DNA of 33,307 bases, taken from contig CACWQW010000014.1 in the NCBI GenBank assembly GCA_902763085.1, positions 1 through 33,307 of the forward strand, in the 5' to 3' direction. Each line of letters starts with the position of its first letter. The stretch's first letter is position 1. The notes beneath the pieces were generated by a model. That model had not been told where the DNA came from and did not search any database. It was given only the letters and a program-made list of their open reading frames with translations. The DNA comes from Dongibacter bovis. Its GTDB lineage: Bacteria > Bacillota > Negativicutes > Selenomonadales > Selenomonadaceae. This document shows, piece by piece, positions 1-33,307 of this stretch. A program made the translations under genes and the position numbers.

Positions 1-306
1 CCGCCCGTAACGGATCACCCCCGGCACCTCAACCTCGCAGATGAGCGCGCCCGCGGGCGCGTGCATCGCCGCCACGGCGCGCGTGAGCGTCAGCGTATGT
101 CGGCGCATCTCGCCGCGCGCCGCGAGCTCCTGCTCGAGCTTTTCCTGCGCATACGCGGCGAACTGCGCCGCCGTCACCGTCTGCGGGAATCGCTCCGCCT
201 GCGTGCCGCCGCCATAGGCGGATGCAGATGCGGGAAACAGACAGAAGAAGCCACCCCATACAGAAAGAAGTATGCAGATGGCCAGGACTCCCCTGTTCAG
301 TTTCAT
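1..306 (-). CDS. flgA: Flagellar P-ring assembly chaperone FlgA (partial, N-terminal part)
   Basis: The frame is open from an ATG at 306 to the left edge, so only the first 102 residues are visible. It begins with a lysine/arginine-containing start followed by a hydrophobic stretch (about residues 7-24) ending in ASASA, a convincing Sec signal peptide for a periplasmic protein. The following text contains an FPQTVTA segment and an alternating hydrophobic region. These fit the N-terminal region of FlgA, the periplasmic chaperone for P-ring (FlgI) assembly, but no unmistakable motif lies in the visible part. Position supports the call: the ATG lies three bases after the flgG stop, the usual flgF-flgG-flgA order. 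A P-ring chaperone implies an outer membrane. Confidence 0.65.
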   Translation of the reverse strand, partial: MKLNRGVLAICILLSVWGGFFCLFPASASAYGGGTQAERFPQTVTAAQFAAYAQEKLEQELAARGEMRRHTLTLTRAVAAMHAPAGALICEVEVPGVIRYGR

Positions 307-309
307 GGC

Positions 310-1079
310 TCAGCGCTTGAGTCCGTTCGCGATCTCGAGCATCGAATCCGACGTCGTGACCGCCTTGGAATTCGACTCGTACGCGCGCTGGGAAATGATC
401 ATGTTGACCATTTCCTCGACGATCTGCACGCTGCTCATCTCGAGCGTTCCCTGCGTGAGCGTCCCCGCACCGTCGACGCCCGGCTCGCTCTCAATGGCAT
501 CTCCCGAGGCCTCGGAAACCACGAAGAGGTTCTTGCCGATGGCCGTGAGGCCCGACGGATTCACGAAGCGCGCGAGCTGGATCTGCCCGACCTCCTGCTG
601 CGTGCCGCCCGCCGGCGTATCGGAGACGCGGCCGTCGCCTGAGATCTGTCATCAATCGTGATGTTATCTGCGAGCGGATAGCCGTCCGTCGTCACCATGC
701 GGCGGTCGGAGTCGAGCTTGAAGGAGCCGTCGCGCGTATACGCCGTCGTTCCGTCCGGCATCGTGATGCGGAAAAATCCTTCGCCCTGGATACCGATGTC
801 CGTCGGGTTGTCCGTCGTCTGCAGCGCGCCCTGCGTGAAGATGCGGTTCGTCGCCGCCACGCGCGTGCCGAGACCGACCTGGAGGCCCGTCGGGTACTGG
901 CTGTCCGCGCCGGACGCCGCGCCCGCGTCGCGGATGTTCTGATAGATGAGATCCTGGAACTCCGCGCGAACCTTTTTGCCGCCGTACGTATTGACATTCG
1001 CGATATTGTGCGCGATGACATCCATATTCGTCTGCTGCCCCTTCATGCCCGAGGCCGCCGACCAAAGTGCTCGCATCAT
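310..1079 (-). pseudogene. flgG: Distal rod protein FlgG, disrupted by a frameshifting deletion
   Basis: FlgG builds the distal rod of the flagellar axial structure. The N-terminal frame starts at ATG 1079 (MMRALWSAASGMKGQQ) and carries the rod/hook signature HNIANVNTYGGKK and a full central region up to DGYPLADNITID. It then runs into an unrelated arginine-rich tail. The correct continuation (GDGRVSDTPAGGTQQEVGQ, then ARFVNPSGLTAIG) is in another frame and runs to the normal C-terminus ending in NGLKR at 310. About 11 bases (roughly 640-655) separate NITID from GDGRV, where FlgG proteins normally have about nine or ten residues. The simplest reading is a deletion of 16 or 19 bases. The restored length would be close to the usual 260 residues. 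As read, no intact FlgG can be made; a sequence or assembly error is the alternative. Confidence 0.8.
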
Positions 1080-1196
1080 ATCTCCGATTCCTCCCAAATC
1101 ATCACAGGCGGCAGCGCCGCCCGCTGTACGCATTCTCTTTTTATATTATCGAAAAAACAGTCAAGGAACTTAAGGAACTTAAGGAAACGCTCCAGC

Positions 1197-2006
1197 TCAG
1201 AGCTTGCCGACCTCGTTGACCGACTTGTCGAGCATCGCGTCCTGCGTCACGACGGACTTCGAGCCCGCCTCGTAGATGCGGTAGTTGTTGATGAGCTCGA
1301 CCATCTCCGAGACGACATTCGCATTCGAGCGCTCGAGCATGCCCTGCTCGAGCGTCCCCGTCGCAGGCTGTGGCTGCGCACCCGCCTGCGGATAGTAGAG
1401 GTTGTCTCCCTGCTTGAGCACCGCGCGGCGGTCATTGAACTGCACGAACGCGAGCTGTCCGAGCTGCTGCACGGCGCCCTGCACGCGCGCCGTGATCTCT
1501 CCCTTGGCGCCGATGCTCACGCTCTCCGCGTCCGCGGGAATTACGATCGGCTGCCCGTTCGTACCGAGCACCGCCTGGCCGCGCACATTCTCGAGCACGC
1601 CCGTCCGCGAGCGGAAAAGCGCGCCGTCGCGCGTGTAGCGCACACCCTGCGGCGTCTGCACCTCGAGGTAGCCTTCGCCTGAGATCGCAACGTCATAAGG
1701 ATTGCCCGTCGACTCGAACATCCCCTGGCTGTGATCCGTCGCGATCTCCGCGATCTCCGAGCCGAGGCCGAGCGTGCCGACGACCGGCGGATTGCCGCCG
1801 AGTGAGAAGCCCTTGAAGCTCGTCACGTCATTCCTCATATCCTGATCGTTGATGCGGCGGATGAGCATCGGCTCGAACTCGCTGCTCACCGCGACGTCGC
1901 GCTTGTAGCCCGTCGTGTTCACATTCGCGAGGTTGTTCGCGATGGTATCCGTCCGCTGCGTCTCCTGAATCATGCCGGCTCCCGCCGTATAAAGACCGCG
2001 CCACAT
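1197..2006 (-). CDS. flgF: Flagellar basal-body rod protein FlgF (FlgF/FlgG family)
   Basis: A 269-residue protein of the flagellar rod/hook axial family. It begins MWRGLYTAGAGMIQETQR and has the family signature ANNLANVNTTGYKRD at about residues 24-38, the central SGEGYLEVQTPQGVRYTRDG segment and a C-terminal helical stretch (SEMVELINNYRIYEAGSK) of the type used for axial packing. Length matches FlgF, and its place directly before flgG supports the proximal-rod assignment. The start has AGGAGG eight bases upstream. It follows mreB and precedes flgG, an order also seen for mbl-flhO-flhP in Bacillus. It is complete and shows no lesion, unlike the adjacent flgG. Confidence 0.9.
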   Translation of the reverse strand: MWRGLYTAGAGMIQETQRTDTIANNLANVNTTGYKRDVAVSSEFEPMLIRRINDQDMRNDVTSFKGFSLGGNPPVVGTLGLGSEIAEIATDHSQGMFESTGNPYDVAISGEGYLEVQTPQGVRYTRDGALFRSRTGVLENVRGQAVLGTNGQPIVIPADAESVSIGAKGEITARVQGAVQQLGQLAFVQFNDRRAVLKQGDNLYYPQAGAQPQPATGTLEQGMLERSNANVVSEMVELINNYRIYEAGSKSVVTQDAMLDKSVNEVGKL

Positions 2007-2123
2007 GTGCTATCCCTCCTGCGTCTTCGCTCTTCCTGCTCCTGCCTTCTATGATATTCATTCGCCATCGCCCCGCCAAGTCCTCGCCCGCGGGAAAATA
2101 CGCGGCGAAATGCGCCGCCTCGG

Positions 2124-3146
2124 TCAGCGGCCCATCTTGAGATTCGTCGCCTTGCCGTCGAATTTCGAGAACGTGTCGAGCGCCTTGCCGCAGCCGAGCG
2201 CCACGCAGGAGAGCGGATCGTCCGCGAGCGACGTCGGGATCTCCGTCTCGCGGCGGATGAGCTCATCGAGCCCGTAGAGCATCGCGCCGCCGCCCGTGAG
2301 GATGATGCCGCGGTCCATGATATCTGCCGAGAGCTCCGGCGGCGTCTCCTCGAGTACCTTCTTCACCTGATCGACGATGCGCGTGACCGACTGGTTCATG
2401 GCGTCTGCCGCCTGTGCCGTCGTGATCGTGAGGTTCTTCGGCAGACCCGTGAGCATGTCGCGCCCGCGGATATCCATCTCCTCGCTGCGCGCCTCGCCGA
2501 ACGCGGCGCCGATGTTCATCTTGATGTCCTCCGCCGTGCGCTCGCCGATCATCATGTTGAACTCGCGCTTGACGTAGGCGATGATGTCCGCATCGAACTT
2601 ATCGCCGGCGATGCGCAGGCTCGCGCTCGTCACGATACCGCCGAGCGAGATCACAGCGATATCCGTCGTGCCGCCGCCGATGTCGACGACCATCGAGCCG
2701 CACGGCTCCACGATGTCGAGGCCCGCGCCGAGCGCCGCCGCGAGCGGCTCCTCGATGAGCTGCGTATGGCGTGCGCCCGCCTGTTCCGCCGCCTCCTGCA
2801 CCGCGCGCTGCTCCACCATCGTGCAGCCCGACGGGATGCAGATCATGATGCGCGGCCGGAACACAAAGCTATGCCCGACGACCTTCTCAATGAAATGGCG
2901 CAGCATGCTCTCCGTGATGTCGTAGTCGGCGATCACGCCCTCCTTGAGCGGACGGATCGCGACGATATTTCCCGGCGTGCGGCCGATCATGCGCCGCGCC
3001 TCCTCGCCGATCGCGAGCACCTGGTTCGTGTCCTTGTCGACGGCGACCACGGACGGCTCGCGCAGCACGATCCCTTTATTCTTCACGTAGATCAGCACAT
3101 TCGCCGTGCCGAGGTCGATTCCGATATCCATAGACATGCCAAACAT
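2124..3146 (-). CDS. mreB: Actin-like rod-shape determinant MreB/Mbl
   Basis: A 340-residue actin-fold ATPase that polymerises under the inner membrane and guides lateral cell-wall synthesis. The phosphate-1 motif DIGIDLGTANVLIYVK lies at residues 7-22, the phosphate-2 motif VVDIGGGTTDIAVIS in the middle, and the adenosine motif ILTGGGAMLYGLDELI near the C-terminus. MreB-typical stretches such as PSVVAVDK and RPLKEGVIADYDITE are intact. The length is normal. Coupling to flgF and flgG downstream resembles the mbl-flhO-flhP group of Bacillus, so Mbl is an equally good name; paralogues cannot be separated from this window alone. A GAGGGGA ribosome site lies about ten bases before the ATG. Confidence 0.93.
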   Translation of the reverse strand: MFGMSMDIGIDLGTANVLIYVKNKGIVLREPSVVAVDKDTNQVLAIGEEARRMIGRTPGNIVAIRPLKEGVIADYDITESMLRHFIEKVVGHSFVFRPRIMICIPSGCTMVEQRAVQEAAEQAGARHTQLIEEPLAAALGAGLDIVEPCGSMVVDIGGGTTDIAVISLGGIVTSASLRIAGDKFDADIIAYVKREFNMMIGERTAEDIKMNIGAAFGEARSEEMDIRGRDMLTGLPKNLTITTAQAADAMNQSVTRIVDQVKKVLEETPPELSADIMDRGIILTGGGAMLYGLDELIRRETEIPTSLADDPLSCVALGCGKALDTFSKFDGKATNLKMGR

Positions 3147-3268
3147 TTTCGAGATTCCCCTCTTCTATCTTGACTCCCCGAGGAAGTCCCGGCTTCATCA
3201 GCCCTGCCTCAAAGGAGCGTCATGTTTCCCAAGCAGCGATCTGCGGAGCACCGCACATCGTACCTATT

Positions 3269-3297
3269 AATATAATATAAAATTCCCGCGAATACAA
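3269..3297 (-). promoter_or_regulatory. Possible sigma-A promoter for mreB-flgF-flgG
   Basis: On the minus strand TTGTAT (3292-3297) is followed after 17 bases by TATATT (3269-3274) in a locally AT-rich patch. It faces mreB, about 120 bases away. The -35 is weak, so this is tentative. Confidence 0.35.
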
Positions 3298-3333
3298 TAG
3301 GTCTGCACGTGGATATCCGCCGCGCGGCAATAC

Positions 3334-3368
3334 AAAAACTGCCAGGCGGTTATGCCATCGCCTGGCAG
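3334..3368 (-). terminator. Rho-independent terminator of the HPr-LDH gene
   Basis: A perfect 10-bp stem (CTGCCAGGCG, 3339-3348, with CGCCTGGCAG, 3359-3368) is followed on the minus strand by a run of five T (complement of 3334-3338). It lies about 35 bases after the stop of the HPr-LDH gene and before the mreB promoter region. Confidence 0.87.
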
Positions 3369-3402
3369 CTTTCCCCGCAGGGGGATGTTTTAGGAAACGG
3401 TA

Positions 3403-4608
3403 TTATTTTACCTCAGCGGCGCCGAGCGGGCAGCCCTCGTTGAAGTTGCGGGCGTTCTCCATCGTCACCGCCGCGATGGCCTGGAGCGCCTCGCGCGTGA
3501 AGAATGCCGCATCCTCGCCCTCGTAGACGTCGAGCGCGACCGCGTGGAACTTGCCCTGCTTGAGCGCAGCGAGCAGCGCCTCCGTGTCGATGAGGCCGCC
3601 GCGCGCGGCGTTGACGAGCATGACATCGTCCTTCATGAGCGAGATGGCCTTCTCGTCGATGAGGTGGTATGTGCCGCCCTCGCCCATGATGAGCGGCGCA
3701 TGGATCGAGATGAGGTCAGACTTGCTCAGGACTTCCTCCTTCGAGGCGTACGTCAGCAGGCCCTCTTCCTCGAGCTTCTTGTTCGGGAACGCATCCCAGC
3801 CGATGACCGTCATGCCGTAGCCCTTGCAAATGCGTGCCATGCACTGGCCGATGCGGCCCGTGCCGAGGATGCCGGCGACCTTGTTGTGGAGGTCGACGCC
3901 GAGCAGGCCCGTGAGATCGAAGTTGTTGTCACGCACCTTGTTGTACGCCTTGTGCAGACGGCGGTTCGCCGCCTGGATCGTCGCCATGGCGTGCTCCGCC
4001 ACTGCGTACGGGGAGTAGGCCGGCACGCGCAGGACCGTGATGCCGTACTCTGCCGCCGCCTTCTTGTCGACGTTGTTGAAGCCGGCGCAGCGCAGGAGGA
4101 TCAGGCGGACGCCGCCGTCGTGCAGCTGCTCGATGACGTCGCGCGGAGCCTCGTCGTTGACGAAGATGCAGACGGCGTCATAGCCATTGGCGAGATGCGC
4201 CGTCTCGCTCGTCAGACGACTCGAGAAATATTTGAGCTCGACGTTGTACGTGCCCTCGCCCTTGTCCTTGGCGAGCTCGCTGAAGTAGAGGCGATCATAG
4301 TCCTTCGTGCCGAAGAAAGCGACCTTGAGGACGGGGACCTTCTTCTCCTTCGGGCCCATGGCGTCGAAGACCGCCTGGATCTTCTGTGCGGCCTCTTCCT
4401 CGTCGGGACCTTCCACCGTCACGTTGACCTTCGCGCCCTTGGCTGCATGGAGGTTCAGGATCTCGAGCACGTTGTTCCCCTGTGCGACTTCATGATCGGA
4501 TTCGAGCGTCACAGCCGCTCGCAGGCTGCTGCATGCCTGCGCGATCTGCGCGGCAGGGCGCGCATGGATACCGAGCGAGCAATTCACGACGACCTGGAAT
4601 TTTTTCAT
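3403..4608 (-). CDS. HPr phosphocarrier domain fused to a D-lactate dehydrogenase-like domain with an internal gap
   Basis: A 401-residue protein with two clear parts. Residues 1-85 are an HPr domain: LGIHARPAAQIAQ places His15 exactly where PEP-dependent phosphorylation occurs, and GNNVLEILNL aligns with the regulatory loop, with Asn46 in place of the Ser46 phosphorylated by HPr kinase. After a short linker (KEKKVP), residues 93-401 match the LdhA-type 2-hydroxyacid dehydrogenases: CIFVND, RCAGFNNVD, the NAD-binding GILGTGRIG (246-254), catalytic Arg336 in NAARGGLID, and Glu in DVYEGE (360-365). The text then jumps from DVYEGEDA straight to AFFTREALQAI, skipping about 31 residues that in E. 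coli LdhA include GHQ with the catalytic His. The frame stays open. The gene has its own promoter, an AGGAGG site and its own terminator, so it is monocistronic. Activity as a lactate dehydrogenase is doubtful as read. Confidence 0.88.
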   Translation of the reverse strand: MKKFQVVVNCSLGIHARPAAQIAQACSSLRAAVTLESDHEVAQGNNVLEILNLHAAKGAKVNVTVEGPDEEEAAQKIQAVFDAMGPKEKKVPVLKVAFFGTKDYDRLYFSELAKDKGEGTYNVELKYFSSRLTSETAHLANGYDAVCIFVNDEAPRDVIEQLHDGGVRLILLRCAGFNNVDKKAAAEYGITVLRVPAYSPYAVAEHAMATIQAANRRLHKAYNKVRDNNFDLTGLLGVDLHNKVAGILGTGRIGQCMARICKGYGMTVIGWDAFPNKKLEEEGLLTYASKEEVLSKSDLISIHAPLIMGEGGTYHLIDEKAISLMKDDVMLVNAARGGLIDTEALLAALKQGKFHAVALDVYEGEDAAFFTREALQAIAAVTMENARNFNEGCPLGAAEVK

Positions 4609-4661
4609 GGATATGATCCTCCTATAGAAAACGAAGCATTTTCATTGATTATTACGAATAA

Positions 4662-4690
4662 ATTATACGACGGGGAGCGTGTGAAATCAA
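4662..4690 (-). promoter_or_regulatory. Sigma-A promoter of the HPr-LDH gene
   Basis: TTGATT (4685-4690), a 17-base spacer and a perfect TATAAT (4662-4667) face the HPr-LDH gene, whose ATG is at 4608. The untranslated leader would be about 45 bases and includes the ribosome site TAGGAGG. Confidence 0.75.
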
Positions 4691-4763
4691 TAACGTAACG
4701 CCTGGTTCCTGCATATTTTTGCCAGACTTTTGCCGGGATTGACGTTCTGTGCGTGTTTTTCAC

Positions 4764-6083
4764 TCAGCTCCGGCTCGCCGCGACGGCGGCGAACGCCTTG
4801 CCCGCGGCCTCGATCGTGCGATCGATGTCCTCGTCCGTGTGCGCGCCGCTCATGAAGAGCGTCTCGAACTGGCTCGGTGCGAGGTAGATGCCCTGCTCGA
4901 GCATGCTCTTGAACCAGACCTTGAACGCCTCCTGGTCAGACGCGCAGGAATCGTCGAAATTCCAGACCTCGTGCTCGTTGAAGAAGATGCCGAACATGCT
5001 GCCCGCCTGGTGCGCCTGGATGGCGACGCCCGCCTTCTTCGCCTGCTCCTGCCAGCCGAGCAGGAGCTTCTTCGTCTTGAGCGTGAGCCTTCGGCTGTAG
5101 TCCGACTCGCCAGGCGCAGGCTCCGCCGTGATGATCTTGAGCGTCTCGACGCCTGCCGTCATCGCGAGCGGGTTGCCCGAGAGCGTGCCCGCCTGGTAGA
5201 CGGGACCGGACGGAGAGATCTCCTTCATGATGTCGCGGCGCCCGCCGTAGGCGGCGACGGGCAGGCCGCCGCCGATGATCTTGCCGAGGCAGGTGAGGTC
5301 CGGCGTGATGCCGTACGCCGCCTGCGCACCGCCGAGAGAGGCGCGGAAGCCGCACATGACCTCGTCGAAGATGAGCAGCGTGCCATGCGCCGCCGTGAGG
5401 TCGCGCAGCTTGCGCAGAAATCCCTGCTTTGGCGGCACGCAGCCCATGTTGCCCGCGACGGGCTCGACGATGATGGCGGCGATCTCATCGCCCATCTCGT
5501 CCATGACGCGCGTGATCGCCTCTGCATCGTTATACGGCACCGTGATCGTGTCCTTCGCCGTGCCCTTCGTGACGCCCGGCGAGCTCGGCACGCCGAACGT
5601 CGCCATGCCGCTGCCGGCATTCACGAGCAGGCTGTCGCTGTGACCGTGATAGCAGCCGATGAACTTGACGATCTTCTCGCGCCCCGTGTAGCCGCGCGCG
5701 AGGCGCAGCGCGCTCATCGTCGCCTCCGTGCCGGAGTTCACCATGCGGATGAGCTCGATGGAGGGATAGACGCTCTGCACGAGCTTCGCGAGCTCAGACT
5801 CGACGACGGTCGGCGCGCCGTAGCTCGTGCCGCGCGTCACCGCCTCCTGCAGTGCCCGGACGACGTTCGGGTGCGCATGGCCGACGACCATCGGCCCCCA
5901 GGAGCCGACGTAGTCGATGTATTCGTTGCCGTCGATGTCAAAGATGCGGTCGCCCTCGGCACGCGCAATGAACGGCGGATTGCAGTCGACATTCGCATAC
6001 GAGCGCACGGGACTGTTGACGCCGCCCGGCATGAGCTGCTTGGCCTCCTCGAAGGCCGCGAGGGATTTTTCCAGATGTAACAT
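4764..6083 (-). CDS. hemL: Glutamate-1-semialdehyde 2,1-aminomutase
   Basis: HemL converts glutamate-1-semialdehyde to 5-aminolevulinate, the last step of the C5 route that begins with glutamyl-tRNA reductase (hemA, upstream in the same operon). The 439 residues contain the class-III aminotransferase features: MPGGVNSPVRSY near the N-terminus, NSGTEATMSALRLARG for PLP phosphate binding, FDEVMCGFR, and the PLP lysine in CLGKIIGGGLPVAAYGG. Length is normal for the family. The start has AGGAGAGG close upstream and lies 16 bases after the doc stop codon, so an inserted toxin-antitoxin pair separates it from hemB while keeping it in the same transcription direction. No lesion is seen. Confidence 0.96.
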   Translation of the reverse strand: MLHLEKSLAAFEEAKQLMPGGVNSPVRSYANVDCNPPFIARAEGDRIFDIDGNEYIDYVGSWGPMVVGHAHPNVVRALQEAVTRGTSYGAPTVVESELAKLVQSVYPSIELIRMVNSGTEATMSALRLARGYTGREKIVKFIGCYHGHSDSLLVNAGSGMATFGVPSSPGVTKGTAKDTITVPYNDAEAITRVMDEMGDEIAAIIVEPVAGNMGCVPPKQGFLRKLRDLTAAHGTLLIFDEVMCGFRASLGGAQAAYGITPDLTCLGKIIGGGLPVAAYGGRRDIMKEISPSGPVYQAGTLSGNPLAMTAGVETLKIITAEPAPGESDYSRRLTLKTKKLLLGWQEQAKKAGVAIQAHQAGSMFGIFFNEHEVWNFDDSCASDQEAFKVWFKSMLEQGIYLAPSQFETLFMSGAHTDEDIDRTIEAAGKAFAAVAASRS

Positions 6084-6099
6084 CTTACCTCTCCTTCCT

Positions 6100-6510
6100 C
6101 TACGATGCAGGGTGTTGTTGAATCCATTGCGTTAGCGCCTTAACATCCATCTTATCATTTGCCACATCGATGACGACACGCTCCATCTCATCATCATCAT
6201 ACCGGATAGGGAAATTGTTTAAGATCAGGAAAAGCTCCATTGCATGAACAGCTGTCCGTTTATTACCATCCACAAACGGATGGTTTGTCGCTATCCCGAA
6301 ACACAACCGTGCAGCTTTTTCTTGCAACGTCGGATATAGATCCTCTCCTGCAAATGTCTGGAAAGGCGCGCCAATCGCAGACTCTAATAGGCTTTTGTCG
6401 CGCAATCCTTCCTCCATAGGGAGTTCGCTGAATTCCAACATCTTGTGAAATTCCAAGATATTCTCTAGCAAAAAGGCAACGACAAGATGAATTTCTTCAA
6501 TATTGTTCAC
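6100..6510 (-). CDS. doc: Doc/Fic-family toxin (death-on-curing type)
   Basis: A 136-residue Fic-fold protein with the Doc signature HPFVDGNKRT at residues 77-86. Doc toxins use this loop to phosphorylate elongation factor Tu and arrest translation. The helical N-terminal part and the length match the Doc family rather than larger Fic AMP-transferases. It begins with GTG directly after the TAA of a small upstream gene, a tight coupling typical of antitoxin-toxin pairs. Base composition is visibly AT-richer than its neighbours (many AAA, ATT and TTT codons), which suggests transfer. It sits between hemB and hemL in the same direction. All core motif residues are present, so it should be active. 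Confidence 0.88.
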   Translation of the reverse strand: MNNIEEIHLVVAFLLENILEFHKMLEFSELPMEEGLRDKSLLESAIGAPFQTFAGEDLYPTLQEKAARLCFGIATNHPFVDGNKRTAVHAMELFLILNNFPIRYDDDEMERVVIDVANDKMDVKALTQWIQQHPAS

Positions 6511-6669
6511 TTATTTCATCGCCAGCCTTTTGTAGAGGTCATAATTTTTCTTGAACAACTCTTCCGAGAGTTGATCCATTATTTTCTTAAGCCCCGGATT
6601 GTCTTTGGTCGTAACTCGGATCGTACGCACCTTTTTCTTATCCGATACAATCTTTCCTTCCTTTTGCAT
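6511..6669 (-). CDS. Putative antitoxin partner of Doc
   Basis: A small, highly charged protein of 52 residues (MQKEGKIVSDKKKVRTIRV onward, ending KRLAMK), lysine-rich and AT-rich in codons like the doc gene that follows. The family is not recognised; it does not look like Phd. The call rests on size, charge and the direct junction of its TAA with the GTG of doc. Start choice: an in-frame ATG at 6723 would give 70 residues but overlaps the end of hemB and has no ribosome site, while ATG 6669 has GGAAGG about ten bases upstream and is preferred. Confidence 0.6.
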   Translation of the reverse strand: MQKEGKIVSDKKKVRTIRVTTKDNPGLKKIMDQLSEELFKKNYDLYKRLAMK

Positions 6670-6707
6670 CGAAATCAATCCTTCCGTATTGAAACCACGA
6701 ACATCCC

Positions 6708-7682
6708 TTACCCCTTCAACCATTTCGCCGCGTCGATCGCGTGATAGGTGATGATGATATCAGCGCCCGCACGCTTCATGCAGGTCAGCGTCTCGAGCAC
6801 GATGCGTTTCTCGTCGATCCAGCCGTTTGCCGCGGCCGCCTTGACCATCGCGTATTCGCCGCTGACGTTGTAGGTCGCGACGGGGAAGTGGATGCGGTCG
6901 CGCACCTCGCGCACGATGTCGAGGTAGGTGAGCGCCGGCTTGACCATGATGATGTCCGCGCCCTCGGCGATGTCGAGGTCGACCTCCTTGAGCGCCTCGC
7001 GGCGGTTCGCCGGGTCCATCTGGTACTGGCGGCGGTCACCGAACTGCGGCGCGCTGTCAGCGGCGTCGCGGAACGGGCCGTAGTAGCCGGAGGCGTACTT
7101 GACGGCGTAGCTCATGATGGAGGTGTTCTGGAAGCCCTTGTCGTCGAGCGCCGCGCGGATGGCAGCGACGCGGCCGTCCATCATGTCGGAGGGCGCGATG
7201 ATGTCCGCGCCCGCTTCCGCCTGCGAGACGGCGACTTTCTGCAGGAGCGCGAGCGTCTTGTCGTTGTCGACGTAGTGTCCCTCGAGGTGGCCGCAGTGGC
7301 CGTGCGTCGTGTACTGGCAGAGGCAGACGTCGCCGACGATCATGAGCTCCGGCACTTCCTTCTTGATGGCGGCCTCGGCGCGCTGCACAGGGCTCGTCAT
7401 ATCCCAGGCGGAGCTGCCGTCCGCATCCTTGTACTCCGGCAGGCCGAAGACCTCAACGGAGGGGATGCCGAGCGAGGCGAGCTCCTTCGCGAGCTCGACG
7501 GCGTTATCGACGGAGAGGTGGTAACAGCCGGGCATGCTCGGGATCTCCTCGCGGACGTTCGTGCCTGGCACGACGAAGATCGGATAGACGAAGTCCTTGA
7601 CGGAGAGCGTCGTTTCCCGTACCATGTCGCGCATGGCGGGCGAGATGCGCATGCGGCGCGGACGAAGTTTCTGTTGGAACAT
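6708..7682 (-). CDS. hemB: Porphobilinogen synthase (5-aminolevulinate dehydratase)
   Basis: HemB condenses two 5-aminolevulinate molecules to porphobilinogen. The 324 residues start MFQQKLRPRRMR. The cysteine-type zinc site is seen in CLCQYTTHGHCGH, the first active-site lysine in SYAVKYASGYYGPFRDA, and the Schiff-base lysine in IIMVKPALTYLDIV. The family motif MDGRVAAIR is also present. An in-frame start exists further upstream (7775), but ATG 7682 has GGAAAGGAA a few bases before it and matches the family N-terminus. The gene follows cobA/hemD after about 89 bases that hold two hairpins, and the antitoxin frame begins just before its stop. Confidence 0.96.
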   Translation of the reverse strand: MFQQKLRPRRMRISPAMRDMVRETTLSVKDFVYPIFVVPGTNVREEIPSMPGCYHLSVDNAVELAKELASLGIPSVEVFGLPEYKDADGSSAWDMTSPVQRAEAAIKKEVPELMIVGDVCLCQYTTHGHCGHLEGHYVDNDKTLALLQKVAVSQAEAGADIIAPSDMMDGRVAAIRAALDDKGFQNTSIMSYAVKYASGYYGPFRDAADSAPQFGDRRQYQMDPANRREALKEVDLDIAEGADIIMVKPALTYLDIVREVRDRIHFPVATYNVSGEYAMVKAAAANGWIDEKRIVLETLTCMKRAGADIIITYHAIDAAKWLKG

Positions 7683-7700
7683 AGAGATGCTTCCTTTCCT

Positions 7701-7749
7701 GCGGCAAAGAGCCGCAATCCATCCACAGGCGCCCCCGATCGGAGGCGCC
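7701..7749 (-). other. Two hairpins between cobA/hemD and hemB
   Basis: GCGGC/GCCGC with a 5-base loop (7701-7715) and a near-perfect palindrome of GGCGCC arms around CCGATCGG (7728-7749) occupy most of the gap before the hemB ribosome site. Neither is followed by a T-run, so they look like mRNA processing or stability elements, not terminators. Confidence 0.4.
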
Positions 7750-7771
7750 GAATTCCCATTCTGTAGGTGAC

Positions 7772-9307
7772 TCACGCCTCCGCTGGCGGCTCCTTGAAGA
7801 GCGCCGCGACGGCCTCTGTGAGTCCCGCGATCGTGTACGTCTCAGCGACGGCGGACGGCGTGATGCCGAGCGACTGCGCCGTCTTCGCCGTGACGGGGCC
7901 AATGCAGGCGGTCTTCACCTGCGCGAGCGGTGCGCTGCTGCCGAGGATGTGGACGAGGTTCTTCACGGTCGAGGAGCTCGTGAACGTGACGGCATCATAG
8001 GCGCCCGCGGCGACCTCAGCGGCGAGCGCTGCGCCGTCCGCCTCCGCCGCCTCCGTGCGGTAGACGGGCGCGACGTCGACCGTCGCGCCGAGCGCACGGA
8101 GTCCCTCGGGGAGTGCCTCGCGCGCGACCTCGGCGCGCGGCAGCAGCACGCGCGCGTGCGGCGGCAGTTTCCCCTTGAGTGCCGCGACGACGCCCTCGGC
8201 GCGGAACTCCGCGGGGACGACGTCGGCGCGGATGCCGTACTCCCGGAGCTTTGCCGCCGTCGCCGTGCCGATGGCGGCGACCTGCGCGTAGCCGAGGGCG
8301 CGCGCGTCGCGCCCTGCCGCCGCGAGGCGCTCGAAGAACGCCGCGACGCCGTTCGCGCTCGTGAAGACGAGCCACTGGTAGTCCATGAGCGAGGCGATGG
8401 CCGCGTCGATGGCGGCATAGCCGTCCGAGGGCGCCGCGAGACGGATGGCGGGGACCTCGACCACCTCGGCGCCGAGACGCTCGAGGTCCTCCGTGAGCTG
8501 CGACGCCTGGCTGCGCGCCCGCGTGACGAGCACGCGGCGCCCGAAGAGCGGACGCTGGCTCAGGCGGTCGAACCACCGAAGCTCCGGCCGCAGCTTCACG
8601 ACGTCGCCGACGATGAAGATGGCGGGCGGTTTCAGCCCCGCCTTCTCCACGTCCGCTGACGCCTGCCCGACCGTCGTCACGAGCACGCGCTGCTCCGGCT
8701 TCGTGCCCCAGCGGATCACGGCGGCGGGGGTGTCGGCACCGCGACCATTCTCCATGAGCTTTTGCGTGATTTTCGGCAAATTCGCGATGCCCATGAGGAA
8801 CACGAGCGTGTCGACGCCCGTCGCGAGCTTGTCCCAGCGCATGTTGCTCGCGCCCTTCGTCGGGTCCTCGTGCCCCGTGACGACGGCAAACGAGGTTGCG
8901 ACGGCACGGTGCGTGACGGGGATGCCCGCATACGCCGGCACGGCGATGGCCGAGGTCACGCCGGGCACGACCTCGAACGGGAGGCCGTGCTGCGCGAGCA
9001 GCATGCCCTCCTCGCCGCCGCGTCCGAAGACGAAGGGATCGCCGCCCTTGAGGCGCACGACGGTCTTGCCCTCCTGCGCCTTCTCGACGAGCAGTGCACT
9101 GATGTCTTCCTGCTTCATCGTGTGATGCGACGACGCCTTGCCGACGTAGATGCGCTCGGCAGCAGCCGGTGCCCACTGCAGGATGCGCTCATCCGCGAGC
9201 CGGTCGTAGACGACGACGTCCGCCTGCCTCAGGCACGCCACGCCCTTCATCGTGATGAGGCGATAATCGCCGGGCCCAGCCCCTACTAAGTATACCATGC
9301 CCTTCAT
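7772..9307 (-). CDS. cobA-hemD: Fused uroporphyrinogen-III C-methyltransferase / uroporphyrinogen-III synthase
   Basis: A 511-residue two-domain enzyme. Residues 1-245 are a SUMT (CobA): YLVGAGPGDYRLIT at the N-terminus, YDRL, RLKGGDPFVFGRGGEE for SAM binding, PGVTSAIAVPAYAGIPVTHR and FLMGI. Residues 255-511 are HemD: RRVLVTRARSQASQL, VFTSANGVAAFF and TFTSSSTVKNL are typical of the two-lobed synthase. HemD closes hydroxymethylbilane to uroporphyrinogen III, and CobA methylates it to precorrin-2 for sirohaem and cobalamin. The fusion is common in Firmicutes and puts the branch point on one chain. AGGAGGA lies close before the ATG. hemC ends 69 bases upstream. Confidence 0.95.
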   Translation of the reverse strand: MKGMVYLVGAGPGDYRLITMKGVACLRQADVVVYDRLADERILQWAPAAAERIYVGKASSHHTMKQEDISALLVEKAQEGKTVVRLKGGDPFVFGRGGEEGMLLAQHGLPFEVVPGVTSAIAVPAYAGIPVTHRAVATSFAVVTGHEDPTKGASNMRWDKLATGVDTLVFLMGIANLPKITQKLMENGRGADTPAAVIRWGTKPEQRVLVTTVGQASADVEKAGLKPPAIFIVGDVVKLRPELRWFDRLSQRPLFGRRVLVTRARSQASQLTEDLERLGAEVVEVPAIRLAAPSDGYAAIDAAIASLMDYQWLVFTSANGVAAFFERLAAAGRDARALGYAQVAAIGTATAAKLREYGIRADVVPAEFRAEGVVAALKGKLPPHARVLLPRAEVAREALPEGLRALGATVDVAPVYRTEAAEADGAALAAEVAAGAYDAVTFTSSSTVKNLVHILGSSAPLAQVKTACIGPVTAKTAQSLGITPSAVAETYTIAGLTEAVAALFKEPPAEA

Positions 9308-9376
9308 GCACAGTCCTCCTCTTTCCTTTGCCTATCTCAAGGGGCGCCACCCACATGCGAAGCGCGCCTCGTCCTC

Positions 9377-10321
9377 TTATTCCCGGTCCAGCAGGAGCCC
9401 GAGCTCGTGCAAAATCGCGAGCCCGCCCGCGGCGAGCAGGCGGTCGGCGAGCGCCGTGCCAAGCGCCGCCGCGTCCTCCAGGCGCCCCGTGCGGCGGTCG
9501 CGCAGCAGGCGCTTCCCGTCGAGCGAGGCGATCACCGCCTCGACGGCGAGCGTGCCGTCCGCTGCCGTCTGCGCGTAGACGCCGACGGGCACCTGACACC
9601 CGCCCTCGACGCGCGCGAGGAACGCGCGCTCCGCCCGTGCGCACGCCGTCGTCCCCGCATCGGCGAGGAAGGCGACGCACTGGCGCACCTCTGCGTCCGC
9701 CGCACGCGTCTCGATGGCGAGCGCGCCCTGCCCGACCGCGGGCAGGATCATCTGCTGCGGCAGGAGCTCGCGGATGCGCGCCGCAAAGCCGAGCCGCTTC
9801 AGTCCGGCGGCGGCGAGCACGACGCCATCGTATTCCCCGGCATCGAGCTTCCGGAGGCGCGTGTTCACGTTGCCGCGCAGGTCGCGCACACAGAGGTCGG
9901 GACGCGCGTGCAGGAGCTGCGCGCGGCGGCGCAGGCTCGACGTACCGATGACGGCGCCCGCCGGCACCGCGGCGAGCGAGGCGTAGCGGTTGCTCACGAA
10001 GGCGTCGCCTGGGTCGCTGCGCTCCGTGATAGCGGCGATGACGAGCCCCTCCGGCACCTCCGTCGGCATATCCTTGAGGCTGTGCACAGCGAGGTCGATC
10101 TCGCCCGCAAGCATCGCCTGCTCGAGTTCCTTCGTAAAGAGCCCCTTGCCGCCGATCTTCGCGAGCGGCGCGTCGAGGATCTTGTCCCCTTTCGTCGTCA
10201 TGAGGCGCTTTGCTACCGTGAGCTCCGGGTACGCCTGCCGCAGGCGCGCCGCCACATAGTCCGCCTGCCAGAGCGCGAGCTCACTGCTTCTCGTGCCGAT
10301 AGTAATCGTGTCGCGTTTCAC
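9377..10321 (-). CDS. hemC: Hydroxymethylbilane synthase (porphobilinogen deaminase)
   Basis: HemC links four porphobilinogens into hydroxymethylbilane. The 314 residues begin at a GTG (10321) and show IGTRSSELALWQA, the substrate-binding KDMPTEVPEG and GTSSLRRRAQL, DLRGNVNTRLRKLD, and the dipyrromethane-cofactor cysteine in RVEGGCQVPVG. All are family hallmarks, and the length is normal. The start lies inside the 3' end of hemA (41-base overlap), showing translational coupling. Codon usage is the same GC-rich type as the rest of the operon. Confidence 0.96.
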   Translation of the reverse strand: MKRDTITIGTRSSELALWQADYVAARLRQAYPELTVAKRLMTTKGDKILDAPLAKIGGKGLFTKELEQAMLAGEIDLAVHSLKDMPTEVPEGLVIAAITERSDPGDAFVSNRYASLAAVPAGAVIGTSSLRRRAQLLHARPDLCVRDLRGNVNTRLRKLDAGEYDGVVLAAAGLKRLGFAARIRELLPQQMILPAVGQGALAIETRAADAEVRQCVAFLADAGTTACARAERAFLARVEGGCQVPVGVYAQTAADGTLAVEAVIASLDGKRLLRDRRTGRLEDAAALGTALADRLLAAGGLAILHELGLLLDRE

Positions 10322-11600
10322 TTGTTCCCGTTCCCCCTAACGTATCGAGCTTGAAGAGCGCGCGCATCGCGTCGATGTAGAACTGCTCGCGCCCTGTCCC
10401 TGCGGATTTGCGCAGCGTCATCATCGGCAGGCGCAGGATCTTGCGCACGATCATCTGCGTCATGTGGTCGATGTGCCGCCAGCGCGCCTTGTCGAGATCG
10501 CCGATCTTCGAGTGCCAGCGCTTCATCTCTCTCTCGCGGATGCGCTCGCAGCGATCGGAGAGGAGCGCCATGAGCGGGCGCAACGTAAGGTAGCGGAACC
10601 GCTCCTCGATCGAGGCGACCTCCTCCTCGACGATGGTCTCCGCATCTGCCGCCTCCTCGCGCCGCTCCGCCTTGTGCTCGTCGACGACCGCCTCGAGCGC
10701 ATCGATGTTGTAGAGCGTCACGCCACGGATCTCGCTGACCTCAGGGTCGACGTCGCGCGGCACGGCGATGTCGATGAAGAAGACCGGCCGCCCGCGCCGC
10801 CGCGTCATGAACTGCTGCGTCTCCCACGCCTTGACGACGTAGTGCGGCGCACCCGTCGAGGTCACGACGACATCCACGTCGAGCGAATGCTTGAGCGCCC
10901 CCTCAAAGGGGATCGCCTGTCCACCGCAGCGCGCGGCGAGTTCCTCGGCGCGCTCGATGTGGCGGTTCGCCACGTAGATGAGGGAGACGCCGTGCGAGAC
11001 GAGGTGCTGCGCCGTGAGCTCCGCCATCTTGCCCGCGCCGAAAATCAGCGCGTGGCGCCCCTCAAGCCCGCCGAGCTTCTCGCTCGCGAGCTCGACGGCG
11101 GCATAGCTCACCGAGACGGAGTTGTACTGGATGCGCGTCTCCGCGCGCACGCGCTTGCCCGTCTTGATCGCGCGGTGCATGAGCGTGTTGAGCACGGTGC
11201 TCGTCGCGTTCGCCTCGCGCGCGAGCGCGTACGCTTCCTTGACCTGCGAGAGGATCTGCCCCTCGCCGAGCACGAGGGAGTCGAGGCTCGACACCACGCG
11301 GAAGAGGTGGCGGATGCACGCCTCATCCTCGTAGGTGTAGAGGTATTCGTCGATATCGCCCTCGCTCCCCGAGAGGTCGAAGAGGAACTGCCGCAGCGTC
11401 GCCACATCGTCTTCCGCCGACTCGACGACGGCGTAGAGCTCGCTCCTGTTGCATGTCGAGAGCACGACCGCCTCGCTGACGCCGTCGTAGTCGCCGAGAT
11501 TCGCGAGCCCCTGCCGCACCGCCGCCTTCGGGATTGCGAACTGCTCGCGCACCTCGACGGGCGCCGTCTTATGATTCAGTCCTAAACAAATGAGCTGCAT
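10281..11600 (-). CDS. hemA: Glutamyl-tRNA reductase
   Basis: HemA reduces glutamyl-tRNA(Glu) to glutamate-1-semialdehyde, the committed step of C5 tetrapyrrole synthesis. The 439-residue protein starts MQLICLGLNHKTAPVEVRE, with the catalytic cysteine in VVLSTCNRSELYAV. The GEGQILSQVKEAY motif and the NADPH-binding IFGAGKMAELTAQHL follow, and a helical dimerisation domain ends the chain. The frame extends upstream, but ATG 11600 matches the family start. It overlaps the 3' end of the sirC gene by 32 bases and the start of hemC by 41, so these genes form one coupled operon. Confidence 0.96.
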   Translation of the reverse strand: MQLICLGLNHKTAPVEVREQFAIPKAAVRQGLANLGDYDGVSEAVVLSTCNRSELYAVVESAEDDVATLRQFLFDLSGSEGDIDEYLYTYEDEACIRHLFRVVSSLDSLVLGEGQILSQVKEAYALAREANATSTVLNTLMHRAIKTGKRVRAETRIQYNSVSVSYAAVELASEKLGGLEGRHALIFGAGKMAELTAQHLVSHGVSLIYVANRHIERAEELAARCGGQAIPFEGALKHSLDVDVVVTSTGAPHYVVKAWETQQFMTRRRGRPVFFIDIAVPRDVDPEVSEIRGVTLYNIDALEAVVDEHKAERREEAADAETIVEEEVASIEERFRYLTLRPLMALLSDRCERIREREMKRWHSKIGDLDKARWRHIDHMTQMIVRKILRLPMMTLRKSAGTGREQFYIDAMRALFKLDTLGGTGTSETRHDYYRHEKQ

Positions 11601-12210
11601 GTCTGATCCTTGCCTCCGCTTCCTCGCTACGACCCTGCCGCACGAGCGATAAAATCTCCTCACTCAGGGCGTCGCGCCAGAACGCCTCGCGCGCGCGCGA
11701 CGAATCCGTCTGCGCCTTGAGCTCCTGCCGAATGGCCGCAAGACGTTCGAGCCAGTCGCCGAGCGCCTCCGGGTACTGCTCTGCGAGCTGCTTCCGAATC
11801 GCGCGCGAGAGCGCCGGCGACAGGCCGTCCGTCGAGACCGTGAGCAGCAGCCGCCCGCGCGCGAGGCTCGCCGGCACGGTGAAATCCGAGAACTCCGGCT
11901 GCGCAGGCGCGTTGACGAGCACGCCGCGCGCCTTCGCCGCCCGTGCCGCCGCCGCGTTCACCGCGGGATCGTCCGTCGCGCAGACGACGAGGAACGCGCC
12001 CGCGAGCAGCGACGGCGCATACCGCCCCTTGCGCCAGCGCAGGCGCCCCGCGTCTGCGAGCGATGCGAGCTCCGCCGTGACGTCCGGCGCCGCCACGGTG
12101 ACCTCCGCCTCCGCGCGCAGGAGCGTCCGCACCTTGCGGAGCGCCACGGGCCCGCCTCCGAGGACGAGGCACCGCCGCCCCTTCATCTCGAGATTCATCG
12201 CGTATTTCAT
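11569..12210 (-). CDS. Precorrin-2 dehydrogenase / sirohydrochlorin ferrochelatase-type protein
   Basis: A 213-residue homologue of the N-terminal part of CysG and of Met8/SirC. It oxidises precorrin-2 to sirohydrochlorin with NAD and in some families inserts iron. LEMKGRRCLVLGGGPVALRK is the Rossmann NAD site. CATDDPAVNAAAARAAK and NAPAQPEFSDFTVPASLARG (conserved Asp region) follow, and then STDGLSPALSRAIRKQLA. ATG 12210 has GGGAG about eight bases upstream; a longer in-frame start at 12294 overlaps the promoter and is rejected. It heads the hem operon and so supplies the precorrin-2 step after CobA. Confidence 0.9.
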   Translation of the reverse strand: MKYAMNLEMKGRRCLVLGGGPVALRKVRTLLRAEAEVTVAAPDVTAELASLADAGRLRWRKGRYAPSLLAGAFLVVCATDDPAVNAAAARAAKARGVLVNAPAQPEFSDFTVPASLARGRLLLTVSTDGLSPALSRAIRKQLAEQYPEALGDWLERLAAIRQELKAQTDSSRAREAFWRDALSEEILSLVRQGRSEEAEARIRHAAHLFRTES

Positions 12211-12265
12211 ACCTATCTCCCGCAAAAGTGAATGCCATTCGATATTTCCATGATTACTTTCATCT

Positions 12266-12294
12266 ATTGTAACGCGCAAAATTTTCTCCGTCAA
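12266..12294 (-). promoter_or_regulatory. Sigma-A promoter of the hem operon
   Basis: TTGACG (12289-12294), a 17-base spacer and TACAAT (12266-12271) on the minus strand, about 56 bases before the first gene. It is the only convincing promoter facing this operon. Confidence 0.75.
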
Positions 12295-12329
12295 TCATTC
12301 CCACAGCCCATTCCCATCTCCTTTCATGC

Positions 12330-12454
12330 TATAATGGATTCCATGAGTCGCTCTCTCTTAGAGATTTGAGGTGCCAAATGAAAGCAGAAGTCATTTCTTT
12401 CCATAATATAATCATCGCTCCCAGCCGCCTCGCCCCAGGAACGGAGGCGCGCCC
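12330..12454 (+). promoter_or_regulatory. cobT -10 element and short structured leader
   Basis: A perfect TATAAT (12330-12335) faces cobT but has no clear -35. The leader could form small hairpins: ATTTG/CAAAT (12364-12379) and GAAAG/CTTTC (12380-12401). A second TATAAT occurs at 12407-12412. It is too short for, and lacks the B12 box of, a cobalamin riboswitch. No known riboswitch class was recognised. Confidence 0.35.
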
Positions 12455-14335
12455 ATGAGCCTGCTCGAAGATACCATCGCCGCCATCGCACCCGCAGATG
12501 ACGCTGCTGCCGCCGAGGCGGCGGCACTGCTCGACACGGCGTTCCCGTGCCATGGTGCCAGTGCACTCGGCGCGCTACTGCTGCGCTATCTGCGCGCCAC
12601 GGGGAAAGACACGCCGGAGGAACTCCGCCGCTGCACGATCATCTGCTGCGCCGACCACGGCGTCGCCGCCGAGGCCGTGAGCGCCTACCCACCGGAGACG
12701 ACCGTACAGATGACGAAGAACTACCTGCTCTCGCAGGGCGCCGCCGCCAACGCCTTCGCCTCCTATGCCGCCTCCGACCTCCTCGTCGTCGACCTCGGCA
12801 TCGCCGCCGACACCAGCCAGATCCCCGGCCTCGTCGACTACAAGATCGCGCGCGGCACGAAAAATATGGCGCAGGGCCCCGCCATGACGCGCGAAGAGGC
12901 GCGCCGCGCCGTCGAGACCGGCATCAAGATCGCCGCGGCAATCGCCGCGCAGGGATACACCTGCTTCCTGCCCGGCGAGATGGGCATCGCCAACACAACG
13001 GCGAGCGCCTGCATCGCCGCCGTCCTCTGCGAGCTCACGCCCGAGCAGGCGACGGGGCGCGGCACGAACATCTCCGACGCGCGCCTCGAAAAGAAGATCG
13101 GCGTCGTCGCGCGCGCCCTCGCCGTCAACCAACCGGACGCGCGCGACGGGCTCGACGTCCTCGCCAAGGTCGGCGGCTTCGAGCTCGGCGCCATCGCGGG
13201 CATCATGCTCGGCGCGGCGGCACACCATGCCGTCACTATCCTCGACGGCTTCAACAGCAGCGCGGCGGCGCTCATCGCACAGGCGCTCGCGCCCCGCGTC
13301 ACGGACTACCTGCTGCCCTCCCACCAGGGCGGCGAGCGCGCCCACGGCGCCGCACTCCAAAAGCTCGGCCTCACGCCGCACCTCTTCCTCGACCTGAAGC
13401 TCGGCGAGGCGTGCGGCTCCTCCATCACCTCGCGCTTCCTCGGCCTCGCGCTCTCGCTGCTGCAGGCACTCAAGGAGGAGGGCGCGCCTTCTGACGACAT
13501 CTCGCTCGAAGTGATGCCCGGACAGGCGCCGCACGTCACCGACAAGACGTTCAACTTCTACCTGCACACGATGCCGGAGCTCGACCGAAAGGCGATGGAC
13601 ATCTGCCAGAGCCGCCTCGACCATCTCGCAAAGCCGCTCTACAGCCTCGGCCACCTTGAGAGCATCGCTGTCGAACTCGCCGGCATCTCCTGTGAGGAGC
13701 GACCGGACAAGGACCTCCGTGAAGCCCTGCTCCTCTTCGGCACGCAGGGCCTCGAGGGGAATCTCGAGACGGTGCTCGCCGCTGCCTCCCACGCCCTCTG
13801 CCTGCCCATCACGTTCGGGCACCTGCGCGCGAACCTGCCGCCGACCGCCGGCTTCGACTTCGGGCGCGTGACCGCGGAGGACATCACGTTCGACACGCCG
13901 CTGCTCGGGCTCGGCCTCACGGACGACATCGCGGGCGAGCTCACCGCCGCCCTCTGCACGGAGGACGGCAGGGAGCGCTATGCGCCGGAGGAATTCCTCG
14001 CACACGTGCCGGAACATCTGCGCCTCACGGTCTCGGCGCTCGTCGGCGCCATCATCGCCGCCACCCACAACAGCAGCCTCATCCTGCCCGCCGACGCGGC
14101 GACCGACCTCATCGCTCGCTATACGGAGCGGCTCGCGCCGGACGCGCGCCCCTACATCCTGCACCCCGCGGGACTGCTCGACCTCGGCAAGACGCTCCCC
14201 GGCATCACCGCCTGCGCGAGCACCCTCGTCGTGCGCGCCGCCCTCGCCGTCCTCTGCGACATGAAGACCTTCGCCGAGACGAAGGTCGCGCCCGCGAGCG
14301 ACGGCCCGGGCAAGGAGCGGCAGCAGGCGGACTGA
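12455..14335 (+). CDS. cobT: Double-length CobT: active nicotinate-nucleotide:dimethylbenzimidazole phosphoribosyltransferase plus a degenerate CobT-like domain
   Basis: CobT makes alpha-ribazole phosphate for the lower ligand of cobalamin. The usual length is about 350; this protein has 626 residues. Residues 1-350 keep the enzyme motifs: CADHGV (65-70), GEMGIANTT (174-182), NQPDARDGLDVLAKVGGFE, DGFNSSAAAL, and the catalytic Glu318 in LKLGEACG. Residues 386-612 repeat the fold in weaker form. RLDHLAKPLYSLGHLESIAV resembles a canonical CobT N-terminus. VGAIIAATHNSSLILPADAA and LLDLGKTLPGI resemble the C-terminal half, ending in CDMKTFAETKVA like MATFEEAGV of normal CobT. The catalytic Glu is Lys579 here, and GEMGIGNTT is missing. 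The second domain is probably structural or regulatory. The ATG has GGAGG about nine bases upstream. Transcription is divergent from the hem operon. Confidence 0.9.
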   Translation: MSLLEDTIAAIAPADDAAAAEAAALLDTAFPCHGASALGALLLRYLRATGKDTPEELRRCTIICCADHGVAAEAVSAYPPETTVQMTKNYLLSQGAAANAFASYAASDLLVVDLGIAADTSQIPGLVDYKIARGTKNMAQGPAMTREEARRAVETGIKIAAAIAAQGYTCFLPGEMGIANTTASACIAAVLCELTPEQATGRGTNISDARLEKKIGVVARALAVNQPDARDGLDVLAKVGGFELGAIAGIMLGAAAHHAVTILDGFNSSAAALIAQALAPRVTDYLLPSHQGGERAHGAALQKLGLTPHLFLDLKLGEACGSSITSRFLGLALSLLQALKEEGAPSDDISLEVMPGQAPHVTDKTFNFYLHTMPELDRKAMDICQSRLDHLAKPLYSLGHLESIAVELAGISCEERPDKDLREALLLFGTQGLEGNLETVLAAASHALCLPITFGHLRANLPPTAGFDFGRVTAEDITFDTPLLGLGLTDDIAGELTAALCTEDGRERYAPEEFLAHVPEHLRLTVSALVGAIIAATHNSSLILPADAATDLIARYTERLAPDARPYILHPAGLLDLGKTLPGITACASTLVVRAALAVLCDMKTFAETKVAPASDGPGKERQQAD

Positions 14336-14386
14336 AATGGATGAAACCGGCTGGGAACGACCTTAAAGAGGCGGATTCTCCACACG

Positions 14387-14424
14387 CAAAAGGAGCCGCA
14401 GGCACATCGCTGCCTGTGGCTCCT
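14387..14424 (-). terminator. Terminator between the convergent 3D-protein gene and cobT
   Basis: A 14-bp stem with one mismatch-type pair (14391-14404 with 14411-14424, arms built on AGGAGCC/GGCTCCT) has a 6-base loop and is followed on the minus strand by TTTT. It ends the 3D-domain gene and may also stop cobT transcripts from the other side. Confidence 0.75.
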
Positions 14425-14442
14425 CGTCGCTTCCGCTTCCAT

Positions 14443-14826
14443 TCATTCTAAGATATAGATCTCGATGTTCTGCCGACCGAACATCAGCGCCTCCTCGTGC
14501 GTGTCGAACGCCACGTCGATCATGTTGCCCTGAATGCCCCAGCCGATATCCTCCGCGACCGCCTCGCCGTAGCCGGGGATGAAGACGCGCGTGCCAAGCG
14601 GGATCACCGACGGGTCCACGGCGATGACGCCGTGGCGCACGAGCGTCCCGCTCGCCGTATAGGGAGAGTTCCCCGGATCGTACGCGCTGTACGCCGTCGC
14701 CGTCACGTAGAGCACGCGGTCCTCCGCCTGCGCCGCACGGGGCGAGAAGCCCGTCAGGAGCAGCGCCCCCAGGAGAATCCCCCAGGCGAATGTTTTCCAT
14801 GATTTCCATCGATTCCCGAGACCCAT
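14443..14826 (-). CDS. Secreted 3D-domain protein (cell-wall-associated, MltA/RpfB-type 3D fold)
   Basis: About 127 residues. A positively charged start (MGLGNRWKSWK) and a hydrophobic core (about 12-26) end at a likely signal peptidase site after RAAQA. The rest is one 3D domain: VTATAYSAYDPGNSPYTASG, the first Asp in VIAVDPSVIPLGTRVFIPGYG, the second in AVAEDIG and the third in NMIDVAFDTHEEAL. The three aspartates give the family its name and resemble the active region of lytic transglycosylase MltA, so a peptidoglycan-related role is likely but unproven. The start is uncertain: alternatives at 14829 (GTG) and 14838 exist, but GAGGAG sits best for 14826 or 14829. No partner domain (LysM, G5) is present. 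Confidence 0.85.
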   Translation of the reverse strand: MGLGNRWKSWKTFAWGILLGALLLTGFSPRAAQAEDRVLYVTATAYSAYDPGNSPYTASGTLVRHGVIAVDPSVIPLGTRVFIPGYGEAVAEDIGWGIQGNMIDVAFDTHEEALMFGRQNIEIYILE

Positions 14827-14920
14827 CACCGACATCACTCCTCAAAAGCACCAATCTCTCAGGACGCTCCGCCCTCCGAAAGAAGACGAAAGCCGCCCCG
14901 TTTTCTTCTCTATGGAAATT

Positions 14921-14950
14921 ATTTTATCATATTCTTTCTCCTGCGGTCAA
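14921..14950 (-). promoter_or_regulatory. Sigma-A promoter of the 3D-protein gene
   Basis: TTGACC (14945-14950), an 18-base spacer and TAAAAT (14921-14926) on the minus strand. The leader of about 90 bases contains a GGCGGAGCGTCC 12-mer (complement of 14862-14873) that recurs near glpK (22681-22692). Confidence 0.65.
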
Positions 14951-14979
14951 GAATCCCCGCGGGGCGGGCGTTCGCGGAG

Positions 14980-15000
14980 CTATCCACAGTTTTATCAACA
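14980..15000 (+). promoter_or_regulatory. Two tandem DnaA-box-like sites upstream of the nrd promoter
   Basis: CTATCCACA (14980-14988) and TTATCAACA (14992-15000) each differ by one base from the DnaA box TTATCCACA and lie in the same orientation three bases apart. They end 13 bases before the -35 of the nrd promoter. DnaA control of ribonucleotide reductase is known for E. coli nrdAB; here it is inferred. Confidence 0.45.
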
Positions 15001-15013
15001 TCTTGTGCACATA

Positions 15014-15042
15014 TTGACGTCCCTCCCCATATGTTGTATAAT
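15014..15042 (+). promoter_or_regulatory. Sigma-A promoter of the nrdD-like/nrdG operon
   Basis: TTGACG (15014-15019), a 17-base spacer and a perfect TATAAT (15037-15042), about 60 bases before the first start codon. Confidence 0.8.
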
Positions 15043-15102
15043 GCAAACGCAATCAGGAACAATCCCCCCCAGATGTGGGGAACGATAGGAAGGATGATTC
15101 TC

Positions 15103-15387
15103 ATGATAGTAAACGGAACAGACGTCAGTGTCAAGGGCATCCCCGATATCTCGGAAGCCGAGATCATGAACTATATCGATTACGTACGGGAGAAGACCGA
15201 CGAGCCCGTCGACACGCTCTCCATCGTGCAGCGCGCCGACGGCACCGTCGCGCTCGACTATCAGCTGCGCCCGCAGAAATTCGAGCGCATCCGCCGCATC
15301 ACTGGCTATCTCGTCGGCACGATCGACCGCTGGAACGACGCGAAGCGCGCCGAGGAACACGACCGCGTCAAGCACGGCCTCCACTGA
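15103..15387 (+). CDS. Small stand-alone glycyl-radical domain of the anaerobic ribonucleotide reductase (NrdD C-terminus) type
   Basis: A 94-residue protein starting MIVNGTDVSVKGIPD. ATG 15103 is chosen because AGGAAGG lies nine bases upstream; earlier in-frame ATGs lack a spaced ribosome site. Residues 62-91 (RIRRITGYLVGTIDRWN, then DRVKH) match the C-terminal end of class III NrdD, where the Gly of the TGYL/CGYL motif (Gly68 here) carries the stable radical. Nothing corresponds to the large catalytic barrel, and the protein has no Cys, so the zinc site of NrdD is absent. Its stop overlaps the nrdG start by one base, so the activase is made with it. It may be a spare radical domain in the manner of GrcA/YfiD, a subunit of a split reductase, or a leftover of a lost nrdD. 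No full-length nrdD is in the window. Confidence 0.75.
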   Translation: MIVNGTDVSVKGIPDISEAEIMNYIDYVREKTDEPVDTLSIVQRADGTVALDYQLRPQKFERIRRITGYLVGTIDRWNDAKRAEEHDRVKHGLH

Positions 15388-15893
15388 TGCAGCTCCAAGT
15401 CGCCGGCATCGTCGATGACTCCATCGTCGACGGGGACGGTTGCCGCCTCACCGTCTTCGTACAGGGCTGCGCCCGCCGCTGCCACGGCTGCCAGAACCAA
15501 GAGACGCAGCCGATGGAGGGCGGACACCGTATGGATACGGAGGACATCCTCGCGCGGCTCGCGGCAAACCCCCTGCTCGCGGGCATCACGTTTAGCGGCG
15601 GTGAACCATTCCTCCAGCCGGCACCGCTCGCCGAACTTGCGCGGGCGGTGCACGCGCGCGGACTCGATGTCTGGAGCTACAGCGGCTACACGCTCGAGGA
15701 GCTCTGCACCCGCGCGCAGAAGGACAAGGCGACCGCCGCCCTCCTCGCGGAGGTCGACGTGCTCGTCGACGGTCCTTACGAAGAATCCCAGCGCGACCTC
15801 ACCCTCCACTTCCGAGGCTCGCGCAACCAGCGCGTCATCGACATGAAAGCGACGCGCCGCACGCACACCATTCAACTGCTCTACAACGATTGA
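15387..15893 (+). CDS. nrdG: Anaerobic ribonucleotide reductase activating protein (radical SAM)
   Basis: NrdG uses SAM and a [4Fe-4S] cluster to place the glycyl radical on NrdD. The 168-residue protein has the CxxxCxxC radical-SAM motif at residues 28-35 (CARRCHGC), followed by NQET and the GGEPFLQPAPLAEL segment for SAM binding, then SGYTLEEL and DVLVDGPYEESQRD, all typical of NrdG. Length is normal. The ATG overlaps the TGA of the small glycyl-radical gene, giving translational coupling. A strong hairpin follows the stop. Activation of the upstream small protein is the natural inference. Confidence 0.95.
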   Translation: MQLQVAGIVDDSIVDGDGCRLTVFVQGCARRCHGCQNQETQPMEGGHRMDTEDILARLAANPLLAGITFSGGEPFLQPAPLAELARAVHARGLDVWSYSGYTLEELCTRAQKDKATAALLAEVDVLVDGPYEESQRDLTLHFRGSRNQRVIDMKATRRTHTIQLLYND

Positions 15894-15905
15894 GCATCCC
15901 CATGC

Positions 15906-15948
15906 AAAAGCGGCACGGACAGGCCTCCACCTTGTCCGTGCCGCTTTG
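15906..15948. terminator. Bidirectional terminator between nrdG and nupC
   Basis: A perfect 15-bp stem (15907-15921 with 15933-15947) with an 11-base loop. The arm ends supply AAA/TTT tracts, so on the minus strand the stem is followed by TTTTG. It serves nrdG from the left and the nucleoside operon from the right. Confidence 0.85.
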
Positions 15949-15989
15949 CTATGCCGGGATTCTCCGGTTGCCCGGAAAATCACATTCCC

Positions 15990-17189
15990 TTACCAGATAA
16001 AGAGTCCGGCGATGCCCGCGCTCAGGAGTGAGACGAGGATGCCGGAGAGCAAGAGGTAGCCGACGTTGCGGCTGATGAGCTCGTTCTTGCTCTCGTCGAC
16101 GAGGCTCTTGAAGCAGCCGATGATCATGCCGAGCGTGCCGAAATTCGCGAACGACGTGACGAACACCGTGAGCACGCCCTGCAGATGGCGGCTGAACGTC
16201 GGCAGCTGCTCCTTGACGCCGAGCATGACGACGAACTCGTTCGTGACGAGCTTCGTGCCCATGTGCTGCGCGAGCACGAACGCCTCGTCCGCGCTGAGGC
16301 CCATGAGCCAGGCAAACGGGAACATGATGCAGCCGAGGATACTCTCGAGCGAGACCGCCGGCGAGACGAGTGCGAGCAGCATGTCGATGAATTTTGCGAG
16401 CGAGACGAAGCAGATGACCGTCGCGCAGATGATGAGCACGAGCCGCCCCGCGCCGAGGATGGACGAGCTCAGAAAAGCGAAAAAGGGCTCCCGCGCGCGG
16501 CCGCCCTCGCCGACGCGCGCTACCGTGTCCTCCGCCTCTGAGATCTTGACGGGATGCAGGATGTTCGTGACGATGAGCGCGTTGATAACGTTGAGCGGCA
16601 CCGCCGTGAGGATGAACTCCGCGGGCATCATCGTCGTGTAGACGCCGATGAGCGCCGCCGTCACGCAGCTCATCGACATCATCGCGAGCGTGAGGCAACG
16701 GTCCGCCTTCATGCGCTTGAGCTGGAGGCTCGAGACGGCGAGCGCCTCCGTGTTGCCGAGGAACATCATCTCGATGGCGAAGAACGACTCGAACTTCGGC
16801 TCCCGCGTGAGCAACGCGAGCACCTTGCCACTCCACTTGATGACGAACGGCAGGATGCCGAGATACGTCAGAATATCGAAGAGCGGCACGACGAAGAGAA
16901 TCGGCAGCAGGACCGACGTGAAGAAATTCATCTGCTCCACGTGTACCCAGTCCGGGAACGCGAACGAGATGCCCTCATAGGCGACGTGCACGAGCCACGT
17001 GAATCCCGCCGCCGCCCAGAGCACGAGCTCGCGCCCGACGGAGAACGACGTGAGAAACCACGCGAGTGCGAGGTTGAGCGCGAGCAGGACGCTGACGCTG
17101 CGCCAGGCGATCTCCCGGCGTTTCTTGGAAAAGAGCACGGCGATGGCAAGGAAGATCACGATGCCCAGGACGTTGATGATCAGATACAT
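15990..17189 (-). CDS. nupC: Concentrative nucleoside transporter (NupC family)
   Basis: A 399-residue inner-membrane protein with about ten hydrophobic segments. It belongs to the CNT family, which imports nucleosides with H+ or Na+. Family landmarks include FGILPFVIKW-like text (LGILPFVIKWSGKVLA), the substrate-binding EMMFLGNTEALAVSSLQL, SMSCVTAALIGVY, and the C-terminal FVTSFANFGTLGMIIGCFKSL. Length equals that of E. coli NupC (400). It is the last gene of the deoC-deoB-pdp-cdd operon, so uptake and breakdown of nucleosides are made together. AGGAG lies seven bases before the ATG. Confidence 0.95.
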   Translation of the reverse strand: MYLIINVLGIVIFLAIAVLFSKKRREIAWRSVSVLLALNLALAWFLTSFSVGRELVLWAAAGFTWLVHVAYEGISFAFPDWVHVEQMNFFTSVLLPILFVVPLFDILTYLGILPFVIKWSGKVLALLTREPKFESFFAIEMMFLGNTEALAVSSLQLKRMKADRCLTLAMMSMSCVTAALIGVYTTMMPAEFILTAVPLNVINALIVTNILHPVKISEAEDTVARVGEGGRAREPFFAFLSSSILGAGRLVLIICATVICFVSLAKFIDMLLALVSPAVSLESILGCIMFPFAWLMGLSADEAFVLAQHMGTKLVTNEFVVMLGVKEQLPTFSRHLQGVLTVFVTSFANFGTLGMIIGCFKSLVDESKNELISRNVGYLLLSGILVSLLSAGIAGLFIW

Positions 17190-17262
17190 AAAATAACTCC
17201 TATTCCCTTTCTATCCATTGGTAAAGCGCGGAGGCGGCACGCGCCTGCCCCGCGCCCCTGCT

Positions 17263-17652
17263 TCAGCCCAGATCCTGCTCCGAGAAGGCGAAGGGCAGGA
17301 GCTCTTGAAGCGTCACCTCGCGCACCTCGCCCTTGAGATTCGCCATGAGGATGCGCGGGATCCTAAACTCGCTGATCGCCTGCCGGCACATGCCGCAGGG
17401 CGCGCAGGGGCCGTCCGTATCGGCGACGACGGCGAGCACCTCGATCGCGCGCTCCCCCTCGCTGACCGCCTTGAAGATCGCCGTGCGCTCCGCGCAGCAG
17501 GCGACGGGATAGCTCGCGTTCTCGATGTTGCAGCCGCCGTAGACGCGGCCCGACTGCGTGCGCACGGCGGCGCCGACCGCGAAATGGGAGTACGGCGCGT
17601 AGGCGCGCTTGCGGTATGCTTTCGCGGTCTCGATGAGTTCCTCGTCCGTCAT
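17263..17652 (-). CDS. cdd: Cytidine deaminase
   Basis: A 129-residue homotetrameric-type cytidine deaminase that converts cytidine and deoxycytidine to uridine and deoxyuridine. The zinc site is complete: CCAERTAIF supplies one Cys with the catalytic Glu, and PCGMCRQ supplies the other two Cys. The GGCNIENASYP substrate segment is present. The ATG overlaps the stop of pdp (17649-17652), so translation is coupled, and it feeds uridine to the phosphorylase. No lesion is seen. Confidence 0.96.
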   Translation of the reverse strand: MTDEELIETAKAYRKRAYAPYSHFAVGAAVRTQSGRVYGGCNIENASYPVACCAERTAIFKAVSEGERAIEVLAVVADTDGPCAPCGMCRQAISEFRIPRILMANLKGEVREVTLQELLPFAFSEQDLG

Positions 17653-18985
17653 TTTCCCTCACCTCCGAAACGCTCGATGCGGTCTTTCTCAACGCGCGCG
17701 AAGATGAGCGGGCGCGGCGCTGGCGCCGCGGCGCCGATCTCTACGGCCGCCTGGTAGCGGCGTTCCGCCTCCGCGAGCACCTCCTCGCGCGACGTGCAGA
17801 GCGTCGCGAGGCTCTCTCCCGCCTGTACGCGTTCGCCATACTTCTTGTGCAAGAGGATGCCCGCCGCCGGATCGATGACGCTCTCCTTCGTCTCGCGTCC
17901 CGCCCCGAGCACGACGGACACCTCGCCGATCGCCTCCGCATCCATGCGCGTGAGGAAGCCATCCTCTGTCGCGCGCACCTCGCGCACGAAGGGTGCCGCG
18001 GAGAACGCGCGCTCGCCCGTGAGCACGCGCGCGTCACCGCCCTGCGCGCGCACCATGCGGCAGAGCGTCGCGAGCGCCGAGCCGTCTTCGATGGCGTGCT
18101 CCGCGAGCGACCGGCACTCCGCCTCCGTGCCCTTGCCGATGAGGTAGAGCATATTCGCCGCGAGCGCGAGCGAGACCTCGCGCAGGTCCGCGGGCCCCTC
18201 ACCGCGCAGCACGGCGGCGGACTCCGCGACCTCGATGCTGTTACCGATTCCACAGCCGAGCGGCACGTCCATATCCGTGATGAGCGCGACCGTGCGGCGA
18301 CCTGCCTCCTCGCCGATGGCGACCATCGTCTGCGCGAGGCGGATCGCGTCCTCCTGCGTCTTCATGAACGCCCCCGAGCCCGTTTTCACATCTAGCAGGA
18401 TGGCGCTCGCGCCTGCCGCGAGCTTCTTGCTCATGATGGACGACGCGATGAGCGGGATGCTGTCGACCGTCGCCGTCACATCGCGCAGGGCGTAGAGCTT
18501 CTTATCTGCGGGCGCGAGGTTCCCCGACTGTCCGATGAGCGAGATGCCGCACGTCTCGACCGTGTGGAAGAACTCCTCGCGCGAGAGCTCCGTGCGGTAA
18601 CCCGGGATCGAGGCGAGCTTGTCGACGGTGCCGCCCGTATGGCCGAGGCCGCGTCCGCTCATCTTCGCGATCTTGCCGCCGCACGCCGCGACGATGGGGC
18701 AGGCGATGAGCGTCGTCTTGTCGCCGACGCCGCCCGTCGAGTGCTTGTCCACCGTTTTCCCCGAGATCTCCGAAAGGTCGATCATGTCGCCGGAGCGCGC
18801 CATGACCTGCGTGAGCACGGCGGTCTCATGATCGCTCATGCCGGAGAACCAGATTGCCATGAGCATGGCCGCCATCTGTAGTCGGGGATGTCCCCGCGGA
18901 CGTAGCCGTCGATGAGGAAGACGAGCTCCTCGTCCGTGAGCGCCTTCCCGTGCTTCTTCTTCGTGATGAGATCATACATGTGCAT
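17649..18985 (-). pseudogene. pdp: Pyrimidine-nucleoside phosphorylase with a single-base frameshift near the 5' end
   Basis: This enzyme splits uridine and thymidine to the base and (deoxy)ribose-1-phosphate. The natural start is ATG 18985 ([19 protein letters not shown]), with AGGAGG upstream and directly after the deoB stop. That frame runs through [11 protein letters not shown] and then fails. The rest ([16 protein letters not shown], then VDKHSTGGVGDKTTL, SGRGLGHTGGT and SIMSKKLAAGA) is in another frame and complete to 17649. Around 18878-18879 one base is missing: GACTACAGATGG where GACTACCAGATGG would restore [12 protein letters not shown]. The restored protein would be 445 residues, a normal length. 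Translation could start at an internal ATG (18875), but that loses the N-terminal helices. A sequence error is a real alternative because the rest is well conserved. Confidence 0.85.
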
Positions 18986-18988
18986 GGC

Positions 18989-20179
18989 TCAATCCTCCTT
19001 CAGCGCGAGGCGGGGCAACAGGCTCTCGCCCTTCGTCTTGAGATCAGCACCGAACATGTCAGAGATCGTCGCGCCGATCATCGCGAACGTCGGATACGTG
19101 CCGAGGTTGAGCCCCTGCCGGATACCCGCTCCATAGACGAGCAGCGGCACGTACTCGCGCGTGTGGTCCGTCCCCGGCGCACCCGGATCGCAGCCATGGT
19201 CTGCCGTGATCATGAGCACATCGCCTGGGCGCATCTGCGCGAGGAACGTGCCGAGCTGCGCGTCGAACTCCGTTGCGGCGCGCGCATAGCCATCGACGTC
19301 GCGGCGATGGCCGTACGCCATGTCGAAATCGACGAGGTTGACGAACGCCAGCCCCTCGAAGTCCTCTTCCTGGAGCGCGAGTGTCTTCTCCATGCCGTCG
19401 CGGTTGTCCTTATTGACGCCGAGCGTGCGGCTGATGCTGCGGCCCGCGAAGATATCGGCGATCTTGCCGACGCCGATCGTCGCTAGCCCCTTGCGCGCGA
19501 GCGCGTCGAGCACCGTGTCCCCCGTCGGGTCGAGCGAGAAATCGTGACGACGCGGCGTGCGCGTGTAGTTCGGCCAGGTGCCAACGTAAGGGCGCGCAAT
19601 GATGCGGCCGACGCCGTGCTCGCCCTGCATGATGGCGCGCGCCTGCCTACAGTACGCATAGAGCTGCTCGACGGGCACGTCGTCCTCGTGCGCCGCGATC
19701 TGCAGCACGCTGTCCGCCGAGGTGTAGACGATGAGCCCGCCCGTCTCTTTCTGCTCGCGGCCGTAGTCGTGGATGACCTGCGTGCCGGAATACGGCTTGT
19801 TGCAGAGGACTTTCCTGCCGAACGCCTGCTCGAGCTTCTCGATGATCTCGGGCGGGAAGCCGTGCGGGTACGTGGGCATCGGGCGTTCCGAGACGATACC
19901 AGCGATCTCCCAGTGTCCCGTCGTCGTATCCTTGCCACGCGAGAGCTCCCGCAGGCGCGCATACGTACCGATGGGTGCATCGACCGGCTTTCCGCAGCCC
20001 ACGCCGTCAATATTGAAGAGCCCGAGCCGCGCGAGGTTCGGCGTCCGATAGGCAGGCGACGCCGCGATCGTGCGCAGCGTGTTCACATCGCCGTCGCCGA
20101 ACTCCGCCGCATCCGGCTCCGCGCCGATGCCGAAGCTGTCAAGGACGATCAGGAATACTCTTTTGTACCGTTTCATCAT
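18989..20179 (-). CDS. deoB: Phosphopentomutase
   Basis: DeoB interconverts (deoxy)ribose-1-phosphate and -5-phosphate, linking the phosphorylase to deoC. The 396 residues belong to the alkaline-phosphatase superfamily. The metal-binding Asp is in FLIVLDSFGIGAEPDA, and the phosphorylated Thr is in GKDTTTGHWEIAG. VDFDMAYGHRRD and ITADHGCDPGAPGTDHTREYVP provide the other metal ligands. Its first ATG overlaps the deoC stop (ATGA), and pdp starts just after its TGA. Length and motifs are normal. Confidence 0.96.
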   Translation of the reverse strand: MMKRYKRVFLIVLDSFGIGAEPDAAEFGDGDVNTLRTIAASPAYRTPNLARLGLFNIDGVGCGKPVDAPIGTYARLRELSRGKDTTTGHWEIAGIVSERPMPTYPHGFPPEIIEKLEQAFGRKVLCNKPYSGTQVIHDYGREQKETGGLIVYTSADSVLQIAAHEDDVPVEQLYAYCRQARAIMQGEHGVGRIIARPYVGTWPNYTRTPRRHDFSLDPTGDTVLDALARKGLATIGVGKIADIFAGRSISRTLGVNKDNRDGMEKTLALQEEDFEGLAFVNLVDFDMAYGHRRDVDGYARAATEFDAQLGTFLAQMRPGDVLMITADHGCDPGAPGTDHTREYVPLLVYGAGIRQGLNLGTYPTFAMIGATISDMFGADLKTKGESLLPRLALKED

Positions 20180-20841
20180 GCTTCCTCCTCCCAGGCATTC
20201 TTGAGCACCGCCACGGCGCTGCTTGCCCCGAGCCGCGCACAGCCTGCCGCGAGATATGCCTCCATCTCCTCGCGCGTGTGGATGCCGCCCGCTGCCTTGA
20301 TCTTGACCCCAGGCCCGACCTGCGCGCGGAAGAGCTCGATGTCTTCAAGCGTCGCGCCAGCGGGACCAAAGCCCGTGGACGTCTTGATGAAGTCCGCGCC
20401 GCCCTCCGTCACCGCGCGGCACGCCGCGACCTTCTCCTCCTGCGTGAGGAAGCAAGTCTCGACGATGACCTTCAGCACCCGCTCCCCGCAGAGCGCCTTG
20501 AGCGCGCGGATCTCCTCCGTCACATATCGCTCATCGCCCGCCTTGAGCATGCCGACGTTGATGACCATGTCGATCTCCGCCGCACCGTCTGCGAGCGCCT
20601 GCGCCGTCTCCGCGAGCTTTGCCGCCGTCGACGCGTTGCCGTTCGGGAAGCCGACGACCGTCGCCACCTTGAGCTTCGCACCGTACACGCGCACGAGCCG
20701 CCCGACGTAGCACGACGGCACCATCACCGTCGCCGTGCCGTAGCGGATGGCTTCCTCCGCCACGCGCTGCATCTCAGTCCACGTCGCCGTCTGCTTGAGT
20801 AGCGTATGGTCCACATGAGCCAGGATCTCTCTCGCCTTCAT
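20176..20841 (-). CDS. deoC: Deoxyribose-phosphate aldolase
   Basis: DeoC cleaves deoxyribose-5-phosphate to acetaldehyde and glyceraldehyde-3-phosphate, the exit of deoxynucleoside breakdown into glycolysis. The 221-residue TIM-barrel protein has DHTLLKQTAT near the start, EIDMVINVGMLKAGD, KVIVETCFLTQEEK, and the Schiff-base lysine in DFIKTSTGFGPAGAT, followed by KAAGGIHT. All catalytic positions are present. It is the first gene of the salvage operon, with GAGGGGA before the ATG. Confidence 0.96.
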   Translation of the reverse strand: MKAREILAHVDHTLLKQTATWTEMQRVAEEAIRYGTATVMVPSCYVGRLVRVYGAKLKVATVVGFPNGNASTAAKLAETAQALADGAAEIDMVINVGMLKAGDERYVTEEIRALKALCGERVLKVIVETCFLTQEEKVAACRAVTEGGADFIKTSTGFGPAGATLEDIELFRAQVGPGVKIKAAGGIHTREEMEAYLAAGCARLGASSAVAVLKNAWEEEA

Positions 20842-20956
20842 AAAATCCCCTCTTTCCTTCTCATTCGCGTTATGATACGAAACGCTTTGCCTATCCGGGG
20901 CCCCGCATGATAGATTATTCCCTACACCGATGCAGGAAACCTGCCGATCTTCTCAA

Positions 20957-20962
20957 ATTATA
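20957..20962 (-). promoter_or_regulatory. Likely -10 element of the deoC operon
   Basis: A perfect TATAAT on the minus strand, about 115 bases before deoC. It lies just after the T-run of the glpK-paralogue terminator. TTGACA occurs upstream but with 20-base spacing, so the -35 is uncertain. Confidence 0.4.
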
Positions 20963-20966
20963 CCAT

Positions 20967-21003
20967 AAAAAAAGACATCTGCTGTCAAGCTACGGCAGAT
21001 GTC
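20967..21003 (-). terminator. Rho-independent terminator of the glpK paralogue
   Basis: A 9-bp perfect stem (GACATCTGC, 20974-20982, with GCAGATGTC, 20995-21003) is followed on the minus strand by seven T (complement of 20967-20973). It lies about 65 bases after the stop of the upstream gene. Confidence 0.88.
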
Positions 21004-21068
21004 CATAGATGATGGAATCGTGGCAAGAGAAACTACGGAAATTCATAAAAGATGTAAAGACCGATCTG

Positions 21069-22556
21069 TTACCAGCCCATGACCTTCGAGACGGCATTCT
21101 GCCATCCATCATAGAGCGCGCAGCGCTGATCCTCGCTCATCTGCGGCTCGTAGCGAATCCCCTCATGCCAGAGGTCTTTGAGCTCTTCGACGTCCTTCCA
21201 GATGCCCATGGCAAGCCCAGCGAGATAGGCAGCGCCGAGGCCCGTCGTTTCCGTCGTGTAGGCGCGGATGACAGGCATGTTGAGGATGTCCGCCTGGAAC
21301 TGCATGAGCAAGTTGTTCTGCGCCGCACCGCCGTCGACCTTGAGCTGCGAGATCGGGGCCGCGACATCAGAGGCGAGCGCCTCGTAGACATCGCGCACCT
21401 GATAGGCGAGCGCCGCGAGCGCTGCGCGGATGATGTGCGCGCGCTGCGTGTCCTCCTTGAGTCCGATGATCATCCCCGAGGTCTTCGTATCCCAGTAGGG
21501 CGCAGACAGCCCACGGAACGACGGCACGAAGTACACGCCGCCCGTATCGGGCACGAGCTTCGACACCCATTCGGAATCCGGCATCGACTTTAAGATGCCG
21601 AGCCCATGCTTGAGCCATTCGAGGCTCGAGCCCGAGACGAGCATGCTGCCCTCGAGCGCGTACGTCACATCGTCGCCGATGGCCCAGGCGATCGTCGTGA
21701 TGAGGCCGTTCTGCGAGTGGATGATCTCCTTGCCCGTATTCATGAGGAGGAACGAGCCCTCTCCATACGAGTTTTTCGCCTCTCCCTTCTCGAAGCACGC
21801 CTGTCCGAAGAGATCCGCCTGCTGATTGCCGATGCACGCGGCGATGGGAATCGCCGCACCGAACCGCGTCGCATCCGTATAGCCGTAGAGGTGGCTCGAC
21901 GGATGCACCTCCGGCAGCATCGCGCGCGGAATGCGCAGATGGCGCAGGATCTCATCGTCCCAGCAGAGGTGCTTGAGGTGGAAGAGCATCGTGCGCGACG
22001 CGTTCGAGTAATCCGTCGCGAAGATCTCGCCCCCCGAGAGCTTCCACATGAGCCAAGTATCGATCGTGCCGAAGCAGAGGTCTCCCTTCTCCGCCATCTC
22101 CCGCGCGCCGAGCACATTGTCGAGCAGCCAGCAGATCTTCGTCCCGGAGAAATACGGATTGAGCACGAGCGACGTCTTCTGCCGGATCTCCTCCTGATAT
22201 CCCTGCTCCCGCAGATGCTCGCAGATGGGCTCCGTCTGCCGCGACTGCCAGCTGATGGCGGGATAGAGCGGCCGCCCCGTCTGACGGTTCCAGATGACGG
22301 TCGTCTCGCGCTGGTTCGTCACGGCGATTGCCGCCACCTCGCGGCTGTCGATGGCCGCGAGGCGCAGCGCCTCACGTGCCGTCCAGAGCTGCGTGCTCCA
22401 GATCTCCTCCGCATCCTGCTCGATCCATTCGGCATGCGGGGTGAACGTGCTGATCTTCTTTTCCGCGTAAGAGATCATCTCACCGCTGCGGTTGAATACG
22501 ACCGAGCGGTTCTTCACGGTACCGGAATCCAGTGCCAAGATATATTTTTTCTGCAT
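21069..22556 (-). CDS. Glycerol kinase paralogue with altered active site (FGGY family)
   Basis: A 495-residue FGGY carbohydrate kinase, close to GlpK over its whole length: NQRETTVIWN (R83, E84), [53 protein letters not shown] and [21 protein letters not shown]. Key positions differ. The phosphate-binding DQGTTSSR of GlpK reads DSGTVKNR (residues 10-17), and the catalytic-base motif GDQQ reads GNQQ, with Asn244 in place of Asp. The neighbouring glpK (23755-25263) keeps GDQQ and AGTTSNR. The paralogue may therefore be inactive or act on another substrate. ATG 22556 is chosen for AGGAGA just upstream; the frame is open to 22814, but that part crosses a terminator and a promoter. The gene is separated from glpF by a terminator and has its own -10. 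Confidence 0.88.
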   Translation of the reverse strand: MQKKYILALDSGTVKNRSVVFNRSGEMISYAEKKISTFTPHAEWIEQDAEEIWSTQLWTAREALRLAAIDSREVAAIAVTNQRETTVIWNRQTGRPLYPAISWQSRQTEPICEHLREQGYQEEIRQKTSLVLNPYFSGTKICWLLDNVLGAREMAEKGDLCFGTIDTWLMWKLSGGEIFATDYSNASRTMLFHLKHLCWDDEILRHLRIPRAMLPEVHPSSHLYGYTDATRFGAAIPIAACIGNQQADLFGQACFEKGEAKNSYGEGSFLLMNTGKEIIHSQNGLITTIAWAIGDDVTYALEGSMLVSGSSLEWLKHGLGILKSMPDSEWVSKLVPDTGGVYFVPSFRGLSAPYWDTKTSGMIIGLKEDTQRAHIIRAALAALAYQVRDVYEALASDVAAPISQLKVDGGAAQNNLLMQFQADILNMPVIRAYTTETTGLGAAYLAGLAMGIWKDVEELKDLWHEGIRYEPQMSEDQRCALYDGWQNAVSKVMGW

Positions 22557-22596
22557 AAAATCTCTCCTGCCCTGCATTCTGACTGCTCCAGCCAAT

Positions 22597-22617
22597 ATGT
22601 ATACACGTCTTATTATA
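22597..22617 (-). promoter_or_regulatory. -10 element and operator-like half-site for the glpK paralogue
   Basis: A perfect TATAAT (22612-22617) is followed by CGTGTATACAT (22597-22607). CGTGTAT also forms each arm of the palindrome over the glpA promoter at 30051-30068, so both may answer to the same regulator. The -35 is not clear. Confidence 0.45.
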
Positions 22618-22641
22618 CCATAACCTGACAAAATCTTACAT

Positions 22642-22761
22642 AAAAAAAGAGACGTTTGCACCGCTTCACTGAAAACTTCGGGACGCTCCGCCAAAAACGC
22701 GACGAAGTCACGATCTAGGACGAGCAATCTTCGTCCCCAAATGCGCCTCTTCCCTTTTTTT
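22642..22761. other. Symmetric structured element flanked by T-runs
   Basis: An outer stem (AGAGACG, 22648-22654, with CGCCTCT, 22744-22750, one G-T pair) encloses two further stems: ACTTCG/CGAAGT (22675-22680 with 22703-22708) and GGACGA/TCGTCC (22718-22723 with 22731-22736). Seven A precede it (22642-22648) and seven T follow shortly after (22755-22761), so either strand could terminate or form a compact RNA. It contains the 12-mer GGACGCTCCGCC (22681-22692) also found at 14862-14873. Confidence 0.45.
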
Positions 22762-22764
22762 GAC

Positions 22765-22806
22765 AAAAAAAAGTGGAAGTTTTCCGAACGAATCGGGAAA
22801 CTTCCA
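22765..22806 (-). terminator. Rho-independent terminator after glpF
   Basis: A stem of GGAAGTTT with AAACTTCC (22775-22782 with 22798-22805), extended by four weaker pairs, is followed on the minus strand by eight T (complement of 22765-22772). It ends the glpA-to-glpF operon. Confidence 0.88.
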
Positions 22807-22899
22807 AACAACAAGGGATAAAAGAGGGGTAATCAAGCCTTAAAATTGGGAGATGTAAAATGATTTATAGCAAACCCGCTTGCGCAGGTAGCTACCAGA

Positions 22900-23637
22900 T
22901 TAGAATGCGCCGAGTGCCGTAGCAACGACATAGGCTGCGCCTGCACCGCAGAGCGGAGCGAGGATAGGAACCCAAGCATAGGCCCAGTCAGAACCGCCCT
23001 TGCCAGCGATCGGGAGGATCGCATGCGCAATGCGAGGACCAAGGTCACGGGCGGGGTTCATTGCATAACCCGTCGGACCACCGAGGGAAAGGCCGAGTGC
23101 CCAGATAAGGACACCGACGATGTACGGGCCATAGCCCGGAACCATGTTGCCGACCGGCTTCGAGAAGATCATCCAGATGACGAACATCAGGAAGAACGTA
23201 GCGATGAACTCGCAGAGGAACGCCGGACCGAACTTACGGACAGCAGGCGCCGTGCAGAAGACACCGAGCTTCGCAGCGGGGTCTTTCGTGAGTTCCCAAT
23301 GCGGCAGATAAGCGAGCCAGACGATCGTGGCACCGAGGATGCCGCCGAGCAGCTGCACAATAGCCGTCATGATGAACTGCTGGAACGTGTAGATGCCGAC
23401 GAGCATCTTACCGAACGTGACGGCCGGGTTAAGGTCGCCCTGCGGTGCGCCGAGCGTCGTCGCAGTGAAGACACCGAGCGTAACCGCGAAACCCCATCCG
23501 ATCGCAATGTTGACCCAGCCAGATGCCTGGCCTTTCGATTTCTCCAGCGTCAGGTTGGCGCAAACGCCGCAACCAAAGACGAGGAGAACGGTGGTTCCAA
23601 TGAACTCGCCCAGAAGGTTTTCTGTTCCTGTGACCAT
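22900..23637 (-). CDS. glpF: Glycerol uptake facilitator (aquaglyceroporin)
   Basis: A 245-residue member of the major intrinsic protein family with six hydrophobic segments. It lets glycerol cross the inner membrane by diffusion, and GlpK then traps it. The first half-helix motif is DLNPAVTFG and the second is AMNPARDLGPR; the Asp and Arg after the second NPA are typical of glycerol channels as opposed to water channels. FIGTTVLLVFGCGVCAN at the N-terminus and GGPTGYAMNP also fit. It is the last gene of the glpA operon, after glpK and a short gap, and a strong terminator follows. Confidence 0.95.
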   Translation of the reverse strand: MVTGTENLLGEFIGTTVLLVFGCGVCANLTLEKSKGQASGWVNIAIGWGFAVTLGVFTATTLGAPQGDLNPAVTFGKMLVGIYTFQQFIMTAIVQLLGGILGATIVWLAYLPHWELTKDPAAKLGVFCTAPAVRKFGPAFLCEFIATFFLMFVIWMIFSKPVGNMVPGYGPYIVGVLIWALGLSLGGPTGYAMNPARDLGPRIAHAILPIAGKGGSDWAYAWVPILAPLCGAGAAYVVATALGAF

Positions 23638-23707
23638 GATAATTCCTCCTTAAAACCTCTTTGAAAAATACTCCTAAAGAACCATGGAGATAATATCTGA
23701 AACAGCC

Positions 23708-23726
23708 TGCCGGGCGCCCCCCGGCA
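23708..23726 (-). other. Hairpin between glpK and glpF
   Basis: A 7-bp stem TGCCGGG/CCCGGCA with a 5-base loop, without a T-run. It probably affects mRNA processing or relative expression within the operon. Confidence 0.35.
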
Positions 23727-23754
23727 ACACCGGCACGACCGTTCCTTCCTAGAA

Positions 23755-25278
<1,524 letters not shown>

Positions 25279-25316
25279 CTATTGTGTATTTTTGTAAAAT
25301 TATGTCTGGAAGCAGA

Positions 25317-25331
25317 GGAGGCGAGGCCTCC
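25317..25331 (-). other. Hairpin between the EIIB gene and glpK
   Basis: GGAGGC/GCCTCC with a 3-base loop in the 113-base gap upstream of glpK. There is no T-run, so it is an mRNA element rather than a terminator. Confidence 0.3.
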
Positions 25332-25376
25332 GCACCTCCGAACACCCTAAAGAAACCTTCCGATTCCCGGTGCCCC

Positions 25377-25697
25377 TTAATAATCACCGGCAATCTTCTG
25401 CGCGAGGTCGAGGATCTTGCCCGCGTCTATCGTGGCGTAGAGATCCTTCGGTATCACAGCAGACTTGACATTGGGATACTTCACTTGAAGTTCCGGCAGG
25501 TTGGAAGCTGCCTGCGGTGCGAGGAGCATGACATCCGCAAAGGATGCTGCTTCCGCCACCTCATTGATCGGGTAAAAGCTCACCGAGCATGGATACCCGA
25601 GTCGGGCTGCCTCCGCCTCCATGCGCCTCACGAGTAGGTTCGTGGAGACGCCTGCCGAACAGAGCAGGATAATTCTTCGGACTTTCCCTTGAACCAT
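25377..25697 (-). CDS. Orphan PTS EIIB component (lactose/cellobiose type)
   Basis: A 106-residue cytosolic PTS IIB domain. The phosphocysteine loop is LLCSAGVSTNLLVRRM, with Cys13 at the end of the first beta strand as in cellobiose EIIB. The rest (ADVMLLAPQAASNLPEL, VIPKDLYATIDAGKILDLA) has the expected alpha/beta pattern and C-terminal helix. ATG 25697 is chosen because GAAGGGGG lies seven bases upstream; the frame runs further back into glpC. No EIIA or EIIC gene is nearby; the gene lies 38 bases after glpC and 113 before glpK, within the glycerol operon. Glycerol is not a PTS sugar, so a transport role is hard to see; a regulatory phospho-acceptor role is an inference. It belongs to the operon by direction and spacing. 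Confidence 0.85.
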   Translation of the reverse strand: MVQGKVRRIILLCSAGVSTNLLVRRMEAEAARLGYPCSVSFYPINEVAEAASFADVMLLAPQAASNLPELQVKYPNVKSAVIPKDLYATIDAGKILDLAQKIAGDY

Positions 25698-25735
25698 GCA
25701 ATAACCCCCTTCGTCAAAGACCATGGCCTTCAGGT

Positions 25736-26962
25736 TTATTGATAGGCTTTCGCCAATATCTCGATGGGATGGCAGGGCTCTGCCTGCGTCCCATGTTGAA
25801 TCTGCATCCTGCAGGTCGGGCACTCGCAGATGACATCATCCGCATGCGCCGCCTTGATCCGCGAGAAGAGCTTCTCGCCGATTTTCATGGAGATCTCGTA
25901 TTTATCTTTCTTGAAGCCGTAGTTGCCGCTCATGCCGCAGCAGCCAGCATCTGCAAGCTCCACCTTCGCCCCCGGCAGGTGGCGGAAGATCGAGACAACC
26001 GGCGTACCAATGCCCGCAGCCTTGAGATGGCAGGGAACGTGGTAGAGGAACTTCTCGTTCACGGGGGCGAGTTTCGTGTTGAACTTGCCCTCGGCGTCAA
26101 GCATCTCGAGGAACTCGAACGCATCGTAGACGTTCTCGCCGGCTTCCTTCATCGCTTCCTCGCCGAAGAGCTCTTCGTACTCCTTGCGGAGCATGAGCGA
26201 GCAGCTCGTGCAGGTGGCGACGACGGGGATGCCCTGGCGCTTCCAATAGAGGATGCGCTCGACGTTGTTCTCCGCGTGCTCATGTGCCTCATCGAGATAG
26301 CCGGTGACGACGAGCGGCGAACCACAGCAGTTGAACGCCTCGTCGAGGATGACTTCATAGCCGTTCGCATTCATGACCTTGACGAACGCCACGCCGATAT
26401 GCGGCTCGTTGTAGTTGATCGAGCAGCCAGGGAAGAAGACGACTTTCTTGTCGGAAGACGGCTGCTTGATCTTGCGGAACTCCTGGGCAAAGGTATTCGA
26501 TGCATAGGCGGGCATCTCACGCTCGCCGGCGATGCCCATCGAATCGAACATGCCGAGGCTCCGACCGATCTTCATGCCGAGGTTCGCGAACGTCGTGCCA
26601 AGCGGCAGTGCGTTGACGAGCTTCGCCATCTTCTCCGCGTGAGCGAGCATATCGTCGCGCTGCGGATGCGGATGCTTCTTATAATACTCTGCGCGCTGCA
26701 GCATGTTGAGCGTGGAGACGGCGACGCCGGACGGGCAGGCGCGGTCACAGCTCTTGCAGTTCGAGCAGAAATCCAAAGAGAGCTCCGTGTCGTCCTCGGA
26801 GAAGTGCATGCGCCCGTGTGCCGGTGCAACGAGCTTCGGCCCGCGGTAGTCCTTGGCAGCTGCCATGACGGGGCAGTTCGCCATGCACGACGTACAGGAG
26901 AGGCAGTGATCGCCACTGTAGATGGCTCTCTCTTCTTCATCAATCATTGTCTTATCGCTCAT
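25736..26962 (-). CDS. glpC: Anaerobic glycerol-3-phosphate dehydrogenase subunit C
   Basis: GlpC anchors the GlpAB dehydrogenase to the membrane and passes electrons on through iron-sulphur clusters. The 408 residues have two ferredoxin-type motifs near the N-terminus (Cys20, 23, 26, 30 in CLSCTSCMANCP; Cys66, 69, 72, 76 in CSNCKSCDRACP). Two cysteine-rich CCG domains follow (FNCCGSPLV and AGCCGMSGNYG). Length is normal. It follows glpB after 18 bases and precedes the orphan EIIB. The protein lacks membrane spans, as is usual for GlpC. Confidence 0.96.
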   Translation of the reverse strand: MSDKTMIDEEERAIYSGDHCLSCTSCMANCPVMAAAKDYRGPKLVAPAHGRMHFSEDDTELSLDFCSNCKSCDRACPSGVAVSTLNMLQRAEYYKKHPHPQRDDMLAHAEKMAKLVNALPLGTTFANLGMKIGRSLGMFDSMGIAGEREMPAYASNTFAQEFRKIKQPSSDKKVVFFPGCSINYNEPHIGVAFVKVMNANGYEVILDEAFNCCGSPLVVTGYLDEAHEHAENNVERILYWKRQGIPVVATCTSCSLMLRKEYEELFGEEAMKEAGENVYDAFEFLEMLDAEGKFNTKLAPVNEKFLYHVPCHLKAAGIGTPVVSIFRHLPGAKVELADAGCCGMSGNYGFKKDKYEISMKIGEKLFSRIKAAHADDVICECPTCRMQIQHGTQAEPCHPIEILAKAYQ

Positions 26963-26980
26963 TCTAACGGGCTCCCCTCT

Positions 26981-28243
26981 TTACATCATCGCGGCCTTGT
27001 ATGCCGATGCCAGAGCCACGCCGTTGCCGGAGTGCTCGAAGCAGAAGTCATAGCCACCGAGATTGCGTCCCACGACATACACATTATCGAGGACACGCTT
27101 GCCGCTCTCGTCCACCGGACGGAGTGTCTCATCCGTGAGGATACCGGTCTTGGCAAAGCCCTGAGGCTTGTTGGAGAAAAGCTCCTTGTTCGACCAGTTC
27201 TCTTCGCCCTTGACGAAGTAGACCGGCAGATCGAAAATCATTTCCTTCGGCTGCTCGAAGTCGCGCATCGTGATGCCGCCGCTGTAGAAGCCGCCCGTCG
27301 CGAGGATGAACTTCTTCGCGTAGTAGCGCTTCTGGTTCGATGCCGTCTGTGCGATGACTGCCGTCGCCTGCGTGCCGTCCTTCTCAGCGCCCACGACCTT
27401 CGTGTTCTCGACGATGTCGACACCGAGCTCGCGCAGGCTGTCGATGAGGAGCGCCTGCAGGCGCATGCCGTTCACGGACGGCGGCAGGCAGGTCGTCTCG
27501 ACGACGTCCGTGCCGACGCGGCTGCTGATCGTCTGATAGCAAGCGTGGCCCTTCGTGCCGAGCACCTGCGGCACGACGAAGAGCACGTCGGTCGTATTGC
27601 CGTTCTGCAGGGACTCTGCTTTCAAGAGCTGCTTGGAGAAGGAGCTCGTCCCCTCGTCCGTGTCCATCCAGCGTGCTACATCCTGGGTCGTGATATCACG
27701 GCCACCAGTGAGACCTGTCTCGACCTCGAGGACCTCATAGGATTTGTCCTCGCCGAGGGACTTCTTGAGGTTCTCTACCATGATGTCACCGTAGAAATCC
27801 TTGAGGCCCTTGATGCCGACGATGACGATCCTCTTCTTGCCCGGGAAGACCTCAGAGCCCGAAAGGGAATGCGGAGCGAAGCAGGTCGGCTTCAGCGTGC
27901 CGACAGCCGTCGGCACCATCATCTGACGGTCGAGGGATCCGTGATACGGGATGTGGTTCTTCCGCGCCACCGCCGTGAAGAAATCGATGGATTCCTCCAG
28001 CGCCTTCGTACCGATTTTCTTATAGGGATGATCTGCGGGCAGATTCTCGATCGCGGCGAGCGGATTCTCCACCGCGTTGTGGTTCTCATCAAAGCCGAGC
28101 ACATCGATGACACCGCTGTTCAGTGTCAGCGTCCCTTCACCATAGGTCAGGAGCGTCACCGACTTGCCGCGCTTGGCGCTCGCGAGTGCGGCGATGAGTC
28201 CGGCAAAGCCGCCCCCGATGACGACTACATCTGAACGAATCAT
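26981..28243 (-). CDS. glpB: Anaerobic glycerol-3-phosphate dehydrogenase subunit B
   Basis: A 420-residue flavoprotein. The N-terminal dinucleotide site is VVVIGGGFAGLIAALASAK (residues 6-24), and the chain ends with NVYVVGRNLGGYDFCFEHSGNGVALAS, the family's C-terminal FAD contact region. ATGGFYSGGI in the middle is also typical. GlpB works with GlpA and GlpC to oxidise glycerol-3-phosphate to dihydroxyacetone phosphate under anaerobic conditions. Its ATG overlaps the glpA stop by four bases, giving coupled translation. Length is normal. Confidence 0.95.
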   Translation of the reverse strand: MIRSDVVVIGGGFAGLIAALASAKRGKSVTLLTYGEGTLTLNSGVIDVLGFDENHNAVENPLAAIENLPADHPYKKIGTKALEESIDFFTAVARKNHIPYHGSLDRQMMVPTAVGTLKPTCFAPHSLSGSEVFPGKKRIVIVGIKGLKDFYGDIMVENLKKSLGEDKSYEVLEVETGLTGGRDITTQDVARWMDTDEGTSSFSKQLLKAESLQNGNTTDVLFVVPQVLGTKGHACYQTISSRVGTDVVETTCLPPSVNGMRLQALLIDSLRELGVDIVENTKVVGAEKDGTQATAVIAQTASNQKRYYAKKFILATGGFYSGGITMRDFEQPKEMIFDLPVYFVKGEENWSNKELFSNKPQGFAKTGILTDETLRPVDESGKRVLDNVYVVGRNLGGYDFCFEHSGNGVALASAYKAAMM

Positions 28244-29922
28244 TGCGCATTTCCCCCATTCACATTGAATACCAGCTCATACAGCCCGCGCGTCATCTCG
28301 ACTTCGCGGATCGTACGACCCATGAGGACCGGACGGATCCCCTTCCAGCGTCCCTGGAGGAATTCTTTCATCTGTCCGAGCGAATCCTTGCAAATCTCAT
28401 CGTGCCCGCATTTCGCGAACACGCTCGCGCTCCTGAGTGCGCAGAAGTTCGCCTGGCACGTGCCCATGCCGAGACGCGTCCGGCGGCGCACATCGTTGAT
28501 CTTGTAGCTCGAGAGTTCCTTGGCGATCTCCTCGACCTCTGCGCGCGTGACGTTCTCGCACTCGCAGATGATCTCGCGCTTCTCCGGCTCTCTCTTGAGC
28601 GTATCGACCACGCGGGCGAAACGCTCGGGGCCGAGGCGCGTCGCCGCGAGGTTCGTGCCGTAGGATGGGAAGTACTTGCGTGCTGCTTTCTTGTCCTCCT
28701 CGGAGACCTGCGGGACGAGCGGCTCTTCCGCCGTGCGGCATTTCTCGTGGTTGCCGAGCTTCGCGCAGACCTGGTCGGACATGCGCTCCGCCATCAGGCG
28801 GTACGTCGTGAACTTGCCGCCCACGATCGTGAACATACCCTTAAGGCCGTCCTGCTTCTCGTGGTCGACGACTGCGAAGCCGCGCGATGCGCCGCGCCCC
28901 GATGCGCCTCCCGGCGGCATGTAGAGCGGACGGCTGCCCGCGAAGCAGCGAAGCAGGCGGTAGTCGCGCAGATTCTCGAACGTCTGCTCACCGATGGAGA
29001 GGAGCTTCTCGACCTCTTCGCGCGACGTGCTCGTATCCTCTGCATCGGGGATGCTCATCGACGTCGTGCCGAGGATCGTGATGGAACCGTGCGGGACGAA
29101 GATATCGCCGTCCGAAGACTTGTGCAGGCGGTTCACGACGTGGTTCGCGATGCGCTGGTTGAACGCGAGGAGCGTGCCCTTATCCGGCTGGACGCCGACC
29201 TCGAGGCCCGCCATCTCCGCGATCTTGCCTGCCCAGCCGCCGCCGGCGTTCACGAGGATATCGCAGCCGATCTCGTACTCCTCGCCAGAGAAGTAGTCGC
29301 GCACCTTGATGCCGTGGACTTCATCGCCCTCGCGCAGGATGCCGATGACCTCCGTGTACGTCTTGAGGCGGCCGCCGTAGCGCTTCGCGCTGTCGACGTT
29401 CTGCCAGCTCATGCGAAAGCCGTCGATCGCGGCATCCGGCACGAGGTAAGCGGAGACGACATGCTTCGAGAGACGCGGCTCCAGATGGAAAGCTTCATCT
29501 AAAGAAATGTGCTTCGCCTCGATGCCGCTCGTCTTGCAGCCCTCGACCCAGGCCTGCTCATAGTCCGGGTCATCGCTGTCAAGCCGCACGAACATGCCGC
29601 CCGAAGCCTCGACGCAGCTCTTGCCGATCTTGCGGAGGATCGTATTCTCCTCAATGCACTCCTTCGCTGCCTCCTGATCCTTCACTGCATAGCGTCCACC
29701 GCTGTGCAGCAGGCCATGATAACGCGAGCTGGCGCCGTTGATGAGGTCGCGTTTCTCAACGAGCATGACATCCACGCCACGCATTGCGAGGTCACGCAGG
29801 ATTCCTACGCCCGTAGCGCCGCCGCCGATGACAACGACTGTTGCTTTTTCCATCGTGAAACTCCCCTTCTTCGTTCCGGTCTTGTTGTGGAAGCGCGGAT
29901 GGAACCGCATGTGCGTCTTCAT
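28240..29922 (-). CDS. glpA: Anaerobic glycerol-3-phosphate dehydrogenase subunit A with N-terminal extension
   Basis: The catalytic FAD subunit that oxidises glycerol-3-phosphate. FAD binding is in VVVIGGGATGVGILRDLAMRG (residues 29-49), followed by RDLINGASSRYHGLLHSGGRYA, the hallmark of GlpA/GlpD. The C-terminal part holds a BFD-like [2Fe-2S] domain: CECENVTRAE, then GMGTCQANFC. The start was decided from the sequence: ATG 29922 has a perfect AAGGAGG five bases upstream, and the next 23 codons are strongly G/C in third position, so they are coding. The result is an unusual basic, His-containing extension (MKTHMRFHPRFHNKTGTKKG) before the normal GlpA start at Met24 (29853, which has its own GGGGAG). 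The protein is 560 residues from 29922 and 537 from 29853. It is the first gene of the operon, with a promoter and palindrome about 130 bases upstream. Confidence 0.93.
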   Translation of the reverse strand: MKTHMRFHPRFHNKTGTKKGSFTMEKATVVVIGGGATGVGILRDLAMRGVDVMLVEKRDLINGASSRYHGLLHSGGRYAVKDQEAAKECIEENTILRKIGKSCVEASGGMFVRLDSDDPDYEQAWVEGCKTSGIEAKHISLDEAFHLEPRLSKHVVSAYLVPDAAIDGFRMSWQNVDSAKRYGGRLKTYTEVIGILREGDEVHGIKVRDYFSGEEYEIGCDILVNAGGGWAGKIAEMAGLEVGVQPDKGTLLAFNQRIANHVVNRLHKSSDGDIFVPHGSITILGTTSMSIPDAEDTSTSREEVEKLLSIGEQTFENLRDYRLLRCFAGSRPLYMPPGGASGRGASRGFAVVDHEKQDGLKGMFTIVGGKFTTYRLMAERMSDQVCAKLGNHEKCRTAEEPLVPQVSEEDKKAARKYFPSYGTNLAATRLGPERFARVVDTLKREPEKREIICECENVTRAEVEEIAKELSSYKINDVRRRTRLGMGTCQANFCALRSASVFAKCGHDEICKDSLGQMKEFLQGRWKGIRPVLMGRTIREVEMTRGLYELVFNVNGGNAQ

Positions 29923-30050
29923 CGGCGCCTCCTTATGAATTTGCAAACAATTCACGAAAGAATGATAGTAACGACAACCTCACGGTATCGTTCGTGCTCT
30001 CAAAACGTTCTTTCCTTGTTTTCCTCGGATTCGGAACGTTATTTCGTTTA

Positions 30051-30068
30051 CGTGTATTATGATACACG
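30051..30068. promoter_or_regulatory. Operator-like palindrome over the glpA -10
   Basis: CGTGTAT-TATG-ATACACG is a perfect inverted repeat of 7-base arms covering the -10 element of the glpA promoter, the position expected for a repressor site. The divergent XRE protein is a candidate ligand; a distant GlpR is equally possible. Confidence 0.6.
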
Positions 30069-30087
30069 AGATGAAACACGTAGTCAA
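30059..30087 (-). promoter_or_regulatory. Sigma-A promoter of the glp operon
   Basis: TTGACT (30082-30087), a 17-base spacer and TATCAT (30059-30064) on the minus strand. The glpA leader would be about 130 bases long. Confidence 0.72.
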
Positions 30088-30202
30088 TACGAAATCGCAT
30101 TTTTTAATCATATTTTTTCGTATTTTTCTCCATTTGTCTGAAAAATAGTGTTATTCCATCTAAACGTTATATTGTATTCCAATACGAAAATCAATCGCAT
30201 TA
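30085..30202 (+). repeat. Direct repeat CAATACGAAA...TCGCATT in the glp control region
   Basis: Copy 1 (30085-30101) reads CAATACGAAATCGCATT; copy 2 (30180-30201) has the same halves with AATCA-type extra bases between them. A reversed TTTCGTATT also occurs at about 30116-30124, and GTATTCCAATAC (30174-30185) is a small inverted repeat. Copy 1 touches the glpA -35, so these may be regulator sites. Confidence 0.4.
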
Positions 30203-30279
30203 TCAGATGATCCCCCTCGTTTTCCTGTTGTTTTTCTATCTATTTCGGAAAAGGCACCATTACTATAGCGATTTTTTCA

Positions 30280-30308
30280 TTGAATTGTCCGATATTTCCA
30301 TGTATAAT
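30280..30308 (+). promoter_or_regulatory. Sigma-A promoter of the XRE regulator gene
   Basis: TTGAAT (30280-30285), a 17-base spacer and a perfect TATAAT (30303-30308), about 80 bases before the start codon. A TTGACA at 30336-30341 has only a poor -10 partner. Confidence 0.68.
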
Positions 30309-30391
30309 GGATGGCAAGGATTTTTTATTGATTCGTTGACAACGCGACACGATATTTCATTCTACAGAACGACCGCGAAGGGAGGGATTCG

Positions 30392-30721
30392 ATGACGCGC
30401 GAAGACTATATCAAATCCCTCATCAAATCCCACGGCTACACGCTCAAGGCGTTCGCCCAGCAGATTTCCATGCCGTATACGACGCTGCTTTCCATCCTCA
30501 ACGGCTCCATCGGCGGCGCCGCCATGGACAACGTCCTCAAGATCTGCCATGCGCTCAACGTGCGCATCGAGGAACTCGATCAGATATCGAGCACGGGGCA
30601 GCCCGGCTCCCACCTCCCCGGAGCGGGAGGCGACGTCACGGACGACAGCCTCATCGCTCTCATCCGCGACCTGCCGCCGGAAAAAAAGATCGCACTAAAA
30701 ATCCTGCTCACGAACCTGTGA
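30392..30721 (+). CDS. XRE-family helix-turn-helix transcriptional regulator
   Basis: A 109-residue DNA-binding protein. Residues 5-64 form a Cro/CI-type HTH (IKSHGYTLKAFAQQISM, then PYTTLLSILNGSIGG and NVLKICHALNVRIEELDQI). A Gly/Pro-rich linker and a short helical C-terminus (SLIALIRDLPPEKKIALKIL) follow and may allow dimerisation. GGGAGGG lies five bases before the ATG. It is divergent from the glp operon and shares its control region, so it is a candidate regulator of glycerol genes; the target is not shown by the sequence. The stop codon lies inside the terminator hairpin. Confidence 0.85.
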   Translation: MTREDYIKSLIKSHGYTLKAFAQQISMPYTTLLSILNGSIGGAAMDNVLKICHALNVRIEELDQISSTGQPGSHLPGAGGDVTDDSLIALIRDLPPEKKIALKILLTNL

Positions 30722-30733
30722 GCAGGATTTTTT
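30697..30733. terminator. Bidirectional terminator overlapping the XRE stop codon
   Basis: A 15-bp stem (AAAAATCCTGCTCAC, 30697-30711, with the complement at 30718-30732) and a 6-base loop supply T-runs in both directions. It ends the XRE gene on the plus strand and the nitrilase-family gene on the minus strand. Confidence 0.88.
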
Positions 30734-30755
30734 CATGCCAAGATATCGGAAGATG

Positions 30756-31592
30756 TCATCGCTGCGCGCGCCAGCGAAGCTCGTAGAGGTCGTCCCGGCG
30801 CGCGCCGCCCATGACGGGGATCTGCGCGCGCACCTCATCGACCGCCGCGAGGTCGATCGTCTCGAGGAGCATGCCAGGCGCGCTGCCGAGCTCCGCGAGG
30901 ACCTCCCCCCATGGCGACGTCACGAGCGAGTGCCCGTAGGAGACGTAGCTCTGCCGTGCGTCGCGCGCCGCCGCGCAGCCGAGCAAGTAGAGCTGCGCAT
31001 CGAGCGCCCGCGCGCGAAAGAGCAGCTGCCAATGCCTCGGCCCCGTTGTCATGTTGAACGACGCCGGTACGAAGACCATCCTTGCGCCCTGGAGCGCCAG
31101 GAGTTGCGTGAGCTCGGTAAAGCGGATGTCGAAGCAGATCTCCACGCCGACGCGCCCAAACGGCGTCTCAAAGACCGTGAGGTCCTCCCCCGGGGAGAAC
31201 GTCTCGCTCTCGCGGAATCGCTGGCCGCCCCGCACATCGATGTCGAAGAGGTGTACCTTGCGGTGCCGCGCGACCTGCTGGCCCGCCGCGTCAAAGACGA
31301 AGCACGTGTTGTAGAGCCTGCCGTCCGCCGCTTCTGGAAAGGACCCGCCGATGAGATAGACGCTGGACTCCGCTGCCATCTGCGCGAGCGCCGTCCAGAT
31401 GCGGCCGCCCGCTGCCTCCCGATGCGCACGGAACGCCTGCGTCTCATAAGGACAGCAAAACATCTCGGGCAGGCAGACGATCTGCGCGCCCGCGTCCGCC
31501 GCCCGCCGCACGGCCTCTGCCGCGCGACGCAGGTTCTCCTCCTTCGCTCCCGTCACCGATAGCTGGAGGAGCGCCGCCCGTACCTTTGCCAT
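30756..31592 (-). CDS. Carbon-nitrogen hydrolase (nitrilase superfamily, Nit2/omega-amidase-like)
   Basis: A 278-residue amidohydrolase with the complete Glu-Lys-Cys triad of the nitrilase superfamily: Glu in IVCLPEMFCCPYE, Lys in ARHRKVHLFDIDV and the nucleophile Cys in VGVEICFDIRFTEL. FVPASFNMTTGPRHWQLLFRARALD is typical of the Nit2/omega-amidase branch, which hydrolyses alpha-keto acid amides such as 2-oxoglutaramate; the substrate here is an inference. ATG 31592 (MAKVRAALLQLSV) has AAGGAGG eight bases upstream and is preferred over a start at 31661. It is probably transcribed alone or with the GNAT gene 130 bases upstream. Confidence 0.9.
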   Translation of the reverse strand: MAKVRAALLQLSVTGAKEENLRRAAEAVRRAADAGAQIVCLPEMFCCPYETQAFRAHREAAGGRIWTALAQMAAESSVYLIGGSFPEAADGRLYNTCFVFDAAGQQVARHRKVHLFDIDVRGGQRFRESETFSPGEDLTVFETPFGRVGVEICFDIRFTELTQLLALQGARMVFVPASFNMTTGPRHWQLLFRARALDAQLYLLGCAAARDARQSYVSYGHSLVTSPWGEVLAELGSAPGMLLETIDLAAVDEVRAQIPVMGGARRDDLYELRWRAQR

Positions 31593-31721
31593 CGCGTCTC
31601 CCTCCTTTCCGTGCAGCATCCCGCACACCGTTTCAGAAAAATCGACTCTGCCACTTCCCACGCAGGGAACCGCAGTTTCCTACGCTCCTCTCAGCGCCGC
31701 GCGATATCCGCGTGGCGTTTC

Positions 31722-32272
31722 TCATGCCCTTTTCTTTTCCTCGCTCCTGCCGAGCTCGAGTCCCTGCGCCTTGCGTGCCTCATACTCGCGCGCGAGCAGC
31801 CCGAGGATCACGAGGTTCTCATAGCGTCCGTCCGTGAGGATCGTCTCGCGGATGAGGCCCTCGCGCAGCATTCCCTCCGTCTCATAGAGATGGAGCGCGC
31901 GCGCATTGTAGTCCTTGCAATCGAGCCAGGCACGGTGGAACCCGAGCGTCTCGAACGACCACGCCTTGAGCAGCTTCATCGCCTCATGCCCATAGCCGCG
32001 CCCCTTCTTGTCGATGACGACATGCGTCCACTCGATCTCCTTCGCCTCCGTCTTGAGCCCATTGATGAGGAAATACCCGACGCGCTCCCCCGTCGCGATC
32101 TCCTCCGCAACCACATCCATCGACTCCTCGACCTTCCCCTCGAGCACTTTCGTATGGAACAGCTGGTCGAACGGAACGATGTATTTCACATTCTCCGCGC
32201 GGTACTCCAGCTCCAGGATATAATCGAGATCCGTGAGATCCGCCCTGCGGAGGCGCAGGCGCGGGCCTTCAT
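31722..32272 (-). pseudogene. GNAT-family N-acetyltransferase with a 5' frameshift
   Basis: Most of a RimJ/RimL-type GNAT is intact from a possible GTG at 32189 (KYIVPFDQLFHT, then WTHVVIDKKGRGYGHEAMKLLK for acetyl-CoA binding and FHRAWLDCKDYNARALHLYETEGM). The first beta strand and helix of the fold are missing from that frame's start, but they are encoded directly upstream in the same frame (RLRLRRADLTDLDYILELE). That stretch has no ATG, GTG or TTG in frame. An ATG at 32272 with AAGGAG six bases upstream fits perfectly but is one base out of frame. A single missing base within the first few codons (ATGAAGGCCC) explains this. The restored protein would be 183 residues, a normal length. The substrate is not known. 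Decay and sequence error are both possible. Confidence 0.75.
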
Positions 32273-32366
32273 ATGTCGCTCCTTTCTCATTGCCAAACGT
32301 CTATAACTTTCTCCCCCGAACGCCCTGACTCCTTCTTCCTCGCTTACTATTTGTCACAAGAATGAC

Positions 32367-32481
32367 GATTCCGTCCACGCGCCCACGTGAGAGCGACGCT
32401 TCTGGAGTATGCTGGGCTTGCGAGAACTGACGAAACGGCTGGAAGTCATCGTTTCAATCCACGCTCCCATCCGCACGCGAT
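32367..32481 (-). CRISPR. Probable relic of a type I-C CRISPR array (two degenerate repeats)
   Basis: On the minus strand, the 31 bases at 32451-32481 end in GGGAGCGTGGATTGAAAC, whose last 14 bases GCGTGGATTGAAAC are the well-known 3' end of type I-C repeats. A second 31-base copy (32367-32397) begins GTCGCTCTCACGTGGG, the 5' end and stem of such repeats, and decays to GCGTGGACGGAATC at its 3' end, as terminal repeats often do. The two copies complement each other: one keeps the 3' half, the other the 5' half. The 53 bases between them exceed the usual 33-37 base spacer. No cas gene is in the window. Confidence 0.5.
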
Positions 32482-32509
32482 TCCCATAGCCGCCCACACG
32501 CATTTATAG

Positions 32510-32565
32510 TATAATAGGCGTAAATCAACGCAAGCCGCTGCCGTAGGACACATCCCGACAGCGGC
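32510..32565 (+). promoter_or_regulatory. -10 element and leader hairpin of the MscS-family gene
   Basis: A perfect TATAAT (32510-32515) without a clear -35 is followed by a 7-bp stem (32534-32540 with 32559-32565) that ends shortly before the AGGAGG ribosome site. Confidence 0.4.
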
Positions 32566-32584
32566 AGTGATAGGAGGAATCCCT

Positions 32585-33307
32585 TTGCCGAATTTCGACT
32601 GGCTCAGCTGGTTCGACTGGAAGCATCTCATCGAGATGCTCGCCGTGCCCTGCTGCATCCTCATCGGCGCGCTCGCAGTCGGCATCGCCGTCAACAAACT
32701 CGTGAACCGCCGCATCCGCACGCACCTCACCATCGAAGAGGGAACCTGGCACTACGTCTTCATCAACGCGCTCAAGGGCGTTCCCATCTCCCTCGCGCTC
32801 GTCGTCGGGCTCTACTGGATCGTCAACACGATCGACATCCCGGCACCGCTGACGCGGCTCTTTTCCTATATCCTTTTCACCGTCATCATCCTCTCCATCA
32901 CGCGCGTCGTCGCGCGCACGGTGAACGGCGTCGTCGCCATGCACATCGAGCGCTCCGACCGGCCGCTGCCGAAGACGACGCTGCTCTCGACGATCCTCAC
33001 CGTCATCATCTATGCGATGGGCGTGCTCGTCGTGCTCCAATACTACGGCATCTCCATCGCCCCCATCCTCACCGCCATGGGCGTCGGCGGCATGGCGGTC
33101 GCGCTCGCGCTACAGGAGACGCTCGCGAACATCTTCTCCGGCCTGCATCTCATCCTCTCGAAACAGCTGCGCATCGGCGACTACATCCGGCTCAGCACAG
33201 GCGAAGAGGGCCGCGTGACGGACATCACCTGGCGCTTCACGACGATCGTGCCGGCGAGCGGCAGCAACATGGTCGTCATCCCGAACCAGAAGATCGCCTC
33301 GTCGAAT
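32585..33307 (+). CDS. MscS-family small-conductance mechanosensitive channel (partial, runs off the right edge)
   Basis: 241 codons are visible from a TTG start at 32585, chosen because AGGAGG lies seven bases upstream. Three or four hydrophobic segments are seen: about residues 18-36, 65-82, 93-110 and 138-153. The pore-lining helix and start of the beta domain follow: LTAMGVGGMAVALALQETLANIFSGLHLIL, with the GxGGxAxxxAxxxxxxN pattern of MscS TM3, then RIGDYIRL and EEGRVTDITWRFT with PNQKIASSN, the classical MscS beta domain. Channels of this type release solutes on sudden hypo-osmotic stress. The C-terminal part lies beyond the window. Confidence 0.92.
   Translation, partial: MPNFDWLSWFDWKHLIEMLAVPCCILIGALAVGIAVNKLVNRRIRTHLTIEEGTWHYVFINALKGVPISLALVVGLYWIVNTIDIPAPLTRLFSYILFTVIILSITRVVARTVNGVVAMHIERSDRPLPKTTLLSTILTVIIYAMGVLVVLQYYGISIAPILTAMGVGGMAVALALQETLANIFSGLHLILSKQLRIGDYIRLSTGEEGRVTDITWRFTTIVPASGSNMVVIPNQKIASSN

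What the first reader, a model, noticed from the sequence alone, without database searches (positions are those of the whole stretch)
3403..4608. HPr phosphocarrier domain fused to a D-lactate dehydrogenase-like domain
HPr is normally a free 85-90 residue protein. Here it forms residues 1-85 of a 401-residue protein with an LdhA-type domain, in one unbroken frame with one promoter and one ribosome site. His15 is kept, but the Ser46 position is Asn46, so the domain could accept phosphate from enzyme I but not be modified by HPr kinase. I know of no described HPr-LDH fusion. It could let PEP/PTS status control fermentation of pyruvate to lactate.
Basis: partly seen in the sequence, partly recalled or inferred. 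Interest (0 to 1): 0.82.

Follow-up and report, generated by a model that had tools for sequence, protein, structure and literature searches.

The report
HPr fused to D-lactate dehydrogenase
Many gut and rumen bacteria make their D-lactate-forming enzyme with a sugar-uptake sensor protein (HPr) built onto its front end, which probably ties lactate production to sugar transport; the copy in this window looks damaged by the assembly, but its relatives are intact.

Summary
The fusion is real. ORF 3403-4608 (-) encodes one 401-aa protein: HPr (residues 1-84), a short linker, and a fermentative LdhA-type D-lactate dehydrogenase (from residue 94), with its own promoter-like site, ribosome site and terminator. 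It is no oddity of this genome: some 80 or more other species carry it, intact at about 432 aa (Selenomonas, Mitsuokella, many Lachnospiraceae, Sharpea, Lactimicrobium, Faecalibacillus). HPr His15 is invariant in all 95 rows checked; Ser46 is almost always Asn or Asp. Both domains are under purifying selection. The fused LDHs form one clade; two of the nearest unfused LDH genes have a related free hpr gene just upstream. In 14 of 14 genomes tested the fusion is the only LdhA, and free HPr exists as well. The same assembly has similar deletions in ptsH and other genes, so this is probably an artefact. I found no description of an HPr-LDH fusion. Best explanation: an LDH controlled through, or docked to, PTS enzyme I by its HPr domain; that step is inferred, not shown.

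The parts
3403..4608 (-). HPr-LdhA fusion gene, 401 codons plus stop (intact relatives: about 432 codons)
4357..4608 (-). HPr domain, residues 1-84; invariant GxHARP motif
   Evidence: Pfam PF00381; PDB HPr/NPr hits; alignment
4564..4566 (-). codon of His15, the phosphorylated histidine in HPr
   Evidence: invariant in 84/84 aligned fusions and 11/11 further rows
4471..4473 (-). codon of Asn46 at the Ser46 position
   Evidence: N 75, D 8, R 1 of 84; alignment to PDB HPr
4330..4356 (-). linker, residues 85-93
   Evidence: unfused LDHs begin at the equivalent of residue about 94
3403..4329 (-). LdhA-type D-lactate dehydrogenase domain, residues 94-401, incomplete near its C-terminus
   Evidence: PF00389/PF02826, PDB D-LDH hits
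3507..3508 (-). junction of a 93-bp in-frame deletion relative to all fused relatives; the missing part holds the catalytic His
4618..4623 (-). ribosome-binding site AGGAGG
   Evidence: read in sequence
4662..4690 (-). sigma-70-like promoter TTGATT-17-TATAAT
3334..3368 (-). intrinsic-terminator-like stem CTGCCAGGCG..CGCCTGGCAG followed by T5 on the - strand, downstream of the gene

Best explanation
This is the fermentative D-lactate dehydrogenase (pyruvate + NADH to D-lactate) of a group of gut and rumen Firmicutes, carrying an HPr module as a covalent sensor of the PTS. Shown by sequence: one polypeptide; an HPr domain with an invariant phosphorylatable His15; an LDH domain with its catalytic residues in intact relatives; purifying selection on both domains; and a split hpr-ldhA pair in near relatives. 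Inferred: enzyme I docks on and phosphorylates His15 of the fused HPr, and the phosphorylation state, or the docking itself, sets LDH activity. When PTS sugars flow in and pyruvate is high, the HPr domain is mostly unphosphorylated and LDH runs; when PEP is high and sugar is short, the phosphorylated domain damps it. Docking also places LDH beside enzyme I, which releases pyruvate. The sign of the switch is a guess. The near-universal loss of Ser46 means that, in hosts with HPr kinase, this HPr is removed from the kinase/CcpA branch. The window's own copy is probably an assembly-damaged form of the same gene.
For: Domain make-up. The fusion in 80 returned loci (the cap) of 182 candidates in genome contigs, 9 of 189 genomes of the window's family and 11 of 299 of the family of Lachnospiraceae strain KH1T2. 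His15 in 95 of 95 rows (a few rows are the same species twice); invariant HPr columns cluster at the active site (G13, H15-P18). dN/dS about 0.09 for HPr and 0.05 for LDH. R336 and H397 of the LDH, aligned with solved D-LDHs, are invariant. Fused LDHs are one clade of 94, SH-like support 0.93. An hpr gene lies just upstream of two of the nearest unfused ldhA genes (G091, G517), and its product groups with fused HPrs. The fusion is single-copy and the only LdhA-like enzyme in 14 of 14 genomes; the next paralogues are about 29-37% identical. Enzyme I and free ptsH sit together in Mitsuokella G016, so a phosphate donor exists. AlphaFold models both domains well (mean pLDDT 86). Precedent in trans: E. 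coli HPr binds and regulates PykF, PfkB, NagB and Adk (PMC8167557). Sharpea azabuensis PTS and D-LDH genes are highly transcribed in low-methane sheep (PMC5069950), and the only LdhA of a Sharpea azabuensis genome is the fusion.
Against: No biochemical test of phosphorylation or of any effect on LDH. The gene is not in a PTS operon: flanks are not conserved beyond close relatives, and here it lies between hemL and an mreB-like gene. More than 100 related Lachnospiraceae-type genomes manage with an unfused LdhA. The model's coordinates are not readable, so contact between HPr and the LDH cleft is untested. In the split pair Pro18 is Cys, so that HPr may differ.
Confidence: 0.5

Rival explanations
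1. Tether and channel: the HPr domain is mainly a docking handle that brings LDH to enzyme I (which makes pyruvate from PEP) or to EII complexes; its own phosphorylation is incidental.
For: Enzyme I makes pyruvate, the LDH substrate (established biochemistry). HPr active-site residues needed for docking are invariant. The LDH part is otherwise an ordinary soluble D-LDH.
Against: Invariance of the phosphorylatable His15 itself is more than a handle would need. Free HPr competes for the same site.
Confidence: 0.2
2. The fused HPr works as an ordinary phosphocarrier passing phosphate from enzyme I to EIIAs, and LDH is just the partner it happens to be joined to.
For: Intact HARP motif; HPr domain under purifying selection.
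Against: The fusion genomes examined have free HPr as well; no PTS operon context; the HPr-LDH partnership is also found in a split form.
Confidence: 0.15
3. The HPr domain is a passive folding or stability appendage with no PTS function.
For: The HPr domain varies more than the LDH domain (few invariant columns outside the active site; HPr dN mostly 2-6 times LDH dN).
Against: What stays invariant is exactly the phosphorylation site and its neighbours.
Confidence: 0.1
4. The window copy is a genuine, catalytically dead variant (93-bp in-frame deletion) kept as an HPr or NAD-binding regulator.
For: The deletion is in frame and the rest of the protein is intact; window dN/dS is low.
Against: Only this assembly has it. 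The same assembly has gaps of 71 bp in ptsH, 44 bp in an HPr-sigma54 gene and 22 bp in an flgG-like gene, none a multiple of 3, as expected of a faulty draft assembly (88% complete, 104 contigs).
Confidence: 0.05

Closest known systems
HPr (ptsH product), PF00381 / TIGR01003
   Same: Fold, His15 site, Arg17/Pro18, length of the domain; over both curated cut-offs
   Different: Not free-standing; Ser46 replaced by Asn/Asp in nearly all; forms its own HPr group with the hpr of the split pair
Fermentative D-lactate dehydrogenase LdhA (EC 1.1.1.28), solved e.g. 5z21 Fusobacterium nucleatum, 5z1z E. coli
   Same: Best PDB matches by sequence and by fold; catalytic Arg and His conserved in intact fusions
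   Different: N-terminal HPr plus linker; fusion-specific three-residue insertion near 308-310 and other fusion-only residues
Multiphosphoryl transfer proteins (FruB/FPr, DhaM and similar)
   Same: HPr inside a multidomain protein
   Different: Partners there are PTS proteins (EI, IIA), per PMC2405797; here the partner is a metabolic enzyme
HPr acting in trans on metabolic enzymes (E. coli PykF, PfkB, NagB, Adk)
   Same: HPr as a direct regulator of central carbon enzymes (PMC8167557)
   Different: There non-covalent and other enzymes; here covalent and D-LDH

Membership tests
HPr / PTS-HPr | Profile match over curated cut-off | tested here: met
   PF00381 72.5 bits (cut-off 23), TIGR01003 70.1 (47.9)
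HPr / PTS-HPr | His15 with Arg17 | tested here: met
   His15 in 95/95 rows, Arg17 in 84/84 aligned fusions
HPr / PTS-HPr | Phosphorylation of His15 by PEP and enzyme I | not testable with these tools
   needs assay
HPr regulated by HPr kinase (Firmicutes type) | Ser46 | tested here: not met
   Asn in the window copy; N 75, D 8, R 1 of 84; Ser only in L156 and L183
HPr regulated by HPr kinase (Firmicutes type) | HPr kinase in the genome | tested here: not met
   0 of 7 (PF07475) and 0 of 6 (TIGR00679) Selenomonadaceae genomes, own genome included; present in G060 and Sharpea G061. Caveats: own genome 88% complete; the B. subtilis control did not ring
Fermentative D-LDH (LdhA) | 2-Hacid_dh and 2-Hacid_dh_C domains, best hits are D-LDHs | tested here: met
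Fermentative D-LDH (LdhA) | Catalytic His of the 'HQA(F/Y)FT' motif | tested here: not met
   Missing in the window copy (93-bp deletion); H397 invariant in the 78 intact relatives aligned
Fermentative D-LDH (LdhA) | Reduces pyruvate to D-lactate | not testable with these tools
   needs assay
Multiphosphoryl transfer protein | HPr joined to EI and/or IIA domains | tested here: not met
   No EI or IIA domain by Pfam

The most novel reading that the evidence does not exclude
A metabolic enzyme under direct, covalent PTS control: enzyme I phosphorylates the fused HPr and thereby switches D-lactate formation by PEP/pyruvate status, and spread of this gene between rumen and gut Firmicutes lets them couple lactate overflow to sugar uptake.
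Probability: 0.45. Interest if true: 0.8.

Novelty: new variant of a known kind. Interest (0 to 1): 0.62.

Why it matters
HPr is known to touch metabolic enzymes in trans; a fusion kept in many gut and rumen lineages, with the phosphorylated His invariant, suggests that D-LDH is a real target and gives a one-protein system to test it. The carriers include Sharpea and Mitsuokella, and rumen D-lactate matters for acidosis and methane yield. It also marks a class of D-LDHs whose extra domain is easily overlooked when genes are named by the LDH domain alone.

Tried and rejected
Chimeric assembly or missed stop between the domains: rejected, the fusion recurs in cultured strains (Mitsuokella multacida DSM 20544, M. 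jalaludinii DSM 13811, Sharpea azabuensis DSM 18934, Lactimicrobium massiliense). Repeat-mediated deletion at 3507/3508: only one shared base at the junction. PTS operon context: no conserved neighbours beyond closely related loci. Fusion on plasmids: hits are below 60% identity and those listed cover the LDH part only. Model coordinates are not readable, so the distance from His15 to the LDH cleft could not be measured.

Full report
Observation. The frame 3403-4608 on the minus strand is open from ATG to TAA for 401 codons. Residues 3-81 match PTS-HPr (3.1e-20), 111-392 the catalytic and 209-367 the NAD-binding domain of D-isomer 2-hydroxyacid dehydrogenases. The closest solved proteins are fermentative D-lactate dehydrogenases of Fusobacterium, E. 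coli and Salmonella, and HPr/NPr for residues 1-85. AGGAGG stands nine bases before the ATG, a promoter-like TTGATT-17-TATAAT at 4690-4662, and a ten-base inverted repeat with a T run (3334-3368) follows the gene. It looks like a single-gene transcription unit between hemL (4764-6083) and an mreB-like gene (2124-3146); those two names are my reading of the translations.

The window copy is damaged. Fused relatives have about 432 residues. Alignment with them shows an exact 93-bp gap in the window between 3507 and 3508. The missing 31 residues include the His of 'TSHQAFFTREAL', which aligns with 'TSHQAYFTKEA' of the Fusobacterium D-LDH, the catalytic histidine of the family (established knowledge). 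The assembly (2.19 Mb, 104 contigs, 88% complete) has similar clean gaps elsewhere: 22 bp in the flgG-like gene after 646, 71 bp in ptsH and 44 bp in an HPr-PAS-sigma54 gene on contig 56. Those three break the frame of conserved genes. An assembly fault is the likeliest cause (inference); a real deletion cannot be excluded without reads.

The fusion is widespread. A scan of one genome per species returned 80 loci (the cap) with the fusion, 79 over its full length and one cut by a contig end, out of 182 confirmed candidates: Selenomonas, Mitsuokella, many rumen Lachnospiraceae, Sharpea, Lactimicrobium, Floccifex, Faecalibacillus. In the window's family 9 of 189 genomes carry it. Eight of these, in five genera, are 90% or more identical, and one (G377) is 63% identical. 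With the nesting of this group inside Lachnospiraceae/Erysipelotrichia sequences, that points to horizontal gain (inference). In the family of strain KH1T2, 11 of 299 genomes have it, while more than 100 others have an unfused homologue that begins at the equivalent of residue about 94.

Origin. In a tree of LDH domains all 94 fused sequences form one clade (SH-like support 0.93), next to the unfused ones. Two close unfused genes, in G091 (L157) and G517 (L224), have a free hpr gene directly upstream on the same strand, roughly 85-105 bases before ldhA. Their HPrs fall among the fused HPrs in an HPr tree. Whether this pair is the ancestor of the fusion or a split descendant is open: supports at that point are low. 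The fused HPrs are sister to a set of free Lachnospiraceae-type HPrs and far from the Selenomonadaceae ptsH.

What is conserved. His15 is present in 84 of 84 aligned fusions and 11 of 11 further rows; a few rows are the same species twice. G13 and H15-A16-R17-P18 are among the few invariant columns of the HPr domain. Position 46 is N 75, D 8, R 1 of 84; among the further rows it is E once and Ser in the divergent L156 and L183. Selenomonadaceae genomes gave no HPr kinase hit, whereas fusion hosts KH1T2 and Sharpea have it at 376 and 328 bits (the B. subtilis control did not ring, so absence is not absolute). Summed pairwise dN/dS is 0.09 for HPr and 0.05 for LDH within the Selenomonadaceae group. 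The LDH part has fusion-only features, such as a three-residue insertion at 308-310, Tyr201 and Trp271, which are candidates for contact with HPr (inference).

Function. In all 14 fusion genomes tested the fusion is present once and is the only LdhA-type enzyme; the next relatives are about 29-37% identical. The fusion genomes examined also have free HPr, and ptsH lies next to ptsI in Mitsuokella. The fused HPr is therefore spare for sugar transport and most likely there for the LDH (inference). HPr is known to act on glycolytic enzymes in trans in E. coli (PMC8167557). In Sharpea azabuensis PTS genes and the D-LDH are strongly transcribed in low-methane sheep (PMC5069950; the 12-fold rise is about the rise of the whole genome's reads). 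I take PTS control by phosphorylation or docking at His15 as the best explanation (0.5), with a pure tether (0.2), an ordinary phosphocarrier (0.15) and a passive appendage (0.1) as rivals. No step beyond the sequence is shown.

Known or new. Described HPr fusions join it to EI or IIA (PMC2405797). No held paper describes a fusion to a lactate dehydrogenase; subscription journals are mostly not held, so this is weak evidence of absence. I rate it a new variant of a known kind: known parts, an apparently undescribed covalent pairing with clear physiological sense.

Noticed in passing
L253:2301-4007 (G016), L139, L141; broken copy in window genome contig 56 (L254:3436-5104): A 569-aa protein with HPr, PAS, sigma-54 activator and HTH domains is encoded directly upstream of ptsH-ptsI in Mitsuokella and relatives: a second kind of HPr fusion, to a transcription activator.
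   Followed up: partly
L157 (G091) and L224 (G517): Neighbouring free hpr and ldhA genes, with an HPr whose Pro18 is Cys and position 46 is Gln.
   Followed up: partly
window 310-1133: A flagellar rod protein (flgG-like) gene split into two frames by a 22-bp gap relative to G005, after base 646.
   Followed up: partly
window genome contig 56, L254:5300-5660: ptsH lacks 71 bp and is out of frame, although close relatives keep it; suggests systematic deletions in this assembly.
   Followed up: partly
window 21069-25263: Two glycerol kinase-like genes (21069-22814 and 23755-25263) flank a glycerol facilitator-like gene, next to glpA/B/C-like genes to 29955 (names read from the translations).
   Followed up: no
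free HPrs L195, L203, L206, L207, L208: A clade of free HPrs close to the fused ones that keeps His15 but has Lys, Arg or Ala at the Ser46 position.
   Followed up: no

Follow-up and report, generated by a model that had tools for sequence, protein, structure and literature searches.

A Lac/Cel-type PTS EIIB encoded in the glycerol operon of Selenomonas-type bacteria, and its possible regulatory role

Within what appears to be a glycerol operon, bacteria of the Selenomonas, Mitsuokella and Megamonas types carry a gene for a lone EIIB protein of the PTS. With moderate confidence, we propose that this EIIB is a regulatory phosphocarrier for the use of glycerol and dihydroxyacetone, and not part of a transporter. 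The gene was studied in 33,307 nucleotides from Dongibacter bovis (the window, meaning this whole stretch; its genome, G000, is the window genome). Phosphate would travel from PEP through EI and HPr to a Lac/Cel-type EIIA encoded elsewhere, and from there to Cys13 of EIIB. Dephosphorylated EIIB would then signal that PTS sugars are being taken up, and phosphorylated EIIB that they are not; in one of these states, EIIB would bind a three-carbon kinase and adjust its step, most likely that of GlpK and possibly, in G158, that of DhaK/DhaL, and glycerol use would be throttled while better sugars flow. We infer all of these steps: the phosphorylation, the EIIA donor, the contact with GlpK or DhaKL and the direction of its effect. 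Rumen glycerol comes largely from fat breakdown. GlpK of the Selenomonas type lacks the site that HPr phosphorylates elsewhere, which raises the question of what sets the preference between PTS sugars and glycerol. A dedicated EIIB, selected yet optional among close relatives, provides a natural plus/minus contrast, and it is a small, purifiable protein. The open-access literature searched, a corpus that leaves most subscription papers outside, yielded no paper that describes an EIIB as part of a glycerol operon.

The EIIB gene and the operon around it

The reading frame is complete from ATG through stop, with AAGGGGG preceding the ATG (Table 1). Two observations place its product in the Lac/Cel family of PTS EIIBs: a match to PF02302 (PTS_IIB) of 35.7 bits, above the Pfam gathering cut-off of 23.6, and an AlphaFold2 model (pLDDT 90.0) with the fold of IIB-chitobiose, the top PDB matches being 2wy2 (TM 0.88, 38% identity) and 1iib. 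The nearest NCBIfam models are PRK10499 and TIGR00853, the former scoring 62 bits, less than its own cut-off of 157. The loop CxxGxST, with C13 as the putative phosphorylatable cysteine, is intact in all 19 glp-type EIIB sequences. Reading frame, PF02302, fold and neighbours agree that the lone EIIB with an intact phosphocysteine loop, described between glpC and glpK in the first-pass annotation, is real.

Table 1. Features of the window in and near the glycerol operon
Feature	Position	Strand	Basis
glpF-like MIP channel	22900..23637	-	best NCBIfam model LarD, below its own cut-off
glpK, glycerol kinase; Ser at the HPr-phosphorylated His position	23755..25263	-	family match and alignment
Lone Lac/Cel-family PTS EIIB, 106 aa, loop C13-S-A-G-V-S-T	25377..25697	-	ORF, Pfam, fold model, alignment
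glpC, anaerobic glycerol-3-phosphate dehydrogenase subunit C	25736..26962	-	NF008369, 427 bits
glpB	26981..28243	-	TIGR03378 above cut-off
glpA	28240..29955	-	NCBIfam match and alignment with relatives
Operon promoter, conserved sigma-70-like, TTGACT-17-TATCAT, flanked by TTTCGTA/ACGAAAT repeats	30059..30087	-
Divergent XRE-type HTH protein, also in EIIB-less relatives	30392..30721	+	Pfam, locus comparison

On one strand the genes follow each other in the order glpA-B-C-EIIB-glpK-glpF, with 38 bases between glpC and EIIB and 113 between EIIB and glpK. No terminator-like site was found on the minus strand inside the operon, and the region upstream of glpA has one strong promoter-like site, of the sigma-70 type; EIIB would thus be co-transcribed with glpABC and glpKF. 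The start codon of glpA is probably internal, as the alignment with relatives starts at MEKATVVVIGGG. The TTTCGTA/ACGAAAT repeats around the promoter (window 30040-30120) are conserved and likely form an operator. Promoter and upstream repeats are also present in the EIIB-less relatives G278 and G292, which leaves them outside the EIIB story. Several of eight loci have a predicted hairpin in the EIIB-glpK gap, but in others it is weak, and its sequence is not shared; it was dropped.

Downstream of glpF, the window also codes for a GlpK paralogue (21069-22814, minus strand) about 55% identical to GlpK. Put forward as one possible target at first pass, it is found near some of the EIIB-bearing operons only and is missing near many.

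Distribution, gene order and selection

A profile made from this EIIB clade matched 32 of 380 genomes of the class at E <= 1e-22. Of these, 22 scored at least 139.6 bits and the remaining ones no more than 89.6; judged by sequence, the EIIB of the glp operon is a distinct clade. All 22 genomes belong to one family, so that the gene is by no means a peculiarity of a single strain. Among 398 genomes sampled evenly across the phylum, scores above 180 bits were confined to the window genome and G173, the next score being 91. In a tree, 18 glp-type rows came together with support 96/92 and the G158 sequence fell just outside, many other branches being weak.

In 21 of the 22 clade genomes glpK comes directly after EIIB, which ties a PTS protein to glpK at the level of gene order, and glpC lies directly before EIIB in 20, giving the order glpC-EIIB-glpK in 20/22. 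This order, whose conservation across Negativicutes the first-pass annotation advised checking, is kept across genera of one family and not in the class as a whole (22/380 genomes). The two exceptions on the glpC side are G021, where EIIB stands at the start of a contig, and G158. In the latter, dhaK-dhaL follow an EIIB of 58% identity and share its strand; since this EIIB is the only one of the clade found in that genome and glpK starts at base 614 of another contig, it does not immediately precede glpK. Sixteen named loci, from assemblies of Selenomonas bovis, S. ruminantium, Mitsuokella and Megamonas, give a similar picture (as they probably overlap with the class genomes, they do not count as an independent set): 15 of them show glpC-EIIB-glpK, with the divergent XRE gene in the same 15, and in the sixteenth, L052, the contig starts with EIIB, followed by glpK. 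In G021/L052 the order is EIIB-glpK-glpF-dhaK-dhaL-dhaM. Adjoining dhaKL in G158 and lined up with dhaKLM in G021/L052, EIIB stays with three-carbon kinases. A glpK gene was seen in all 22 EIIB-bearing genomes and a Dak1 match in 20 (all except G173 and G280), making GlpK the commonest partner.

In seven relatives, among them the close relatives G278 and G292, glpC adjoins glpK and there is no EIIB. That sister genomes have the same operon without it indicates that EIIB modulates, and does not drive, glycerol use. The glpC-glpK gap of G292 (L133:4841-5065) has a stretch ending GTGGATTGAAAC, possibly akin to a piece of a CRISPR repeat.

The gene is under purifying selection, as read from its codons: of 17 pairs formed with the window gene, 9 have a finite dS, and their dN/dS ranges from 0.02 to 0.15; dS is saturated in the other 8. 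Conservation extends across genera up to the final residues, GDY. The recurrent gene order (20/22), together with a dN/dS far below 1, puts the placement of EIIB beyond chance. Selection has kept a protein that differs from its transporter cousins. In a comparison of 19 distinct glp-type with 28 cel-type EIIB sequences, the former carry G60A (19/19), D83P (19/19), G92A (18/19) and G88A (17/19), whereas the latter retain these positions in 24 to 28 of 28; E29, R32, Q100 and the terminal Tyr are also fixed in the glp type. The conserved GPQ, D83 and YGxxDG of transporter EIIBs are therefore not what glp-type EIIBs display: by alignment, the reactive loop is retained and the positions fixed in transporters are altered.

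Phosphate donor and candidate targets

EIIB is not encoded with an identifiable EIIC or EIIA, nor was it seen to serve one; its neighbours are glpC and glpK. On its contig there is no match to the Lac/Cel EIIA family PF02255, and no EIIC (PF02378) among seven listed of nine genome matches, as the first reading of the window had it. A candidate donor, which that reading advised seeking, does exist elsewhere, with three PF02255 matches on contigs C96, C12 and C10. Throughout the family, PF02255 EIIAs occur in 22/22 genomes with EIIB and in 60/167 without it, and, among genomes with glpB, in 21/21 and 17/70, respectively; these counts ignore phylogeny, and common descent may account for the co-occurrence. 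In genus g5, EIIB and EIIA are present together in G158 and both absent from G010.

G141 (99% complete) has a clade EIIB and a single Lac/Cel EIIA, the latter among unrelated genes. No Lac/Cel EIIB or EIIC was found in the 8-kb stretch around that EIIA, and none of the six EIICs located, out of seven matches, is Lac/Cel-like (best E 0.012). As far as these six go, a transporter is not required at the end of the relay in G141, and the gene content of this genome favours a relay ending at EIIB, without sugar pumping. In the window genome, likewise, the EIIA of C12 has no Lac/Cel EIIB or EIIC within its 8.4-kb stretch (a stand-alone EIIA-Glc adjoins it: L112:4884-5405 and, for the lone EIIA, 4114-4428, minus strand). 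EIIAs without Lac/Cel EIIB or EIIC in the fetched stretch were met in G000, G004, G005, G008, G141, G142, G158, G280, G283 and others. The idea of a strictly paired lone EIIA was rejected: the EIIAs examined in G006 and G287 all belong to operons (G001-G003 being outside this comparison), and in the loci read the lone EIIA has no conserved neighbourhood.

As for the general phosphocarrier, HPr matches are present in 24/24 genomes examined, the only one of G004 lying in a 612-aa frame. In the window genome, the frames of the free HPr and of dhaK, on contigs C56 and C59 (L184, L181), are broken, probably through assembly errors of a draft genome. HPr domains are also found in larger proteins. 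In the window (3403-4608, minus strand), one (PF00381, 72.5 bits), with its His region SLGIHARPAA intact, is fused to a D-2-hydroxyacid dehydrogenase, and the HPr matches of G005, G016, G275 and G158, whose open frames are about 450-520 aa long, may represent the same fusion. In G265, an HPr-PAS-sigma-54-activation-domain fusion (L183:1987-3204, plus strand), with similar frames in relatives, lies about 2 kb from a free HPr gene; it is a possible PTS-sensing enhancer-binding protein.

At the other end of the relay, synteny makes GlpK the likeliest target. Sixteen GlpK sequences of the family were compared, eight from genomes with EIIB and eight from genomes without it, and no residue separates the two groups. 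The His that HPr phosphorylates in the activation loop of Gram-positive GlpK is missing from 16/16 and from the paralogue, which argues against HPr-type control, with or without EIIB. The thought that EIIB replaces HPr at this site was rejected, the His being missing from EIIB-less genomes too. Nor is the E. coli stretch PGIETTERN, which we take to be the EIIA-Glc contact, conserved in this GlpK. Among the targets first suggested, GlpK stands as the constant partner, albeit with no residue that tracks EIIB, and the XRE protein loses ground: it is also present in G278, G292 and G261, which have no EIIB, and its presence with the glp promoter in such relatives argues against a dedicated XRE target.

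The XRE protein belongs to a wider alternative, in which phospho- or dephospho-EIIB controls a regulator of the glycerol genes, either the divergent XRE protein or a PRD activator encoded elsewhere. We regard this as rather unlikely, although PRD proteins are at hand: they occur in 15/15 EIIB-bearing genomes examined, 14 of which (all but G158) have frames about 920-960 aa long, and one such frame lies on the glp contig in G173 (about 5 kb away) and in G004 (about 30 kb away). The G173 frame, the sole one scanned, is LevR-like, with sigma-54 activation, PRD and EIIA-Man domains. By analogy, an action of EIIB through them would have precedent, EIIB proteins or domains that act with PRD regulators being known (PMC11537053). 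Against this, PRD frames of such length are also found in the EIIB-less G013, G016 and G023, the glp promoter is sigma-70-like and shared, as is the XRE gene, with EIIB-less relatives, and the sigma-54 consensus occurs in the window no more often than by chance (30 matches vs 29 expected).

It is harder still to credit that EIIB is an auxiliary transporter subunit, merely co-expressed with the glycerol genes, that hands phosphate to a sugar or glycoside (such as a glycerol glycoside) with the help of a Lac/Cel EIIC whose gene lies elsewhere. To be sure, its Cys loop is intact and most EIIB-bearing genomes examined contain cel-type EIIC operons. Yet the complete Lac/Cel operons found in the window genome carry their own EIIBs, and no complete transporter clearly lacking one, which would speak against a regulatory role, was seen there; hardly any glp-type sequence keeps G60 (of GPQ), D83, or G88 and G92 (of YGxxDG); and G141 has no Lac/Cel EIIC among the six of seven located. 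Together with the gene order kept across genera, these are the observations that uphold the regulatory role suggested at first pass.

We give little credence to a third possibility, namely that EIIB works chiefly with DhaKLM, the PTS-dependent dihydroxyacetone kinase, and that adjacency to glpK stems from a shared pathway; a Dha partner was not among the suggestions made at first pass. EIIB does adjoin dhaKL in G158, forms an apparent operon with dhaKLM in G021, and is accompanied by a Dak1 match in 20/22 genomes; however, two genomes that are 99% complete, G173 and G280, carry EIIB and do not figure in the list with that match, and in the window genome dhaKLM is on another contig. Finally, a passenger gene, a transporter EIIB that stayed behind in the operon and now has no role, is very improbable in view of its low dN/dS and of its conservation down to GDY across genera, even if seven relatives manage with the same operon without it.

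Comparison with known PTS control of glycerol use

PTS proteins restrain the glycerol kinase of enteric bacteria, through EIIA, and drive that of Gram-positive bacteria, through HPr. The proposed phosphocarrier is built like neither. In family (PF02302), fold, length and phosphocysteine loop it is of the type of the Lac/Cel EIIBs ChbB and CelA (PDB 2wy2, 1iib, 1h9c), and the same type of EIIA is expected as its donor; unlike these, it has no EIIC or EIIA in its operon, which is a glycerol operon, and it is altered at G60, D83 and mostly G88 and G92.

In function, the closest precedents are EIIA proteins that inhibit GlpK: EIIA-Glc of E. coli and KPN00353 of Klebsiella bind and inhibit the kinase (PMC5770620). 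There too a PTS EII protein is coupled to glycerol kinase, for inducer exclusion; here, by contrast, it is an EIIB of the Lac/Cel type, with a Cys, encoded in the glp operon itself, and PGIETTERN is not conserved. Control by HPr similarly tunes kinase activity to the phosphorylation state of the PTS; its target His, which lies in a YHFF motif of Gram-positive GlpK (PMC11537053), is missing from the GlpK of this family, with EIIB or without it.

DhaKLM resembles the proposed relay in being a transporter-free PTS branch that feeds three-carbon metabolism, and it is adjacent to EIIB in G158 and G021. It differs in that DhaM is a protein of the EIIA-Man type; no EIIB is known to be part of the DhaKLM enzyme. 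Tentatively, we picture a third PTS route over glycerol, distinct from inhibition by EIIA-Glc and from phosphorylation by HPr, in which a dedicated ex-transporter EIIB may act as a phospho-switch of GlpK (and of DhaKL in one lineage) while being encoded in the operon that it would regulate. If this is true, an EIIB of transporters would have become a protein whose sole task is signalling, here for glycerol.
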